Shown here: positions 1-64,000 of the stretch, piece by piece
Layout: every line of letters starts with the position of its first letter
How positions within the stretch are numbered: position 1 is the stretch's first letter
Source of the DNA: Pseudomonadota bacterium
Lineage (GTDB): Bacteria > Chloroflexota > UBA5177 > JAJPKF01
Direction: 5' to 3'
Assembly (NCBI GenBank): GCA_021323865.1
Contig: JAJPKF010000012.1
Coordinates: 124,001-188,000 of the forward strand
DNA length: 64,000 nucleotides
Program-made: the position numbers and the translations under genes
The notes under the pieces: generated by a model
Database searches by the model: none
The model's input: the letters and a program-made list of their open reading frames with translations, nothing else
Told to the model about the DNA's origin: nothing

Positions 1-17
1 TCATGTATGTTCTCGGA

Positions 18-203
18 TTACCAGCTGGCCTTGGTGACACCGGGGATCTGTCCCTCGAGAGCCAGACGCCGGAAGTCGATACGGCACAGCCCAAATTTGC
101 GGATGTATGCACGCGGCCGTCCGCAGATGGCACAGCGATTGTGCTGCTGTGTTGAGAACTTTGCGGGTCGGCGAGACTTTGCGATCTTCGATTTCTTTGC
201 CAA
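18..203 (-). CDS. rpsN: 30S ribosomal protein S14, type Z
   Basis: A 61-residue protein of exactly type-Z S14 length, ending in the family's [11 protein letters not shown]-type tail. S14 binds 16S rRNA in the head of the small subunit. The usual zinc site is CxxC-x12-CxxC. Here Cys24, Cys27 and Cys40 are present, but the fourth position is Asp43 (in CRID) instead of Cys. The start is a TTG preceded by a GAGG about 10 nt upstream. It is the last complete gene of the str-S10-spc run, 58 nt after rplE. An ATG at window positions 4-2 could begin the next gene (rpsH expected), but almost none of it is visible. Confidence 0.93.
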
Positions 204-261
204 GCTTTGCTTTCCTCGGTGTGATGTCGGTTGATGCCGGCTTCATTCGCCGGCACGTATG

Positions 262-807
262 TTAGCTGCGGAAGGGCATCCCCAGACTCTGCAGGAGGCT
301 CTTGCCCTCCACGTCGTTTCGGGCGCTGGTGCCGATGTTTACCTGCATGCCACGGACTCGATCAATGCTGTCGTAATCGATCTCTGGGAAGACCAGCTGT
401 TCCCGGAGCCCGATGCTGTAGTTGCCTCGTCCATCAAAGCTGCGGTCAGAAACACCTTGGAAGTCGCGAATACGTGGGAGCGCAACGCTAATGAATCGGT
501 CCAGGAATTCCCACATCCGATCTCCCCTGAGGGTGACGGCAACGCCGATCTCCATACCCATGCGCACTTTGAACTGGGCGATTGACTTCTTGGCCCTGGT
601 CACGATTGGTCTTTGACCGGAGATTGTGGTCAAATCGCGGATCGCGGCTTCCTTGGCGCTGGAGTTGGTCAATGACTCGCCGAGGCCGATGTTGAGCGTC
701 ACCTTCCGTACCGTCGGGACGGCCATCGGGTTCTCGTACTCGAACTCTTTGATCAGCCGGGGAACTACCTCCGTCTGATACTTCTCTTTGAGTCGTGGGG
801 CTGGCAT
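262..807 (-). CDS. rplE: 50S ribosomal protein L5
   Basis: A 181-residue L5, which binds 5S rRNA and helps form the central protuberance. The start [10 protein letters not shown] at 807 matches the family N-terminus. A longer in-frame ATG at 894 would add 29 non-conserved residues overlapping rplX and is not used. Recognisable blocks are the KVTLNIGLG segment near residue 35, the [14 protein letters not shown] region, and the C-terminal RDFQGV and [10 protein letters not shown] stretches. An AGGA lies about 11 nt before the ATG. The gene sits between rplX and rpsN, the standard spc order. Confidence 0.95.
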
Positions 808-832
808 ATTGAATCCGTTCCTGGGGTCCGGT

Positions 833-1237
833 TTAGGCTCGTTCTCGGTCGAGAATCTCGTTGCAGTGGTGGCAGATTCGAATGCGATTGCCATCGGGCA
901 GCGTGCTGTGCCCGACCCGGGTGGGCCGTTCGCAGCTTGGGCAGATGATCATCACGTTCGATCGGTGAATTGGGGCCGGCTTTTCGACGGTTTCAGATTG
1001 AAGAACTCCCGGTCGGCGGCGCTGGTGCCGTGTAACCATGGCGACGTTTTCCACGATCACCCGGTTCTGATCACGCAAAACCTGCACAATCTTGCCCTGC
1101 TTACCCGTGTCGGCACCGGTCAGAACCACCACCAGGTCATCCTTCTTGATATCCATCCGGGGTCTGGACCTGCGGCCCTCGGCATAGCCCGATCGCTTCC
1201 AGACGCGACGTTGCGCCTTGGTCATCTTGACGGCCAT
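833..1237 (-). CDS. rplX: 50S ribosomal protein L24 with N-terminal extension and zinc-ribbon tail
   Basis: L24 is an early assembly initiator that binds 23S rRNA. The KOW-type core begins at residue 28 ([16 protein letters not shown]). The ATG at 1237 forms a TGATG junction with the rplN stop and has a GGAGG 7 nt upstream, so I favour the 134-residue form. It carries an extra basic N-terminus of about 27 residues. The internal ATG at 1156 (107 residues) has no good ribosome-binding site. The C-terminus has CPSC (Cys99, Cys102) and CHHC (Cys122, Cys125), a probable zinc ribbon, as in some Gram-positive and Chloroflexota L24 proteins. Confidence 0.93.
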
Positions 1238-1605
1238 CAGAGCACCTCCGGCGCCAGGGAAACGATGCGCATGAAGGCACGCTCGCGAAGCTCACGGGCA
1301 ACAGGTCCGAAGATCCGGGTGCCACGCGGCTGGTTGGCGTTGTTGATGAGCACCGCGGCGTTGTCGTCGAAGCGAATATGAGAGCCATCCGGGCGGTTGT
1401 ACTCTTTGGCCTGGCGGACAACCACGGCCCGGACAACCTCGCCCTTCTTGACCGCCGCTCCCGGATTGGCGGCCTTCACCGAGGCGATGACGACATCGCC
1501 GACACCCGCATATCGCGCGTTCGAGCCCTTCAGGACGCGGATGACCATGATGACCTTGGCCCCCGTGTTGTCCGCCACTCGAAGCCGGGACAGATTCTGA
1601 ACCAC
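1237..1605 (-). CDS. rplN: 50S ribosomal protein L14
   Basis: A 122-residue protein, the standard L14 length. L14 lies at the subunit interface, contacts 16S rRNA (bridge B8) and is the docking site of silencing factor RsfS. Family blocks visible are RVADNTGAK near the N-terminus, a central [13 protein letters not shown] segment and the C-terminal [13 protein letters not shown]. Translation starts at GTG. It overlaps the start of rplX by one base (TGATG), which implies translational coupling. Two bases separate it from the upstream rpsQ stop. Confidence 0.96.
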
Positions 1606-1607
1606 GT

Positions 1608-1955
1608 CTAGGCCTCCTCGGCCTTGAGGTCGGCAGCCACTTGCTCCGCCTGTATGCGGCCCGCGGATGGCCTCAGTACGGCCGCGAGCTGCCAGGACTT
1701 GCGCTTGCTTCGAGGACGACCCTCGGCAATCCGGACATAGTCGCCTACCTGGGCCTCGTTCGTCTCGTCATGGGCCAGAAACTTTCTGCTTCGGCGCACA
1801 CGCTTCTTGTACAGGGGATGTGGTGTGAGGGTGTCCACGCGGACGACGATGGTCTTGTCCATCTTGTCGCCGACCACATACCCCACCTTGGATTTGATGA
1901 TCGCATGGTGATCGGCCTCTGCGGACGGTTCGGTACGTGTTGATTGTCTAGGCAT
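1608..1955 (-). CDS. rpsQ: 30S ribosomal protein S17, extended at both ends
   Basis: An OB-fold protein that binds helix 11 of 16S rRNA and is a primary assembly protein. The core (about residues 20-95) carries the family signature [22 protein letters not shown] and KFLAHDE, with VGDYVRI further on. At 115 residues it exceeds the usual 80-90, because of an acidic/His N-terminal stretch of about 20 residues and an Ala/Glu-rich tail. The ATG overlaps the rpmC stop in a TGATG junction, supporting this start. Confidence 0.95.
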
Positions 1956-2167
1956 CAGGCTTCACTCTCGACGAGCTCGCGCTCGTGCAGGATGGTCTCG
2001 ATTCGCGCAACCTGCCGCTTGAGAATGCGAAGTCGCGCGTAGTTGTCGTTCTGTCGCGTGGCGTACTGAAACCGCAGATTGAGCAGCTCTTGGCGGGTCC
2101 GATCCAACTCGTCCGCCAGCTCTGTCGATGCCATATCGAAAAGCTCGCGAGTGTGGGAGTTAGCCAT
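1955..2167 (-). CDS. rpmC: 50S ribosomal protein L29
   Basis: A 70-residue two-helix protein located at the polypeptide exit tunnel, where it helps dock trigger factor and SRP. The typical L29 pattern is visible: an Ele-like first helix ([19 protein letters not shown]), then [19 protein letters not shown]. Its ATG lies inside the end of rplP (8-nt overlap), and its stop forms a TGATG junction with rpsQ. The three genes are therefore probably translated in a coupled manner. Confidence 0.95.
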
Positions 2168-2603
2168 GGGCCTCTCCCGTTTCCACCGCGATCTCGTCAG
2201 ACTTCTGGACGAACCGGGTCTCGAATGGGAGCTTGTACGCAGCCAGCCGCATGGCCTCTCGGGCTACGTCCGGCGCAACACCCGAGAGCTCGAAGATGAC
2301 ATGACCCGGTTTGATGATAGCCACCCAGTGATCCGGAGCTCCCTTCCCCTTCCCCATCCGGGTCTCGGCCGGTTTCTTGGTCACGGGCTTGTCCGGGAAG
2401 ACCCGAATCCATACCTTGCCACCGCGACGGATATAGCGGGTGATGACGCGGCGGGCCGCCTCGATCTGACGGCTCTCCAGCCATGCATGACCCAGCGACT
2501 GCAAGGCATAGTCCCCAAAGGCGATCGTCTCGCCTCGCGTGGCCACACCTCCGCCCTTCGCTCGGTGCTGCTTGCGGTATCGAGTACGGGAGGGCATCAA
2601 CAT
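2160..2603 (-). CDS. rplP: 50S ribosomal protein L16
   Basis: A 147-residue L16, organiser of the A-site region of the large subunit. The family signature appears as RTRYRKQHR at the N-terminus, followed by [10 protein letters not shown], the [26 protein letters not shown] block and [19 protein letters not shown]. The ATG at 2603 has GGAGG 7 nt upstream; a second ATG two codons later is less well placed. The open frame continues upstream of 2603, but that stretch overlaps rpsC antiparallel to no known family and is not used. Confidence 0.95.
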
Positions 2604-2646
2604 GAGTGCACCTCCAAGCGCCCGGATCCGCGGTACCGCAGCGTAC

Positions 2647-3438
2647 TCATGATTCCGTCGAGGCCTCAACAGGTTGATCGTCTGGGGTTTCGGGCGATTC
2701 GGCGGCAGCTGGCCCGGCCGGACTTCCCTCAAGGCCCTCATCGCCATTGAGCGGCGCTTCCACTTGCCCATTGGAGGTCGCTTGGACAGCCGGCTCGGGC
2801 TGACGCCTCCGCTCAGGAAGAATGTCGCCCTTGTAGATCCAAACCTTGACGCCAATCACCCCATAAGTGGTGACGGCCGTTGCCCGGCCAAAGTCGATAT
2901 CGGCCCGCAACGTGTGGAGTGGCACGCGACCCCGTCGCTCTTGCTCTCGACGTGACATCTCGCTGCCACCCAGGCGCCCGGCCACGGCGACGCGAACGCC
3001 CTTGGCCCCGCGCTCCATGGCTCGCTGCACCGCCTGCTTCATCGCGCGACGGAAGGCCACTCGCTTCTCCAGTTGGTCGGCCACATTGCGGGCTACCAGC
3101 ACGGCGTTGAGCTCCGGCTGCCGCACTTCTTGGATGTTGATGCGCACGCGCTTGCCGGTCTGCTGCTCAAGAACCTGACGCAGCTCTTCGACATTGGTGC
3201 CGCTGCGGCCAATGATGATTCCAGGACGCGCGGTGTGGATCGTCACAGTGACCTGACTGGCGGAGCGCTCGATCTCCACCTGGGAGACCCCTGCGTTCTG
3301 ATGACGGTCGAAGATGGTCTTGCGAACCGCGACGTCCTCGGCCAGGAGCGCGGCAAAATTCTTCTCCTCAAACCACTTCGCCTGCCACGGTTTGACGATG
3401 CCTAACCTGAACCCTGTCGGGTGCACCTTTTGTCCCAA
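2647..3438 (-). CDS. rpsC: 30S ribosomal protein S3
   Basis: A 263-residue S3, part of the mRNA entry channel with intrinsic helicase function in the S3/S4/S5 ring. [14 protein letters not shown] at the N-terminus, the KH-domain [15 protein letters not shown] block and the C-terminal GRLGG.EMSRRE.R..G motif are clear. A low-complexity acidic/Pro tail of about 45 residues (after residue 215) extends the protein beyond the usual 210-230. The start is TTG. It lies 54 nt downstream of rplV and 43 nt upstream of rplP. Confidence 0.95.
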
Positions 3439-3492
3439 AATCCGTTATCCTTTCTTCCGAGTCGAGCCGGCCCCTGATATGAGGGCCCACAT

Positions 3493-3837
3493 CTATCTCA
3501 CGATTGCCGTTATGTGTGATGCTCGCTTGAGCCGGGGCTTGACACGGCCATGGGCCCCGGGCTTGAAGCGCTTCAGTGTCATTGCCTCGTCGACCTCAAT
3601 GCGGTGAATGGTCAGACTGCCGGCGTCGAGATCGTAGTTGTTCTCCGCGTTGGCCGCCGCCGACTTGATAACCTTCTCCACCTCACGAGCGGCATGATTG
3701 GGCATGAAGCGCAGCATAGCCAACGCCTCATCCACTCGTCGGCCGCGCACGGCATCGGCCACAAGACGGATCTTGCGGGGTGACCTCCGCACATTGCGAG
3801 CGCGCGCGTGGACCTCGAGGTAGCTGCTTACATCCAT
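3493..3837 (-). CDS. rplV: 50S ribosomal protein L22
   Basis: A 114-residue L22, whose long beta hairpin lines the nascent-chain exit tunnel and is a site of macrolide resistance mutations. The N-terminal RNVRRSPRKIRLVADAVRG and the central AAREVEKVIKSAAANAENN match the family. The C-terminal hairpin ends in GRVKPRLKRASHITAIV. Length is typical, with no insertion in the hairpin. It follows rpsS by 37 nt in the standard S10 order. Confidence 0.96.
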   Translation of the reverse strand: MDVSSYLEVHARARNVRRSPRKIRLVADAVRGRRVDEALAMLRFMPNHAAREVEKVIKSAAANAENNYDLDAGSLTIHRIEVDEAMTLKRFKPGAHGRVKPRLKRASHITAIVR

Positions 3838-3874
3838 GCCATCTGGTCCTGTCCGTGAAGGTCAAACCGTGGCA

Positions 3875-4159
3875 TCAACGAACTCCGTGAGTCCGCTCGG
3901 ACTTGGCCACGTGGCCACGAAAGTGACGCGTGGGGGCGAACTCGCCCAGCTTGTGACCAACCATGTTCTCGCCGATATAGATCGGTACGTGCCGCTTTCC
4001 GTCGTGGACCGCGATCGTCATTCCCACCATGGCGGGAGTAACCGTCGAGGCACGCGACCATGTTCGAATGATGCGCTTCTCTCCCGTGCGCTGCAGCTCC
4101 TCGACCTTCTTGGCCAGAGCGGGCTGAATGTACGGGCCCTTCTTTACCGATCGCGACAC
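3875..4159 (-). CDS. rpsS: 30S ribosomal protein S19
   Basis: A 94-residue S19, which forms a complex with S13 in the head of the small subunit near the A- and P-site tRNAs. The N-terminal SRSVKKGPY and the C-terminal [16 protein letters not shown] are diagnostic. Translation starts at GTG, confirmed by the conserved N-terminus. The gene lies 58 nt downstream of rplB. Confidence 0.96.
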
Positions 4160-4217
4160 GGCACTACCTCATCGCTAGTGTTCTTTGCAGCTGCAGAACA
4201 TCTGCCAAGTCGAATCA

Positions 4218-5051
4218 TTAGCGGCGCCCCACATTGCGACGCCGAATGACCAGGGCATCTGATCGCTTGGTCCGCCGGGTTCGATATCCGAGCGTCGGCT
4301 TCCCCCAAGGCGTCTGCGGTTGGCCCCCAATGGGCGATTTGCCCTCGCCGCCCCCGTGGGGATGGTCCACCGGGTTCATAACTGATCCACGAACGGTGGG
4401 CCGCTTTCGCAGCCACCGGCTCCTACCGGCCTTTCCCACCTGGATGTTCTGATGCTCGGGGTTCCCGACTGTTCCGATGGTGGCCATCGCCTGAGTGTGA
4501 ATGCGGCGCATCTCCCCGGAGGGCATGCGCACCACGGCGTAGGTGCCCTCGCGGGCCACGAGCTGCGCGGAAACCCCGGCCGACCGTACCAGAACTCCGC
4601 CGCGTCCCGGCTCCAGCTCGATGTTGTGGATCACCGTACCCAAAGGAATCTTTGAAAGTGGAAGCGCGTTACCCACTCGAACATCGGCATCCGGTCCCGA
4701 TGCCACGGTGCTGCCGACGCGCAATCCAAGGGGGGCAAGAATGTATCGCTTCTCGCCGTCCACGTAATGGAGAAGCGCGATTCGGGCCGACCGGTTGGGG
4801 TCATACTCGATCGCGGCAACCCGTGCGTCGATTCCGGCCTTGTCTCGCTTGAAGTCAATGATGCGGTACCGGCGCTTACTTCCGCCGCCCTTGTGTCGCA
4901 CGGTCATGCGGCCACTACGTGACCTGCCCGCACGCTGCGGTAGCGGTGCCAGGAGGCTCTTTTCGGGGCGGGTCTTAGTAATCTCGTCAAAACCCGAGAC
5001 GGTCATTGAGCGTCTGCCGGGAGATGTGGGCTTGTAGCTACGAATGGGCAT
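4218..5051 (-). CDS. rplB: 50S ribosomal protein L2
   Basis: A 277-residue L2, needed for subunit association and peptidyl-transferase centre assembly. Recognisable parts are the N-terminal [12 protein letters not shown], the [22 protein letters not shown] region (about residues 48-70), and the C-terminal [19 protein letters not shown] block. That block holds the conserved His, close to the peptidyl-transferase centre. Length is standard. The ATG at 5051 is 6 nt from the rplW stop, consistent with coupled translation. Confidence 0.97.
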
Positions 5052-5057
5052 CAGCGC

Positions 5058-5408
5058 TTACACCGCCCCAAAGAAGTCTTCAATTTTCTGGCCGGCCTTC
5101 AGGGTTACGATCGCCTTCTTCCACGCCGGCTGATAGCCGCGCCGACGCTTGTTGATGCGCACATAACCGGCGCCCTTTTCTTTGCGGGGCATCGAGATCG
5201 TGTTCACCGTGGCGACTTGCACGCCGAACCGGGCTTCGACCGCGGCCTTGATCTGGATCTTGTTCATATCGGTCCGCACTCGAAACACATACTTCGATTG
5301 GGGATTGAGGTTCTTGCCGTTGGGGCCGCGGCCTGGCTCCGGGTTGGCCAGGTCGGTGCTCTTTTCGCTGATGATGGGTCCAAGGAGGACATCGGAGGCC
5401 TCAATCAC
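5058..5408 (-). CDS. rplW: 50S ribosomal protein L23
   Basis: A 116-residue L23, located at the exit tunnel and the main docking site for trigger factor and SRP. Family features are the N-terminal LLGPIISEKSTDL, the KIQIKAAVEARFGVQVATVNT central block and the C-terminal KKAIVTLKAGQKIEDF. A short insertion (PGRGPNGKNLNPQ, about residues 25-37) sits between the first helix and the YVFRV strand. It starts at GTG, which overlaps the rplD stop by four bases (GTGA). Confidence 0.95.
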   Translation of the reverse strand: MIEASDVLLGPIISEKSTDLANPEPGRGPNGKNLNPQSKYVFRVRTDMNKIQIKAAVEARFGVQVATVNTISMPRKEKGAGYVRINKRRRGYQPAWKKAIVTLKAGQKIEDFFGAV

Positions 5409-6058
5409 GCTTCACCCCCTGCCCCAGCATCGCCGGTGGTCAGCCTTCGCTCGACCGCTTGGAGTGCGGCCCGAGAGAACACCAGGTGATCCGGGCCGAG
5501 CACATCCAGGAGGTTGAGGGATGTGGCGTCCTTCAGCTGCACCCTGGGCAGGTTCCGGCTTGCCAGCCGGGCATTCTCGTCAAAGGCTTCATCGACGACA
5601 AGAACGGTTCCGTTGAGATCCAGGGCCTGGAATGAGCCGAGCATCGTCTTCGTTCGCGGCTCGCTCAAAGAGAATGCGTCGACGGCTAGGATGGCACCCT
5701 CCTGTTGCCTCGCGGAGAGACCACAGCGCAGGGCGCTTTGCCGCATCTTCTTGGGCATGTCCTGCCGATAGCTGTGCGGCATTGGCCCAAACACGGTTCC
5801 TCCTCCGCGCCATAGGGGTGAAACGCGGCTGCCCTGCCGCGCTCGACCGGTTCCCTTCTGGCGCCAGGGTTTGGCTCCCCCTCCGGAGACCGCTCCCCGG
5901 GTCTTGGTCTTGTGAGTCCCGAGCCGCAGGTTTGCCAGCAGCCGAACAACGGCTTGGTGGACGAGCGCTTCGTTCAGAGGCGCTCCGAAGACGGCGTCAC
6001 TCACCTCGACGGTGCCCATGTCTTCCCCGGCCAGGTTTCGGAGTGGGACCTGTGCCAT
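5405..6058 (-). CDS. rplD: 50S ribosomal protein L4
   Basis: A 217-residue L4 (uL4), which lines the exit tunnel and in some bacteria autoregulates the S10 operon. The long rRNA-binding loop is visible as [25 protein letters not shown], followed by [11 protein letters not shown]. The C-terminal domain contains the [18 protein letters not shown] pattern. Start at ATG 6058, 2 nt after the rplC stop, and a 4-nt overlap with rplW downstream. I saw no L4-binding leader, which would have to be upstream of rpsJ or rpsL. Confidence 0.96.
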
Positions 6059-6060
6059 GG

Positions 6061-6687
6061 CTATGCTCGCCTCTTGACGGCCTTGCGCACGAGCACCATC
6101 TCGTTGCGGGCACCAGGCACGGCACCGCGCACCAGAAGTACATTGCGATCTGCAAGCACGTCGACCACGCGGAGGTTCTGAACTGTCGTTCGCTCATGTC
6201 CGAGGTGGCCGGCCATCCGCATGCCCTTGAACACTCGTCCCGGTGTTGAGCTCGCGCCAATGGATCCGGGTGCCCGATGTCGATCCGATTGTCCATGCGT
6301 CTTCGGGCCACCGGCAAAGTGATGTCGCTTCACAACTCCCGCGAAACCCTTGCCCTTGCTGACCCCGACGACGTCGACCATATCGCCCTTCGCGAATATG
6401 GCGAGATCGACCGTGTCTCCAAGATCGAGGGTGTCCCCGGAAACTGGCGTGAATTCGCGGAGGTACCGCAACTGCGGCCGGTCCTTGAGATGGCCCTTTC
6501 GTGGCTTGTTGAGACGCTTGGTGGAAATGGCCCCCAGCTGGACGGCCGAATAGCCATCCTTCTCGGGCGTCTTGACCTGCGTAACCAGGTTCGGTTCGAC
6601 CTCGATGACGGTGACGGGAACGGTGACACCAGCATCGTCGAAGACCTGGGTCATGCCCAGCTTCCTCCCGATCAGTCCCTCAACCAT
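6061..6687 (-). CDS. rplC: 50S ribosomal protein L3
   Basis: A 208-residue L3, an assembly initiator with a loop reaching toward the peptidyl-transferase centre. The start [16 protein letters not shown] at 6687 fits the family and has a GGGAGA upstream. An in-frame ATG at 6738 would overlap rpsJ and add 17 unconserved residues. The central [36 protein letters not shown] block includes the conserved Gln whose methylation is common in bacteria. The C-terminus carries [12 protein letters not shown]. Confidence 0.96.
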
Positions 6688-6712
6688 TCCCGTCAGCTCT
6701 CCCCGCTCAGAT

Positions 6713-7036
6713 TCATAGCTTGATCTCGATGTCCACACCGGCGGGTAGATTCAGCCGCATGAGCGCGTCCACCGTCTTGTTGTTTGGTTCCAGCACGTCG
6801 ATCAGTCGCTTGTGCGTCCGGATCTCGAACTGTTCCCGGGAATCCTTGTGCACAAAGGGGGAGCGCACCACCGTGTACCGGTTGATTTCCGTCGGCAGGG
6901 GAACGGGACCGGAGACGCTTGCTCCGGTCCGCTGGGCCGTGTCGACGATCTCAGAAGCAGACTTATCCAGAACGGCGTGGTCGTAGGCCTTGAGCCGGAT
7001 CCGGATTCGCTGCTTGGTCAGTGTGCGTCCACCCAT
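6713..7036 (-). CDS. rpsJ: 30S ribosomal protein S10
   Basis: A 107-residue S10 (NusE), which serves in the small-subunit head and in NusB-dependent antitermination. The core [10 protein letters not shown], the [34 protein letters not shown] block and the C-terminal [11 protein letters not shown] are typical. Tuf precedes it by only 9 nt, so the str and S10 operons appear fused into one transcription unit. Confidence 0.96.
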
Positions 7037-7045
7037 ATTGGAACC

Positions 7046-8230
<1,185 letters not shown>

Positions 8231-8320
8231 CCTCTATCTCTCTTTTTCTGGTGGGTTGCGAAGCTCGCCTGAGCGGGCTATCAGAGCACGTTGGATCTGA
8301 ACGGCAGTGTGTGCGGGCAT

Positions 8321-10429
<2,109 letters not shown>

Positions 10430-10528
10430 AGGATGTTGTCGGCGGCCGGAGTCGGACGGTTCCCCGGGAACGCTATCTTAAATACTTCTCTTTCTGTGTT
10501 CGATCTGCTGTTCTGAGTTGGCCCGCAG

Positions 10529-10999
10529 CTACCAGCGGTAGTGGGCGAATGCACGGTTGGCCTCGGCCATCCGGTGAGTATCTTCTCGCTTCTTGACCGT
10601 TGCCCCGACCCCATTGGCCGTGTCCATCAGCTCGCCGGCGAGCTTCTCGGCCATCGACTTTCCCTGTCGCTTTCGCGCCGACTGTAGGAGCCACCGCATC
10701 GCAAGCGCGTGCCGGCGGTCGCCTTTGATCTCGACCGGGACCTGATACGTCGAGCCACCAACGCGCCGAGGCTTCACCTCGAGCACAGGTGTGGCATTCC
10801 GCATCGCGGTCTCGAAAATCTCCAGAGGATTGCGCCGAGTTCGCTGTTGGACGATCTGCATGGAGTCGTAGAAAATACCCTCGGCCACGGTCTTCTTGCC
10901 GTCTTTCATGATGTTGTTGATGAATTTGCCGGCGAGCCGGTTGTTGTACATCCGGTCCGGCGGAATGACTCTGCGAATGACTCGGGCGCGTCGTGGCAT
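10529..10999 (-). CDS. rpsG: 30S ribosomal protein S7
   Basis: A 156-residue S7, the assembly initiator of the 16S rRNA 3' domain. The start [10 protein letters not shown] at 10999 fits the family; an alternative 10 codons upstream is not conserved. Diagnostic segments are [37 protein letters not shown] and the C-terminal [19 protein letters not shown]. Length matches the 156-residue family form. rpsL precedes it by 117 nt. Confidence 0.97.
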
Positions 11000-11116
11000 T
11001 CTGATTCGACTCCTGTGTTCTCGACACACAAAAGCACTGCGGCAGGAAAATTTCCCACCGAGCAGTGCCGTATTTAGTTCATCCTCGACGAGGACGCGTC
11101 TTAAGAGAAGACCGTA

Positions 11117-11539
11117 TCAGCCCGTCGATTTAGAACGCTTTGCGCCGTACTTGGAGCGTCCGCGCTTGCGCTTGGACACACCGGCGGCATCAAGCGCTCC
11201 TCGAATTACGTGATACTTGACGCTGGGCAGGTCTTTGACCCGTCCGCCGCGAATCAGTACCACGGAGTGTTCTTGAAGGTTGTGACCTTCGCCGGGGATA
11301 TAGGCGTTCACCTCACGGAGGTTACTGAGCCGGACCCGACAGTATTTCCGCAGGGCCGAATTCGGCTTTCGTGGCGTCATCGTGCCGACGCGAACGCAAA
11401 CGCCGCGCTTCTGCGGTGCGCCGTCCAACCGGAGAGGCTTCTGCCTCAAGGTATTGAACGACCACATCAGGTCGGCGGCCTTGCGCTTCTTGGTCTGTTG
11501 GGCTCGCCCTCGGCGAACGAGCTGGTTGATCGTCGGCAA
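11117..11539 (-). CDS. rpsL: 30S ribosomal protein S12
   Basis: A 140-residue S12, the decoding-centre protein in which streptomycin resistance mutations arise. I place the start at the TTG at 11539, because the conserved [12 protein letters not shown]-terminus begins there. A GAGGAG sits about 10 nt upstream. A TTG 21 nt earlier is also in frame but gives non-family residues. The resistance-determining regions [11 protein letters not shown] and [13 protein letters not shown] carry the wild-type Lys and Asp residues. It is the first gene of the ribosomal cluster. Confidence 0.95.
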
Positions 11540-11598
11540 GCGAAAAACGCTCCTCAGCAAAATACACGCAGCCCCTCAGGAGGAACCGCGCTCCATCG

Positions 11599-11628
11599 AA
11601 TATAGCAATCCCGGCGCCCTGCAGTCAA
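11599..11628 (-). promoter_or_regulatory. Promoter of the str-S10-spc cluster
   Basis: On the minus strand a TTGACT (11628-11623) and a TATATT (11604-11599) are separated by 18 bp, a near-consensus housekeeping-sigma promoter. Transcription would start near 11592, giving a leader of about 50 nt before the rpsL TTG. It is the strongest promoter match I found in the window. The interval between rpsL and rpoC (11540-11896) holds only this promoter and the rpoC hairpin. Confidence 0.8.
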
Positions 11629-11856
11629 ACTTCTGCCAAGGAACGTGCGCTAAAAGTCTGGACATTCTTGCCAGTCCTGCCGCCACAGGTTCCTTGCATC
11701 TGCTGGCCGTCGCACCCGCTCTCCCGACACGATTCACTCATGTCGTCGTCGGTTGGCCTGACATTAGCGCGAGGTGAAGACGGGCACCGAAGTTAAAACT
11801 CGGAGCCCGGCGCTCCGATATGGGAATCCACCGGCTTGCGGGGCAGACGGACACGC

Positions 11857-11885
11857 AAAGGGCGGGCCCAGCAGGCCCGCCCTTT
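11857..11885 (-). terminator. Hairpin terminator after rpoC
   Basis: A perfect 12-bp inverted repeat (aaagggcgggcc / ggcccgcccttt) with a 5-nt loop begins 11 bp after the rpoC stop. The stem itself ends in three T on either strand and no longer U-tract follows. It could therefore be a weak intrinsic terminator or a Rho-blocking/3'-end hairpin. Its position cleanly separates rpoBC from the rpsL promoter. Confidence 0.75.
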
Positions 11886-11896
11886 CTATTACGTGG

Positions 11897-16477
<4,581 letters not shown>

Positions 16478-16607
16478 GTATGCCTCTAGCTCCTACTTGT
16501 CTCTCCGACTGATACCCGGCATGTCCGGGCTCCTGATGGTTCCGTCCGTTTGTGGCTCTTGTCGTCCGACCAGGTGACGCACGTCGGGCGAGCGGTTCGG
16601 CGGCGGA

Positions 16608-20123
<3,516 letters not shown>

Positions 20124-20185
20124 GCGGTCTCCTCGGAGCAGTATTGAAGAGAGAAGCGAACGGCAGCTAGATCGCCGGAGACAGC

Positions 20186-20208
20186 AAAAAAGCCCGTAGT
20201 ACTCCGGG
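20186..20208 (-). other. Hairpin plus U-tract in the rpoB leader
   Basis: In the 5' leader of rpoB the minus strand has CCCG, an 8-nt spacer containing AGTACT, then CGGG, followed by a C and six T (20191-20186). This resembles a short intrinsic terminator about 65 nt before the rpoB ATG. The stem is only four perfect pairs, or seven with one mismatch and a tight loop. It may be a partial attenuator or chance. A CCGGAG in its left arm is also complementary to a CTCCGG further downstream. Confidence 0.35.
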
Positions 20209-20341
20209 AGCGACCGATCAGCGGGAGCTCAGGAATGTACTATGGCTCTGGAGGCAAATGCGGCGAGACGTATTCGCAGGCCTGACCGAGTCCGTGACGG
20301 GGAACAAAGAGCTAGGCGGCGCCCCTTCTCTGCTTCAACCC

Positions 20342-20370
20342 ATATTAGCGCATGACGAGACGTTATGCAA
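20342..20370 (-). promoter_or_regulatory. Candidate rpoB promoter
   Basis: On the minus strand TTGCAT (20370-20365) and TAATAT (20347-20342) are 17 bp apart. This predicts a transcription start near 20335 and a leader of about 210 nt for rpoB. The -10 is a good match and the -35 a weak one. The element overlaps the pyrF start codon, so the divergent genes would share their control region. Confidence 0.45.
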
Positions 20371-21200
20371 ACTTCGCGGAGCGTCTTGACTTCGTCCATA
20401 GCTCCCGCCGTTCTCTCCTTCTCGTCGGCTTGGATCCCCTTGTCGAGAGGCTGCCCGCAGGACTAAGTCGGGACGCTTCAGGGGTCACCCGCTTCCTGCG
20501 AGAGATCATCGAAGCCTGCTCTCCCTATGCGATCGGGTTCAAGACGAACTTTGCCTTCTTCGAGCGTCTTGGCGCCCCCGGCTGGCGAGCCCTGGAGCAG
20601 ACCCGCCGGGCGATTCCCGAAGGACACCTAGCGGTTGCCGACGCCAAGAGAGGCGATATCGGAGACTCCTCCGAGATGTATGCCCAGGCAATCTTTGACG
20701 CGATGGACTTCCACGCCGTCACGGTCAGCCCCTGGACGGGAAAGGAAGGGCTGTTCCCCTTTCTTCAGCGCGCCGATCGGTGTTCGTTTGTGCTGTGCCG
20801 CACCAGCAATCGCGATCCGTCGTTCCAGGAAATCACGGTTGACGGACGTCCACTCTACGAGATCGTCGCAGAAACAGCGGCAGCCTGGTCGCAGAACGTC
20901 GGTCTGGTCGTGGGGGCTACCGATGTTGAGGCGTTGCGGCGAGTACGCGCTGGATTGCCTGATACCGCCCTGTTGGTTCCGGGGGTGGGAGTACAAGGGG
21001 GTGACCTGAGATCGGCTGTTCGAGCATCAGTGGATTCCGGCGGTGGAAAGGCCCTTATCAGCGCTTCCCGGTCAATCCTGTACGCTTCGGACGGGTCCGA
21101 TTTCGCGCAGGCTGCCGCGATGGAAGCGGAACGGATAGCCGACGTGATTTCGGAGGCGGCAGGCCAACACACGGTTTCAGGAAGTTCCCAGCCCGCGTGA
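20352..21200 (+). CDS. pyrF: Orotidine 5'-phosphate decarboxylase, type 2
   Basis: A 282-residue OMP decarboxylase of the longer type-2 (PyrF 2) family, which makes UMP in pyrimidine biosynthesis. The catalytic Lys/Asp array is visible as ADAKRGDIG near residue 96. The LLVGLDP motif is near residue 23, FKTNFAFFE near 63, and the phosphate-binding LLVPGVGVQGGD near 207. No Shine-Dalgarno is visible, and an AT-rich CATATT lies 5 bp upstream of the ATG, so the mRNA may be leaderless. It overlaps the next gene by four bases (GTGA). Confidence 0.93.
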   Translation: MTRRYANFAERLDFVHSSRRSLLLVGLDPLVERLPAGLSRDASGVTRFLREIIEACSPYAIGFKTNFAFFERLGAPGWRALEQTRRAIPEGHLAVADAKRGDIGDSSEMYAQAIFDAMDFHAVTVSPWTGKEGLFPFLQRADRCSFVLCRTSNRDPSFQEITVDGRPLYEIVAETAAAWSQNVGLVVGATDVEALRRVRAGLPDTALLVPGVGVQGGDLRSAVRASVDSGGGKALISASRSILYASDGSDFAQAAAMEAERIADVISEAAGQHTVSGSSQPA

Positions 21201-21778
21201 CCGTTCGGCCGCCACTGCAGTTTCGAGTAGGAGACCGCCTACGTCTTCGCAAACCGCATCCTTGTGGAGGCTGGACATGGACGGTCACTGGCCTGGGGGC
21301 TGACATCCGATTGTCCTGCGAGACCTGCGGACGCAGGATTCTGCTCGAACGGTCGACGCTGGAGCGACGCGTGAAATCAGTGCTGGATCAGGGCCCTGAG
21401 CCCTGCGCGGTGGCGCCTTCCCCAAATGTCGGCCAGGACTCAGAGGAACTGACCGCCGGCCTCCTGGGTTTGCGAGAGGGAGATATTCTGGAAGTCCTCG
21501 ACAGCCTGGAGGTGCAGATCGTGTACTTCTATAGAACCCGTCGCGGAGAGGGGACGGCGCATATCCGACGCGGTCAACAGGTGACGGTTCGGGAAACGCC
21601 GACGGCCGGATCGGTCAGCATTCTGCTGGAAGCAGTGGATGGCAAGGCGTTTGAATCCACCTATGTGCCTGGTGGAATCCGATCGCACGAATCCTACACG
21701 GGCTATGGGTTGGTGGTCTCAGCCGGAGACGTGGCCAGACACTTCCGCCCAGCCGGAGCCGAAGACCGTGGCGAGTGA
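21197..21778 (+). CDS. DUF951 protein fused to an unrecognised C-terminal domain
   Basis: Residues 1-65 match the DUF951 pattern: VGDRLRLRKPHPCG, GADIRLSCETCGR with Cys41 and Cys44 (Cys23 also present), then a LERRVK end. DUF951 proteins are normally stand-alone proteins of 60-70 residues of unknown function, probably RNA- or DNA-binding because of the SH3-like basic fold. Here a linker is followed by about 105 residues (90-193) predicted by eye to be beta-rich (LREGDILEVLDSLEVQIVYFY and later), which I do not recognise. GTG start, coupled to pyrF by a 4-nt overlap. The stop is 32 bp from the convergent NiCoT gene. Confidence 0.8.
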   Translation: MTVRPPLQFRVGDRLRLRKPHPCGGWTWTVTGLGADIRLSCETCGRRILLERSTLERRVKSVLDQGPEPCAVAPSPNVGQDSEELTAGLLGLREGDILEVLDSLEVQIVYFYRTRRGEGTAHIRRGQQVTVRETPTAGSVSILLEAVDGKAFESTYVPGGIRSHESYTGYGLVVSAGDVARHFRPAGAEDRGE

Positions 21779-21810
21779 GCGAGAGCTGCCTTCGTCCGTT
21801 GCTCCCGCCC

Positions 21811-23382
21811 TCATGCGGAAACTGGCGCCGGCTCAGCGCTAGCGAAAAACCCAGCCTTCCCCCGGCCGCGCCAGTCCAGCTTGGAGACGGATCCCCCACT
21901 GACCGAGACCCGGTCCAGCAAAGCGCCATCCTGACTCCACAGCGCGTACTCGCCCTCGGGAAGGCCATGATATGCGGCTGCGAACAAGGTGATACCGTTG
22001 ACTTCCCGCTGCAGCACTTCCACGTGAGTGCGGCGGTCGGGCTCTGCGAGTGGGCTTATGTCAACCTCCTGCCCTTTGAGCTCGTGGTCGGTATAGAGGA
22101 TGAGTGCCCCGATCTCGCCTCCGATGTCGAGAACAACGCTCTCCGGATGGACTCGATCGACCCGATGTTCGTGCATGGAGAATCTCCTTTTAATGAACTT
22201 CGACCCTCGGCCGGATTCCGGCCCTTCGATGATCCGGTGCTGTATATCCGAGCCGGCCAGAGCCCACGCGAGTGCTGGGGCTTGCGGACCAAACGAGTAA
22301 GCCCGAAGCGCGGCCTCGAGCCGGTCGATCCTTCTCAGCTTGAAGAGTGCGAACGATAGCACCCAGCTGAGCATGAAGACAGCGATGATGACAAACCCCA
22401 GGTTGTTCAACGGGAGCTCCCTGACCCAGCCGATCGCGCCGTTGGTCGCAGGCAGCTCGCTGTTCACCACCTGCAAAAGCTCCACTCCGCCGATGAAGAC
22501 GGCGATCACGACCGACATCATCGTGATGTTGATGTTGTAGTACAGCTTGCGCAGCGGCCGGACGAACGCCCAGCCGTACGCCCCCAGCATTGCTACGCCG
22601 TCCGTCGTATCGACTAGACTCATCCCCGCCACAAACAGTAGTGGCAGAAGCAGGATCAGCCAGACGGGCATGCCATTGCCGCCCGCGGTCGCCGACATAC
22701 CCAAGATCCCGACCTCCGTCGCCGTGTCGAAGCCAAGTCCGAAGAGCAGGCCGACCAAGTACATGTGCCAGCTCTTGCCGACGAGGCTGAGCGCTGGTCG
22801 GAAGAGCCGGGCCAACAGCCCCCGCTGACTGAGAAGATCGTTCAGTGTCTGCTCGTCGTACGCGGCGCCACGCCCCACCTCTCGCCACGTTCGGAGGAGC
22901 CCTGCAAGAACGGCCAGGTTGAGCGCCGCCATCAGCAGGAGAAAGAGGCCGGAGATGCTGGTCCCGAGGATGCCTCCGACGAAGGCCATTCCCGGCAGGT
23001 TGTGCCGAACGTAGACCGCCGATACCGCGATGATCAGGGACAGGGCAAACACAATGGTCGAATGACCGAGGGAGAAGAATAGGCCGACGGCCACCGGACG
23101 CTGCCGATCCTGAATGAGCCTTCGAGTCACGCTGTCGATCGCGGCGATGTGGTCGGGGTCGACTGCGTGGCGCAGGCCAAGGCCGAAGGCAACCGGAGCC
23201 AGCCCCAAGAGAATGGGAAACCGGGTGCCCGCTGCGAAGATGGCGGCCCACACGCCGATATTGAGTGCAGCAAGCAAAACGTAGACCGATACGAGGCGAC
23301 CCCTCAGGTCAGGGTCCGCTTCAATCCACACGCGCCTCAGCCTGTACAGAATTCCCGATTCGATGCCGGCACCAACCTGCAT
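21811..23382 (-). CDS. NiCoT-family nickel/cobalt permease with extra C-terminal domain
   Basis: The first 345 residues form a multi-span membrane protein with NiCoT signatures: RHAVDPDHIAAID at 71-83 (metal-binding helix II), FSLGHSTIV, GLGFDTATEVG and GMSLVDTTDG. This class imports Ni2+ or Co2+ by secondary transport. Standard NiCoTs have 330-380 residues. Here, after a basic linker, about 125 residues (from around 390) form a soluble beta-rich module (VVLDIGGEIGALILYTD, then a LPEGEYALW segment). I have an impression of similar stand-alone domains in actinobacterial proteins but cannot name it. GGAG lies 6 nt before the ATG. The His-rich start of the module (SMHEHRVDRVH) could bind metal. 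Confidence 0.82.
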   Translation of the reverse strand: MQVGAGIESGILYRLRRVWIEADPDLRGRLVSVYVLLAALNIGVWAAIFAAGTRFPILLGLAPVAFGLGLRHAVDPDHIAAIDSVTRRLIQDRQRPVAVGLFFSLGHSTIVFALSLIIAVSAVYVRHNLPGMAFVGGILGTSISGLFLLLMAALNLAVLAGLLRTWREVGRGAAYDEQTLNDLLSQRGLLARLFRPALSLVGKSWHMYLVGLLFGLGFDTATEVGILGMSATAGGNGMPVWLILLLPLLFVAGMSLVDTTDGVAMLGAYGWAFVRPLRKLYYNINITMMSVVIAVFIGGVELLQVVNSELPATNGAIGWVRELPLNNLGFVIIAVFMLSWVLSFALFKLRRIDRLEAALRAYSFGPQAPALAWALAGSDIQHRIIEGPESGRGSKFIKRRFSMHEHRVDRVHPESVVLDIGGEIGALILYTDHELKGQEVDISPLAEPDRRTHVEVLQREVNGITLFAAAYHGLPEGEYALWSQDGALLDRVSVSGGSVSKLDWRGRGKAGFFASAEPAPVSA

Positions 23383-23443
23383 GGCTCACTCCACCCTGTC
23401 TGAACTGACTATGACGACTGTCCGCCGGTCCGTCCCAGATTCA

Positions 23444-23480
23444 CAGCGAAGGGCCCGGCTGGGTGCCGGGCCCTTCGCTG
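23444..23480 (-). terminator. Perfect 16-bp hairpin after the DUF4331 gene
   Basis: A perfect 16-bp inverted repeat (cagcgaagggcccggc with its complement) and a 5-nt loop begins 6 bp after the DUF4331 stop. There is no U-run on the minus strand. It probably marks the 3' end of the DUF4331 transcript and separates it from the NiCoT gene downstream. Confidence 0.75.
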
Positions 23481-23486
23481 CTTCGA

Positions 23487-24860
23487 TCAGGCGGCTGCGG
23501 GTACGTCGAAGCCGGCCAGAGGAATGCCGAGATAGGGGAAATGCGGCTGGTAGCGGGTCATGTCGGGAGGAGTGACGTCGTAGATGGCGGTCGCGGCCGA
23601 GTCGGCCGTGTAGCTCTTATCTACGAGAGGGATCGTCGCTCCGGCCACAGCACGCAGCTCGATGGTCACCGTGTCGTCGAACACGCGGCGCCCATTGGGG
23701 AAACCGGCCAAATCTCCGCCCAGCACGCCATATGGGCTGGGGTTGGATGTGGTCGGCGGGACCGCCATATTCAGCCGCAGCATGTCCGCAGCCACACTTC
23801 CCGTGTAGTTTTGGAACGTCGGTGAAACGACGCCCGCGGGTATCCCGTGGAGCAGGATGTACTCGAGGTCGGCGCGCTCCTTGGTGTAGTTGGCCAGGTT
23901 GGGAAAGACGCCGGGATAGAGGGCCACCAGGTAGTCCTGCAGCACCGGATGGGCATAGTACTTCAGGAACTGGGAGTCATCCTTGGGCGCGGTGGTGTTC
24001 CAGCCATCCTTCTCCGTCATGGGGATGACAACCTCGTTGATGAGCGGGTTGCCGAGCCGAGACACCTGAACGAATGGACCGGCGTGCGTCTTGGCTCCAT
24101 ACGCCTCCCGGATGAGAGCCTTGCGCCGGTCCGCACCGGTCCAGACTCCGATGACTGACTTCTGGGAGGTGGTCGAAGTGGGATCCGAGCCGTCCGGAGT
24201 GAGCATCCGCTTGGGAATCTGAAGGGCGATGCTGTGAACGTTGCTCATGCTCAGAGTGTCGACGCCCGGTGTGTTGGTGTTGGGTGCCAGAAGGTGGTAC
24301 TTCTGGAACGGTCGCAGGGCTGCGAGGTCGAACACTGATCCCAGGTCGACGTAGAAGCCTTCACGCCGTTGGCCGGCGAAAACCGTCTCTCCACTCGGCA
24401 GCTTGTGAACGGCCGAATGCGCCAGCTTCGCGTAGTGCGGCGTAGACCGCGGCCCGATATTGCAGGGCGGGCACGTAAGTCGCTGACCCAAGCGCTTCCA
24501 CTTACCGTCCGACATCTTGAAGACCGAGAACCGCTGTTGTCGATTCCAGTTGCTGTCTTCATTCGAGCTGATCGGGCCGGTGTTGTAGAGGAAGGTGTCC
24601 TTGTTGTGCACCCGCGTATGGAAGCGGAACTGGTACTGAATCTCCGCCTCTCCATCGGCATCGTTGTCGATGTAGATGTTGTACATGACATCGTCTCCGA
24701 ACTCGTAGAAGTTCGGACCGCCAGCGGGCGCTTCCAATGGAATGTAGTTGGCGATGATCGTCACGGTGTCCGGTTTGTCCGGGCTGACGAACGCGTAGAG
24801 ATCGGTGCTGTCGGCAACCGGGTCTTTCGAGATTTCCGGGGCTTCGCGATGTGAAGACAT
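23487..24860 (-). CDS. DUF4331 family protein
   Basis: A 457-residue protein beginning SSHREAP, the hallmark N-terminus of DUF4331 (PF14224), followed by D.YAFVSPD and FGDDVMYNIYIDNDADGEAE. The family's function is not established. Members are often exported and encoded beside other secreted or redox proteins. No signal peptide is visible on this protein. The SD is AAGGAG 9 nt before the ATG. It is the second gene after a small Tat-signal protein, 32 nt apart, suggesting co-transcription. Two cysteines occur as CPPC (in LTCPPCNIG), which could be redox-active or metal-binding. Confidence 0.88.
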   Translation of the reverse strand: MSSHREAPEISKDPVADSTDLYAFVSPDKPDTVTIIANYIPLEAPAGGPNFYEFGDDVMYNIYIDNDADGEAEIQYQFRFHTRVHNKDTFLYNTGPISSNEDSNWNRQQRFSVFKMSDGKWKRLGQRLTCPPCNIGPRSTPHYAKLAHSAVHKLPSGETVFAGQRREGFYVDLGSVFDLAALRPFQKYHLLAPNTNTPGVDTLSMSNVHSIALQIPKRMLTPDGSDPTSTTSQKSVIGVWTGADRRKALIREAYGAKTHAGPFVQVSRLGNPLINEVVIPMTEKDGWNTTAPKDDSQFLKYYAHPVLQDYLVALYPGVFPNLANYTKERADLEYILLHGIPAGVVSPTFQNYTGSVAADMLRLNMAVPPTTSNPSPYGVLGGDLAGFPNGRRVFDDTVTIELRAVAGATIPLVDKSYTADSAATAIYDVTPPDMTRYQPHFPYLGIPLAGFDVPAAA

Positions 24861-24892
24861 GCGGTGAAACTCCTTGTGGGTCTGTTGTTGGC

Positions 24893-25222
24893 TTAGGGCT
24901 TTAGGGCTCGCAGCAGCCGCAGCACGAGTTGAGGATCCCGCACTACGGCTTCCTTCAAGCCGGACATAACTGATATCTCTCCCGTGGCCAGGTCCCGAAC
25001 CTGAGCCACAAGTGGCTCAGCGGTGGCGGGGGACAGCTCGGGGGCATCCGACTCTGCGGTTTGGGCCGTTGCGCCCAACCCAGGCGCCGCGGACAAGACG
25101 CCCACCGCGGCCGCACCCACGGTGGTGCGGGTGAGAAAGCCGCGACGCGTGAGGCCGGCGAAGCGGGAGATGGGCATCCCGTCATCCGCTTGACCGGATT
25201 CCTCCGTTGAACTGATTGCCAT
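24893..25222 (-). CDS. Small Tat-signal exported protein
   Basis: A 109-residue protein starting at ATG 25222, with GAGGT 5 nt upstream. The N-terminus has a twin-arginine motif LTRRGFLTRTT (around residues 29-39) and then an Ala/Gly-rich hydrophobic stretch ending in an AxA-like site. The mature part is about 55 residues, with VAQVRDLATGEISVMSG and VVRDPQLVLRLLRAL. I recall similar tails in small actinobacterial/Chloroflexota Tat proteins without assigned function. It precedes the DUF4331 gene, so the two may form one exported unit. A longer in-frame upstream ATG at 25312 lacks support. Confidence 0.72.
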   Translation of the reverse strand: MAISSTEESGQADDGMPISRFAGLTRRGFLTRTTVGAAAVGVLSAAPGLGATAQTAESDAPELSPATAEPLVAQVRDLATGEISVMSGLKEAVVRDPQLVLRLLRALKP

Positions 25223-25270
25223 AGTCACCTCTGTGGTGTCTGCATGTTGGGGTGGAGATGGGCTCCAAGG

Positions 25271-25287
25271 GCCGATTCCGAATCGGC
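25271..25287. repeat. 8-bp palindrome upstream of the Tat/DUF4331 pair
   Basis: A perfect dyad, gccgattc-c-gaatcggc, about 50 bp upstream of the Tat-signal protein start. The position in a 335-bp gene-free interval (25223-25557) suits an operator, but no regulator is identified. Confidence 0.5.
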
Positions 25288-25426
25288 GCCAACTGCCGCG
25301 AACGGCTGACACCTACATAGACCTTCCCCCTTTCACCATTGGACTCAGACCTCTCTACGCGCCGTCCGGAAATCCGGATCATTGACGGGAGTCTGATGGC
25401 CCGCTGAAGTGAAGGCTACCGGGAGG

Positions 25427-25448
25427 GTCTTCCAGGCGTCTTCCAGGC
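25427..25448. repeat. Two tandem copies of an 11-bp unit
   Basis: The 11-mer gtcttccaggc occurs twice with no spacing in the gene-free interval between the alpha/beta hydrolase and the Tat-signal gene. One helical-turn spacing of direct repeats is typical of OmpR-type response-regulator sites, but chance is possible. Confidence 0.5.
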
Positions 25449-25557
25449 CGTGACGGGTCGGGATGCGGTTCGATCAGTATCGGTGACCGAAAACCCAATG
25501 CGCAGCGAGGCGGGGCTGTGACCCTTCAGTTAGGGTGCGGAGAAGAAGCTCCCGCGG

Positions 25558-26415
25558 CTAGGCCGTCGGGCTCGGCGCCTCCACCTCTTCCGGAGTTGAA
25601 ACGTCACCCCCGATGGGCTGGCCGGAGCGCAAATGCGCCGCCACGAGCTGGTTCACCACATCCGGTTGTTCCCAGTACGCCGCGTGCGCGGTACCCTCGA
25701 TCATTTCGAGCGAACCCTCCGGAAGACCACGAACGATATCTTCCGAGAATTGCGGCGGCGTGAAGATATCATGACGGCCCACCATGCACAGGGTGGGCGC
25801 TTTGAGGGCCTCTAGCCGCTCGAGCGTATCGTGGCTCATGCAGGCTTCAGCCTGTCGAGTAAATGTGTTGGAGGGAGTCGGATAGGGCACGTCGAGCGCG
25901 GCTCGCTGGCGCTTTTCCAGCTCGTCGTAGCTCGTGTCGAAATAGGACCGGGTAAAGCTCCACAGGGCCATCTCTCGATCGAATGTCAGGGGATCCACGC
26001 TGCGCTTGACGTCGCGGAAGAGCTCGAACAAGCTGGTGAGATAGCGATCTGCCCGCGCCCACGCGCCAAGCAGCGCAACGCGACCAACCCGGTCGGGGTA
26101 ATTGATCGCCATTTCCTGGGCGATTGCCGCTCCCATGGAGATTCCAAACACGTGCGCGCGTTCCAGCCCCAGATGGTCCAGGACCTTGACCGTGTCATCG
26201 GCCATCAACCGGGTCGTATAGGGCATGGAGGCCTTGCTTGATCTTCCGACTCCGCGATTGTCAATAGCGATGCAGCGGAAGTCCTGTGCGAGCACTGGAA
26301 TCTGAGCCCAAAGGGAAGTGACGTCGTTCCCAAGGTCGGGCAAAACGACAACCGGCTCGCCCTTCCCATGGCTTTCGTAATAGAGGGTTATGGTTCCGAT
26401 GGGAATCGCGGGCAT
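25558..26415 (-). CDS. Alpha/beta-fold hydrolase
   Basis: A 285-residue single-domain hydrolase of the 3-oxoadipate enol-lactonase / haloperoxidase-like group. The nucleophile elbow is GISMG with Ser93. The acid is probably the Asp in GRHDIFTPP and the catalytic His lies in GTAHAAYWEQP. The oxyanion strand reads LPDLGND rather than the usual HG motif. The start at 26415 has AAGGAG 6 nt upstream; an ATG 13 codons earlier lacks one. It has an acidic C-terminal tail. No neighbour indicates the substrate, so only the fold and triad are supported. Confidence 0.85.
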   Translation of the reverse strand: MPAIPIGTITLYYESHGKGEPVVVLPDLGNDVTSLWAQIPVLAQDFRCIAIDNRGVGRSSKASMPYTTRLMADDTVKVLDHLGLERAHVFGISMGAAIAQEMAINYPDRVGRVALLGAWARADRYLTSLFELFRDVKRSVDPLTFDREMALWSFTRSYFDTSYDELEKRQRAALDVPYPTPSNTFTRQAEACMSHDTLERLEALKAPTLCMVGRHDIFTPPQFSEDIVRGLPEGSLEMIEGTAHAAYWEQPDVVNQLVAAHLRSGQPIGGDVSTPEEVEAPSPTA

Positions 26416-26630
26416 CAGTTCTCCTTCCCCTGGGCGCTCGGTGCACCGACCCACAACCTGGGTCGACTTGACACCGACTCTCCGGCACAGTCACCTGGTT
26501 GAAAGGCGCTATCGGACCGTCGAAGCCGGTTCTGGACCACCCATGTCCAACGGTTCCATCATAGTGGCCTGGCGCAAAAAGCGCCAATCAAGCAAGGCGC
26601 ATCAAATGTGGGAACCAGACTGGAACCCAA

Positions 26631-26807
26631 TCACGACGAGATATCGCCCGGCTCAGAGACAAGGCGCACCATCTCCGCCGGATACGTTGTCACCCATCCA
26701 CTGTCGAGTCGAAGCACACAAACGTCGCGCCCGTGGAAGTCCACCCTTCGCTCGACCAGGGTGCCCTGGAACCGATGACCGTCAGGCGTCACGACCACGA
26801 CGCTCAC
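26631..26807 (-). CDS. Possible small protein, 58 residues
   Basis: This minus-strand frame lies in the 508-bp interval between the hydrolase and the ABC permease. It starts at GTG 26807 or, with better SD spacing (GGAG, 8 nt), at GTG 26798. The translation looks protein-like: VVVVTPDGHRFQGTLVERR, DVCVLRLDSGWVTTYPAEMV and an acidic tail, suggesting a small SH3-like beta fold. It resembles no family I can name. The rest of the interval (26416-26630 and 26808-26923) shows nothing recognisable. Confidence 0.4.
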   Translation of the reverse strand: MSVVVVTPDGHRFQGTLVERRVDFHGRDVCVLRLDSGWVTTYPAEMVRLVSEPGDISS

Positions 26808-26923
26808 TCCGGATGAGTCGGCTAGCTCTCCCAGTCCATCCTCCCCGCCTCATCACCTCGATCGGCTGAGCCACGGACCGGACCCGCACGAGACAATGCG
26901 GCCTGGCGCGGGCACAACACCGC

Positions 26924-27841
26924 TTAAGCAGACTGCGGCGCCACGGGGTCCTCCGTCGCGACGCGGGAGGGGATCAAACTGCCTGCAAGAGAACGCAGCC
27001 ATCCGCGAGACCCAGCCCGCGCTACCCGGTTCGCCGGTATGACGTACTCAACGGCACGCAAGACAAGATCGGCGCCAATCGCAAGGAAGCTCACGAACAC
27101 AGCTCCGGCCTCGATCATCGGAAAGGCGTTTGTTCCCCCGTTGGTGGTGGCATCAAAGAAGGTTCTGCCTAGGTCAGGAATGGCCACCAGTGCCGCGAGC
27201 GCCGCGATTCCGATGGTGACCACGGTCGCGATGCGGATGCCCGCGACGATGACGGGCAGCGCCAAAGGAAACTCCACCTTCGACAGAATCTGAAACCGAT
27301 TCATGCCCATTCCGCGCGCCGCCTCCTTCACCTCTGCGGGTACAGAATCGAGGCCCGCGACGACATTTCGAACGAGAACGAACTGAGCGTAGGCAATCAT
27401 CGGGATGAGCGCCGTCCAGTCACTCAAGCCTGTCACCGGGAGCAGCAGGGTGAACAGAGCAATACTGGGGACCGTGTAGATGGCATCCAGCACACCGAAG
27501 GTCGGAATGTAGAGCCACCGGAACCGGTGCACCAGAATGCCGACAGGAATAGCCAGGGCGATTGCGACCGCCAGAGACTCCACGGTCAGGCGAAGATGGA
27601 CGCCAAAATAGCCGGCGACGATGTCCCAGTTCTGGTTGGCGTACTGGAATCCAGGAAACCGGTTCAGAAGAGGCACCTGGGTGACGCGCTGCAGCAAATG
27701 GCCGGCAGCGAGAGCCAGTCGCCCTCCCGCCCAAGCAATTGGCAACCGAAGCAACCAGACGACTATGCCGACGGCGAGGAGCCTCAGGGGCCACATCCAG
27801 CCTTCAAGCGCCCCGCGAAGGCGCGTCGCATACGTGTCCAC
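26924..27841 (-). CDS. Osmoprotectant-type ABC importer, permease subunit
   Basis: A 305-residue membrane protein of the OpuBB/OpuCB/ProW-like permease group, with about six hydrophobic segments. The EAA loop near residue 180 (AEVKEAARGMGMNRFQILSKVEFPLALPVI) contacts the ATPase. It starts at GTG directly after the ATPase stop, with no visible SD. An internal ATG at 27796 has an AAGG nearby and is an alternative. Last gene of a four-gene importer operon. The likely substrates are glycine betaine, choline or similar compounds. Confidence 0.85.
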   Translation of the reverse strand: MDTYATRLRGALEGWMWPLRLLAVGIVVWLLRLPIAWAGGRLALAAGHLLQRVTQVPLLNRFPGFQYANQNWDIVAGYFGVHLRLTVESLAVAIALAIPVGILVHRFRWLYIPTFGVLDAIYTVPSIALFTLLLPVTGLSDWTALIPMIAYAQFVLVRNVVAGLDSVPAEVKEAARGMGMNRFQILSKVEFPLALPVIVAGIRIATVVTIGIAALAALVAIPDLGRTFFDATTNGGTNAFPMIEAGAVFVSFLAIGADLVLRAVEYVIPANRVARAGSRGWLRSLAGSLIPSRVATEDPVAPQSA

Positions 27842-28828
27842 TTAGACGGAGCCGGCGGCGGCAGCGATTCGTTCCGCCCGACCCTTCGCCCCGGCTTGGC
27901 GAATCGCCTCCATGGTGATCGAGCCAATTCGTGCTCCCGCTTCGTCGACGACCGCGACCGACGCTCGGTCAACCCCCAACATTAGAGAAAGTGCATCACG
28001 GAGACTACGGGTACCAAGAATTTCGGTGTCTCCGGCCGCCGGTGGCACAGAATCCATCGCGGACCGGACTGAGATCACGCTGAGCTCACGAAGCACATCA
28101 TTCGTGTTCAAGAGCTCGCGGACGAAGTCGTTTGCCGGATTGGTCAGGATGTTGAATGGAGTGTCGTACTGGACCACGCAGCCCGACTCCATCACCACCA
28201 GCCGGTCCGCAAGCCGAATTGCCTCCTCCACGTCATGGGTGACGAACAGGACCGTCTTTCGTAGACGTCGCTGTATCTGCATCAGCTGGTCCTGAAGATT
28301 TCCTCGGGTGATGGCATCGATGGCCCCGAAGGGCTCGTCCATCAGCATGACGGCCGGGTCGGCGGCCAAGGCGCGGGCCAGCCCCACTCGCTGTTGCTGC
28401 CCTCCGGATAGCTGCCGAGGATAACGCCTCCGATAGCTGGCCGGTTCCAGGCCCACCAGCTCTAACAGCTCATCCGACCGGCTGCGGATCTTGGCCTTTG
28501 GCCACCCGAGCAGCCTCGGGACCGTTTGGACATTTGAGGCAACCGTCAGGTGGGGGAACAATCCAACCTGTTGAATGACGTAGCCCATTCTCCGGCGCAG
28601 GCTCGTCAGGCTCAGCTCTCGAATGTCCGTGCCGTCGAGCGATATGGAGCCGGATGTCGGCTCGATGAGACGGTTGGTCATCTTGAGCAGAGTCGTTTTG
28701 CCGCAGCCGGACGGTCCCAGCAATACGACGAACTCGCCGCTCTCGACTGCCAGCGTCACGTCTACGACCGCGGGCCGACCGGCCTTCTGATAGCTCTTGG
28801 AGACGTGACTGAAGGTCAGCGCGGGCAT
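27842..28828 (-). CDS. Osmoprotectant-type ABC importer, ATPase subunit
   Basis: A 328-residue ATPase of the OpuCA/ProV group. Walker A GPSGCGKTT is at about residue 38, the Q-loop in YVIQQVGLFPHLT, the signature LSGGQQQR, Walker B VMLMDEP, and the switch His in VTHDVEEA. The last 80 residues resemble one or a degraded pair of CBS-like modules, used in OpuA-type systems for ionic-strength or nucleotide sensing. It sits between the substrate-binding protein and the second permease, with no gap to the latter. Confidence 0.88.
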   Translation of the reverse strand: MPALTFSHVSKSYQKAGRPAVVDVTLAVESGEFVVLLGPSGCGKTTLLKMTNRLIEPTSGSISLDGTDIRELSLTSLRRRMGYVIQQVGLFPHLTVASNVQTVPRLLGWPKAKIRSRSDELLELVGLEPASYRRRYPRQLSGGQQQRVGLARALAADPAVMLMDEPFGAIDAITRGNLQDQLMQIQRRLRKTVLFVTHDVEEAIRLADRLVVMESGCVVQYDTPFNILTNPANDFVRELLNTNDVLRELSVISVRSAMDSVPPAAGDTEILGTRSLRDALSLMLGVDRASVAVVDEAGARIGSITMEAIRQAGAKGRAERIAAAAGSV

Positions 28829-28891
28829 CGCGCCTCCGCGAGAGGGCCAAAGCCGGACCGGTCGTTTGAGACCGGTCCGACCTTGACTGGA

Positions 28892-29830
28892 CTAAATGAG
28901 GTGATGGTGCTTCAGGAACGCTCGGGCAACGGCCTGGGGCTGCTTGCCGCCGAAGTCGACCTCGGCGTTCATCTTTCGGAAGTTGGCATTGGTCAGGTAG
29001 GGTGCCAGAGCATTGAGATATCGCTTGACCTTCCCGTGAGCCACCGATGGGCGCACGAACGGCGTCATCTGATCCGGAGGGAACATATGCTTGTCGTCCT
29101 TGAGGGGAAGGAAGTGGTAGTGGAAGATGGCTGAGTCGGTCACGCCGTACCCTTGGACAACGTCGAACTTGCCCGAGATGAGATCGCCGTAGAACGGCCC
29201 GTTGTTGGGGGTGGTGCCACTTGAGGGGCTGGCGAACTCCTTGAACTTCTTCGGGTGATAGATCTTGTTGAATCCAATGAGGCAGTCGGTTCGCTGGGTG
29301 CATTCCAACAGCACTTCGAACCGGATGTGGGGCGCTTGATGCGCTAGGTCCGAGAGCGTCTTCACATGATGCTTCTTGGAGAACTTGTGGGTCGTGACGA
29401 AGACGTTCTGGTCATTGAACTTGTACGCCGGGTTGAGCAGGACGACTCCGAAGTGCTTCTTCTTGAACTCCTTGTTGACGTGGACCCACACCTGGTACGG
29501 AGAGGTCCCCGGCCTGTAGACCTGATTGAGGTCGACGAGCCCGTTTCCGAGATAGTCGGGAACAACGTCAAGTGAACTGCTCTTCAGAGCAGTAAAGATC
29601 TCGTTCTCGGTTCCAAACCCAACATTCGTCTGGACCTTGATGCCGTGATGGGAGAGGATCTCTGAATAGAGCCAGCCGGCGATCTGCTCCTCAGTAAAGT
29701 TGCGGGCACCGATGCGAATCGGGCCACCACTTGCCTCGACAAGGAACATCTCCGGTCCGGCGACGGCTGCAGTGGCGGCCGCGGCCCCCACTCCGGCGAG
29801 AAACGTGCTACGGCTGATCTTTCGGTTCAC
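28892..29830 (-). CDS. Osmoprotectant-type ABC importer, substrate-binding protein
   Basis: A 312-residue exported binding protein of the OpuAC/OsmF type (PF04069). The N-terminus has a basic region, a Ser-rich SRSTFLAGVGAAAATAAVAG segment that could be a Tat-like or Sec signal, and an AxA-type end. The mature part opens with IRIGARNFTEEQIAG, typical of choline/betaine-binding members, and has NPAYKFNDQN and the GYGVTDSAI segments. It starts at GTG. Aromatic cage residues cannot be assigned by eye. It lies 92 nt after the first permease gene. Confidence 0.86.
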   Translation of the reverse strand: MNRKISRSTFLAGVGAAAATAAVAGPEMFLVEASGGPIRIGARNFTEEQIAGWLYSEILSHHGIKVQTNVGFGTENEIFTALKSSSLDVVPDYLGNGLVDLNQVYRPGTSPYQVWVHVNKEFKKKHFGVVLLNPAYKFNDQNVFVTTHKFSKKHHVKTLSDLAHQAPHIRFEVLLECTQRTDCLIGFNKIYHPKKFKEFASPSSGTTPNNGPFYGDLISGKFDVVQGYGVTDSAIFHYHFLPLKDDKHMFPPDQMTPFVRPSVAHGKVKRYLNALAPYLTNANFRKMNAEVDFGGKQPQAVARAFLKHHHLI

Positions 29831-29922
29831 AGTGTTGTGTCTCTCCTTCTCAAATCAGCTTGGTCTTGTGCAATCTTCGCGGCGAGATCGTATCCGTTTG
29901 CCCTCCTCATCCGTGTAATCCC

Positions 29923-30699
29923 TCACCCGGAAGGTGGGGTAACGAGTCTCTGCATGCCGGCGAGCAAGACCTCAGCCAGCAGAGCTATGCCGGCAATCGA
30001 AGAAACGGCAAGTACAAGTGCCTGGTTCCCGCTTGTGGTGTTGAGGAAGTCGACGGCATAGACCACCTCATACCCAAGCGTGGTGAAACCGATGAACTGT
30101 GCAATCGTGGCGCTTGCGATGACCTCTACCGTTGCGGTGCGCAAACCCGCCACAACTACCGGAGCAGCCAGCGGTGTCTCGATGCGCAGCAACGTCTGTA
30201 ACCGACTCATACCCATGCCGTTCGCGGCTTCGACGACGGCTCGATCGACACCGGCGTATCCGGCCGTGGTGTTCAGAAAGATGGGTGCGCTCGCCAGAAT
30301 GGTCAGGGCGATGATGGCAGGACGTTCCCCAAGGCCTAATGCCGGCCACATGAGGAACATGATGGCGATACCTGGTATCCCGCGCGCGATTCCGATAACA
30401 TTCGTGGCAATCACGCTGACCGGGCGAATCCGTGACGCTATGACGCCCAGCGGGACACAAATCGCCGATGCCAGTCCCACCGAGATCAGGGTGATGGAGA
30501 TGTGGTTCAACAGATGGGACCCGTAGTCCTCATTCGGCGTATGGGCAAAGGTAACCGCCGGCCGCAGGATCGGGAACGTGTTGAAAAAAAATGTCCCGAG
30601 CGGATGCCCGGGAACTGATAGGTACGAGATGACCGCCGCCATAAGAGCGGCAAGTATGCCGAGCCCGAGACGACGTCGTGGACGCACGAGCCCGCTCAT
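29923..30699 (-). CDS. Osmoprotectant-type ABC importer, second permease
   Basis: A 258-residue OpuBD/OpuCD-like permease with about six membrane segments. The EAA loop reads DRAVVEAANGMGMSRLQTLLRIETPLAAPVV. It is the first gene of the importer operon (permease, binding protein, ATPase, permease). This order with two permeases matches the OpuB/OpuC class rather than ProVWX. The upstream 207 bp (30700-30906) contain a TAAAAT-like -10 near 30875 on the minus strand but no convincing -35. Confidence 0.85.
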   Translation of the reverse strand: MSGLVRPRRRLGLGILAALMAAVISYLSVPGHPLGTFFFNTFPILRPAVTFAHTPNEDYGSHLLNHISITLISVGLASAICVPLGVIASRIRPVSVIATNVIGIARGIPGIAIMFLMWPALGLGERPAIIALTILASAPIFLNTTAGYAGVDRAVVEAANGMGMSRLQTLLRIETPLAAPVVVAGLRTATVEVIASATIAQFIGFTTLGYEVVYAVDFLNTTSGNQALVLAVSSIAGIALLAEVLLAGMQRLVTPPSG

Positions 30700-30906
30700 C
30701 GAAGGAAGTCGCCACCTGGCGGCGAGATGCCGGTTCTTCGCAGCACGCCATCTCTTCTGCCGGGCAGGCGCGGGGCATGAACCAACACCGACCAGCTCTC
30801 AATGGGCCATGGCCGGCGGCGACGCCGACGGCTGCAGCCGCTCCTGGTCGACGAGGATGACCGATTCATCCAGTATTTTACCGAATAGTCTGTCGACCGC
30901 TCTTTA

Positions 30907-32061
30907 CTACCGATCGGATAACTCTTCCGGCGCTTCGTCTCCCCGGCCGAGAGCATAGGCCCGACGGCTGACCAGTCGATACACATCGAACATCTGCGTC
31001 CGCCATTCATCGGATTGTCCACGAATCGGCAGCGGCCCCAACCGACGCAGCAAACCTCCCGGCGCGGGACTGGGGGCGATGTGAATCGGGAACTCCGAAA
31101 GTGACCCGGATCCACGCCAGAACGACTCGACGCCGGGTGTCGGTGCCTCACTTCCCCGCGGAATCAGTGGCAGGGTGTTCAGCACCGAGTCGCCTGGGCG
31201 GCCCTTGAGGGCCTTGACTATGTCCTGCCGTGTTCGACCACGAAGCTCAAACAGGACAAACGGATCTCGATCGAATTCTTGGCCGAGAACATAGTGCACT
31301 GCAGCTATGTGCTTGCATGGGCTTATTTCATCGGGACAGCTACAGGCCATGCTGAAGGCCGCGGAATTCTTCGGTATGAGAGCTACATCGGCTGCGTTAA
31401 AGATATCCTCGATGTTCTGAGGCATGTCGCCGGCGAGTAGCTTGGCGGCATAAAGAGCCTGCCGCCCCAGGCGTTTGATGACCCGGTCCCACTGCTCATC
31501 AGAAAGCTGCTCGAGACCGATCTCGACCTTGTACGGCCACGGACGCGATCCCTGCACTCTGGCCGTGATGAGGCCCGGGTTCACCTCGAGGTCAAGCACA
31601 TTACCACGCCGGGCATAGTCTCGGCCACGCTCTAGTCGGCCTGCCCATCCGAAACGTTCCAGCGCCGCGAGCCACCGTCGCGCCCACCACTTACTTCCAA
31701 ACTCCATTGACTGCTGACGTCGCGCCGGAAGTCGGACGGCGGCCCGACCACGCCCGGCCGGCTTTCGCCTCGCAGCCTGGCCAGCCCGACCTTGTGTGGA
31801 TCGACGCCTCGGGAGCTGCTCTGTTGTTTGGGCGCCCGACGCCTCAACGCCCGCCGCACCTGGACCTCGCCGCGAGGGGCGTCGTCGCCTGCTGCCTCGC
31901 CGCGGTTGGCTCCCTTGGGCGCCGCTCGTAGCCCGTGCGGGTTCGGATGCCCCGGTTTGGCCGGATGCCAGCGTCTCTTGTTGCGGATCAGTCGTCGTTC
32001 GTCGCGGTGCTCGACGTCTGCGTTTGACTGGCTCCGCGGACACATCTCCTGAATTCTCCAT
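30907..32061 (-). CDS. SWIM zinc-finger protein, partner of the SNF2 ATPase
   Basis: A 384-residue protein. The first 115 residues are a highly basic, Arg/Pro/Ser-rich, probably disordered region. The folded part contains a SWIM-type CxCx(n)CxH motif: ACSCPDEISPCKHIAAVHYVL, about residues 243-263. In other bacteria SWIM proteins of this type sit next to SNF2-family ATPases and are thought to bind DNA or RNA for them. Its ATG directly follows the SNF2 stop (TAAATG), so the pair is translationally coupled. The basic N-terminus suggests nucleic-acid binding. Confidence 0.87.
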   Translation of the reverse strand: MENSGDVSAEPVKRRRRAPRRTTTDPQQETLASGQTGASEPARATSGAQGSQPRRGSRRRRPSRRGPGAAGVEASGAQTTEQLPRRRSTQGRAGQAARRKPAGRGRAAVRLPARRQQSMEFGSKWWARRWLAALERFGWAGRLERGRDYARRGNVLDLEVNPGLITARVQGSRPWPYKVEIGLEQLSDEQWDRVIKRLGRQALYAAKLLAGDMPQNIEDIFNAADVALIPKNSAAFSMACSCPDEISPCKHIAAVHYVLGQEFDRDPFVLFELRGRTRQDIVKALKGRPGDSVLNTLPLIPRGSEAPTPGVESFWRGSGSLSEFPIHIAPSPAPGGLLRRLGPLPIRGQSDEWRTQMFDVYRLVSRRAYALGRGDEAPEELSDR

Positions 32062-35000
32062 TTACGCCGTCGCCCCGAGGTAATCGCGACTCAGGTGCAG
32101 GAGATCATGCAGCTCGGTGGTCGAGAGCTCAGTGATCCAGCTCTCTCCCGTGCCGACGATCTCGCCCGCAAGCGCCCGCTTGCTGTCCAACATCTCGTCC
32201 ACGTGCTCCTCGAGCGTGCCCATGGTAATCAGCTTATGCACCTGTACGTCCCGAGTTTGTCCGATCCGGAAGGCTCGATCGGTTGCCTGCTCCTCCACGG
32301 CGGGATTCCACCAACGATCGAAGTGGAATACGTGGTTTGCCCGGGTGAGATTCAACCCGGTTCCTCCGGCTCGCAGTGAGAGGAGAAAGACCATTGGACC
32401 GCGACCCGGACTCTGGAAGCGTTGAATCAGGCGTTCCCGCATGTAGCGTGGGGTGCCGCCGTGCAGATAGAGGATTGGGCAGCCGAGCTCCTGCTCTAGG
32501 AATCGCTGCAGCTTTCGACCGAACTCGGCGAACTGAGTGAACACGAGCGCGCTGTCCCCCTCGGCCACCACCTCCTCGAGCATCTCTTGGAGCCGCTGAA
32601 GCTTGCCGGACTGCTGCGTAACGAGGGTATCCTCACCAAGAACATGGCCGGGATGGTTGCAAATCTGCTTCAGCTTCGTGAGCGTGGCCAGGATAAGGCC
32701 CCGCCGCTGGATCCCATCGGCGGAATCGACCTTGTTCAGCATGTCGTTTACGGTCTTCTCGTAGAGATCCGCCTGAACCGGAGCGAGCGAGCAGTACACC
32801 TTCATTTCCATCTTCTCCGGGAGGTCCGCGATAACCGTCGGATCCGTCTTTACCCGCCGAAGAATGAATGGATGCACAAGCTTTCTGAGCTGACGCGCGG
32901 CATCCGTGTCACCGCCCCGCTCGATTGGGAGCGCGAACCGCTTCTGGAAATTGTCGAGTGAGCCCAGATAGTCGGGATTCAGATAGTCCATGATCGACCA
33001 GAGCTCCGAGAGCCGGTTCTCTACGGGTGTGCCCGTGAGGGCGATTCGAAACGAAGCGGGAATCTGCCGGATGGCCTTTGCCTGACGCGTTTCCGGGTTC
33101 TTCACGTTCTGCGCTTCGTCCAGGACCACGCCGTACCACCCGACAGCCTTGAGATCATCGAGGTCACGAGCCACCAACGAATAGGTGCTGATAACGATGT
33201 CCGTTTGGGCGGCGTTGCGCCGGAAGTTCGACCCCGTCGATCTTCCGGGACCGTGATGGAGCAGCACTCGCAACGAGGGCCCGAATCTCTTCAGCTCGTG
33301 AACCCAGTTGCCTGCCACCGACATGGGGCAGATGAGGAGCACCGGGCCCTGTAGCGTCTCCAGCTCCTGTCGATGCAGCAGGAGGGCAATCAGCTCGACG
33401 GTTTTCCCCAATCCCATATCGTCGGCCAGAATTGCCCCGAACCCGTGACCGACCATGAAATCCATCCAACCGGCTCCCCGCTTCTGGTACGGTCGCAGTT
33501 CGCCTCGCAAGCTGGGCGGATTGATTTCCGATGTCCGGGCACGTCCTCCAACGAACTCGTCGAGCCACCCCTCGAATTCAACCCGGTCGATAGCCAGCCC
33601 CATCACCTCTTCTTGCGAGGCCAGATCGAGAGCTTGCATCAGGGTCGCGTGTCCGTTCTGCCGCTGTGCCGACCAAAATCGCTGAACTCGCTCCGCCTCC
33701 TCCGTCGGCAGCTCGAGCCACTCGTTCTTCATCCGGATGAGCGGCGTCTTCATGCGGACCAGCCGGCCAAACCCTTCGGGGGACAGCGGCCGTCCCCCGA
33801 GCACAACTTGCCAACGGAATCGAACGGGCGCCGAGAATCCCCCTGCTCCCGCATCGTCCTCTATCGGCAGAACCCGAATGCGCCAGGTGAGTCCGGTCCG
33901 CCTCCGGCTCCACCAGCCCGGTGCAATGACGCCGATATCGCTGTCCTCAAGTGTCGTTGCCGCCTGCTTGAGAAAGGTGTAGGCGTCATGAACCGAGAGG
34001 CGGACCATCTCGGGATGTTGGTTCCTGAGGCCTTTGGAAATGGGCGGGAACACGCGGGCAGCCAGCCCGAGATCGTAGAGCAGCTTCTCCTGAGGGCGCC
34101 GATACTTGTCGCGAACCAGGTCCCACATGCGGCCTCTCTCGCGCCAGACCTGACCGGCCGGGACCAGTTCCCGGGGATTGTCGACCGATTGCAGGAAGAA
34201 GGTCAGAGTCCACTCGTCTGCGCCCTCCTTTGGAGGCCGCAGCCGGAGACAGGTTCGGAATCCCAATGCATCAGGCGTCTCAAACAGCGGCTCCAGCCAC
34301 TGTTCAAGTGCGGGTCGTATCCGCTCGGCATGGGGTACCGGGCGAGGGGTTCCAGCGGTGAGCGAGGCTAGCCAGCTTCGGACTGCGGCCGCAGTCCCCT
34401 CACTTGAGGACGAGGAACGCAGCCCTCCATATCGCTCACCCAGCCACTCCCTGGCGAGGCTGTCGACCGCATAGGCGATGAATTCGAACAAGAGATCGCT
34501 TGGAGATAAGTCGGCGGAATCCTGATTGGTAACGGCCTTGCAGGCTGCCGGCATAATAGAGGCCAACTCTTCAAAGCGGGCCCGGTCGGGCCCCTGCAGC
34601 AGTGGCACCCACCGGCCCACCGCGACATCTCCGGTTTGGCCCAGAACAGGAATGATGCGTTCGCGCGCCATCAGCTCAAGCGCCAAGCGTGCGGCTGTCC
34701 GCCAGTACAACAAGTCTTCGCCAAGTCGAACGGGGCCATCCTCGATCTCAACCAGGCAACGGACCGCCTCCCCGGCGGCCAGGGCTAAACCGGTCACCTC
34801 CACCGGTTGCATGGTTACATTTCCGTTCATCTCGCTGTGGGTGGACGGCAGGGGATGCGAGTCGATGGCCGGGACCAGCAGGGCTACTCTGCTCGCATGG
34901 CCTCGCGCGCCGCATCCCTCCAGGGCCGCCCGAACCTCTGAGCTCGGCAGGCTGAAGCGGCCCGTATCGCTGCCGTCCTCGCCCCACAAGACGAGGGACG

Positions 35001-35109
35001 GGTCGTCTCCACTGCGCCAGATGGCATGCAGGATCGGCAGCGCTCGCTCTAAGCCCGCGCCTTCCCGTGGCCGTAGCTCTGAGTCCGCCTCTTGCTCGAG
35101 TAGGGTCAC
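32062..35109 (-). CDS. SNF2-family DNA-dependent ATPase
   Basis: A 1015-residue protein with a bacterial SNF2-associated region in the first 550 residues and a C-terminal SNF2 helicase core. Motif I reads DDMGLGKTVE, motif II DEAQN, motif III LTGTPVENRLSEL, and the C-lobe carries LSLRAGGTGLNLT and the ATDRAFRIGQ motif VI. These ATPases translocate on double-stranded DNA. Bacterial members act in transcription recycling (RapA) or have undefined roles in genome maintenance. It starts at GTG and is coupled to the SWIM gene. The upstream 554 bp to the PPi-PFK gene contain no other gene I can support. Confidence 0.92.
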   Translation of the reverse strand: MTLLEQEADSELRPREGAGLERALPILHAIWRSGDDPSLVLWGEDGSDTGRFSLPSSEVRAALEGCGARGHASRVALLVPAIDSHPLPSTHSEMNGNVTMQPVEVTGLALAAGEAVRCLVEIEDGPVRLGEDLLYWRTAARLALELMARERIIPVLGQTGDVAVGRWVPLLQGPDRARFEELASIMPAACKAVTNQDSADLSPSDLLFEFIAYAVDSLAREWLGERYGGLRSSSSSEGTAAAVRSWLASLTAGTPRPVPHAERIRPALEQWLEPLFETPDALGFRTCLRLRPPKEGADEWTLTFFLQSVDNPRELVPAGQVWRERGRMWDLVRDKYRRPQEKLLYDLGLAARVFPPISKGLRNQHPEMVRLSVHDAYTFLKQAATTLEDSDIGVIAPGWWSRRRTGLTWRIRVLPIEDDAGAGGFSAPVRFRWQVVLGGRPLSPEGFGRLVRMKTPLIRMKNEWLELPTEEAERVQRFWSAQRQNGHATLMQALDLASQEEVMGLAIDRVEFEGWLDEFVGGRARTSEINPPSLRGELRPYQKRGAGWMDFMVGHGFGAILADDMGLGKTVELIALLLHRQELETLQGPVLLICPMSVAGNWVHELKRFGPSLRVLLHHGPGRSTGSNFRRNAAQTDIVISTYSLVARDLDDLKAVGWYGVVLDEAQNVKNPETRQAKAIRQIPASFRIALTGTPVENRLSELWSIMDYLNPDYLGSLDNFQKRFALPIERGGDTDAARQLRKLVHPFILRRVKTDPTVIADLPEKMEMKVYCSLAPVQADLYEKTVNDMLNKVDSADGIQRRGLILATLTKLKQICNHPGHVLGEDTLVTQQSGKLQRLQEMLEEVVAEGDSALVFTQFAEFGRKLQRFLEQELGCPILYLHGGTPRYMRERLIQRFQSPGRGPMVFLLSLRAGGTGLNLTRANHVFHFDRWWNPAVEEQATDRAFRIGQTRDVQVHKLITMGTLEEHVDEMLDSKRALAGEIVGTGESWITELSTTELHDLLHLSRDYLGATA

Positions 35110-35595
35110 GGGAAGAACTGCGCCTCGAGTCCTGACCGGAGGAAAGAAGAGTCCCCGGTCACGATTTCATGTGGCCGCGCGAATACGAGGGACTTGGGCA
35201 TACTCGAAATCGCGCGCTCAGCCAGATAGGTGTGAGCAAATGCTCCAATTCAATACGATGACAGTCTCGAATCCAGCGCAATTCGATCGAGGGCGCTGCT
35301 CAGTGACGTTTCTCACCGGCTTTTCTCGATGTTGGCGTCCACAACCCGTGGGTCTGAAGCTCTCCCAAGGACAGCTTCAAATCGTCGGAGAGGTCCGGCT
35401 CCTCACGGCTACTATGGAAATCGCCACCAGGTTCACCAATAGCCTGGCGTGGGTTGTCCCTCGCGCTTGGTTAAGAACCTGCGGGCCTGGCTCTAATCGG
35501 AGCCCTATCCCGAGGAATTGTTGCACACTCGACCTCGGGTTCGCGAATGCATTCATCGACGCCGGTCAAACGCCTTGATCCAAAGGCTGGCTTGA

Positions 35596-35623
35596 TTCAC
35601 CGGCAACGGCCACTCGCGATAAT
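35596..35623 (+). promoter_or_regulatory. Candidate promoter of the phosphofructokinase gene
   Basis: TTCACC and GATAAT separated by 16 bp lie about 40 bp before the phosphofructokinase ATG. Both hexamers are partial matches. The rest of the 554-bp interval 35110-35663 shows no supported gene, RNA or repeat. Confidence 0.4.
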
Positions 35624-35663
35624 TGCAGGTACTGAATACGGGGTGCACTGAGGAGAGCGAACC

Positions 35664-36806
35664 ATGCGGATTGGAGTGCTGACCGGCGGGGGAGACGTGC
35701 CGGGACTGAATCCATGCATCAAAGCAATCGTCGACCGGGCAACGCACGATGGTCACTCGGTCCTCGGGATCCGGCGAGGTTGGGCAGGCTTACTCGAGTA
35801 CGACATAAACGCCGAGGACAACTCGGCTTGCGTGATTCCCCTCACCCCCGACCGCGTGCGAACCATCGATCGCTACGGCGGTACGTATCTCCATACCTCG
35901 CGGACCAATCCGGGCCGTGTCTCCACCTCCGGCCTGCCCCCGTTCCTGCCCGCGCCCGTCGGCAATCCGCCCTACGACTGCACGGCTCACGTGTTGGGTG
36001 TGATCAATCACCTAGGCATCGACGTGCTTTTGCCCATCGGAGGCGACGACACCCTGGGGTATGGTTTGCATCTTCATCGCCAGGGAGCACGGGTCGTTGC
36101 GATCCCCAAGACCATGGACAACGACGTTCATGGAACCGACTACTGCATTGGCTTCTCGACGGCCATCACCCGCAGCGTGGAGTACCTGCATGCGCTCCGT
36201 ACGACCATCGGCTCTCATGAACGGGTCGGGATCGTGGAACTCTTCGGCCGCAACTCAGGAGAAACGGCGCTTGTCGCCGCATACCTTGCAGACACGGACC
36301 GGGCCCTGATCCCTGAGGTTCCCGTTGACCTCGAGCACTTGGCGCGGCTCGTTGTCCAAGACCGGGAATCCAATCCCTCGCATTATGCTCTACTGGCGGT
36401 CTCGGAAGGCGCCGTGCTCTCTGGCGGTTCGGTTGTCGAAAGTGGCCAGGAAGACGCGTATGGTCACCGCAAACTGGGCGGAATTGGTCAGATTCTAAGC
36501 GACGGGCTCAAGGCTCTGACGGGGATCGGCATCGTGTACCAACAACTGGCCTACCTCATGCGATCGGGTGCTCCCGATTCGCTTGATCGAATGGTGGCGA
36601 CCAGCTATGGCAATCTGGCTCTGGAGCTTGCGCTCCGCGGTGAGTCCGGCATGATGGTCGGCCTCAAGGACGGGCTTTACACGAAAATGCCCATCGAGGT
36701 CATCGGCGAGGGCCTTAAACGGGTTGACGTCGGGGAGCTATACGATCCGGACGAATACCGACCCCTGGTCCGGCATCTCATCGGCAAGCCGATGTTCCTC
36801 TACTAG
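35664..36806 (+). CDS. Phosphofructokinase, PPi-dependent type
   Basis: A 380-residue PfkA-superfamily enzyme. The donor-site signature is GGDDT at residues 126-130 and PKTMDND at 148-154. In ATP-PFK the equivalents are GGDGS and PGTIDND. Asp129 and Lys149 are the two changes known to confer pyrophosphate use. I therefore call it a PPi-dependent 6-phosphofructokinase, reversible between fructose 6-phosphate and fructose 1,6-bisphosphate. The N-terminal [13 protein letters not shown] and substrate segment GRNSGETA fit the family. GGAG lies 8 nt before the ATG. A PPi-producing/consuming ppdK lies 17 kb away. Confidence 0.9.
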
Positions 36807-36870
36807 CTCCCGAAGTCGGCTCGGGCGTTGTCGGGTTCGTCTCACGACTGCGGAGCTGGAGCCAGACGCC

Positions 36871-37371
36871 CTAGGTTCTGATTAGGGAAACGACCACGTT
36901 TCGGGGGCGAGGTCGGTCAAGCTCCACCAGGAAGATCCGCTGCCAGCGGCCCAGCATGAGTCTCCCGCCTACTACCGGGATGGACTCGCTGGCGTTGAGT
37001 AACAGATGCTGACAGTGCGAATGCGCATTGGGGCACTCATCTTCCTCGATGTTGACCGTTCGAATCGAGAAGTCGTTGTGCCGGTAGTACTGGTCGCGCG
37101 GCGCAATTCCGCACAGAAACTGCTCCATATCCCGCAACAGCTCCGGCTCGTTTTCGTTGAGTTTGATAGAGGCCGTTGTGTGCTGGGACGTGACCACGGC
37201 AAGGCCGGACTCCATGCGCGCTTCGTCCAAGACATGTGCAATCGTCTCTGTTATGTCGACGAACTCTGGGGCACGCGTCGTGTGGACCGTGATGACGGCG
37301 TGAGGGTTGGCACGCGGCGCTACGACTTCGATGCGTGGCTCCCCGACCGGCGATTCCACCATGAACGGCAT
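36871..37371 (-). CDS. YjbQ/UPF0047 family protein
   Basis: A 166-residue protein with the UPF0047 pattern: a central TSQHTTASIKLNENEPELLRDM block, then HNDFSIRTVNIEEDE..NAHSHCQHLLLN, and GRLMLGRWQRIFLVELDRPR near the end. The conserved His and Glu residues likely bind metal. Family members have been linked to weak thiamine-phosphate synthase activity, but the physiological role is unsettled. ATG 37371 has GGGAG 8 nt upstream; a GTG five codons earlier (37386) is an alternative. It follows the sigma-linked membrane gene by about 40 nt and may be the last gene of that operon. Confidence 0.85.
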   Translation of the reverse strand: MPFMVESPVGEPRIEVVAPRANPHAVITVHTTRAPEFVDITETIAHVLDEARMESGLAVVTSQHTTASIKLNENEPELLRDMEQFLCGIAPRDQYYRHNDFSIRTVNIEEDECPNAHSHCQHLLLNASESIPVVGGRLMLGRWQRIFLVELDRPRPRNVVVSLIRT

Positions 37372-37409
37372 CGGCTCTACTCCCACCGGCAGACCACCCG
37401 CTGGTACAA

Positions 37410-38381
37410 CTACTTCACTCTCTGGATATACAGTTCCTCGGCCGGATTTGTTTCACCAGGCACACGCGGCACATCCTCAGAGGCCGGGAGACGCGCACGC
37501 GCAACAACGCTCAACGCTAAGGACCCGGCTCCCGTCGCGCCCGCAAAGGCGACGATCACGAAGCCGATCCAGGGGATCGTTCCCACCACCGCAAGCACGA
37601 ACATCCCGGAAACCACAGCCCACAGCAGACCCGCTTCGTGGCGGCGGATGCGCGCAAGGTATGTCCCCAGCACCACCGCCACGCCGGTCAGCCCAAGCAG
37701 CCAAGCCGCGAGCGCCGCAATGCCAATGAGAACCGCAAAGGGCAGACCGAACAAGCTCAGGCCGAGCGGCACAACCAAAAAGACAAAGAGGAAGGCCCCC
37801 ATCAGCCCCGCCAGCATGCTCCGAGCGAGGTCTTGACGGACGGAAGTTGCCACCAGGGCCGTGTGCCACGGGAACGCGACCGCCAGGCAGGTGCAGATCA
37901 GCAAGAGCGCGAGGCCGACGGCGAAGCCAAGGCCACTGTATCTCCAGGTCGCTACCACCCAATTCGGCCCACCGGGAGAGCCACGACCGCTCCACGGCAC
38001 CAGATCAGCCCCCACCCTTCCCTCGATATGGACATTCGAGGACCGATACACGCTGCTACCCAAAGCAAAGACGTCACGACTCGTCTCGCTGCCGGAATGA
38101 AGGTAGACGGGCGCGCCAATGGTGGCAATGTCGTCCCGCGCTTTCCCCGACACGTCCACCGGGCCAAGGAGGGACACGACCATAGCACGAGAACCTCGAG
38201 GCAGCACCACTCGCGCGCCTACGGCGAAGAGTGGATGGCTCAAGATTCCCGTTGCCCGGTACGTTTGGGGACCGACAACAACGGTGCCACGCACAATCGC
38301 CAGCGCCGGGATCGACGCCGCTGTCGCCAGCGCGATGAGCCACGCGGCCAGAAATAGGCGGCGCTTGTTCCTCGAGCTCAT
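37410..38381 (-). CDS. Exported/membrane protein with bactofilin-like region
   Basis: A 323-residue protein whose ATG overlaps the previous gene by four bases (ATGA). It has an N-terminal hydrophobic signal/anchor (about 8-28), an extracytoplasmic region (30-135) of short repeated beta-strand-like units (RATGILSHP, GPVDVSG, HIEGRVGADL) that resembles polymer-forming (bactofilin-like) folds, and four to five membrane segments (about 140-300). I do not recognise a function. Its coupling to an ECF sigma operon points to an envelope-stress or surface role, which is inference. A 148-residue upstream in-frame extension is a shadow of the preceding gene. Confidence 0.7.
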   Translation of the reverse strand: MSSRNKRRLFLAAWLIALATAASIPALAIVRGTVVVGPQTYRATGILSHPLFAVGARVVLPRGSRAMVVSLLGPVDVSGKARDDIATIGAPVYLHSGSETSRDVFALGSSVYRSSNVHIEGRVGADLVPWSGRGSPGGPNWVVATWRYSGLGFAVGLALLLICTCLAVAFPWHTALVATSVRQDLARSMLAGLMGAFLFVFLVVPLGLSLFGLPFAVLIGIAALAAWLLGLTGVAVVLGTYLARIRRHEAGLLWAVVSGMFVLAVVGTIPWIGFVIVAFAGATGAGSLALSVVARARLPASEDVPRVPGETNPAEELYIQRVK

Positions 38382-38737
38382 ATGCGTATTCCCTTGTCTT
38401 GCGGGGCGCGGGAGGCCCAGACCAGCCAGCTCACAACACCGACCAGTAGAAACCCGTCGATGACTGCGGGCAGGAGTGAGAGACCCAGATATGACAGGAA
38501 GACTGTGTCCATTCGAGAGGCCACCGCGAGTAACGCCGCGTAGTAAGAGGCGAAACTGATAAGCGAGCGGGCGCCCATGCCAAAGGTCCAGGGCAGAGCT
38601 GCCCAGCAGATCGCCGACACGATCGGTACCAAAACCAACGCGATCCAGCGGTGGCGAGCAATTGCGCGGCGCTGTTCCCGCTTCGCTTCGGCCCGCAAAA
38701 TCTCTGCTCGGAGCCGGCGAGAAAAGTCGGACGACAA
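38378..38737 (-). CDS. Small membrane protein downstream of ECF sigma
   Basis: A 119-residue protein with a charged cytoplasmic N-terminus (about 1-28, RRLRAEILRAEAKREQRRAI) and three hydrophobic segments (about 30-48, 57-75, 80-108). It starts at TTG 35 nt after the sigma stop; an SD is not evident, so the exact start is uncertain. The location directly after an ECF sigma gene is typical of anti-sigma factors. No zinc-finger (HxxxCxxC) motif is present. An anti-sigma role is possible but unproven. Confidence 0.6.
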   Translation of the reverse strand: MSSDFSRRLRAEILRAEAKREQRRAIARHRWIALVLVPIVSAICWAALPWTFGMGARSLISFASYYAALLAVASRMDTVFLSYLGLSLLPAVIDGFLLVGVVSWLVWASRAPQDKGIRI

Positions 38738-38772
38738 CCGCGAATGCTCGGGGTGCTCGGAGCCGTTCAGCC

Positions 38773-39390
38773 TTACCCTGCCTCAGGCGCAAGATCCATC
38801 CGTTGAGCCACAATCCTCTGCCCAAGAAGCAGATGGGCCCGATGGATCTGCGTCTTCACTGCTGCCATTGACTGCCCCGTCACCTCCGCCACTTCCTGAT
38901 AGCTGAGATCCCTCCAGTAGCGGAGAACGAGGACGCGCGCGTACTTCCTCGGTAACGAGTGCATCGCGGCGCGCAGCGTTTCGTCCCGAGACCTGACCAG
39001 AGCCGCGATCGCCGGATCATCGTTGGGTTCCGAGAGTCGTTGCGGATGCAGAACGCCATCCGGCAAACGGGAGACCTGCCAGTCGCGGGCCCGCAACGCC
39101 GAGTAGCACACATTGGAGAGGATGGTCGATATCCAGGTATAGAAGGCGTACTCAGGTCGAAATGAGCCCAGGTTGAGATACGCCTTGATGAATGCTTCCT
39201 GGACGGCGTCCTCGGCATCCTGGGGCCGACCCAAGATGCTGATAGCGAGTCGATACAGGCTGTTCTTGTATCGCTCCACCAGACCTTCATAGGCAGATTG
39301 ACTCCCGGCGAGTGCTGCGCTGATCAACGAGGCGTCCGACGGGCCGGCAGGCCGATCGACCGCCCTCAAGTGCCCAGACTCACTACCCAT
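38773..39390 (-). CDS. ECF-type RNA polymerase sigma factor
   Basis: A 205-residue sigma-70 family protein with only regions 2 and 4. Region 2 includes YRLAISILGRPQDAEDAVQEAFIKAY, and the -10-reading YTWISTILSNVCYSALR segment. Region 4 carries LPRKYARVLVLRYWRDLSYQEVAEVTGQSMAAVKTQIHRA, an HTH for the -35. It heads a minus-strand unit with a small membrane protein, a bactofilin-like membrane protein and perhaps yjbQ. The close packing suggests that the membrane partners control its release. Confidence 0.92.
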   Translation of the reverse strand: MGSESGHLRAVDRPAGPSDASLISAALAGSQSAYEGLVERYKNSLYRLAISILGRPQDAEDAVQEAFIKAYLNLGSFRPEYAFYTWISTILSNVCYSALRARDWQVSRLPDGVLHPQRLSEPNDDPAIAALVRSRDETLRAAMHSLPRKYARVLVLRYWRDLSYQEVAEVTGQSMAAVKTQIHRAHLLLGQRIVAQRMDLAPEAG

Positions 39391-39455
39391 ATACGCGAAA
39401 CCCCACTACATTGTTTCACTGCAGACTCCGATCGCCTGCCACTATGCCCATCCAC

Positions 39456-39485
39456 TTGGGTCTGCTAGTACGCATGTCCTATATT
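39456..39485 (+). promoter_or_regulatory. Candidate promoter of the 195-residue recombination-like gene
   Basis: TTGGGT and TATATT with an 18-bp spacer. Transcription would begin near 39492, leaving only about 7 nt before the ATG at 39499 and no Shine-Dalgarno. This predicts a nearly leaderless mRNA. Confidence 0.55.
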
Positions 39486-39498
39486 GCGGTTGAGCGTT

Positions 39499-40086
39499 AT
39501 GAAGGGTAAGGGAACTCCCGACCCGCCGAGCAGTGACCACCTGCTGTATGCCGCTCTGCTTGATCGTGCTCATAAGGCCGGTCTCCGCCGTATCTCCACC
39601 CGACTGCTGCAAGCCCCCAACGAACATAACCGGTTCGTCGCCATCGTCATGGCTCAGGTGGAGACGCAGGCCGGGACCTTTGACGGGATCGGCGACGCCA
39701 GCCTGCAGAACGTCAGCGGTGCGGCTTCCACTCACCTGATCCGAATGGCGGAAACCCGGGCAAAGGCACGGGCGCTGCGCGATGCGGTCAACCTTGGGGA
39801 TGCGCGACTCGAGGCGGACTACCGTCGGCCGGACCGAGTTCCAGATCCGTCAACTTGGGGGCCCACGGCCACTCCAACCGCCACCTCACTCGGCCCACCG
39901 CCATCCAAGCCTGGACAGCCAAGACCGGCGACCCCTCATCAACTCGACACCATTGCGCGCTTGTGTCGTCTCACCGGGCGACAACCGCCAACCTCGGAGC
40001 GCCTCTCGAGCGCCGAAGCCTCCGACCTGATCTCCCAGCTTTCCAAGGCATTCCATGACGGTCAGAGCTCCGGTTCTCAGACGTGA
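39499..40086 (+). CDS. Possible Rad52/ERF-like single-strand annealing protein
   Basis: A 195-residue soluble protein. Residues 25-100 (RFVAIVMAQVETQAGTFDGIGDASLQN, then MAETRAKARALRDAVN) resemble the Rad52/ERF/DdrA annealase core, where a beta strand/GDA segment is followed by a helix rich in Arg, Lys and Ala. A Pro/Thr-rich linker is followed by a small C-terminal helical module (TPHQLDTIARLCRLTGRQP, SSAEASDLISQL). That module resembles the tail found on many phage annealases and DUF3072-like proteins. No phage genes surround it. The assignment rests on pattern memory only and needs a profile search. Confidence 0.6.
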   Translation: MKGKGTPDPPSSDHLLYAALLDRAHKAGLRRISTRLLQAPNEHNRFVAIVMAQVETQAGTFDGIGDASLQNVSGAASTHLIRMAETRAKARALRDAVNLGDARLEADYRRPDRVPDPSTWGPTATPTATSLGPPPSKPGQPRPATPHQLDTIARLCRLTGRQPPTSERLSSAEASDLISQLSKAFHDGQSSGSQT

Positions 40087-40263
40087 ACTACCAGGTGTCT
40101 GTGTGGCGGCTCACAGGCAGGCCACCGCGATGCCGGCTCGACCCGGTGCAGACTCAATCAATAGGCTGGCTCTGACTGCTCCAAGCAATGCCGCCCGGTG
40201 TCACAGAACGGGCCGTCGGCGGTGCTTCACAGTGGTGAGGGTGTGAACCAAGGAGGCGAAGAC

Positions 40264-41025
40264 GTGACGACAGCTGAAGCGATAAGCGGGAAGTCGGTGG
40301 ATACCGAGCCGGTCGTGAGCGCGACTGGAATCTCAAGACGGTTCGGGGAAGCGGACACCGCCGTCGATGCACTCAAGGATGTCGACATTGCCTTCCGGTC
40401 CGGCGGTTTCACCGCCGTGATGGGCCCCTCAGGCTCCGGCAAGTCAACCCTGATGCATATTCTCGCGGGGCTCGACCGACCGACGGCCGGCACCGTTCGC
40501 ATCGATGGCCAGGTCATCACGTCGATGGGCGACCGGCAGCTCACCCTCTTGCGCCGCAAGAAGGTCGGTTTCGTCTTTCAGTTCTTCAACCTGCTCCCAA
40601 CGCTCACGGCGGAGGAGAACATCGTGCTCCCGGCCCGCATCGGCGGAACCAAGGTTGATCCGGCGTTCTTTTCGGAAATCGTCGAAGCAATGGGGCTTCG
40701 GAACCGCCTTACCCACCGTCCCTCTCAGCTCTCGGGCGGCCAGCAGCAACGTGTGGCGATTGCCAGAGCTCTCATCACGCGTCCGGCCGTTATCTTTGCC
40801 GACGAACCAACCGGCAATCTTGATTCGACCGCCAGCGGCGAGGTGCTGACGCTCCTTCGGCATGCGGTCGATGACTTCAAACAGACGATCATTGTGGTCA
40901 CTCATGATGCCGTTGCCGCAGCCCGAGCCGATCGCATCGTCTTCCTGGCCGACGGACGCATCGTGAAGGATCAGCCGGCATCGAGCGTTGGCGAGATTCT
41001 CGACCAGATGAAAGAGCTGCGATGA
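40264..41025 (+). CDS. MacB/LolD-type ABC exporter ATPase
   Basis: A 253-residue ATPase. Walker [10 protein letters not shown], the Q-loop [12 protein letters not shown] typical of the MacB/LolD/FtsE group, the signature LSGGQQQR, Walker [14 protein letters not shown], and the switch VTHD are all present. The start GTG 40264 has AGGAGG 7 nt upstream; an in-frame upstream GTG at 40198 does not. It overlaps the permease gene by four bases (ATGA). Such ATPases use a mechanotransmission cycle with an FtsX-like partner. The substrate is unknown. Confidence 0.92.
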
Positions 41026-43625
41026 TTGCGGTCGAGCTCAAGGGCCTCGCTTCCCGTAAGCTGCGCACCGTCCTGACCATGATCGCCATCATCCTGGGCG
41101 TGTCTATGATTTCGGGCACCTATATCCTGACGGACACCATCAACGGTTCCTTTGATCAGATCTTCCACCAGGCCACACGCAAGATCGACGCAGTCATCAC
41201 CCCCAAACCGGCCGTTTCAGCCGACTTTGTGGGGACTCCGACGCTCCCGGCCGGCCTCCTTCCGGTTGTCCGAGGCGTTCCCGGAGTTGCTGCTGCCGAC
41301 GGCGAGATCGCTGATCAGGCGTCGTTGTTCGCCGGGCACGGCCGGATGATCAACGGAAGATTCCACGGACATCTTCGTCGTGTCGGAGCGACGGGAGGTG
41401 CGCCGTCACTCTTGTTTGGCGTAGGAAGTGAACGGTTCAATGAACTGACCCTGGTGGCGGGTCACTGGCCGGTCGGCAACCAGGTCGCCTTGGACGAGTC
41501 GACGATGAGCCGCAGCCATCTGCACTTGGGACAGATGGTAGAGGTTGCATCGCTGGCGCGGCCACTCGAGCCGTTCAGGATCGTGGCGAAGACCCGTTTC
41601 GGAAGTGTCGGCTCCATCGGCGGCGCGGCTTTGATTGACATGGATCTGGCTACCGCGCAGCGAGTGACCGGCAAGATCGGCGAATATGATCAGATATCGG
41701 TGATATCGGCCCCTGGGACGAGCCAGAAGCTGATAGCGCGTCGAATCCGCTCCCATCTGCCGGCTGCCGATCGATCCACGGTACGGGTGCGCACGGGCGA
41801 GCAACAGGCAAAGAGTCAGGCGGCACAGGTCGCAAACGCCCTGAACTTCCTGACCATCGGGCTTCTGGCCTTTGGCGGGATCGCGGTATTCGTGGGTGCC
41901 TTCATCATCTTCAATACCTTCTCGATCACCGTCGCCCAGCGAGCCAGAGAGTTTGCGCTACTCCGAACCTTGGGCTCAACTCGCGGGCAGATCATGCGAT
42001 CGGTGGTCATCGAGGCGCTGCTCATCGGCATCGCTGCGTCAGTGCTCGGCACGCTCGCGGGCCTGGGCATCGCGAAGCTTCTCAACGGCCTCTTCCAAAC
42101 CTTCGGCGCAAACTTGCCGAACTCGGGCCTCGTCGTGCTGAGTCGCACGGTCAGCGTCTCTCTGATGGTTGGGACGGCGGTGACCGTCATCTCCGGGCTC
42201 ATGCCGGCATTTCGGGCCACGCGGGTCCCGCCGATCGCGGCGATGCGTGAGGGCGTCCCACTTCCCAAGGGCCGGCTCTCACGACTCACTCCTTACGTCG
42301 CCGGCCTCATAACGCTCCTCGGCCTCCTGTTGACGATCCTGGGAATCTTCGCTTCCATCTCGTCGACCGGTTCACGTCTGGCGATTATTGGTGTCGGGTG
42401 CGTCCTACTCTTCATCGGCGTCGCCATGTTGAGCCCCAAACTGGTCACTCCCCTCGCAAGCGCTTTCGGATGGCCTCTCCAACGAGCGACGGCAATCACC
42501 GGCAGGCTCGCGCGCGACAACGCCATGCGCAGTCCGTCGAGGACGGCAGTAACCGCGGCCGCGCTGATGATCGGACTTGCTCTGGTTGCGTTTGTCACCA
42601 TCTTTGCCGCGGAGCTGAAGAAGACCGCGGACGACGCCGTCAGTCGTGATGTGGCCGGGACGTTCATCGTCCAGAACAACCAGTCATTTGGAAACTCGGT
42701 TCAGCCCGGCGTCGCGGCCGTGGTGTCTCGCATGCGCGGCGTCGCCATCGCGTCCCCCATCCGTCGGGATGTGGCGAAAATCCGAGGGGTCGGAACGACC
42801 GCGATCGACGGCATCGATCCCGGAGTATTCGCGACTCTGTACCGCTTCCAATGGAAGGTGGGTTCCAGCCGCGTGGTCCCGGGCCTTGGCTCGAACGGTG
42901 CACTCGTTGCCGACGCCTACGCCGGCTCTCACCACCTGCATGACGGCTCGCCGCTGTCCATGCTCACCCCCATCGGCACGCGCGACACCTTCACCGTGAG
43001 AGGCATCTTTAAGTCAAGCCAGATCCTTGACAACGTTTTGATCCCAAACGCGAGCCTCGTGCGTGACTTTCACGAAGCGAACAGCGAATGGGTCGTGGTG
43101 CAAGCGGCAGCCGGGGTGAACACGGGACGTCTGGAGCACCGTATCGCAAGGGTCCTGGCGGCCTCGTACCCAACCCTCTCCGTCAACTCACAGCAGCAGT
43201 TCAAGAGTCAGCAGGATAGTCAGGTGAACAGCTTGCTGGGTTTGGTCTACGTGCTCCTTGGCCTCAGCATCGTGGTCTCTCTCTTTGGAATCATCAACAC
43301 ACTTGTTCTTTCCATCTACGAAAGAACGAGAGAGATCGGTATGCTGCGCGCCATCGGCACGACCCGGACGCAGGTCCGTTGGATGGTGCGGTGGGAGAGC
43401 GTCATCACTTCGCTCATCGGCGCCGTTCTTGGGATTCTCTTGGGAATCCTGCTCGCCGTTCTCATTACCGTTGGGCTGGCCAGCCAGGGAATCGAATTCG
43501 CCCTACCGATCGGTCAGCTGATCGTTTGGGTGGTGCTCGCCGTTATCTTCGGAATCGTGGCAGCGGCATTCCCCGCCCGTCGTGCCGCGCGTCTCGACGT
43601 GCTGCGAGCTCTGGCGTACGAGTAG
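41022..43625 (+). CDS. FtsX/MacB-type ABC exporter permease, duplicated
   Basis: An 867-residue permease with an N-terminal membrane helix (about 16-38), a large extracytoplasmic domain, a first FtsX membrane module (about 280-400), a middle hydrophobic pair (about 430-530), a second extracytoplasmic domain and a second FtsX module (about 740-860). The length and two FtsX modules match the 'DUF214' double permeases of Gram-positive and Chloroflexota lipoprotein or antibiotic exporters. Its stop is 12 bp from the convergent sufT gene. No regulator is adjacent, so the transported compound cannot be inferred. Confidence 0.9.
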   Translation: MIAVELKGLASRKLRTVLTMIAIILGVSMISGTYILTDTINGSFDQIFHQATRKIDAVITPKPAVSADFVGTPTLPAGLLPVVRGVPGVAAADGEIADQASLFAGHGRMINGRFHGHLRRVGATGGAPSLLFGVGSERFNELTLVAGHWPVGNQVALDESTMSRSHLHLGQMVEVASLARPLEPFRIVAKTRFGSVGSIGGAALIDMDLATAQRVTGKIGEYDQISVISAPGTSQKLIARRIRSHLPAADRSTVRVRTGEQQAKSQAAQVANALNFLTIGLLAFGGIAVFVGAFIIFNTFSITVAQRAREFALLRTLGSTRGQIMRSVVIEALLIGIAASVLGTLAGLGIAKLLNGLFQTFGANLPNSGLVVLSRTVSVSLMVGTAVTVISGLMPAFRATRVPPIAAMREGVPLPKGRLSRLTPYVAGLITLLGLLLTILGIFASISSTGSRLAIIGVGCVLLFIGVAMLSPKLVTPLASAFGWPLQRATAITGRLARDNAMRSPSRTAVTAAALMIGLALVAFVTIFAAELKKTADDAVSRDVAGTFIVQNNQSFGNSVQPGVAAVVSRMRGVAIASPIRRDVAKIRGVGTTAIDGIDPGVFATLYRFQWKVGSSRVVPGLGSNGALVADAYAGSHHLHDGSPLSMLTPIGTRDTFTVRGIFKSSQILDNVLIPNASLVRDFHEANSEWVVVQAAAGVNTGRLEHRIARVLAASYPTLSVNSQQQFKSQQDSQVNSLLGLVYVLLGLSIVVSLFGIINTLVLSIYERTREIGMLRAIGTTRTQVRWMVRWESVITSLIGAVLGILLGILLAVLITVGLASQGIEFALPIGQLIVWVVLAVIFGIVAAAFPARRAARLDVLRALAYE

Positions 43626-43637
43626 GCAGGAACCGAC

Positions 43638-43958
43638 CTACCAGAAACCCAGTTCTAGACGAGCGTCTTCACTCATCTTGTCCGGCCCCCAGGGGGGCGT
43701 CCACACCAGGTTTACGTGGCTATCGGTTACCCCCGGCACTTCCTGTAGGGCTGACTTCACAGCCGCATCGATGTACTCATTGAGCGGACACATGGGAGTC
43801 GTCAGCGTCATGGTCACGGTGACAACCCCACCGTCATCAATGGCGGTGTCGTAAATCAGGCCCAGGTCGACGATGTTAATGCCGATCTCCGGATCGTGCA
43901 CTTCCTTGAGGGCCTCGAGGACCAGCTCTTCCGAAGGGCTTGCCTGCTCTGTGGTCAT
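43638..43958 (-). CDS. sufT: SufT/MIP18-type Fe-S assembly factor
   Basis: A 106-residue DUF59 (PaaD-like) protein. The motif HDPEIGINIVDLGLIYD at residues 21-37, and the reactive Cys57 in TPMCPLNE, are characteristic. It helps deliver iron-sulfur clusters to target proteins. It is the last gene of the suf operon, 55 nt after the Rieske gene. The order Rrf2, sufC, sufB, sufD, sufS, sufU, Rieske, sufT resembles the actinobacterial arrangement in content. Confidence 0.92.
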   Translation of the reverse strand: MTTEQASPSEELVLEALKEVHDPEIGINIVDLGLIYDTAIDDGGVVTVTMTLTTPMCPLNEYIDAAVKSALQEVPGVTDSHVNLVWTPPWGPDKMSEDARLELGFW

Positions 43959-44013
43959 AAGTCCATCTTACCGGCGTGTGGGTCGACGCTCGGATGCGCT
44001 GGAGCCAGATTGA

Positions 44014-44319
44014 CTAGACGTCGACGAAGATCTGGTCGCCATCAAGACGAACGGAGTACGTGTTGATGGGAAATGTCGCCGGAAGCGAGTGGACTTCCCC
44101 AGTTCGGAGATCGAACTGTGAACCGTGCAGGGGACACTCGACCAGGTGATCCTCTAAGAATCCCTCAGACAGTGACGCTTCCTCGTGGGTGCAGGTGTCG
44201 TCCGTCGCGAAGAATTCCCCGTCTACGTTGAACACGGCGATCGCTTTCGTGCCGACCGCAAATGCCGCGGCCTCACCGCTCTTGATTTCGGTTGTCCGAC
44301 CGACGCAGACCCAGCTCAT
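44014..44319 (-). CDS. Rieske-type [2Fe-2S] ferredoxin of the suf operon
   Basis: A 101-residue soluble Rieske ferredoxin. Its two ligand boxes are Cys43-Thr-His45 and Cys62-Pro-Leu-His65. The start at 44319 overlaps the sufU stop by four bases (ATGA); the longer frame upstream is a shadow of sufU. Small Rieske proteins are common members of Gram-positive suf operons and probably act as an electron donor for cluster assembly or as a scaffold; their exact role is uncertain. Confidence 0.9.
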   Translation of the reverse strand: MSWVCVGRTTEIKSGEAAAFAVGTKAIAVFNVDGEFFATDDTCTHEEASLSEGFLEDHLVECPLHGSQFDLRTGEVHSLPATFPINTYSVRLDGDQIFVDV

Positions 44320-44816
44320 CCAGGTTTGAGGCTCGGCTGCATCCCATAGGCTGCAGCCTTTAGCACCTTCAACGGCAGCATTGCGCACTTGACCCGCGAC
44401 ACGGTGAGGCTCTCGACCCCCAGCTCTTCGAATACGTCCTCTCTTGAAAGCGAGAGGACCACCTCGACCGGCTGTCCTTTCACTCGCTCGAGAATGAGGT
44501 CGGCCGATGCTTGGCTGATGGCGCAGCCGTGGCCGCTAAATTTCGCGGCCTCAATGACACCGTTGCGGATCTCCAAGTCCATCCGAATGACATCGCCACA
44601 GAGTGGATTCTCATCCTCGTAACTGGCGTCGGGCTCTTCCAGCCTGCCTCGATTCCTGGGATTCTTGTAGGCGTCCAGGATCAGTTCTCGATAGAGATCG
44701 TCCACAGCCGATTCTAGGCGGCCGGGCCGCAGTTCACGCCCACGACCACCACGAACCGGGTGTGAAGTTTCGAGAAGATATACGGGAACCGGGGCGCGTC
44801 GGACTCCGTGCAGCAT
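44316..44816 (-). CDS. sufU: SufU, zinc-dependent sulfur acceptor for SufS
   Basis: Carries the SufU zinc ligands: Cys73 and Asp75 in PLCGD, Cys98 in GHGCAISQ, and Cys144 in VKCAMLPLK. SufU takes persulfide sulfur from SufS. The conserved protein starts near residue 38 (VDDLYRELILDAYKNPRNRG). The ATG at 44816 has AAGGA 5 nt upstream and follows sufS by 34 nt, giving 166 residues with an unconserved N-terminus. A GTG at 44705 gives the family-sized 129-residue form but has no SD. I list the longer form with that caution. Confidence 0.85.
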   Translation of the reverse strand: MLHGVRRAPVPVYLLETSHPVRGGRGRELRPGRLESAVDDLYRELILDAYKNPRNRGRLEEPDASYEDENPLCGDVIRMDLEIRNGVIEAAKFSGHGCAISQASADLILERVKGQPVEVVLSLSREDVFEELGVESLTVSRVKCAMLPLKVLKAAAYGMQPSLKPG

Positions 44817-44850
44817 TCGATCCTTTCATCAATGCGAGGTTCCTCCCGCC

Positions 44851-46113
44851 TCAGCCCATGACCGCCTTCGCCGTCTGGATGGCATCGCAAAGCACATCCA
44901 CATCCTCGAAGTCGTTGTAGAGGTAGAAACTCGCCCTCGCCGAGGCAGACAAGCCTAATCGCTCGTGCAGCGGCTGGGCGCAGTGATGCCCCGCACGAAT
45001 GCAAACACCATGTCGGCGGTCGAGAATCGACGCGAGATCGTGCGGGTGGATATCACCCACGGTGAAGGCGATAACGCCCCCCCGGAGGGCGGGGTCGCGG
45101 GGACCAAGGATGGAGGCGCCGGGGATGTCGGCTAAGCGATGCAGTGCATAAGCGACAAGAGCCTTCTCGTGTGCCCGAATCTGCTTCATGCCGATCTGCT
45201 CTAAATAGTCGATCGCGGATGCCAGTCCTATTGCTCCTTCGACATTGGGTGTGCCGGCTTCGAACTTCCAAGGGAGGTCGTTCCATGTCGTTTCCCGCTC
45301 TGTGACCCGGCGTATCATTTCTCCTCCGAAGAGGAAGGGCGGCATGGACTGCAGGAGCTGTTCCCGGGCCCATAGGACGCCGATGCCCATCGGCGCCAAC
45401 ATCTTATGACCGGTAAACGCAACGAAATCGGCATCCAGCCGGCGGACGTCCATCGTCATGTGGGGCGCCATCTGGGCAGCATCCACCAACACCATGGCTC
45501 CATGCCCGTGGGCCAGATCGACAATGTCGCTCAAGGGATTGATCGTTCCCATTACATTCGAGATGCCGGCGATCGCCACAAGTCGCACTCGCTTCTCCAT
45601 CAGCATCCGGTCCAGGCAATCGAGGTCGAGAGTGCCCTCCGAGGTGAGGTCGACGACGTCGACCTGCGCGGAGCGATTAGCCGCCAGCACCTGCCAGGGA
45701 ACGAAGTTACTGTGGTGCTCCAATGCGGAGACGGCTATCGTGTCTCCGGATCCAATCGTCTCCTGGCCCCAGGTATAGGCGACCAGATTGATGGCCTCCG
45801 TGGCGTTCCGGGTGAAGATGACCTCCTCCGCAGACGAAGCGCCGATGAACCGGGCAACGCGCACTCGGGCAGCCTCGTAAAGCTCCGTTGCTTCCTCCGC
45901 GAGCAGGTAAACCCCTCTGTGCACATTGGCATTCGAGTTTTCGTAGTAGCTCCGGAGGGCGTCGAGCACCTGTCGAGGCTTCTGGGATGTCGCCGCGCTG
46001 TCCAGATACACGAGACGGTGGCCATGCGCCAGCCGACGAAGGATTGGGAAGTCTTCCCGGACCGTGGTGGTGTCGAGGTGAGCGGCGACCGGTCTGCCAA
46101 GAGAGGCAGTCAT
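44851..46113 (-). CDS. sufS: Cysteine desulfurase SufS
   Basis: A 420-residue class-V aminotransferase-fold desulfurase. The PLP-binding Lys237 lies in FTGHKML, the Asp before it in VLVDAAQ, and the persulfide-forming Cys378 in IRAGHHCAQPLH (the group II, SufS-type loop). It converts cysteine to alanine and transfers sulfur to SufU. The start overlaps the sufD stop by four bases (ATGA). Standard length. Confidence 0.96.
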   Translation of the reverse strand: MTASLGRPVAAHLDTTTVREDFPILRRLAHGHRLVYLDSAATSQKPRQVLDALRSYYENSNANVHRGVYLLAEEATELYEAARVRVARFIGASSAEEVIFTRNATEAINLVAYTWGQETIGSGDTIAVSALEHHSNFVPWQVLAANRSAQVDVVDLTSEGTLDLDCLDRMLMEKRVRLVAIAGISNVMGTINPLSDIVDLAHGHGAMVLVDAAQMAPHMTMDVRRLDADFVAFTGHKMLAPMGIGVLWAREQLLQSMPPFLFGGEMIRRVTERETTWNDLPWKFEAGTPNVEGAIGLASAIDYLEQIGMKQIRAHEKALVAYALHRLADIPGASILGPRDPALRGGVIAFTVGDIHPHDLASILDRRHGVCIRAGHHCAQPLHERLGLSASARASFYLYNDFEDVDVLCDAIQTAKAVMG

Positions 46114-47435
46114 GCCCGGGCCGTCTGCTCCTCCATCTTGCGTCGGATCAGATCCCGGAGATTGTCACGAACCGATTCGGCAGGCTCCCGCTGGAGAACC
46201 TCCTCGAAAAAGCCTTCCACGATCATCTTGGTCGCGACATCTCGGGACAAGCCGCGGGACATCAGGTAGAAGAGCTGATCGGCGTCCACCCTCCCCACGC
46301 TCGCCCCATGAGTGCAGCGGACGTCATTGGCCTCAATCTCCAGGTTGGGGCTGGGAAAGGCGGCGGCATGATCGCTCAAGATAACGGTTCTATTTGCCTG
46401 ATAGGAATCGGTGCGATGGGCGCCCTTTGCGACTCGGATCCGACCCGAGAACACTGAAACTGCATCGTCGATCAGCGCTCCCTTGTAGAGAAGATCGCTG
46501 GTGCAGTGTGGGGCTTGATGGTCTTGGAGGGTGTGGTAGTCAGTGTGCTGGTGCCCATAGCCCCAGAGAATACCGTGCATCTGGGTGCTCGCTCCCGGGC
46601 CTTGCATGGCAACGTCGATATTTGACTTGGTGATTCCCTCCCCAAGTCCCACTACGAGCCAGTTCAAGGTGCTGTCCCGGGCCAATAGAGCCTGCTGGGT
46701 GTTGATGTCGTAAACGTTGCCCAAAAACTCTTGCAGGGTCACCATGCTGAGGCTTGCCCGCTCCCCGACATGGACCTCCACCACCCCCGCGCTGAGTGTT
46801 GGCTGCCCCTGGAGGGGCGGTGAGGCGTACTCCTCGCCGTAGACGACCTTCGCCCCGTCGCCGACCACCAGCAGCGTGCGGGGAAAGGTCGCCGAGCCGA
46901 CAGAAGCAAGCCCAACAAGTGCTCGCAATGGCAAGGCAACATCAGTTTCCGGAGGGACATAGAGAAAGATGCCGCTGCCCCAGAAGGCGGCATTCAGGGC
47001 TTCGAACTTGCCCCGTTCAGCTTCAACCGCCGGATTCGACAAGAAAGGCTCGACCACTTCAGGGACGCGCCGGATGGCCTCCACGAGGCTGCAGAAAACG
47101 ACTCCCTGCTCCTGGAGATCCATCGCCAGGTCTGCCCTCACCAACTCATCCTGGCTCATAACCAGCTCGCCGCCGAAGCCGTCGCTCCTGAGGCTCATAG
47201 GTGAAACCGCCTCGGCGACGCCTCCACCTCGCGGGAGATGTAGCCCCGTAAGGTCCAGCCCTCGGAGGTCGGTTCGCCGCCAGTTCTCGTCGGTTCGTGA
47301 GGGCATCGGCAGCGACTCGAAGAGTTCGAAAGCCTCCAGGCGGCGGCGCCGAAGCCAATCCGGCTCGCCGGCTGCATGGGACAAGGTCTGAACCGTGTCC
47401 CGATCTAGCCCGCTAAGGCGGGTCTCAGTTGCCAA
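46110..47435 (-). CDS. sufD: SufD subunit of the SufBCD scaffold
   Basis: A 441-residue SufB/SufD-family protein with the beta-helix core region (about 120-400). Diagnostic segments are the HTDYHTLQDHQAPHCTSDLLYKGAL block, NRTVILSDHAAAFPSPNLEIEANDVRCTHGASVGRVD, and [12 protein letters not shown]. The His-rich and DVRCTHG segments include residues used for cluster assembly. It pairs with SufB and SufC. Four-base overlap with sufS. A 70-nt gap separates it from sufB. Confidence 0.94.
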   Translation of the reverse strand: MATETRLSGLDRDTVQTLSHAAGEPDWLRRRRLEAFELFESLPMPSRTDENWRRTDLRGLDLTGLHLPRGGGVAEAVSPMSLRSDGFGGELVMSQDELVRADLAMDLQEQGVVFCSLVEAIRRVPEVVEPFLSNPAVEAERGKFEALNAAFWGSGIFLYVPPETDVALPLRALVGLASVGSATFPRTLLVVGDGAKVVYGEEYASPPLQGQPTLSAGVVEVHVGERASLSMVTLQEFLGNVYDINTQQALLARDSTLNWLVVGLGEGITKSNIDVAMQGPGASTQMHGILWGYGHQHTDYHTLQDHQAPHCTSDLLYKGALIDDAVSVFSGRIRVAKGAHRTDSYQANRTVILSDHAAAFPSPNLEIEANDVRCTHGASVGRVDADQLFYLMSRGLSRDVATKMIVEGFFEEVLQREPAESVRDNLRDLIRRKMEEQTARA

Positions 47436-47505
47436 TCAATCCGCTCCTTTCGGTCCCCAATAGATGCGGTCGGTCCTGTAGTGCCCGAACAGACTTCAGT
47501 CCGAG

Positions 47506-48915
47506 CTATCCGACCGATCCTTCCATCTCGAGCTCAATCAGTCTGTTGAGCTCTATGGCGTATTCCATCGGCAGTTCTTTGGCGATCGGTTCGATGAAGC
47601 CACGAACGATCATGGCACGCGCCTCCGTCTCGCCGATGCCCCGGCTCATAAGGTAGAAGAGCTGTTCCTCCCCGATCTTCGAGACGGTGGCCTCGTGCGT
47701 GACCGCCACATCGTCTTCCTCAATCTCCATGAAGGGGTAGGTGTCTGAACGCGAGTCCTCGTCGAGGAGCAGCGCATCGCAATTGACGTGGGTCTTGCAC
47801 CCGACCATCCCCGGATAGATCTTGACCAGCCCTCGGTAACTCGTGCGGCCGGCCTCCTTGGAGATCGACTTTGAAGAGATCGTCCCGGTGGTATGAGGGG
47901 CGGCATGAACGATCTTGCCGCCGGCGTCCTGATGCTGACCTGAGCCGGCGAAGGCCACCGAAAGGATTTCCCCTTTGGCGCCCGGCTCCATGAGGTAGCA
48001 GCTGGGGTACTTCATCGTCAGCTTGCTCCCCAGGTTGCCGTCGACCCACTCCATGGTCCCGTCGGCGAACACCTTTGTTCGCTTGGTCACGAGGTTGTAG
48101 ACGTTCTTTGACCAGTTTTGAATAGTCGTATAGCGAACACGGGCGCCCCGCTTGACGATGATCTCGACCACGGCGCTGTGGAGCGAATTGGTCGTGTAGG
48201 TCGGAGCCGTACAACCTTCCACGTAGTGGACGTAGGAGCCTTCCTCGGCAATAATCAGTGTCCGCTCGAACTGGCCCATGTTCTCCGAGTTAATGCGGAA
48301 GTAGGCCTGCAGGGGAATGTCGACGTGGACGCCGGCCGGCACGTACACAAAGCTGCCTCCCGACCAGACGGCACTGTTGAGAGCCGAGAACTTGTTGTCG
48401 GCAGGCGGCACCACAGTGCCGAAGTACTCCCGAACAATGTCCTCATGCTCCCGCAGCCCGCCGTCCATGTCCAGGAAGATCACGCCCTGCTTCTCGAGAT
48501 CCTCGCGGAGCGAATGGTAGACCACCTCGGAGTCGTACTGAGCGCCGACGCCGGCCAGGAACTTCCGCTCTGCCTCGGGAATGCCGAGGCGGTCGAAGGT
48601 TGTCTTGATCTGCTCAGGTACGTCTTCCCAGGTGCGTCCCTGGTTCTCCATGGGGCGAACGTAGTAATAGATGTCGTCGTAGTCGATCTCGGACAGGTCG
48701 CCGCCCCACTGAGGGATGGGCTTCCGCTCGAAAATCTTGAGTGACTTGAGGCGGAAGTCGGTCATCCACTGGGGCTCGTGCTTCATCTCTGAGATGTCAC
48801 GAACGATCTGGCTGTTGATGCCCTTCTCCGCCTTGAAGACATGCGTGCCTTCATCGTGGAAGCCGTACTTGACGTCGTATCCGGTTCCGAGATCTTGGGG
48901 TGTTGTTACAGCCAC
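47506..48915 (-). CDS. sufB: SufB subunit of the SufBCD scaffold
   Basis: A 469-residue SufB. Characteristic parts are [30 protein letters not shown], the [25 protein letters not shown] block with its conserved Arg/Trp, [14 protein letters not shown], and the [25 protein letters not shown] tail. It is the scaffold on which iron and sulfur meet. Length and gene order agree with the Suf complex. The spacing of 9 nt to sufC indicates co-translation. Confidence 0.96.
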
Positions 48916-48924
48916 AGGTGCCTC

Positions 48925-49686
48925 CTAAACGGCTACTAGAGCCTTCTCGATGAATCCGGCGTACCCGTCTCGCTCCAACTCCTGAGCAAGTTCCGGCCCG
49001 CCGCTGGCGACGATGCGTCCATCGACCATGACATGGACGAAGTCCGGCTTGATGTAGTTCAGCAGCCGCTGGTAGTGGGTGATAAGCAACACCCCCAGGT
49101 CGGGACCAAGGAGCGAGTTGACGCCGTCGGCAACCACGCGGAGAGCGTCGATATCTAAGCCCGAGTCCGTCTCGTCCATGACTGCCAGCTTCGGCTGCAG
49201 CATTGCCATCTGCAGAATTTCCGCGCGCTTCTTCTCTCCGCCGGAGAACCCCTCGTTGATGTAGCGTCCTGCCATGGAGTCGTCCATCTTGAGGAGCGCG
49301 AGCTTCTCCCGCAGCAGAGCGCGGAATTGAGCCGGCGGCATCTTGTTCTCGGGGCCAAGCACAGAGTTGACCGCCGTGCGTAAAAAATTGGCCACCGTCA
49401 CGCCGGGCACAGAGTGGGGATACTGGAACGCCAAAAACATCCCCAACTTGGCGCGCTCGTCCGCGCTGAGATCGGCCACATCCTTTCCATCAAACAACAC
49501 CTGGCCGCGAGTGACCGTGTAGAAGGGATGTCCCATCAGGGTGCTTGCAAGGGTGCTCTTGCCTGATCCATTGGGACCCATGACTGCATGCACCTCACCC
49601 CGGTTGACGACCAGATCGATGCCTTTCACGATCTCGCGATCTTCGATATTGACGTGCAGATCTCGAATCTCGAGTAGATTGCTCAT
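48925..49686 (-). CDS. sufC: SufC ATPase
   Basis: A 253-residue ABC-type ATPase that energises SufBD. Walker [10 protein letters not shown] is near residue 37, the signature is FSGGEKKR (as in all SufC), and Walker B reads [13 protein letters not shown], with the SufC-specific Asp. The SufC-type loop [15 protein letters not shown] (here [15 protein letters not shown]) is clear. The start [12 protein letters not shown] at 49686 fits; the upstream 24 residues are not conserved. It is the first structural gene of the operon, 46 nt after the Rrf2 gene. Confidence 0.95.
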
Positions 49687-49732
49687 TGCGCCTACACACT
49701 CCTCGTGACTGATGGCCTGCGACGGGAAGGAA

Positions 49733-50242
49733 TCAATGCTGTCGCGCGACATGCCCATGCGCCTCGGCCGAACCCGGCGCCGGCAGGATGATGATGGTAT
49801 CCGAGGCCTTCAACCATCGCGTGTTGGCCTTCGGTGGTACCAGCTCCGCCAGCGTGATGGAGTCGAGAGCGCCGGCGACGGCGTCACGAACCCGCAGCCA
49901 CACGCTGGTTACGGTGCAGCGAGACTGACGAGCGCACTCGACATCGTCATGAACCTCACTCGCGCACATCATGGGGGCAATGGGTCCCTCCAGCGCTCGG
50001 AGGACATGCCCGATGGTGATTTCCTTCGGGGTCCGGCTGAGCTCATATCCTCCCCGTGCACCATGGTGGCTGACCAAAAGACCCGCCTTCCTCAGGCGTC
50101 CGACAAGCTGCTCCAGGTAGGGTAGCGGCAGGTCCTCAGCTCGTGCCACGTCGGTCAGGGACACAGGTCCGCGCTCGAAGTGACGGGCGATCTCAACCAT
50201 CATTCGGATCCCGTACTCGCCACGCGTCGAAAACTTGATCAT
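49733..50242 (-). CDS. Rrf2-family regulator of the suf operon
   Basis: A 169-residue winged-helix repressor of the Rrf2 (IscR/SufR) family. The HTH lies in [15 protein letters not shown]...[19 protein letters not shown]. The cluster-binding Cys93, Cys103 and Cys109 (spacing C-x9-C-x5-C) suggest an [Fe-S]-sensing regulator. It heads the suf operon, and its own start is embedded in a dyad that fits autoregulation. The C-terminal 35 residues are an unusual hydrophobic/acidic extension. Confidence 0.92.
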
Positions 50243-50273
50243 GAATATCCGACCTCTTCCATCGGACTTATTC
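50243..50273. promoter_or_regulatory. Dyad operator overlapping the suf promoter
   Basis: Directly in front of the Rrf2 start codon is GAATATCCGA, a 9-bp core, then TCGGACTTATTC. The TCCGA/TCGGA and AATA/TATT arms form an imperfect dyad. The right end overlaps the -10 region on the minus strand. This is the geometry expected for an autorepressing Rrf2 protein. It is inferred from symmetry and location; the regulator binding is not tested. Confidence 0.6.
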
Positions 50274-50300
50274 TAGCGTCTCGGCGTCGCTTCTGGCCAA
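50270..50300 (-). promoter_or_regulatory. Promoter of the suf operon
   Basis: On the minus strand TTGGCC (50300-50295) and TAGAAT (50275-50270) are separated by 19 bp. The -10 is a good match; spacing is long, which can indicate an activated or regulated promoter. The Rrf2 dyad covers the downstream part. Confidence 0.55.
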
Positions 50301-50356
50301 TGCTGACGGGTCACACCGTAACACTGAACGCCACTTGCCCGGTGATAGAGTCATCC

Positions 50357-51307
50357 ATGTCCGAGCACCATCTGCGGCCTAGCCGTGAGACGTTACACGG
50401 ACACTTTTCTCGGGACCTGCCGCCTGTTCTGAACATCCGTTCGGGCGACACCGTGGTCTTCGAACTTCTCGATGCCGGCTGGCACGTCGGCCCTCCAACG
50501 AGTGGCGGCGACTGGGGGCCGGTCTTCGAGCGTCGGAACCCCGAGCTCGATGCCGGCCATGCCCTGTGCGGTCCCGTTTGGATTGAGGGAGCCAGGGCAG
50601 GAGAGGTTCTCCAGGTAGATGTCGAGGATGTGAAACCAGCCGGCTGGGGCTGGAGCGCAGGCGGCGGACGGGACACGCCGCTCAACCGGCGCCTCGGGAT
50701 CGCCGACGGCCAAGGATACGCGACCTTCTGGCGTCTTGACGCCCAAAGGATGACCGGCATTGATGCCCAGGGGCGCTGCATTCAGTTGAGGCCCTTCCTC
50801 GGTGTGATGGGAATGCCTCCCAATGCGCCCGGGCGGTACCCGACGGCGCCGCCTCGTCTGTGGGGCGGAAACCTTGATTGCAAGGAGTTGGTGGCCGGGT
50901 CCAGCCTCTATCTCCCCATTCCCGTCGACGGCTGTCTATTCTCGGCGGGTGACGGGCATGGCGTTCAAGGCGACGGAGAAGTATCAGGTGTTGCCATTGA
51001 GTGCCCCGTGGAGTCTGTTCGTCTGCGGCTGACCAACCGAGCCGATCTCCACTTCAAACGGCCGCGCGCGCGGATTCACGATGCCTGGCTGACATTCGGA
51101 GTGGGTGAAGACCTCGATGAGGCCATGGTCATGGCGGTCGACGAGATGCTCGATTTGATCGTGGAACAGCAAGCCGTTGACCGCCGTGAAGCCATCGCTC
51201 TGGCAACACTTATGGTGGACCTGCGGATTACGCAGGTTGTGAACGGCGTAAGAGGCGTGCATGCGCTCTTGAAAGACGAGGCGATCGGATCGCCATCCGA
51301 ACCATAG
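50357..51307 (+). CDS. Acetamidase/formamidase family protein
   Basis: A 316-residue protein of the acetamidase/formamidase (FmdA/AmdA) family. Typical segments are RSGDTVVFELLDA near residue 35, GHALCGPVWIEGARAGEVLQVDV, and LGVMGMPPNAPGRYPTAPP..WGGNLDCKELVAGSSLYLPI, ending in GVQGDGEVSG. Members hydrolyse short amides to ammonia and the acid, but the active site is poorly defined and substrate cannot be told. The start MSEHHLRP at 50357 has a TAGAGT-like -10 five bases before it and no SD, so the mRNA may be leaderless. An ATG-poor upstream extension is discarded. Confidence 0.87.
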   Translation: MSEHHLRPSRETLHGHFSRDLPPVLNIRSGDTVVFELLDAGWHVGPPTSGGDWGPVFERRNPELDAGHALCGPVWIEGARAGEVLQVDVEDVKPAGWGWSAGGGRDTPLNRRLGIADGQGYATFWRLDAQRMTGIDAQGRCIQLRPFLGVMGMPPNAPGRYPTAPPRLWGGNLDCKELVAGSSLYLPIPVDGCLFSAGDGHGVQGDGEVSGVAIECPVESVRLRLTNRADLHFKRPRARIHDAWLTFGVGEDLDEAMVMAVDEMLDLIVEQQAVDRREAIALATLMVDLRITQVVNGVRGVHALLKDEAIGSPSEP

Positions 51308-51365
51308 CAAAATGCCAGCCTTGTTCGGTTCGGTCGCCAAGCTGCCCGCCTAGAATCTGGCAGCC

Positions 51366-52040
51366 ATGCACATCCTTGTGGTCGAAGACGAGACCCGGCT
51401 GACCAAGCTCATCAAGCGAGCGTTGGAGCAAGAGCGCCACGTGGTTGACGTGACGCACGACGGCGGTACGGCATACACCATGGCCACCGAGACACGGTAC
51501 GATCTCATCATTCTCGACGTCATGCTGCCCGAGATGGATGGTCTGGAAGTGTGCCGCGAGCTGCGGCGGGAGGGTGTTGACTCGCGCATACTCATGTTGA
51601 CCGCGCGGGGAGCCACCGAGGACCGAGTAAGTGGCTTGGACTCCGGGGCCGACGACTATCTCGTGAAGCCGTTCTCGTTTGCGGAACTGCTGGCACGGGT
51701 CCGTGCCCTCTCCCGACGTGAGGTGGCGCCCGAGGCGGAGGAAGAGCTCAAGGTGGGCGATCTCGTACTTGACCTCAGCCGGCATGAGGCCCGTCGAGCC
51801 GGCCGCTCTATCGAGCTCACCGCAAAGGAGTTCTCACTCCTCGAGTACCTCATGCGGAACAGCGGGCGGGTGCTGACACGGAGTCAAATCCTGGACCACG
51901 TCTGGGGCTACGACTTTGAGTCGCTCACCAACGTCGTCGACATCTACGTCCATTACCTTCGCAACAAGATTGACAAGGGGTTCTCGAAGCCGCTGATCAA
52001 GACCGTTCGAGGGGTGGGCTACGGCCTAAAGGAGGCCTAG
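51366..52040 (+). CDS. OmpR/PhoB-family response regulator
   Basis: A 224-residue two-domain regulator. The receiver has the acidic pair Glu7-Asp8, phosphoacceptor Asp51 in LIILDVMLPEMDG, and KPF with the conserved Lys near residue 101. The C-terminal winged helix shows LTAKEFSLLEYLMRNSGRVLTRSQILDHVWG and VRGVGYGL. A TAGAAT lies 8 bp upstream of the ATG and there is no SD, so translation may be from a near-leaderless mRNA. The kinase gene follows directly. Confidence 0.95.
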   Translation: MHILVVEDETRLTKLIKRALEQERHVVDVTHDGGTAYTMATETRYDLIILDVMLPEMDGLEVCRELRREGVDSRILMLTARGATEDRVSGLDSGADDYLVKPFSFAELLARVRALSRREVAPEAEEELKVGDLVLDLSRHEARRAGRSIELTAKEFSLLEYLMRNSGRVLTRSQILDHVWGYDFESLTNVVDIYVHYLRNKIDKGFSKPLIKTVRGVGYGLKEA

Positions 52041-53330
52041 ATGTTCACCCGTGCCCGCTGGCGGTTGGTCGCGTCATACAGCGCCATCCTGGCCATCATT
52101 CTGGTCGGTCTGAGCTTCACGGTCTTTACGCTATTCGAGCGCAATCTGTATGGAGATGTGGACGGAACCCTTTCTTTCCTCGGAAGCGGCTACTCCCGCT
52201 TCCTGACGGCTCATGCAAACCAGTACAGCACCTCGTGCAGCATCCCGGCCAGCCCTCCGATCATCAACGATGCAGACAACACCGACTACGCGGTCGTGGA
52301 CTGCACCAGCGCCATCGTCAACTGGAACTCCATCTACCAGGACGGCGTCTATCCCAACGGCCTGCAGCGGGCTCTTTCCGGGCACACCGATCTTCGTACG
52401 ATCTTCCGTGGCGGCCACTATTGGAGGGCGCTCTCGGTCCCGGTTCATGCCCCGAACGGTGTGGGCGGGCGGCCGTGGGGCGCGGTCCAGTTCTTTCGAC
52501 CCGTCGACGATCAGGTGCACGCGCTCCATCGACTGGAGCAGGTGCTGATCTTTGGCGGAGTTGCCGGCATGTTGCTCGCCGCATTGGCGGGCCTGTTTCT
52601 CGCAGGACGAACGCTTGCTCCGATCCGTATGGCCTTCGAGCGGCAGCGCCGCTTCATTGCCGATGCTTCTCACGAGCTTCGCACCCCCCTCACACTGATC
52701 CGCAGCAGCGCCGAGATGGTCTGCTCCAGCCGCTCGAAGCTTGAAGCCGAGGACGCCGAGCTGCTTGGCGACATCATGGTTGAGGTCGACCGAATGAGCC
52801 GTCTCGTCACGGATCTCTTGACGCTCGCGAGAGTCGACGGCGCCCAGATTTCCCTCAATCACGATCCGGTCGATCTCGCCGATGTCGCGAAGGCGATCAC
52901 CGAGGACATCCAGCCCCTGGTGAACCAGAAGCGACTGACGGCTCGAACAGTCCTGAAAGGGAGAAGCATCGTCATCGGCGATGAGCTACGGCTTCGGCAG
53001 CTGCTGCTAATCCTGCTCGACAACGCCATCAAATACACCCAGCCGGGCGGCGACATCGAAACGGCGGTCGAGAGCGAGAACGGGCACGTATCGGTGAGCG
53101 TCCAGGACACCGGCGTTGGCATTCCTTCCGAGGCGCTTCCCCATGTATTTGACCGCTTCTTCCGAGCCGACGACGCGCGTACGCATGAGAGCGGCGGGGC
53201 TGGGCTCGGCTTGTCGATCGCGGCCTGGATTGTGAAGGCACATAGTGGAAGGATTCACATCAGCAGTCGGCCAGGCGGCGGAACCAATGTCAGAGTCGAT
53301 CTCCCGGCGGCTCTGGTCCGGTCCGGTTAG
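52041..53330 (+). CDS. Membrane sensor histidine kinase
   Basis: A 429-residue kinase paired with the upstream regulator (zero gap). Membrane helices lie at about 11-31 and 168-188, with an extracytoplasmic sensor of about 135 residues between, holding Cys66 and Cys88. A short HAMP-like linker is followed by the H-box with His211 (FIADASHELRTPLTLI), and the HATPase blocks LLDNAIKYTQPGG, DTGVGIPSEALPHVFDRFFR and GGAGLGLSI. The signal is unknown. The two Cys could form a disulfide, giving a redox-sensitive loop. Confidence 0.94.
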   Translation: MFTRARWRLVASYSAILAIILVGLSFTVFTLFERNLYGDVDGTLSFLGSGYSRFLTAHANQYSTSCSIPASPPIINDADNTDYAVVDCTSAIVNWNSIYQDGVYPNGLQRALSGHTDLRTIFRGGHYWRALSVPVHAPNGVGGRPWGAVQFFRPVDDQVHALHRLEQVLIFGGVAGMLLAALAGLFLAGRTLAPIRMAFERQRRFIADASHELRTPLTLIRSSAEMVCSSRSKLEAEDAELLGDIMVEVDRMSRLVTDLLTLARVDGAQISLNHDPVDLADVAKAITEDIQPLVNQKRLTARTVLKGRSIVIGDELRLRQLLLILLDNAIKYTQPGGDIETAVESENGHVSVSVQDTGVGIPSEALPHVFDRFFRADDARTHESGGAGLGLSIAAWIVKAHSGRIHISSRPGGGTNVRVDLPAALVRSG

Positions 53331-53346
53331 GGGACCCGCGATGTAG

Positions 53347-53676
53347 ATTGCCGTCACCCAAACCGTCGCCCCGGGACTGGAAGACGCGTATGGGCGTTTC
53401 CTCCGCTCCCGAGGTGTGGAGTTGGGGCGCATTGCCCAGCGACATGGTCTTCGCCAGCTTCATGTCTTTCAGTTCCGTGGGCAGGGATTGATGGTCATGG
53501 AAGGCGATGATCCAATCCGATTCGGAAACATCGGTGAGGATCCTGAATTCCAGGTTCTGGGGCAGGAGCTCGCGGCTCTCATGAATTTCGAGCCCTTCCG
53601 GCCGGATGAGTTCTGGACGGAGGTGTTCTCCTGGGCTCCGGCCGAGCCCGGGCCGGATCGCGGGACCGACTCGTAG
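53347..53676 (+). CDS. Small dimeric alpha/beta-barrel protein, start codon followed by a stop
   Basis: About 110 residues resembling an L-rhamnose mutarotase/NIPSNAP-like ferredoxin fold: a strand (IAVTQTV), a helix with an AYGRFL pattern, then GLRQLHVFQFRGQGLMVMEG and a terminal FWTEVFSW. An AGGGG and ATG at 53341 are well spaced, but the next codon is TAG; the conserved frame resumes at ATT 53347. Either ATT initiates or this is a nonsense-mutated gene (CAG to TAG would restore a Gln). GTG 53416 is a third option but would remove the first strand. It lies between the kinase and ppdK, possibly co-transcribed with one of them. Confidence 0.45.
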   Translation: MAVTQTVAPGLEDAYGRFLRSRGVELGRIAQRHGLRQLHVFQFRGQGLMVMEGDDPIRFGNIGEDPEFQVLGQELAALMNFEPFRPDEFWTEVFSWAPAEPGPDRGTDS

Positions 53677-53722
53677 AATTTGAACTGAGTGCCGTGACGA
53701 TCCGCGGCGGGAGGAGAAGAGC

Positions 53723-56557
53723 ATGACAACTGTTGAGTCGCAGGTGGAAGACGCGGGGCCGGCCACCAGCGCCAAATGGGTCTATCGATTTACGGAAGGC
53801 AACGCGGGCATACGCGATCTCCTCGGAGGCAAGGGGGCCGGCGTGGCCGAGATGACCCGGGCCGGGATGCCCGTGCCGCCGGGCTTTACGATCACCACCG
53901 AAGCGTGCAACGAGTACTACCGGCTTGGTGAGCGCTTCCCCGACGGGCTCTGGGAGCAGGTCGGCAGCGGGCTCGGTGAGGTCGAGGAGGCGACCGGTAA
54001 GAAGTTCGGCGAGCCGTCGAATCCGTTGCTGGTGTCCGTCCGTTCCGGTGCCAAGTTTTCGATGCCGGGAATGATGGACACGGTGCTGAACCTGGGCTTG
54101 AACGACGAAACCGTCGACGGTCTGGCAGAGCTCACCGGGAATCGTCGGTTCGCCGTTGACGCCTACCGTCGCCTCATCCAGATGTACGGAAAGATCGTGC
54201 TCAATATCGATCCGGCCGTCTTCGAGCACATCTTGGAGCAAGAGAAACAGGAAGTGGGCGCGACCACCGATGCCGATCTTCCCACAGAAGCTTTGGAGAA
54301 TATCGTCGGCCGGTTCAAGGAGGTTGTGTCTCGCGAGAGCGGTAAGCCCTTCCCGCCCGATCCGCACGATCAGCTGAGAGGCGCCATCTCAGCGGTCTTT
54401 GAATCCTGGAACAGCAATCGAGCCAAGGCGTACCGAGCGTACAACAAGATTCCCGACGATCTCGGCACGGCCGTCAATGTACAGACGATGGTCTTCGGCA
54501 ACATGGGCAACGACTCGGGGACCGGAGTCGCCTTCACGCGGAACCCTTCCACCGGGGAGGACCGCTTGTTCGGCGAGTACCTGCTCAATGCCCAAGGCGA
54601 AGACGTTGTCGCGGGGATCCGGACCCCTCAGCCGATCTCCACTCTCGAGCGCGACATGCCAGAGGTCTATGGACAGTTTCGCGAGATCGCCCGCCGGCTG
54701 GAGCGACACTACAAGGACATGCAGGACCTTGAGTTCACGATCGAGCGGGGGAAGCTCTATATGCTTCAGACGCGCTCGGGCAAACGCACGGCAGCGGCAG
54801 CCGTAAAGATTGCGGCGGACATGGTGCGCGAGGGGCTGATTGATCAGCCGACCGCCGTCCTTCGCGTTGAAGCCGCTCATGTCGTCCAGCTCTTGCTGCC
54901 AAGGTTCGAGCAGCGGTCCAAGGATGAGGCGATTGCGGCGGGTCGGCTGCTTGCCCAGGGCCTGAACGCCTCCCCAGGAGCTGCCACGGGGCGAGCGATC
55001 TTCGACGCCGATCGAGCAGCCGAGCTCGGAAAGAGCGAGGCGGTCGTACTCGTTCGCCCCGAGACTTCACCGGACGATGTTCATGGAATGATCCAGGCAC
55101 GCGGAATCCTCACCGCACGCGGCGGCGCCACCAGTCATGCGGCTGTTGTGGCCCGGGGAATGGGGAAACCCTGTGTTGCCGGTACGGAATCGCTCCGGAT
55201 AGACCTGAACGCTCGGACAATGACAGCCGGCAACGTGGACGCCCCGGTGCAAGAGGGCGACTTCATTTCCATCGATGGATCGACGGGCGAAGTGTTTGCA
55301 GGCGAGATCGCCACCGTTCAACCGGACTTTGCGAACGAGACGGATCTCCGTCAGATCCTGGATTGGGCAGATGAGATCCGACGCCTTCAAGTGTGGGCGA
55401 ATGGTGATTATCCGCGAGACGCGGAGCTTGCGCGGGCATACGGCGCCGAGGGAATCGGCCTGTGCCGCACAGAGCACATGTTCTTCGAGACCGATCGTCT
55501 TCCCGTGGTTCGCCGAATGATCCTGAATGCCGACGAGGCATCCCGGCTCCTCGAATCGCTAAGGAGTCTGGAGGCTTCGGAAGGCACCGATTCGCACAAG
55601 GTCGAAGCCGCGCGAAGCCGGGTGGAGGCTTCACCGGCCGTTCGGAGCTACCTGGATTCCCTCAAACAGCTCGAAGACCTCCAGAAGGAAGACTTCAAGG
55701 GCGTGCTGGAGGCCATGCAGGGTCTGCCGGTCGTCATCCGCTTGATCGACCCGCCCCTCCACGAGTTCTTGCCGTCACTCGAGGAGCTGCTCGTGGAGGT
55801 AACCGAAATCCGGGTTTCTTCCCCCGAAAGCCCCGAGCTACGGGAAAAGGAAGAGCTCTTGTCGGCCGTCCAGCGAATGCATGAGATGAACCCCATGCTG
55901 GGCCTCCGTGGCATCCGGCTCGGTATCCTTTACCCCGAGATCATCGACATGCAGGTTCACGCCATAATGACGGCTGCCGTGGAGCTGACCAACGCAGGGC
56001 TCATAGTGAAGCCGGAGATCATGGTTCCCCTCGTGGGAACCGTCAACGAGATGTCAACTGCACGGAACCGCATCCAGGCGGTCGTTGATCGAGTGCTCAG
56101 TGGCCGGGAGAATGCGCCGAAGGTGGAATACAAGATCGGGACGATGATCGAGATTCCGCGTGCCGCCCTCACGGCTGGTGAGATCGCCGGCAGCGCCGAG
56201 TTTTTCAGCTTCGGGACAAACGACCTCACCCAAACGACGTACGGATATTCTCGAGACGACGCCGAAGGCAAGTTCCTGCTGCGCTACGTGGAGATGAAAA
56301 TCCTGCCATCGAACCCCTTCCAGGAGCTCGACCGGGAGGGAGTCGGTCGGCTCATGGAGATCGCGGTGCGCGAGGGACGGGCAGCCAGACCGGATCTCGA
56401 GGTGGGAATCTGCGGCGAACATGGCGGAGACCCATCTTCTATCGAATTCTGCAATTCGATTGGGCTCAACTACGTCAGCTGCTCTCCCTTCCGCGTTCCC
56501 GTCGCTCGCCTGGCCGCGGCTCAGTCTGCCCTCCAGGCTCAGGAGCGCGATCGGTAG
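53723..56557 (+). CDS. ppdK: Pyruvate phosphate dikinase
   Basis: A 944-residue enzyme that interconverts ATP, Pi and pyruvate with AMP, PPi and PEP. The N-terminal nucleotide domain has LLGGKGAGVAEM and GNMGNDSGTGVAFTRNPSTGE. The phosphohistidine region is LTARGGATSHAAVVARGMGKPCV. The C-terminal PEP domain has RL.DPPLHEFLP, EIMVPLVGT and GICGEHGGDP. It exceeds the common 870-900 residues, mostly by an insertion of about 50-60 charged helical residues before the RL.DPPLHEF block. GGAGG lies 8 nt before the ATG. It can run gluconeogenically or recycle PPi together with the PPi-type phosphofructokinase. Confidence 0.95.
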   Translation: MTTVESQVEDAGPATSAKWVYRFTEGNAGIRDLLGGKGAGVAEMTRAGMPVPPGFTITTEACNEYYRLGERFPDGLWEQVGSGLGEVEEATGKKFGEPSNPLLVSVRSGAKFSMPGMMDTVLNLGLNDETVDGLAELTGNRRFAVDAYRRLIQMYGKIVLNIDPAVFEHILEQEKQEVGATTDADLPTEALENIVGRFKEVVSRESGKPFPPDPHDQLRGAISAVFESWNSNRAKAYRAYNKIPDDLGTAVNVQTMVFGNMGNDSGTGVAFTRNPSTGEDRLFGEYLLNAQGEDVVAGIRTPQPISTLERDMPEVYGQFREIARRLERHYKDMQDLEFTIERGKLYMLQTRSGKRTAAAAVKIAADMVREGLIDQPTAVLRVEAAHVVQLLLPRFEQRSKDEAIAAGRLLAQGLNASPGAATGRAIFDADRAAELGKSEAVVLVRPETSPDDVHGMIQARGILTARGGATSHAAVVARGMGKPCVAGTESLRIDLNARTMTAGNVDAPVQEGDFISIDGSTGEVFAGEIATVQPDFANETDLRQILDWADEIRRLQVWANGDYPRDAELARAYGAEGIGLCRTEHMFFETDRLPVVRRMILNADEASRLLESLRSLEASEGTDSHKVEAARSRVEASPAVRSYLDSLKQLEDLQKEDFKGVLEAMQGLPVVIRLIDPPLHEFLPSLEELLVEVTEIRVSSPESPELREKEELLSAVQRMHEMNPMLGLRGIRLGILYPEIIDMQVHAIMTAAVELTNAGLIVKPEIMVPLVGTVNEMSTARNRIQAVVDRVLSGRENAPKVEYKIGTMIEIPRAALTAGEIAGSAEFFSFGTNDLTQTTYGYSRDDAEGKFLLRYVEMKILPSNPFQELDREGVGRLMEIAVREGRAARPDLEVGICGEHGGDPSSIEFCNSIGLNYVSCSPFRVPVARLAAAQSALQAQERDR

Positions 56558-56709
56558 ACCATAGGCCGGGAGGCGCAGCAGAAGCGCAGTGGCCGAAAGG
56601 CGTCAGTCGGCTTTCCGGGCCGCTGGGTATACCCTTCGTCCGAAGAGGTGCTCAGGTCTGGTTCAGGTTGGTGCGTCACACTTTACACAGAACCGTCGAG
56701 AGCCGGAAA

Positions 56710-56787
56710 ATGCACGCTCCAATATTGACGTTGGTCATCCTCATCCTGGCGGCTGGGTATTTGATGATGCCGTCGCACGAAGGCTGA
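56710..56787 (+). CDS. Possible 25-residue membrane peptide
   Basis: A short frame, MHAPILTLVILILAAGYL followed by a polar MMPSHEG tail. Residues 4-18 are a strongly hydrophobic run of one membrane span. The upstream sequence has only a weak GGAA very close to the ATG. It lies in the 264-bp interval between ppdK and the convergent secreted-protein gene, which otherwise shows only an imperfect stem (about 56590-56620). Confidence 0.3.
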   Translation: MHAPILTLVILILAAGYLMMPSHEG

Positions 56788-56821
56788 AGGGTTGGGCGCT
56801 CGGCCGGCTCCCAGGGCCCGC

Positions 56822-57598
56822 CTAGGTGTTCGTCAGCGAGAGGTCGAGGCGCGCGACCGGATAACCGAGCCACCCGCCCACAATGTGCCACTGCTCGCCG
56901 CGGGCGCACTGGGTGCCAAGCAGGTGTGTCGTTAGCGTGGACTGGTTGCTGAAACTCCACCGACCGGGAAACGAGCCCGATGCCTCCGTGGAGCCGTCTT
57001 TGTAGCTGCAGCTCTCGTAGGACGCAAACCTGAATCGCCCTATCGACCGGCGCCAGGGCCAAACCCTGGCGGCATAGCCTCCGTTGGCGTTGGTGCTCAC
57101 GCTCATGTGCTCGGGGCTGCGCATGACCGTCTTGACGTTGACGGCCTTTCCGAAGATCTGGCTGGTCGTCGTATTGACCACGGCCCGAACGCTGCGGCCT
57201 CGCAGGATGACAATTGCTCTTGCCCCGAGATGCCCACCGGGAGGAAGTGTCGTCGGCGGGACATGTGGACCGCACGAGGGCGGGAAGAATGGCAGTGCAG
57301 GTGGATATAGTACCTGTCCCTTCCGATCGAGAACCTGTGCTTGAATCGCGTTACCGCAGGCCGACCGCGACATCTCGATGTTGTTCGACGAGACGTTCTT
57401 GACGCGAATTCGCACCTCCACCAAGGCTCTCGATGGATAGGCCGCCCGTGCCATACTCGTGACAATTCGGACGCCACCTGAAACAACCGTCGAGGTCGGC
57501 CCCGTTGCGGTGTGCCGGATGCCTCCGGCTGCGATCCTCCCTTCCGGCAAGGCGGCAAACGCGATGGCGAGCGGGAGCAGGAACTTGATTCCGTTCAT
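56822..57598 (-). CDS. Exported protein of unknown function
   Basis: A 258-residue protein with a clear N-terminal signal (about 1-24, NGIKFLLPLAIAFAALP). The mature part looks beta-rich with several Cys (ACGNA, PSCGPH, SCSYK, TQCARG), which may form disulfides, and a PPG.LGARA strand. It may be a DUF4232-like beta sandwich, but I am not certain. The gene is the third of a minus-strand trio with an ECF sigma factor and a membrane anti-sigma-like protein. It could be a sigma target or sensory partner. Confidence 0.6.
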   Translation of the reverse strand: MNGIKFLLPLAIAFAALPEGRIAAGGIRHTATGPTSTVVSGGVRIVTSMARAAYPSRALVEVRIRVKNVSSNNIEMSRSACGNAIQAQVLDRKGQVLYPPALPFFPPSCGPHVPPTTLPPGGHLGARAIVILRGRSVRAVVNTTTSQIFGKAVNVKTVMRSPEHMSVSTNANGGYAARVWPWRRSIGRFRFASYESCSYKDGSTEASGSFPGRWSFSNQSTLTTHLLGTQCARGEQWHIVGGWLGYPVARLDLSLTNT

Positions 57599-57616
57599 AG
57601 AGTATCCCTTTCTTCG

Positions 57617-58396
57617 CTAGTAGGCGGCCACACCGGAGGTTGGGACTCCAGTCGTGCGCCGACGAACCGGAACGCTGGTTGTCAGGGTCAAAGTCGAACC
57701 AGGCGATCTTCCGGGAAGGAACCTGCTCTTGTATGCACGAGGGCTTGACAAGCGATATGAGTCTTTGAACCCCCATACAACGTGCACTCGCAGGTGGGAC
57801 AGGTTGCGCGGAGCAGCCTTCAGAATGAAGCACTGAGACTGCAGACCGTTGTTTGGCTGGAGTCCACCCGCCGCCAAGCACGGCACCCGGATGAAACGCC
57901 TATGATGCCAGAAGATCGTGGGCAACCCGAGTTTCGAGAAGTCATTCCCCGTGGTCTTCGGTACCTCAGCATCGGCTGGAGCCTTCTCGTAGGTCAGTCG
58001 GACACGGAGCTTTCCTGAGGGGTTGTACCCGCTCGAGACCCGAACAGGTAGGCCAATGCCCGAGGATCCACCGGATTCTGGGGCTGTTTTGGCATGGCGA
58101 TGATGAGACGGCAGAACCGGAGCGCTGCCCGTATGCGGGTGGGAGCCAAGCAGTGTTGAGAGCCCCACCCCGCCGGCGACCACCACAACCGCAGCCAAGC
58201 CGAGACCAATGGTTCTTGACCAGCCGACATGACGGACGACCCACTCACGTTTACGCTGAGTCTGAGCAGTGTCGAGGGCCCGTTCGATGGACGCCAGCAG
58301 ATCCGGTGGGACTCGGCCGGAGCCGTATGCCGCCCGTAGACCCGGGACCAGGGTCCTCCCCGCCTCTTCGTGTACATCACGGCGCTTGTCCATCAT
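57617..58396 (-). CDS. Single-pass membrane protein, probable anti-sigma factor
   Basis: A 259-residue protein with a cytoplasmic N-terminus of about 60 residues (charged, PPDLLASIERALDTAQTQRK), one membrane helix (about 63-84, GLGLAAVVVVAGGVGLSTLL) and an extracytoplasmic Ser/Pro/His-rich part. The organisation and its location 4 bp after an ECF sigma gene match membrane anti-sigma factors. No zinc HxxxCxxC motif is seen, so the sigma-binding part would be of another type. Confidence 0.65.
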   Translation of the reverse strand: MMDKRRDVHEEAGRTLVPGLRAAYGSGRVPPDLLASIERALDTAQTQRKREWVVRHVGWSRTIGLGLAAVVVVAGGVGLSTLLGSHPHTGSAPVLPSHHRHAKTAPESGGSSGIGLPVRVSSGYNPSGKLRVRLTYEKAPADAEVPKTTGNDFSKLGLPTIFWHHRRFIRVPCLAAGGLQPNNGLQSQCFILKAAPRNLSHLRVHVVWGFKDSYRLSSPRAYKSRFLPGRSPGSTLTLTTSVPVRRRTTGVPTSGVAAY

Positions 58397-58400
58397 TACT

Positions 58401-58997
58401 TTACCCTTGGGAGTCGACCGCCTCGTAGATGCTCCTCAGTTGACTCAGCGCACGCGAGAGCCGTTTCTTGGTTGCTTCCTCGCCGGTTCCGGTTGCCGCC
58501 GCGATTTCGGAGATACGGAGTCCGCCCGCGTAGCGCAGCGCCAGCAAATCGCGCTTCTCGGCATCAAGGCGCACTAGCGCTGCGCGGAGCCGGTCCGCAT
58601 CCTCACTTCTGATCGCCGACTCTTCCGGATCGGGGGCTGTCTCCTGAAAGACCACCGGCATCGCGTCGAGAGAGCTGGTCGGTCGGCGCCGCCGATGGTG
58701 ATCGACGACGGCATTGCGAGCGATTCTGAAGAGCCAGGACGATAGGGGTGCGCTGGATATCTTGTAGCGCGGTAGAGCGCGAAACGCGTTCACGAACACC
58801 TGCTGCGTGACGTCAACAGCGTCCTCCTCGGTGCCGGTGCGTGTCCGCACGTACAGAAAGATACGCTCGGCATACTTCCGATAAATGTCGGCGAATGCGG
58901 CGGGCGCCACTTTGGCAGCCTCGACCAAAGCCACGTCATCCTCGACGACCGGCCACTCACCGGCCACGGCGGTGGACACACTCAATCTGTAGGTCAC
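58401..58997 (-). CDS. ECF-type RNA polymerase sigma factor
   Basis: A 198-residue sigma factor with regions 2 (ADIYRKYAERIFLYVRTRTGTEEDAVDVTQQVFVNAFRAL, then the SWLFRIARNAVVDHHRR segment) and 4 (LDAEKRDLLALRYAGGLRISEIAAATGTGEEATKKRLSRALSQL). It starts at GTG. It precedes the membrane protein by 4 bp. It is distinct from the other ECF factor in this window in sequence and neighbours. Together the two operons suggest surface-sensing regulation. Confidence 0.92.
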   Translation of the reverse strand: MTYRLSVSTAVAGEWPVVEDDVALVEAAKVAPAAFADIYRKYAERIFLYVRTRTGTEEDAVDVTQQVFVNAFRALPRYKISSAPLSSWLFRIARNAVVDHHRRRRPTSSLDAMPVVFQETAPDPEESAIRSEDADRLRAALVRLDAEKRDLLALRYAGGLRISEIAAATGTGEEATKKRLSRALSQLRSIYEAVDSQG

Positions 58998-59070
58998 CTA
59001 CTTCTTGGAAGACGCGTCTAGCCATATAACGTGCTGGACACGAAAGCGGGACACCGAGGTCGGCTGCTCG

Positions 59071-61575
59071 TTACCGGATTACGAAGTTGACCAGGCGGTC
59101 TGGCACATAGATGGTCTGTGCGGGCGAGTTGTCCTGAAGAAATCTGGCAACCTTGGCGCTTGCTCGAGCGACGCGCTCCACCTCATCCCGATTAGCGCCC
59201 CTCGGAAGCGTGATGATGTCCCGGAGCTTGCCGTTAACCTGGACGGCTACGGTAACCGTCGTCTCAACAGCCAGCTCTGAATCGTACGAGGGCCATGACT
59301 CGAGGTGAATAGACGTATCGTGGCCCCGGTGGTGCCACAGCTCCTCCGTCATGTGGGGGGCAAGTGGGGCACACATCTTCAAAAGATTGTCGATGAGCGC
59401 TGGGTCTGTTGAGTCGTCACGCTCACGTGAGAGCAGGTTCGTATATTCCATGAGGGCGCTGATGGCCGTATTGAATCGGAAGGCTTCAAAGTCCTGCCCC
59501 ACCTTCCGGATGGTTCGGTGCATGGCCCGGAGAAGCTCCTCGTGCTCATTGCCCGATTCGCCGTTCCCGCCACGCCGGTCATCTGTGGCTAGGTCCCACA
59601 TGCGGTTCAGCCATCGCCATACCCCGTTGATGCCCGTCTCATCCCATTCCGCGTCCGCATCGAAGGGGCCCATGAACATGAGGTAGGTGCGTAATGCGTC
59701 CGCCCCGTACTGCGCCACCACGCTGTCGGGTGTCACGACATTGCGGCGCGACTTCGACATGCGTTGACCATCCGCGGCGTGCATCTGTCCCTGGTTGCGC
59801 AGTTTGATGGCCGGCTCACGAAAGTCGACCAAACCTGCATCGTTCATCACTTTGGCAAAGAATCGGAAGTACAACAGGTGCATGACCGCGTGCTCGGCAC
59901 CACCGACATACAGGTCGATCGGAGCCCAGTATCGAGCTGCCGCAGGGTCAAAGGGCCTGGTGGCATCATGAGGGCTCGTAAAGCGAAGGTAATACCAGGA
60001 CGAGTCGACGAAGGTGTCGAGGGTATCTGTTTCTCTCTGGGCCGGTCCGCCGCAGTCCGGGCAGGTGACGTTCACAAACTCAGCCGAGGTAGCCAGCGGT
60101 GACCGACCATCTCCCGCCGGTTGATAGTGCTCGAGGGCGGGAAGCAGTACCGGCAGGTCCTCTTCCGGCACGGGTACGATGCCGCACCCGTCGCAGTACA
60201 CAATCGGGATCGGTGCGCCCCAGTAACGCTGACGTGAAACCAGCCAATCCCGCAGGCGGTAGGTGATTGCCGGCTGTCCAATGCCACGCTCCTTCAGCGC
60301 TTCGACAATTCGCCGGCGTCCCTCCTCGGTGCTGAGTCCCGAGAACTCACCCGAGGAAACCATACGTCCCTCGCCCGTATAGCCCGAATCCTGCTCCGGC
60401 TCGTAACCGTCACGCTCCGGATCAATCTCGACGCCTTCCTTGACCACGGTTCGGATGGGAAGATGAAACTTTCGCGCAAATTCTCGGTCGCGTTCGTCGT
60501 GGCCGGGCACCGCCATGATCGCTCCCGTGCCGTAGCTGACCAACACGTAGTCGGCGATCCAGATGGGGATCTGCTCTCGGGTGAACGGATTCAAAGCATG
60601 CGCGCCTGTGGAGACCCCCGTCTTCTCGCGGTCCGTGGCCAGTCGGGTGATCTCGCTTTCCAGCCCTGACTGCTGTTGATATTGGATGACACGCGCACGA
60701 TGCTCATCAGTCGTCAGCCCGTCAACTTCGGGGTGTTCGGGGGAGAGAACGAGAAAGGTCGCTCCGAAGATGGTGTCCGGCCGGGTGGTGAACACCGGGA
60801 TGGTGACCGCGGAGCCATCGGCGCGTGTGGCCTGGAAATCGATCCGGGCGCCCTCGCTTCGGCCGATCCAGTTGCGCTGCATCGCCAGGATCGGTTCCGG
60901 CCAGTCGAGCTCGTCCAGAGCTGTCAGCAGCTCGTCCGCATAGTCAGTTATCCGGAAGTACCACTGCTCCAACTCCTTGCGTTCCGCCAGCTGGTCGGTG
61001 TGACGCCAGCAGTACCCGTTCTCGACCTGCTCATTTGCCAGGATAGTCTGACACTGGGGACACCACCACTGTGCGGCAACGGCACGGTAGGCGAGACCCC
61101 GCTTGTACATCAGCAGGAAGAACCACTGAGTCCAGCGATAGTAGTCCGGATTGGAGGCGTCGATCTCGCGTTCCCAGTCATAGGACAGGCCCTGAAGACG
61201 CATCTGTCGCTTGTAGTTGGCCGCGTTCTTGGGCGTGTTCTCGGCTGGGTGGACCTGCTTCAGGATGGCCTCGTTTTCAGCCGGCAGTCCGAATGCGTCC
61301 CAGCCCATCGGATGCAGAACATTGACGCCTCGCATCCGCAGGAACCGGCAAAACGTGTCTGTGGGCACATAGTTCTTGGAGTGGCCAACGGACAGGCCAT
61401 CACCTGAGGGGTAGGGAAAGAACTCGAGCAGGTAAAACTTGGGCCGGGAGGGATCGATCTCCGCGTGAAAGAGCCTCATCTCGTCCCAGCGCCGCTGCCA
61501 CTTCTCTTCGATCTCAACGGGAATGTATCGAGGCCTGTCTCCGATGGCCGTGTTGCCCTGCATCTTGCTATTCAC
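59071..61575 (-). CDS. leuS: Leucyl-tRNA synthetase
   Basis: An 834-residue class Ia synthetase. The HIGH-like motif reads SVGHSKNY near residue 60, and KMSKS reads RMSKS in DGQRMSKSRRNV. The CP1 editing domain is present in the middle (about 240-420) with the TRPDTIFGATFLVLSPEHP block, as expected for the bacterial enzyme. The anticodon-binding and C-terminal domains are complete. The GTG start has GGGAG 6 nt upstream. A T-box in its leader with a Leu CUC specifier predicts induction by uncharged tRNA-Leu. Confidence 0.96.
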   Translation of the reverse strand: MNSKMQGNTAIGDRPRYIPVEIEEKWQRRWDEMRLFHAEIDPSRPKFYLLEFFPYPSGDGLSVGHSKNYVPTDTFCRFLRMRGVNVLHPMGWDAFGLPAENEAILKQVHPAENTPKNAANYKRQMRLQGLSYDWEREIDASNPDYYRWTQWFFLLMYKRGLAYRAVAAQWWCPQCQTILANEQVENGYCWRHTDQLAERKELEQWYFRITDYADELLTALDELDWPEPILAMQRNWIGRSEGARIDFQATRADGSAVTIPVFTTRPDTIFGATFLVLSPEHPEVDGLTTDEHRARVIQYQQQSGLESEITRLATDREKTGVSTGAHALNPFTREQIPIWIADYVLVSYGTGAIMAVPGHDERDREFARKFHLPIRTVVKEGVEIDPERDGYEPEQDSGYTGEGRMVSSGEFSGLSTEEGRRRIVEALKERGIGQPAITYRLRDWLVSRQRYWGAPIPIVYCDGCGIVPVPEEDLPVLLPALEHYQPAGDGRSPLATSAEFVNVTCPDCGGPAQRETDTLDTFVDSSWYYLRFTSPHDATRPFDPAAARYWAPIDLYVGGAEHAVMHLLYFRFFAKVMNDAGLVDFREPAIKLRNQGQMHAADGQRMSKSRRNVVTPDSVVAQYGADALRTYLMFMGPFDADAEWDETGINGVWRWLNRMWDLATDDRRGGNGESGNEHEELLRAMHRTIRKVGQDFEAFRFNTAISALMEYTNLLSRERDDSTDPALIDNLLKMCAPLAPHMTEELWHHRGHDTSIHLESWPSYDSELAVETTVTVAVQVNGKLRDIITLPRGANRDEVERVARASAKVARFLQDNSPAQTIYVPDRLVNFVIR

Positions 61576-61628
61576 ATCGCACTCCCTCGGTTTCGCACGC
61601 GTTCGACTCTCCTGAGAATCCGCTCAAC

Positions 61629-61659
61629 AAAAAACCCTCCGTCCATTCGGGACGGAGGG
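61629..61659 (-). terminator. T-box-linked intrinsic terminator before leuS
   Basis: A perfect 10-bp stem, CCCTCCGTCC with GGACGGAGGG, and a 5-nt loop, followed by six T on the minus strand. The CCC at its 5' arm can instead pair with the GGG of the T-box sequence, which is the standard antiterminator switch. It lies 54 bp before the leuS GTG. Confidence 0.93.
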
Positions 61660-61694
61660 TTGGCTCCGCGGTACCACCCGGGTTGTCGAAAGGT

Positions 61695-61770
61695 TGGTGG
61701 AGCTGAGGGGACTCGAACCCCTGACTTCCTGCATGCCATGCAGGCGCTCTTCCAGCTGAGCTACAGCCCC
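61695..61770 (-). tRNA. tRNA-Ala (anticodon GGC)
   Basis: A complete 76-nt cloverleaf. The acceptor stem is GGGGCTG/CAGCTCC with the G3-U70 pair that identifies alanine tRNAs. The D arm is GCTCAGCTGG..AGAGC, the anticodon stem CCTGC/GCAGG with loop AT-GGC-AT, and the T arm contains GGTTCGAGTCCC. The discriminator is A and the CCA is encoded. It lies inside the leuS T-box leader, with 14 nt between the CCA and the T-box sequence. Confidence 0.97.
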
Positions 61771-61951
61771 AAGACTGACCTTGTCGACCACTCGTGCGCG
61801 CTGAACGGGACGCGCGCCCACAACGTTCGCGGACGGATGAGTTCAGCCTCGGTGCCGGCTTCCACCACAGCCCGGCTCGCTTGAAGAGGGCCTACTACTT
61901 CCGCCCAACGCCTGTATGTCTTTCATCCATACGTTCCGCATGGATGGCTCC

Positions 61952-61983
61952 ATTTTACCGGGCCGACTGCATGCGGGTCCCAA
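61952..61983 (-). promoter_or_regulatory. Candidate promoter of the tRNA-Ala/T-box/leuS unit
   Basis: On the minus strand TAAAAT (61957-61952) is a good -10. The best -35 is TTGGGA (61983-61978), 20 bp away, longer than ideal. Transcription would start near 61945, about 30 nt before Stem I. I saw no separate promoter between Stem I and the tRNA, which suggests that the tRNA is transcribed with the leader. Confidence 0.45.
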
Positions 61984-62056
61984 CATCCGCATCGCTCTCC
62001 GGTACGTGCCTTAACCACGAAGCAAGTGGACACCTCGACACGGTACTGTAGTCCGG

Positions 62057-62085
62057 TTGCCAAATTCGTCAAATCGGCCTAAAAT
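62057..62085 (+). promoter_or_regulatory. Promoter of the rel gene
   Basis: TTGCCA and TAAAAT with a 17-bp spacer, near consensus. Transcription would start near 62092, about 73 nt before the GTG start of rel. The rest of 61984-62164 shows nothing further. Confidence 0.72.
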
Positions 62086-62164
62086 CGGCGTAATAGGCGC
62101 GTTAACGCTCGAGGGTGGTCGTCCTGCCGCTTCGAGGTCGTCTCGTGCCCTTCCGGGGTTATCA

Positions 62165-64000
62165 GTGCTCACAGCACGCGAAGTTCCGAACGTAATTGAT
62201 CCGACCTTTCCTATGCTCGTCGAGAGCATGTCGCAGGGCTATGACGACAAGGCTTTGACTCTTGTCGAACGCTCTTACGACTTCGCACGAGAGGCGCACG
62301 GTGACACGAGGCGGCTTTCGGGCCAGCCGTACATCGTCCACCCCTTGGCGACCGCGTACTATTTGGCTTCAATGCGCCTGGACCCAGCCACGATATCCGC
62401 TGGGATGCTTCATGACGTGGTCGAGGATACGCAGGCCTCGCTCGCGGATGTCGAGACCGAATTTGGACCGACCATCAAGCGATTGGTCGACGGCGTAACG
62501 AAGTTCGCGGAGCTGCGCCGTAGGGCCGGCGATCCGCGCGAAGCGGATGGGGATGATCGCAAGAAGCCCGACTATACCCGTGAGCAGGCCGAGAATCTGC
62601 GGAAGATGTTTCTGGCCATGGCAGAGGACCCACGCGTCGTCATTGTCAAGCTGGCCGATCGCCTACACAACATGCGGACACTGGACGTCCTTCGAGAGGA
62701 AAAGCAGCGACGCATTGCTGCAGACACCCGAGAGATCTATGCCCCCTTGGCTGGTCGCCTGGGGATCGCGCAGCTAAAGTGGCCATTGGAAGATCTAGCG
62801 TTCAAGTACCTGGAGCCGGAGCACTACTGGTGGCTGGTGGACCAGCTGGCAGAACAGCTAGGCAGCCGTCAGGAGTTCATCGACTCGATGGTCAGTGGCC
62901 TGCGCGAGGCGCTCGCCGGGCAGGGCATTCAGGCCGACATCTACGGACGCCCTAAGCATCTCTACAGCATCTATCGAAAGCTGCTCCGTCCTGAGATCAG
63001 CATGGACATCTCGCGCATCTTTGATCTCTTTGCGATTCGAGTGCTGACGGAAACCGAGGTCGAATGCTACCAAGCCCTGGGAATCGTGCACTCGATGTGG
63101 CCGCCAATGGGTTCTCGGATCAAGGACTATATCGCTCTCCCGAAGCCGAATGGCTATCAGTCACTGCATACGACGGTGGTGCCGGCGAACGGCAGAACCA
63201 TCGAGGTGCAGATTCGCACCGTCGCCATGCATGAGATCGCCGAGTTCGGCCTTGCCGCCCACTGGTACTACAAGGAACGAGGTCAGTCGGTCAGTCTGCC
63301 CGACACGCTCACCTCATGGGTGAAGGCCTTGACCAGCTGGCAACAGGAGCTGGGTCAGGACGCCGCCGACTTCGTGGACACGCTGAAGGTTGACATGTTC
63401 GGCGGCGAGGTCTTCGTGTTCAGTCCCCGCGGAGACGTCATCGACCTCCCGGCGGGCTCTACGCCCGTTGATTTCGCCTATCGCATCCACACCGACATCG
63501 GAAACCGCTGTATCGGCGCCAAGGTGAACGGCATCATGGTGCCGCTCAATCATGAATTGCAAACCGCCGACCGGGTCGAAATCCTGACCACCAAAATTGC
63601 ACGTGGTCCCAGCCGCGACTGGATGAGCTTCGTCAAGACGGCGTCGGCCCGACAGAAGATCAGACAGTGGTTCAAGCGCCAGAATCGGGACGATAACATC
63701 GCCCGCGGCCGCGATCTCCTAGACCATGAGCTACAGCGCCTCGACCAGCGCCGGTTCAGCGAGGTCAATCTCGAGCTTCTCGGCAAAGTGGCCGTCAACT
63801 TGCATTACAAGTCCCTTGAGGACCTCCTGGCCGCCATCGGCTACGGGGCGCAGTCGGCGCACGGCGTGGTGGCCCGGCTGGGGCTGCGAAACCAGCCCGA
63901 CGACGGCCAGCTGCCGGCCGAGGCGCCCCCAACGCGCCAACCGACTCCGGGAGTCCAGGTCATGGGTGTCGGGAACCTCTTGACGCGAATCGCGTCGTGT
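62165..64000 (+). CDS. rel: Bifunctional (p)ppGpp synthetase/hydrolase, 3' end cut by window
   Basis: 612 codons are visible; the frame is open to the window end. The hydrolase HD domain is intact (HPLATAYYL, HD at residues 83-84 in LHDVVEDT, and LADRLHNMRTL). The synthetase domain has GRPKHLYSIYRK and RIKD at 318-321, the RxKD signature of bifunctional Rel rather than ExDD of synthetase-only RelA. A TGS domain (about 405-465) follows, then the start of the C-terminal regulatory region. The GTG start is preceded by a weak GGGG; ATGs at 62213 and 62228 are alternatives. It is divergent from the leuS leader, so amino-acid starvation signals meet here. Confidence 0.93.
   Translation, partial: MLTAREVPNVIDPTFPMLVESMSQGYDDKALTLVERSYDFAREAHGDTRRLSGQPYIVHPLATAYYLASMRLDPATISAGMLHDVVEDTQASLADVETEFGPTIKRLVDGVTKFAELRRRAGDPREADGDDRKKPDYTREQAENLRKMFLAMAEDPRVVIVKLADRLHNMRTLDVLREEKQRRIAADTREIYAPLAGRLGIAQLKWPLEDLAFKYLEPEHYWWLVDQLAEQLGSRQEFIDSMVSGLREALAGQGIQADIYGRPKHLYSIYRKLLRPEISMDISRIFDLFAIRVLTETEVECYQALGIVHSMWPPMGSRIKDYIALPKPNGYQSLHTTVVPANGRTIEVQIRTVAMHEIAEFGLAAHWYYKERGQSVSLPDTLTSWVKALTSWQQELGQDAADFVDTLKVDMFGGEVFVFSPRGDVIDLPAGSTPVDFAYRIHTDIGNRCIGAKVNGIMVPLNHELQTADRVEILTTKIARGPSRDWMSFVKTASARQKIRQWFKRQNRDDNIARGRDLLDHELQRLDQRRFSEVNLELLGKVAVNLHYKSLEDLLAAIGYGAQSAHGVVARLGLRNQPDDGQLPAEAPPTRQPTPGVQVMGVGNLLTRIASC

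Follow-up and report, generated by a model that had tools for sequence, protein, structure and literature searches.

Among described systems, the SigW-RsiW pair of B. subtilis offers the nearest comparison for the locus reported here. According to PMC5358783, residues 3-72 of the cytoplasmic part of RsiW are needed for its four helices, and helix 4 contacts sigma domain 2. As described in PMC7406223, class I anti-sigma domains use helix 1 and helix 4 as their two sigma contacts, and all three known anti-sigma classes touch two sigma domains. CnrY, a class II protein, is a short anti-sigma factor without the two N-terminal helices, and it keeps equivalents of helices 3 and 4 (PMC5358783). The -35 consensus of SigW is given as TGAAACXTTT in PMC6713349. 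Bactofilins are described in PMC12448750 as lying at the inner face of the membrane, with only about 3.2% having predicted N-terminal membrane helices.

The locus lies in a stretch of 64,000 nucleotides that was analysed as a whole (hereafter the window), taken from a genome of the phylum Chloroflexota (G000; 2.96 Mb, 30 contigs, 92% complete). Its parts are of known kinds, and what appears to be new is their combination, together with the outward-facing position predicted for a bactofilin-type domain and the putative shortening of an anti-sigma factor. We consider it probable that the locus is a self-amplifying, envelope-sensing ECF sigma switch with a bactofilin-type partner and with yjbQ as its output. 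The original prediction had placed an ECF sigma operon at 37410-39390, and its gene order, sigma followed by a 119-residue and then a 323-residue protein, is indeed present on the minus strand, with the last two genes overlapping by four bases (38378-38381). At its 3' end the unit runs on beyond that span to a yjbQ gene (36871-37386) located 23 bases past the stop of the 323-aa gene. The features of the locus are as follows.

38773-39390, minus strand: ECF sigma gene, 205 aa counted from the ATG, with PF04542 and PF08281
38378-38737, minus strand: gene of the 119-aa membrane protein, TTG start; putative shortened anti-sigma factor without the zinc bundle
38648-38734, minus strand: cytoplasmic segment of the 119-aa protein with a 26-column profile match to anti-sigma helix 4
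37410-38381, minus strand: gene of the 323-aa membrane protein with a predicted bactofilin-type beta-helix
37995-38285, minus strand: beta-helix domain, model residues 32-128 (the model starts at protein residue 2)
37491-37961, minus strand: C-terminal membrane helices, model residues 140-296
36871-37386, minus strand: yjbQ (UPF0047) gene, PF01894 and TIGR00149; predicted sigma target
39390-39418, minus strand: operon promoter of predicted ECF type, with TGAAAC at 39418-39413, 17 bases, and CGTATA at 39395-39390
37427-37455, minus strand: second predicted promoter copy, contained in the 323-aa gene at its 3' end; TGAAAC, 17 bases, TGTATA

The sigma protein matches PF04542 (E 7.6e-19) and PF08281 (E 6.9e-14), both above the Pfam cut-off, and has sigma-70 regions 2 and 4_2 without region 3, the arrangement that marks an ECF factor. 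Compared alone with the PDB it had a single match at E <=1e-20, SigW of B. subtilis (5wuq, E 7.9e-22), and a profile of 14 sigma relatives again placed SigW first (E 1.5e-50). By sequence, then, it is a SigW-like ECF sigma factor. The gene itself was correctly recognized in the original prediction; its annotated start is doubtful. Because the ATG at 39390 sits within the predicted -10 element, the TTG at 39369, seven codons inward, is the likelier start, and the true start may be there rather than at the ATG.

We suggest that the 119-aa protein would keep sigma membrane-bound, chiefly by contact of its helix-4 segment with sigma domain 2, and that the 323-aa protein, with its beta-helix outside, would partner the 119-aa protein and either sense or pass on a change in the envelope. 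Upon such a signal sigma would be freed, by conformational change or by proteolysis, and the freed sigma would transcribe its own operon and yjbQ. Gene order, the modelled fold, the promoter pairs, the fusions and the loss of the zinc bundle come from sequences and models; the binding, the sensing, the release and the role of YjbQ within the switch are steps that we infer.

The AlphaFold model of the 323-aa protein, made with 13 sequences (mean pLDDT 85.8, pTM 0.66), has an N-terminal helix, followed by short strands that repeat about every 17 residues (pLDDT 92-96) and by helices at residues 140-168, 170-182, 184-207, 212-245, 251-266 and 271-296. In the model the strands do form a helix, as the original prediction of a bactofilin-like protein had supposed, namely a right-handed beta-helix of the bactofilin type with membrane helices on both sides. 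A sensor role for this domain, and its polymerization into non-polar filaments of the bactofilin kind, are hypothetical. In a structural comparison the first three rows were all bactofilins, 6rib (Z 12.5, 2.3 A over 89), 6ria (Z 12.1, 1.4 A over 84, 19% identical) and 2n3d (Z 11.0, 1.8 A over 86), and the rows after them had Z 9.6 and 8.2. These Z scores are a second look at the list of matches from Foldseek, which on its own placed BacA only at rank 21 against the PDB (E 2.4). SV2 proteins, ranked first by Foldseek (E 8.3e-5), gave TM-scores of 0.14-0.18 and an rmsd of about 16, and were set aside as a membrane-helix artefact. At the sequence level the window's own protein had no match to the Pfam bactofilin family (PF04519) at E 1, and a profile of its family had none among PDB sequences at E 0.1; PF04519 does match eight of 13 relatives at E <=1, the best at 3.9e-6.

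The modelled beta domain thus finds its best structural matches in BacA and the Thermus bactofilin. Unlike in bactofilins, the modelled domain has membrane helices before and after it and probably faces outward. We place it there because the first nine residues of the protein include four positive and no negative ones, because the short loops that join helix 184-207 to 212-245 and helix 251-266 to 271-296 lack charged residues of the kind found at the N-terminus, and because many relatives begin with apparent signal peptides.

The arrangement is not confined to the window. The 323-aa protein was found in 15 of the 61 genomes searched, its own included, and in all five other genomes of its order; a scan of named genomes with this protein alone found no relative, and a family profile, at a threshold of E 1e-5, had matches in 150 of the 301 genomes covered from the phylum. 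From the better matches we picked 53 loci (13 + 40) to set beside the window, 54 in all; some are near-identical, with 52 different sigma sequences among the 53. All but one of the 54 (53) have a sigma gene upstream, in the same orientation. Since the 323-aa gene recurs in all five other genomes of the order (40-42% identity) and the trio recurs in the phylum, the trio is not a chance arrangement, and on these comparisons a module of sigma, middle and bactofilin-type genes is common in the phylum. The exception is L087, where a bactofilin-type membrane protein from this family (3441-4361) has no sigma gene that we found nearby. At another locus (L085) an extra gene of 323 aa (2530-3501) stands between the anti-sigma and bactofilin-type genes; its product begins like a lipoprotein, has repeats of short strands and is perhaps of the DUF4097 kind.

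In six of the 53 loci (L022, L023, L025, L080, L081 and L099), which come from three families, the middle and third genes form one stop-free open frame with six hydrophobic stretches. The fused frame of L099 also carries a zinc motif, so that an anti-sigma domain, membrane helices and a bactofilin-type domain stand in one protein. These fusions are the best evidence that the middle and third proteins act together. They also bear on whether the 323-aa protein might act as an output and not as a sensor, that is, a sigma-controlled effector that strengthens the envelope, with the 119-aa protein alone serving as inhibitor and sensor. Its gene is part of the operon headed by the sigma promoter, so that sigma would raise the level of the protein, and the relative at L087 suggests that a protein of this type can work alone. 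However, fusion in three families physically ties the bactofilin-type protein to the anti-sigma factor, and we think the effector role unlikely, if well worth keeping in mind.

The 119-aa protein is modelled with three helices (mean pLDDT 80.3, pTM only 0.39), in agreement with the three-helix membrane protein described in the original prediction. It has no Pfam match, and its only NCBIfam match, to an FGLLP motif, is sub-threshold (E 9.8e-5, 21.5 bits against a cut-off of 150); direct similarity to any anti-sigma family was found in neither collection, and a Foldseek search with its model returned no match. Its relatives are more informative. The middle gene carries the RsiW-type zinc motif Hx3Cx2C in 29 of 53 loci, and a profile of 14 such zinc-type proteins matches RsiW (E 3.7e-12) over the anti-sigma domain, helix 4 included. 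Another 14 of 53 loci, among them the window, have 68 residues or fewer ahead of the first membrane helix, and the remaining group (10/53) lacks the zinc motif and has tails longer than those of the short group. Tails were counted from as far back as the upstream stop codon, or from 20 residues inside sigma; the motif search and the 68-residue limit are simple rules, and the limit was chosen after viewing the data, the next longest tail being 73. With at most 45 residues ahead of its first membrane helix and no Hx3Cx2C, the window's protein has too few residues for the three-helix bundle that precedes helix 4 in class I (RsiW type), zinc-bound or not.

What the short group does share with the zinc group is one segment, F..R....L, the only place where the two profiles match (hhalign probability 95.4, 26 columns, E 1.7e-8 as the value for one single comparison). 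This segment, which matches helix 4, occupies the same place, ahead of the first membrane helix. We therefore suggest that the 119-aa protein is a putative shortened anti-sigma factor, homologous to the helix-4 end of RsiW-type anti-sigma factors. In the sigma tree as in the third-gene tree, the 14 short-tail loci group together as a single clade (100/100 both times), so loss of the zinc bundle in this clade looks like a single event. The earlier suggestion that this protein controls sigma gains support from zinc-finger anti-sigma factors at the same position in relatives, from the helix-4 profile match and from the gene fusions.

The likeness to SigW-RsiW lies in the closest solved sigma factor, in the match of zinc-type relatives to the sigma-binding domain of RsiW and in a shared -35 sequence. 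The window differs in that the 119-aa protein has no zinc bundle and has two or three membrane helices where RsiW has one, and in that a bactofilin-type partner gene follows it. Compared by its published description only, CnrY, which belongs to the class whose two helices wrap the sigma factor and is not known to be a sequence relative, is alike in being short, whereas the window's protein seemingly retains helix 4 alone. An inhibitor of that kind might be too weak, because all known anti-sigma classes contact two sigma domains. It is conceivable that the 119-aa protein no longer inhibits sigma and serves the 323-aa protein as a membrane chaperone, with sigma controlled in some other way, given that the bundle is missing in all 14 loci of the clade and that the window's protein has no direct similarity to anti-sigma families. 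Yet the part retained is the helix-4 segment, in an unchanged position ahead of the first membrane helix, and the gene order is kept in 14/14, so that we regard a pure chaperone as improbable.

Each of the six order genomes has a pattern [TC]GAAAC-N17-nGTA ahead of sigma and once more ahead of yjbQ. The predicted sigma and yjbQ promoters share the SigW-like form TGAAAC-N17-nGTATA, and their -35 agrees with the SigW consensus TGAAACXTTT, which supports the earlier expectation that the sigma operon has an ECF-type promoter of its own. In family f40 both sites are present in 3/3 loci, three of the six sites reading GATATA where nGTATA would be expected. Of 18 sites sought in nine loci (the six order genomes and three of f40), a strict script aligned 15; GAAAC, GTA and a T after the -10 are invariant among them, and spacer and flanks are variable. 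Over all loci the motif lies upstream of sigma in 18 of 53, against 1.4% of shuffles, and a wide pattern applied to whole loci found 21 sites (12 in reversed sequence), of which 19 stand ahead of sigma or just past the third gene. A divergent 200-aa gene (39484-40086), with a sub-threshold match to DUF3072, adjoins the sigma promoter.

Genome-wide, GAAAC-N18-GTATA occurs twice in G000, both times at this locus, against 0 in the reversed control, and 15 times against 2 over the six order genomes. For the stricter YGAAAC-N17-SGTAT the counts were 1 and 1 (control) in G000, and 26 and 7 (control) over the six. A wide regulon was looked for in G000 with the loose pattern GAAACN{16,17}SGTA and was not seen, the pattern having no excess over the control (39 against 45). 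Further promoter-motif sites are present in two order genomes, G003 and G005. That the shared motif is functionless, a product of chance or of common descent of the DNA in six related genomes, with the looser pattern in no genome-wide excess, seems to us very improbable, since conservation among the 15 aligned sites is confined to the two hexamers and a few bases next to them and since, without the six defining loci, 12 of 47 loci still carry the motif ahead of sigma.

The second copy also touches the end of the third gene. In the five relatives of the order, the motif opens with the three bases of this gene's TGA stop. The window's frame runs through the motif, and the 323-aa protein therefore has extra C-terminal residues: its last 14 residues (37410-37454), which have no counterpart in those relatives, are encoded by the predicted yjbQ promoter.

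The yjbQ gene of the window passes the cut-off of its family (TIGR00149, 113.1 bits against 67.75; PF01894, E 6.9e-35). Such a gene follows the third gene in 11 of the 14 short-tail loci and in none of the 39 others, an association with a chance of 5e-9 if loci were independent, which related loci are not. The 11 form one clade in the third-gene tree (98/94), and the corresponding fork of the sigma tree is weaker (84/42). In family f41 yjbQ abuts the third gene and has no motif of its own. UPF0047 genes number three in G000, the other two being at C23:196364-196705 and C7:17888-18256, and two to four in other members of the order. Because genomes of the order carry several, the copy here appears to be an extra one tied to the switch, and it is likely a target of sigma. 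The family match is like that of any YjbQ, and the difference is that this gene appears under an ECF sigma factor. To our knowledge, the main function of YjbQ is unsettled.

Returning to the switch as a whole, we tentatively put forward a joint reading that is possible rather than probable: a bactofilin-type fold outside the membrane would be the receiver of an ECF pathway common in the phylum, the anti-sigma factor would have shrunk to one sigma-domain-2 helix that enters the membrane directly, as a one-contact latch, and the pathway would serve almost only itself and yjbQ. If so, an orphan family, YjbQ, would gain an envelope-related role. The wide spread of the module, the loss of the zinc bundle in this clade and yjbQ as the likely target all go beyond the original prediction. 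In the literature covered we found no account of a bactofilin and an anti-sigma factor as one system; the ECF reclassification (Nucleic Acids Research) was outside that coverage and may describe the group. The locus points to a possible role as signal receivers for bactofilin-type domains on the far side of the membrane. It also offers a natural test of the minimal content of an anti-sigma factor, given the two contacts published for all three classes, and two near-identical predicted promoters link the widespread and poorly understood YjbQ family to one regulator.

Among other observations in the window, weak matches to SecD/SecF, DUF4231 and the FGLLP motif were discarded, all being below their family cut-offs. 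Across positions 1-20000 of the window the AT skew takes strongly negative values (-0.11 to -0.15), and at 20-28 kb it is positive.

Follow-up and report, generated by a model that had tools for sequence, protein, structure and literature searches.

The making of a tRNA and an mRNA from one primary transcript is exemplified by the E. coli tRNA-tufB operon, in which RNase P and 3′ processing free the tRNA. In that operon tRNA and mRNA are neighbours, whereas in the locus described here the tRNA lies inside a regulatory RNA element that itself senses tRNA. Such elements, the T-boxes, carry the discriminator motif RRRxG-Stem III-AA (PMC7583486, PMC7778990). Stem II is usual in them but not obligatory, as glycine T-boxes do without it, and a review describes insertions in Stem III as being of unknown function (PMC7583486). 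In B. cereus, too, a tRNA gene and a T-box are connected in an unusual way, the pseudo-tRNA tRNA-Other being linked to the trpS1 T-box (PMC3399842); that tRNA is, however, separate, non-translational and acts in trans. A 2008 survey gave only ile and trp T-boxes for its two Chloroflexi (PMC2494555). Our search of the open literature turned up no T-box described as enclosing a tRNA gene, the surveys of Vitreschak 2008 and Gutierrez-Preciado 2009 lying outside this search.

The leader studied here resembles the leucine T-boxes of the RF00230 family in its Stem I with S-turn and CUC, its RRRxG-Stem III-AA motif, its core, its competing terminator and its place before leuS. It differs from them in that the loop of Stem III contains a complete tRNA gene for another amino acid and, in the window, in the reduction of Stem II and IIA/B. 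With the described Stem III insertions (PMC7583486) it shares the position, Stem III being tolerant of insertions, but here the inserted sequence can be identified as a tRNA gene, which among the matches listed is always Ala(GGC) and always with leuS.

We consider it fairly probable that the leader is a leucine T-box acting on transcription, with a functional tRNA-Ala(GGC) in the loop of its Stem III, one RNA both yielding the tRNA and switching leuS. The observations behind this reading are the anatomy of the leader, its conservation, the covariation of Stem III, a single-copy tRNA with alanine identity and the lack of a recognisable internal promoter in the window.

The leuS leader in the window

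The window is the whole stretch of DNA that was analysed, 64,000 nucleotides long; the features of the leader are collected in Table 1. The first-pass annotation had described a leuS T-box interrupted by a complete tRNA-Ala(GGC), and both RF00230 and ARAGORN agree with this description. RF00230 aligned end to end (model positions 1-219) to positions 61917-61645 of the minus strand, with 50.4 bits (E 5e-9) and a 90-nt insert at Stem III. This score is below the curated cut-off of the model, 93 bits; homologous leuS leaders that also contain the tRNA scored 120.9 and 94.5 bits, above the cut-off. The Stem I with a Leu CUC specifier that had been proposed is likewise covered by the model.

The specifier reads tRNA-Leu(GAG), which the genome encodes with an ACCA end, and the UGGU bulge at 61676-61673 is complementary to this end. 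A canonical Stem II and a IIA/B pseudoknot were not found in the window, where the Rfam Stem II pairs are broken. In most other carriers, whose leaders were read by eye, both elements are intact and are found between Stem I and the tRNA. By these features the element is a transcriptional T-box of the leucine class upstream of leuS, and its readthrough is predicted to respond to tRNA charging. Homologues of leuS were present in 151 of the 151 genomes of the phylum that were searched.

Table 1. Features of the leuS leader, in positions of the window
Feature	Position	Strand	Basis
Predicted promoter TTGACG-16-TACAGT, upstream of Stem I	62045-62072	-	consensus scan, 9/12
T-box Stem I	61828-61917	-	RF00230 alignment, model 1-102
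Specifier codon CUC (Leu; CTC in the DNA), directly after S-turn GAA	61839-61841	-	sequence
GC-rich hairpin where Stem II/IIA-B is expected	about 61795-61822	-	sequence, fold
5′ purine motif GAGUG (RRRxG) of the discriminator	61789-61793	-	sequence; conserved among carriers
Stem III 5′ strand GUCGACAAGG	61779-61788	-	pairs with 61693-61685; covariation in relatives
tRNA-Ala(GGC), encoded CCA, G3:U70, in Stem III apical loop	61695-61770	-	ARAGORN, RF00005
Stem III 3′ strand CCUUUCGAC	61685-61693	-	pairs with 61788-61779; covariation in relatives
AA of the RRRxG-Stem III-AA motif	61683-61684	-	sequence; conserved among carriers
Antiterminator with T-box core GGGUGGUACCGCGG	61648-61680	-	RF00230 alignment, folding energy
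T-box core GGGTGGTACCGCGG	61679-61666	-	sequence
Intrinsic terminator hairpin (12 pairs) and T run	61629-61661	-	terminator scan, fold
leuS, leucyl-tRNA synthetase, predicted regulated gene	59071-61575	-	ORF

The nested tRNA and the Stem III helix around it

ARAGORN recognized one tRNA in the window, the nested tRNA-Ala(GGC), which scored 66 bits with RF00005. It has the cloverleaf, the GGC anticodon and the G3:U70 pair of a functional bacterial tRNA-Ala; this pair, by which AlaRS identifies its substrate, occurs in the window and in every one of the 119 nested tRNAs examined. The window genome has 46 tRNA matches, with three alanine tRNAs according to ARAGORN (UGC, CGC and GGC). The nested gene is its sole tRNA-Ala(GGC), although, since the assembly is about 92% complete, there is still some room for a second copy. 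In three genes of the window, GCC and GCT together make up 134 of the 230 Ala codons. This codon usage and the sole GGC copy suggest that the nested tRNA is likely functional; its expression, processing and aminoacylation are predicted.

An anticodon-arm pattern for tRNA-Ala(GGC), which would miss variant tRNAs, gave exactly one match in 24 of the 25 genomes tested. The sole match was the nested gene in 23 of the 25 and a free-standing gene in G006, a genome of the same class. A tRNA-sensing regulator would also serve as precursor to another tRNA, whose gene is apparently the sole copy for its isoacceptor in most carriers tested, and the supply of tRNA-Ala(GGC) in carriers would hang on the promoter of the leuS leader.

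The encoded ACCA of the window's tRNA lies about 20 nt upstream of the UGGU bulge, and the nested tRNA might act in cis, for instance by pairing with that bulge and so competing with the sensed tRNA or mimicking it. We regard such an action as very improbable: the precursor does not present the CCA as a free 3′ terminus, and among the matches listed 34 of the 119 nested tRNAs lack an encoded CCA, so the feature is not conserved. Pairing between the nested ACCA and UGGU was set aside on the latter ground.

In the first-pass annotation the tRNA took the place of Stems II, IIA/B and III. It actually occupies only the loop of Stem III, both strands of which are kept. Nor does it simply follow, as had been expected for a joint transcript, that cutting parts Stem I from the antiterminator: the Stem III helix closes the loop that bears the tRNA and joins the two halves, so excision need not split them at once.

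The RRRxG-Stem III-AA motif, with its pairing, was found in 112 anchored leaders. In the covariation test, anchors were taken from the flanking motifs and not from the pairing itself, and six positions were compared in 80 distinct leaders. Of the resulting cells, 75.2% were paired in register. Shuffled partners gave 54.8% (sd 1.6%, maximum 60.2% in 1000 shuffles, uncorrected for relatedness), slid registers gave 29-47%, and compensatory pair types were seen at several positions. With the best anchors, 5 or 6 of the first six positions were paired in 90 of the 112 leaders, compared with 28% for mismatched partners. By these measures the strands of Stem III covary around the nested tRNA. Stem III was also examined with free-energy duplexes over the full 45-nt flank, which proved too noisy for a test, a median of 35% of mismatched partners being equally good; register-anchored tests were therefore used.

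Spread of the nesting and its evolutionary states

A total of 84,980 species genomes were scanned for T-box cores preceded, at a distance of 16-46 nt, by a tRNA T-loop, a pattern that takes no account of the type of tRNA or of the gene. At least 119 stretches match. Among the matches listed, ARAGORN found a tRNA at the place in 115 of 119, which was Ala(GGC) in 115 of 115, and leuS lay downstream in 109 of 119. Seven of the remaining ten listed matches end too soon (at the ends of contigs or stretches), and three (L112, L122, L158) look like chance. The readable carrier leaders among these matches have the CUC specifier nearly throughout. Conservation of the core within this set is a selection effect, because the pattern demanded an intact T-box core.

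The carriers are labelled Bacillota, Chloroflexota, Thermomicrobiota (Thermomicrobia), Armatimonadota, Coprothermobacterota and Caldisericota, and a few Desulfovibrio or proteobacterial. Three of the latter (L217, L226, L181) are probably misbinned: in the LeuS tree L217 groups with Chloroflexota and L181 with Bacillota, and the LeuS of L217 is identical to that of G001, from the window's own order. Judged by the scan, well over a hundred genomes share this nesting, and they belong to several bacterial phyla; among the matches listed the same tRNA is always with the same gene. In L121, L136 and L140 (Coprothermobacterota, Caldisericota) Stem I is very short, and the CUC specifier and the nested tRNA are kept.

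The window's genome is a fragmented draft of 30 contigs, in which a chance juxtaposition or an assembly artefact might be suspected. The probability of this is practically negligible, and the suspicion is refuted by the agreement of many independent assemblies, including those of the type strains Syntrophomonas palmitatica and Desulfovirgula thermocuniculi.

In an even sample of 400 genomes from the window's phylum, the exact pattern occurred in 20, which, given the strictness of the pattern, is a minimum. Among 20 long T-boxes taken from the phylum to look for other tRNAs in other T-boxes, 4 enclose a tRNA, in every case Ala(GGC). For Syntrophomonadia, the class of S. palmitatica, leuS loci were found by protein and not by T-box. 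Among their 28 readable leaders, 26 have the nested tRNA, one has it with Ns and one has a decayed tRNA. Two leaders of this class that had passed for tRNA-free were rejected as such, L342 being the copy with Ns and L349 the decayed copy.

Whether the insertion is conserved in close relatives had been a question of the first-pass annotation, and the same nested tRNA is indeed present in the leuS leaders of G001, G002 and G004, all of the same order. In G004 (L080) the T-box core is decayed and the tRNA intact. In L305, L310 and L314 a tRNA and a terminator precede leuS without a recognisable T-box, and L305 has what looks like a decayed remnant of the core. These four cases suggest that in some lineages the tRNA outlives the switch.

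They also fit a reading in which the T-box of the window is a relic, only the tRNA and the downstream terminator being functional and the regulation of leuS by leucine lost; the reduced Stem II of the window points the same way. We find this improbable. Stem I, the CUC specifier, the RRRxG and AA motifs and the Stem III pairing, none of which were selected by the scan, are kept in most carriers, and an intact tRNA (one with Ns) occurs together with a T-box core in 27 of the 28 readable Syntrophomonadia leaders.

Other arrangements were observed as well. G006 has a leuS T-box with an empty Stem III (79.1 bits), and its tRNA-Ala(GGC) is located elsewhere, adjoining an ORF that reads as ribosomal protein L21. 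L308 (1080-1421) combines an empty Stem III with a tRNA-Ala(GGC) that precedes Stem I. The leuS T-box of L318 (about 4007-4274, 114.7 bits) holds GGGCCTGTAG...CAGGTCCA in its Stem III loop. These are the intact acceptor arms of a decayed tRNA, and another contig bears a tRNA-Ala(GGC) that is intact and has an identical acceptor stem. On the LeuS tree, with 135 rows, the nested state changed at least 11 times. We read the nesting as an old arrangement that was lost many times, gain and loss being not formally separable on an unrooted tree with a sampling biased towards carriers.

Promoters, folding and a possible order of events

In a consensus scan of positions 61400-62300, the only promoter-like match on the minus strand was the site upstream of Stem I. 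A promoter and terminator of its own, which would have isolated the tRNA from the T-box, were searched for in the window and not found. Among 104 leaders, promoter-like sites lay upstream of Stem I in 59 and between the specifier and the tRNA in 5.

Unconstrained folding of the window's leader did not return the T-box form; structures with the tRNA, Stem III and the terminator were within 3 kcal/mol of the unconstrained minimum. Terminator and antiterminator are mutually exclusive, and each can be drawn with the tRNA intact. When the tRNA and Stem III were enforced, the antiterminator form lay about 9 kcal/mol above the terminator form. This order of energies fits a T-box that is off by default, since the antiterminator form is the costlier and tRNA is needed to read through.

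On the reading that we favour, that of a T-box hosting a functional tRNA, a single leader RNA would be transcribed from the one promoter upstream of Stem I. RNA polymerase would cross the tRNA before reaching the terminator, so that tRNA-Ala would be made at any leucine state; because of this position its synthesis should not depend on leucine. During transcription the T-box would decide on readthrough into leuS, in response to the charging state of tRNA-Leu(GAG). The tRNA would probably then be freed, and the leader dismantled, by RNase P and 3′ processing. After excision two RNAs would remain, still connected through Stem III, which may serve as a clamp.

The reverse order, in which excision by RNase P precedes the decision, is rather unlikely in our estimation. 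The leader would then be a split, self-dismantling riboswitch whose halves, clamped by Stem III, are bridged by tRNA-Leu; maturation and attenuation would be kinetically coupled, and the rate of tRNA processing might set leuS expression or the 5′ ends of the mRNA. Such an order is suggested by the placing of the tRNA always within the covarying Stem III helix, not merely between domains, by the length of this helix in G001 and G002, and by the fact that RNases Y and J cleave T-box leaders in B. subtilis (PMC3542257). Every T-box needs Stem III, however, and its conservation is hence no sign of clamping. Many carriers have only about 5-6 pairs in it, and the distance from the end of the tRNA to the terminator is only about 60-100 nt, so that the decision may precede cleavage.

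The arrangement opens several points to experiment: whether a T-box must be an intact RNA, how the speed of RNase P compares with that of the attenuation decision, and what Stem III tolerates.

Two further linkages of tRNA genes with T-boxes were noticed. In L079 (1070-1145), L081 (4443-4368), L321, L324 and several Anaerolineae loci a tRNA-Ala(CGC) is found upstream of Stem I; as it precedes Stem I in the same leuS leader, two alanine tRNAs may share one transcript. In the window genome, Stem I of the thrS T-box directly adjoins a tRNA-Val(GAC) (L002 1501-1770; G000:C5:252926-253195), and the same is seen in G006 (L276 854-1148).
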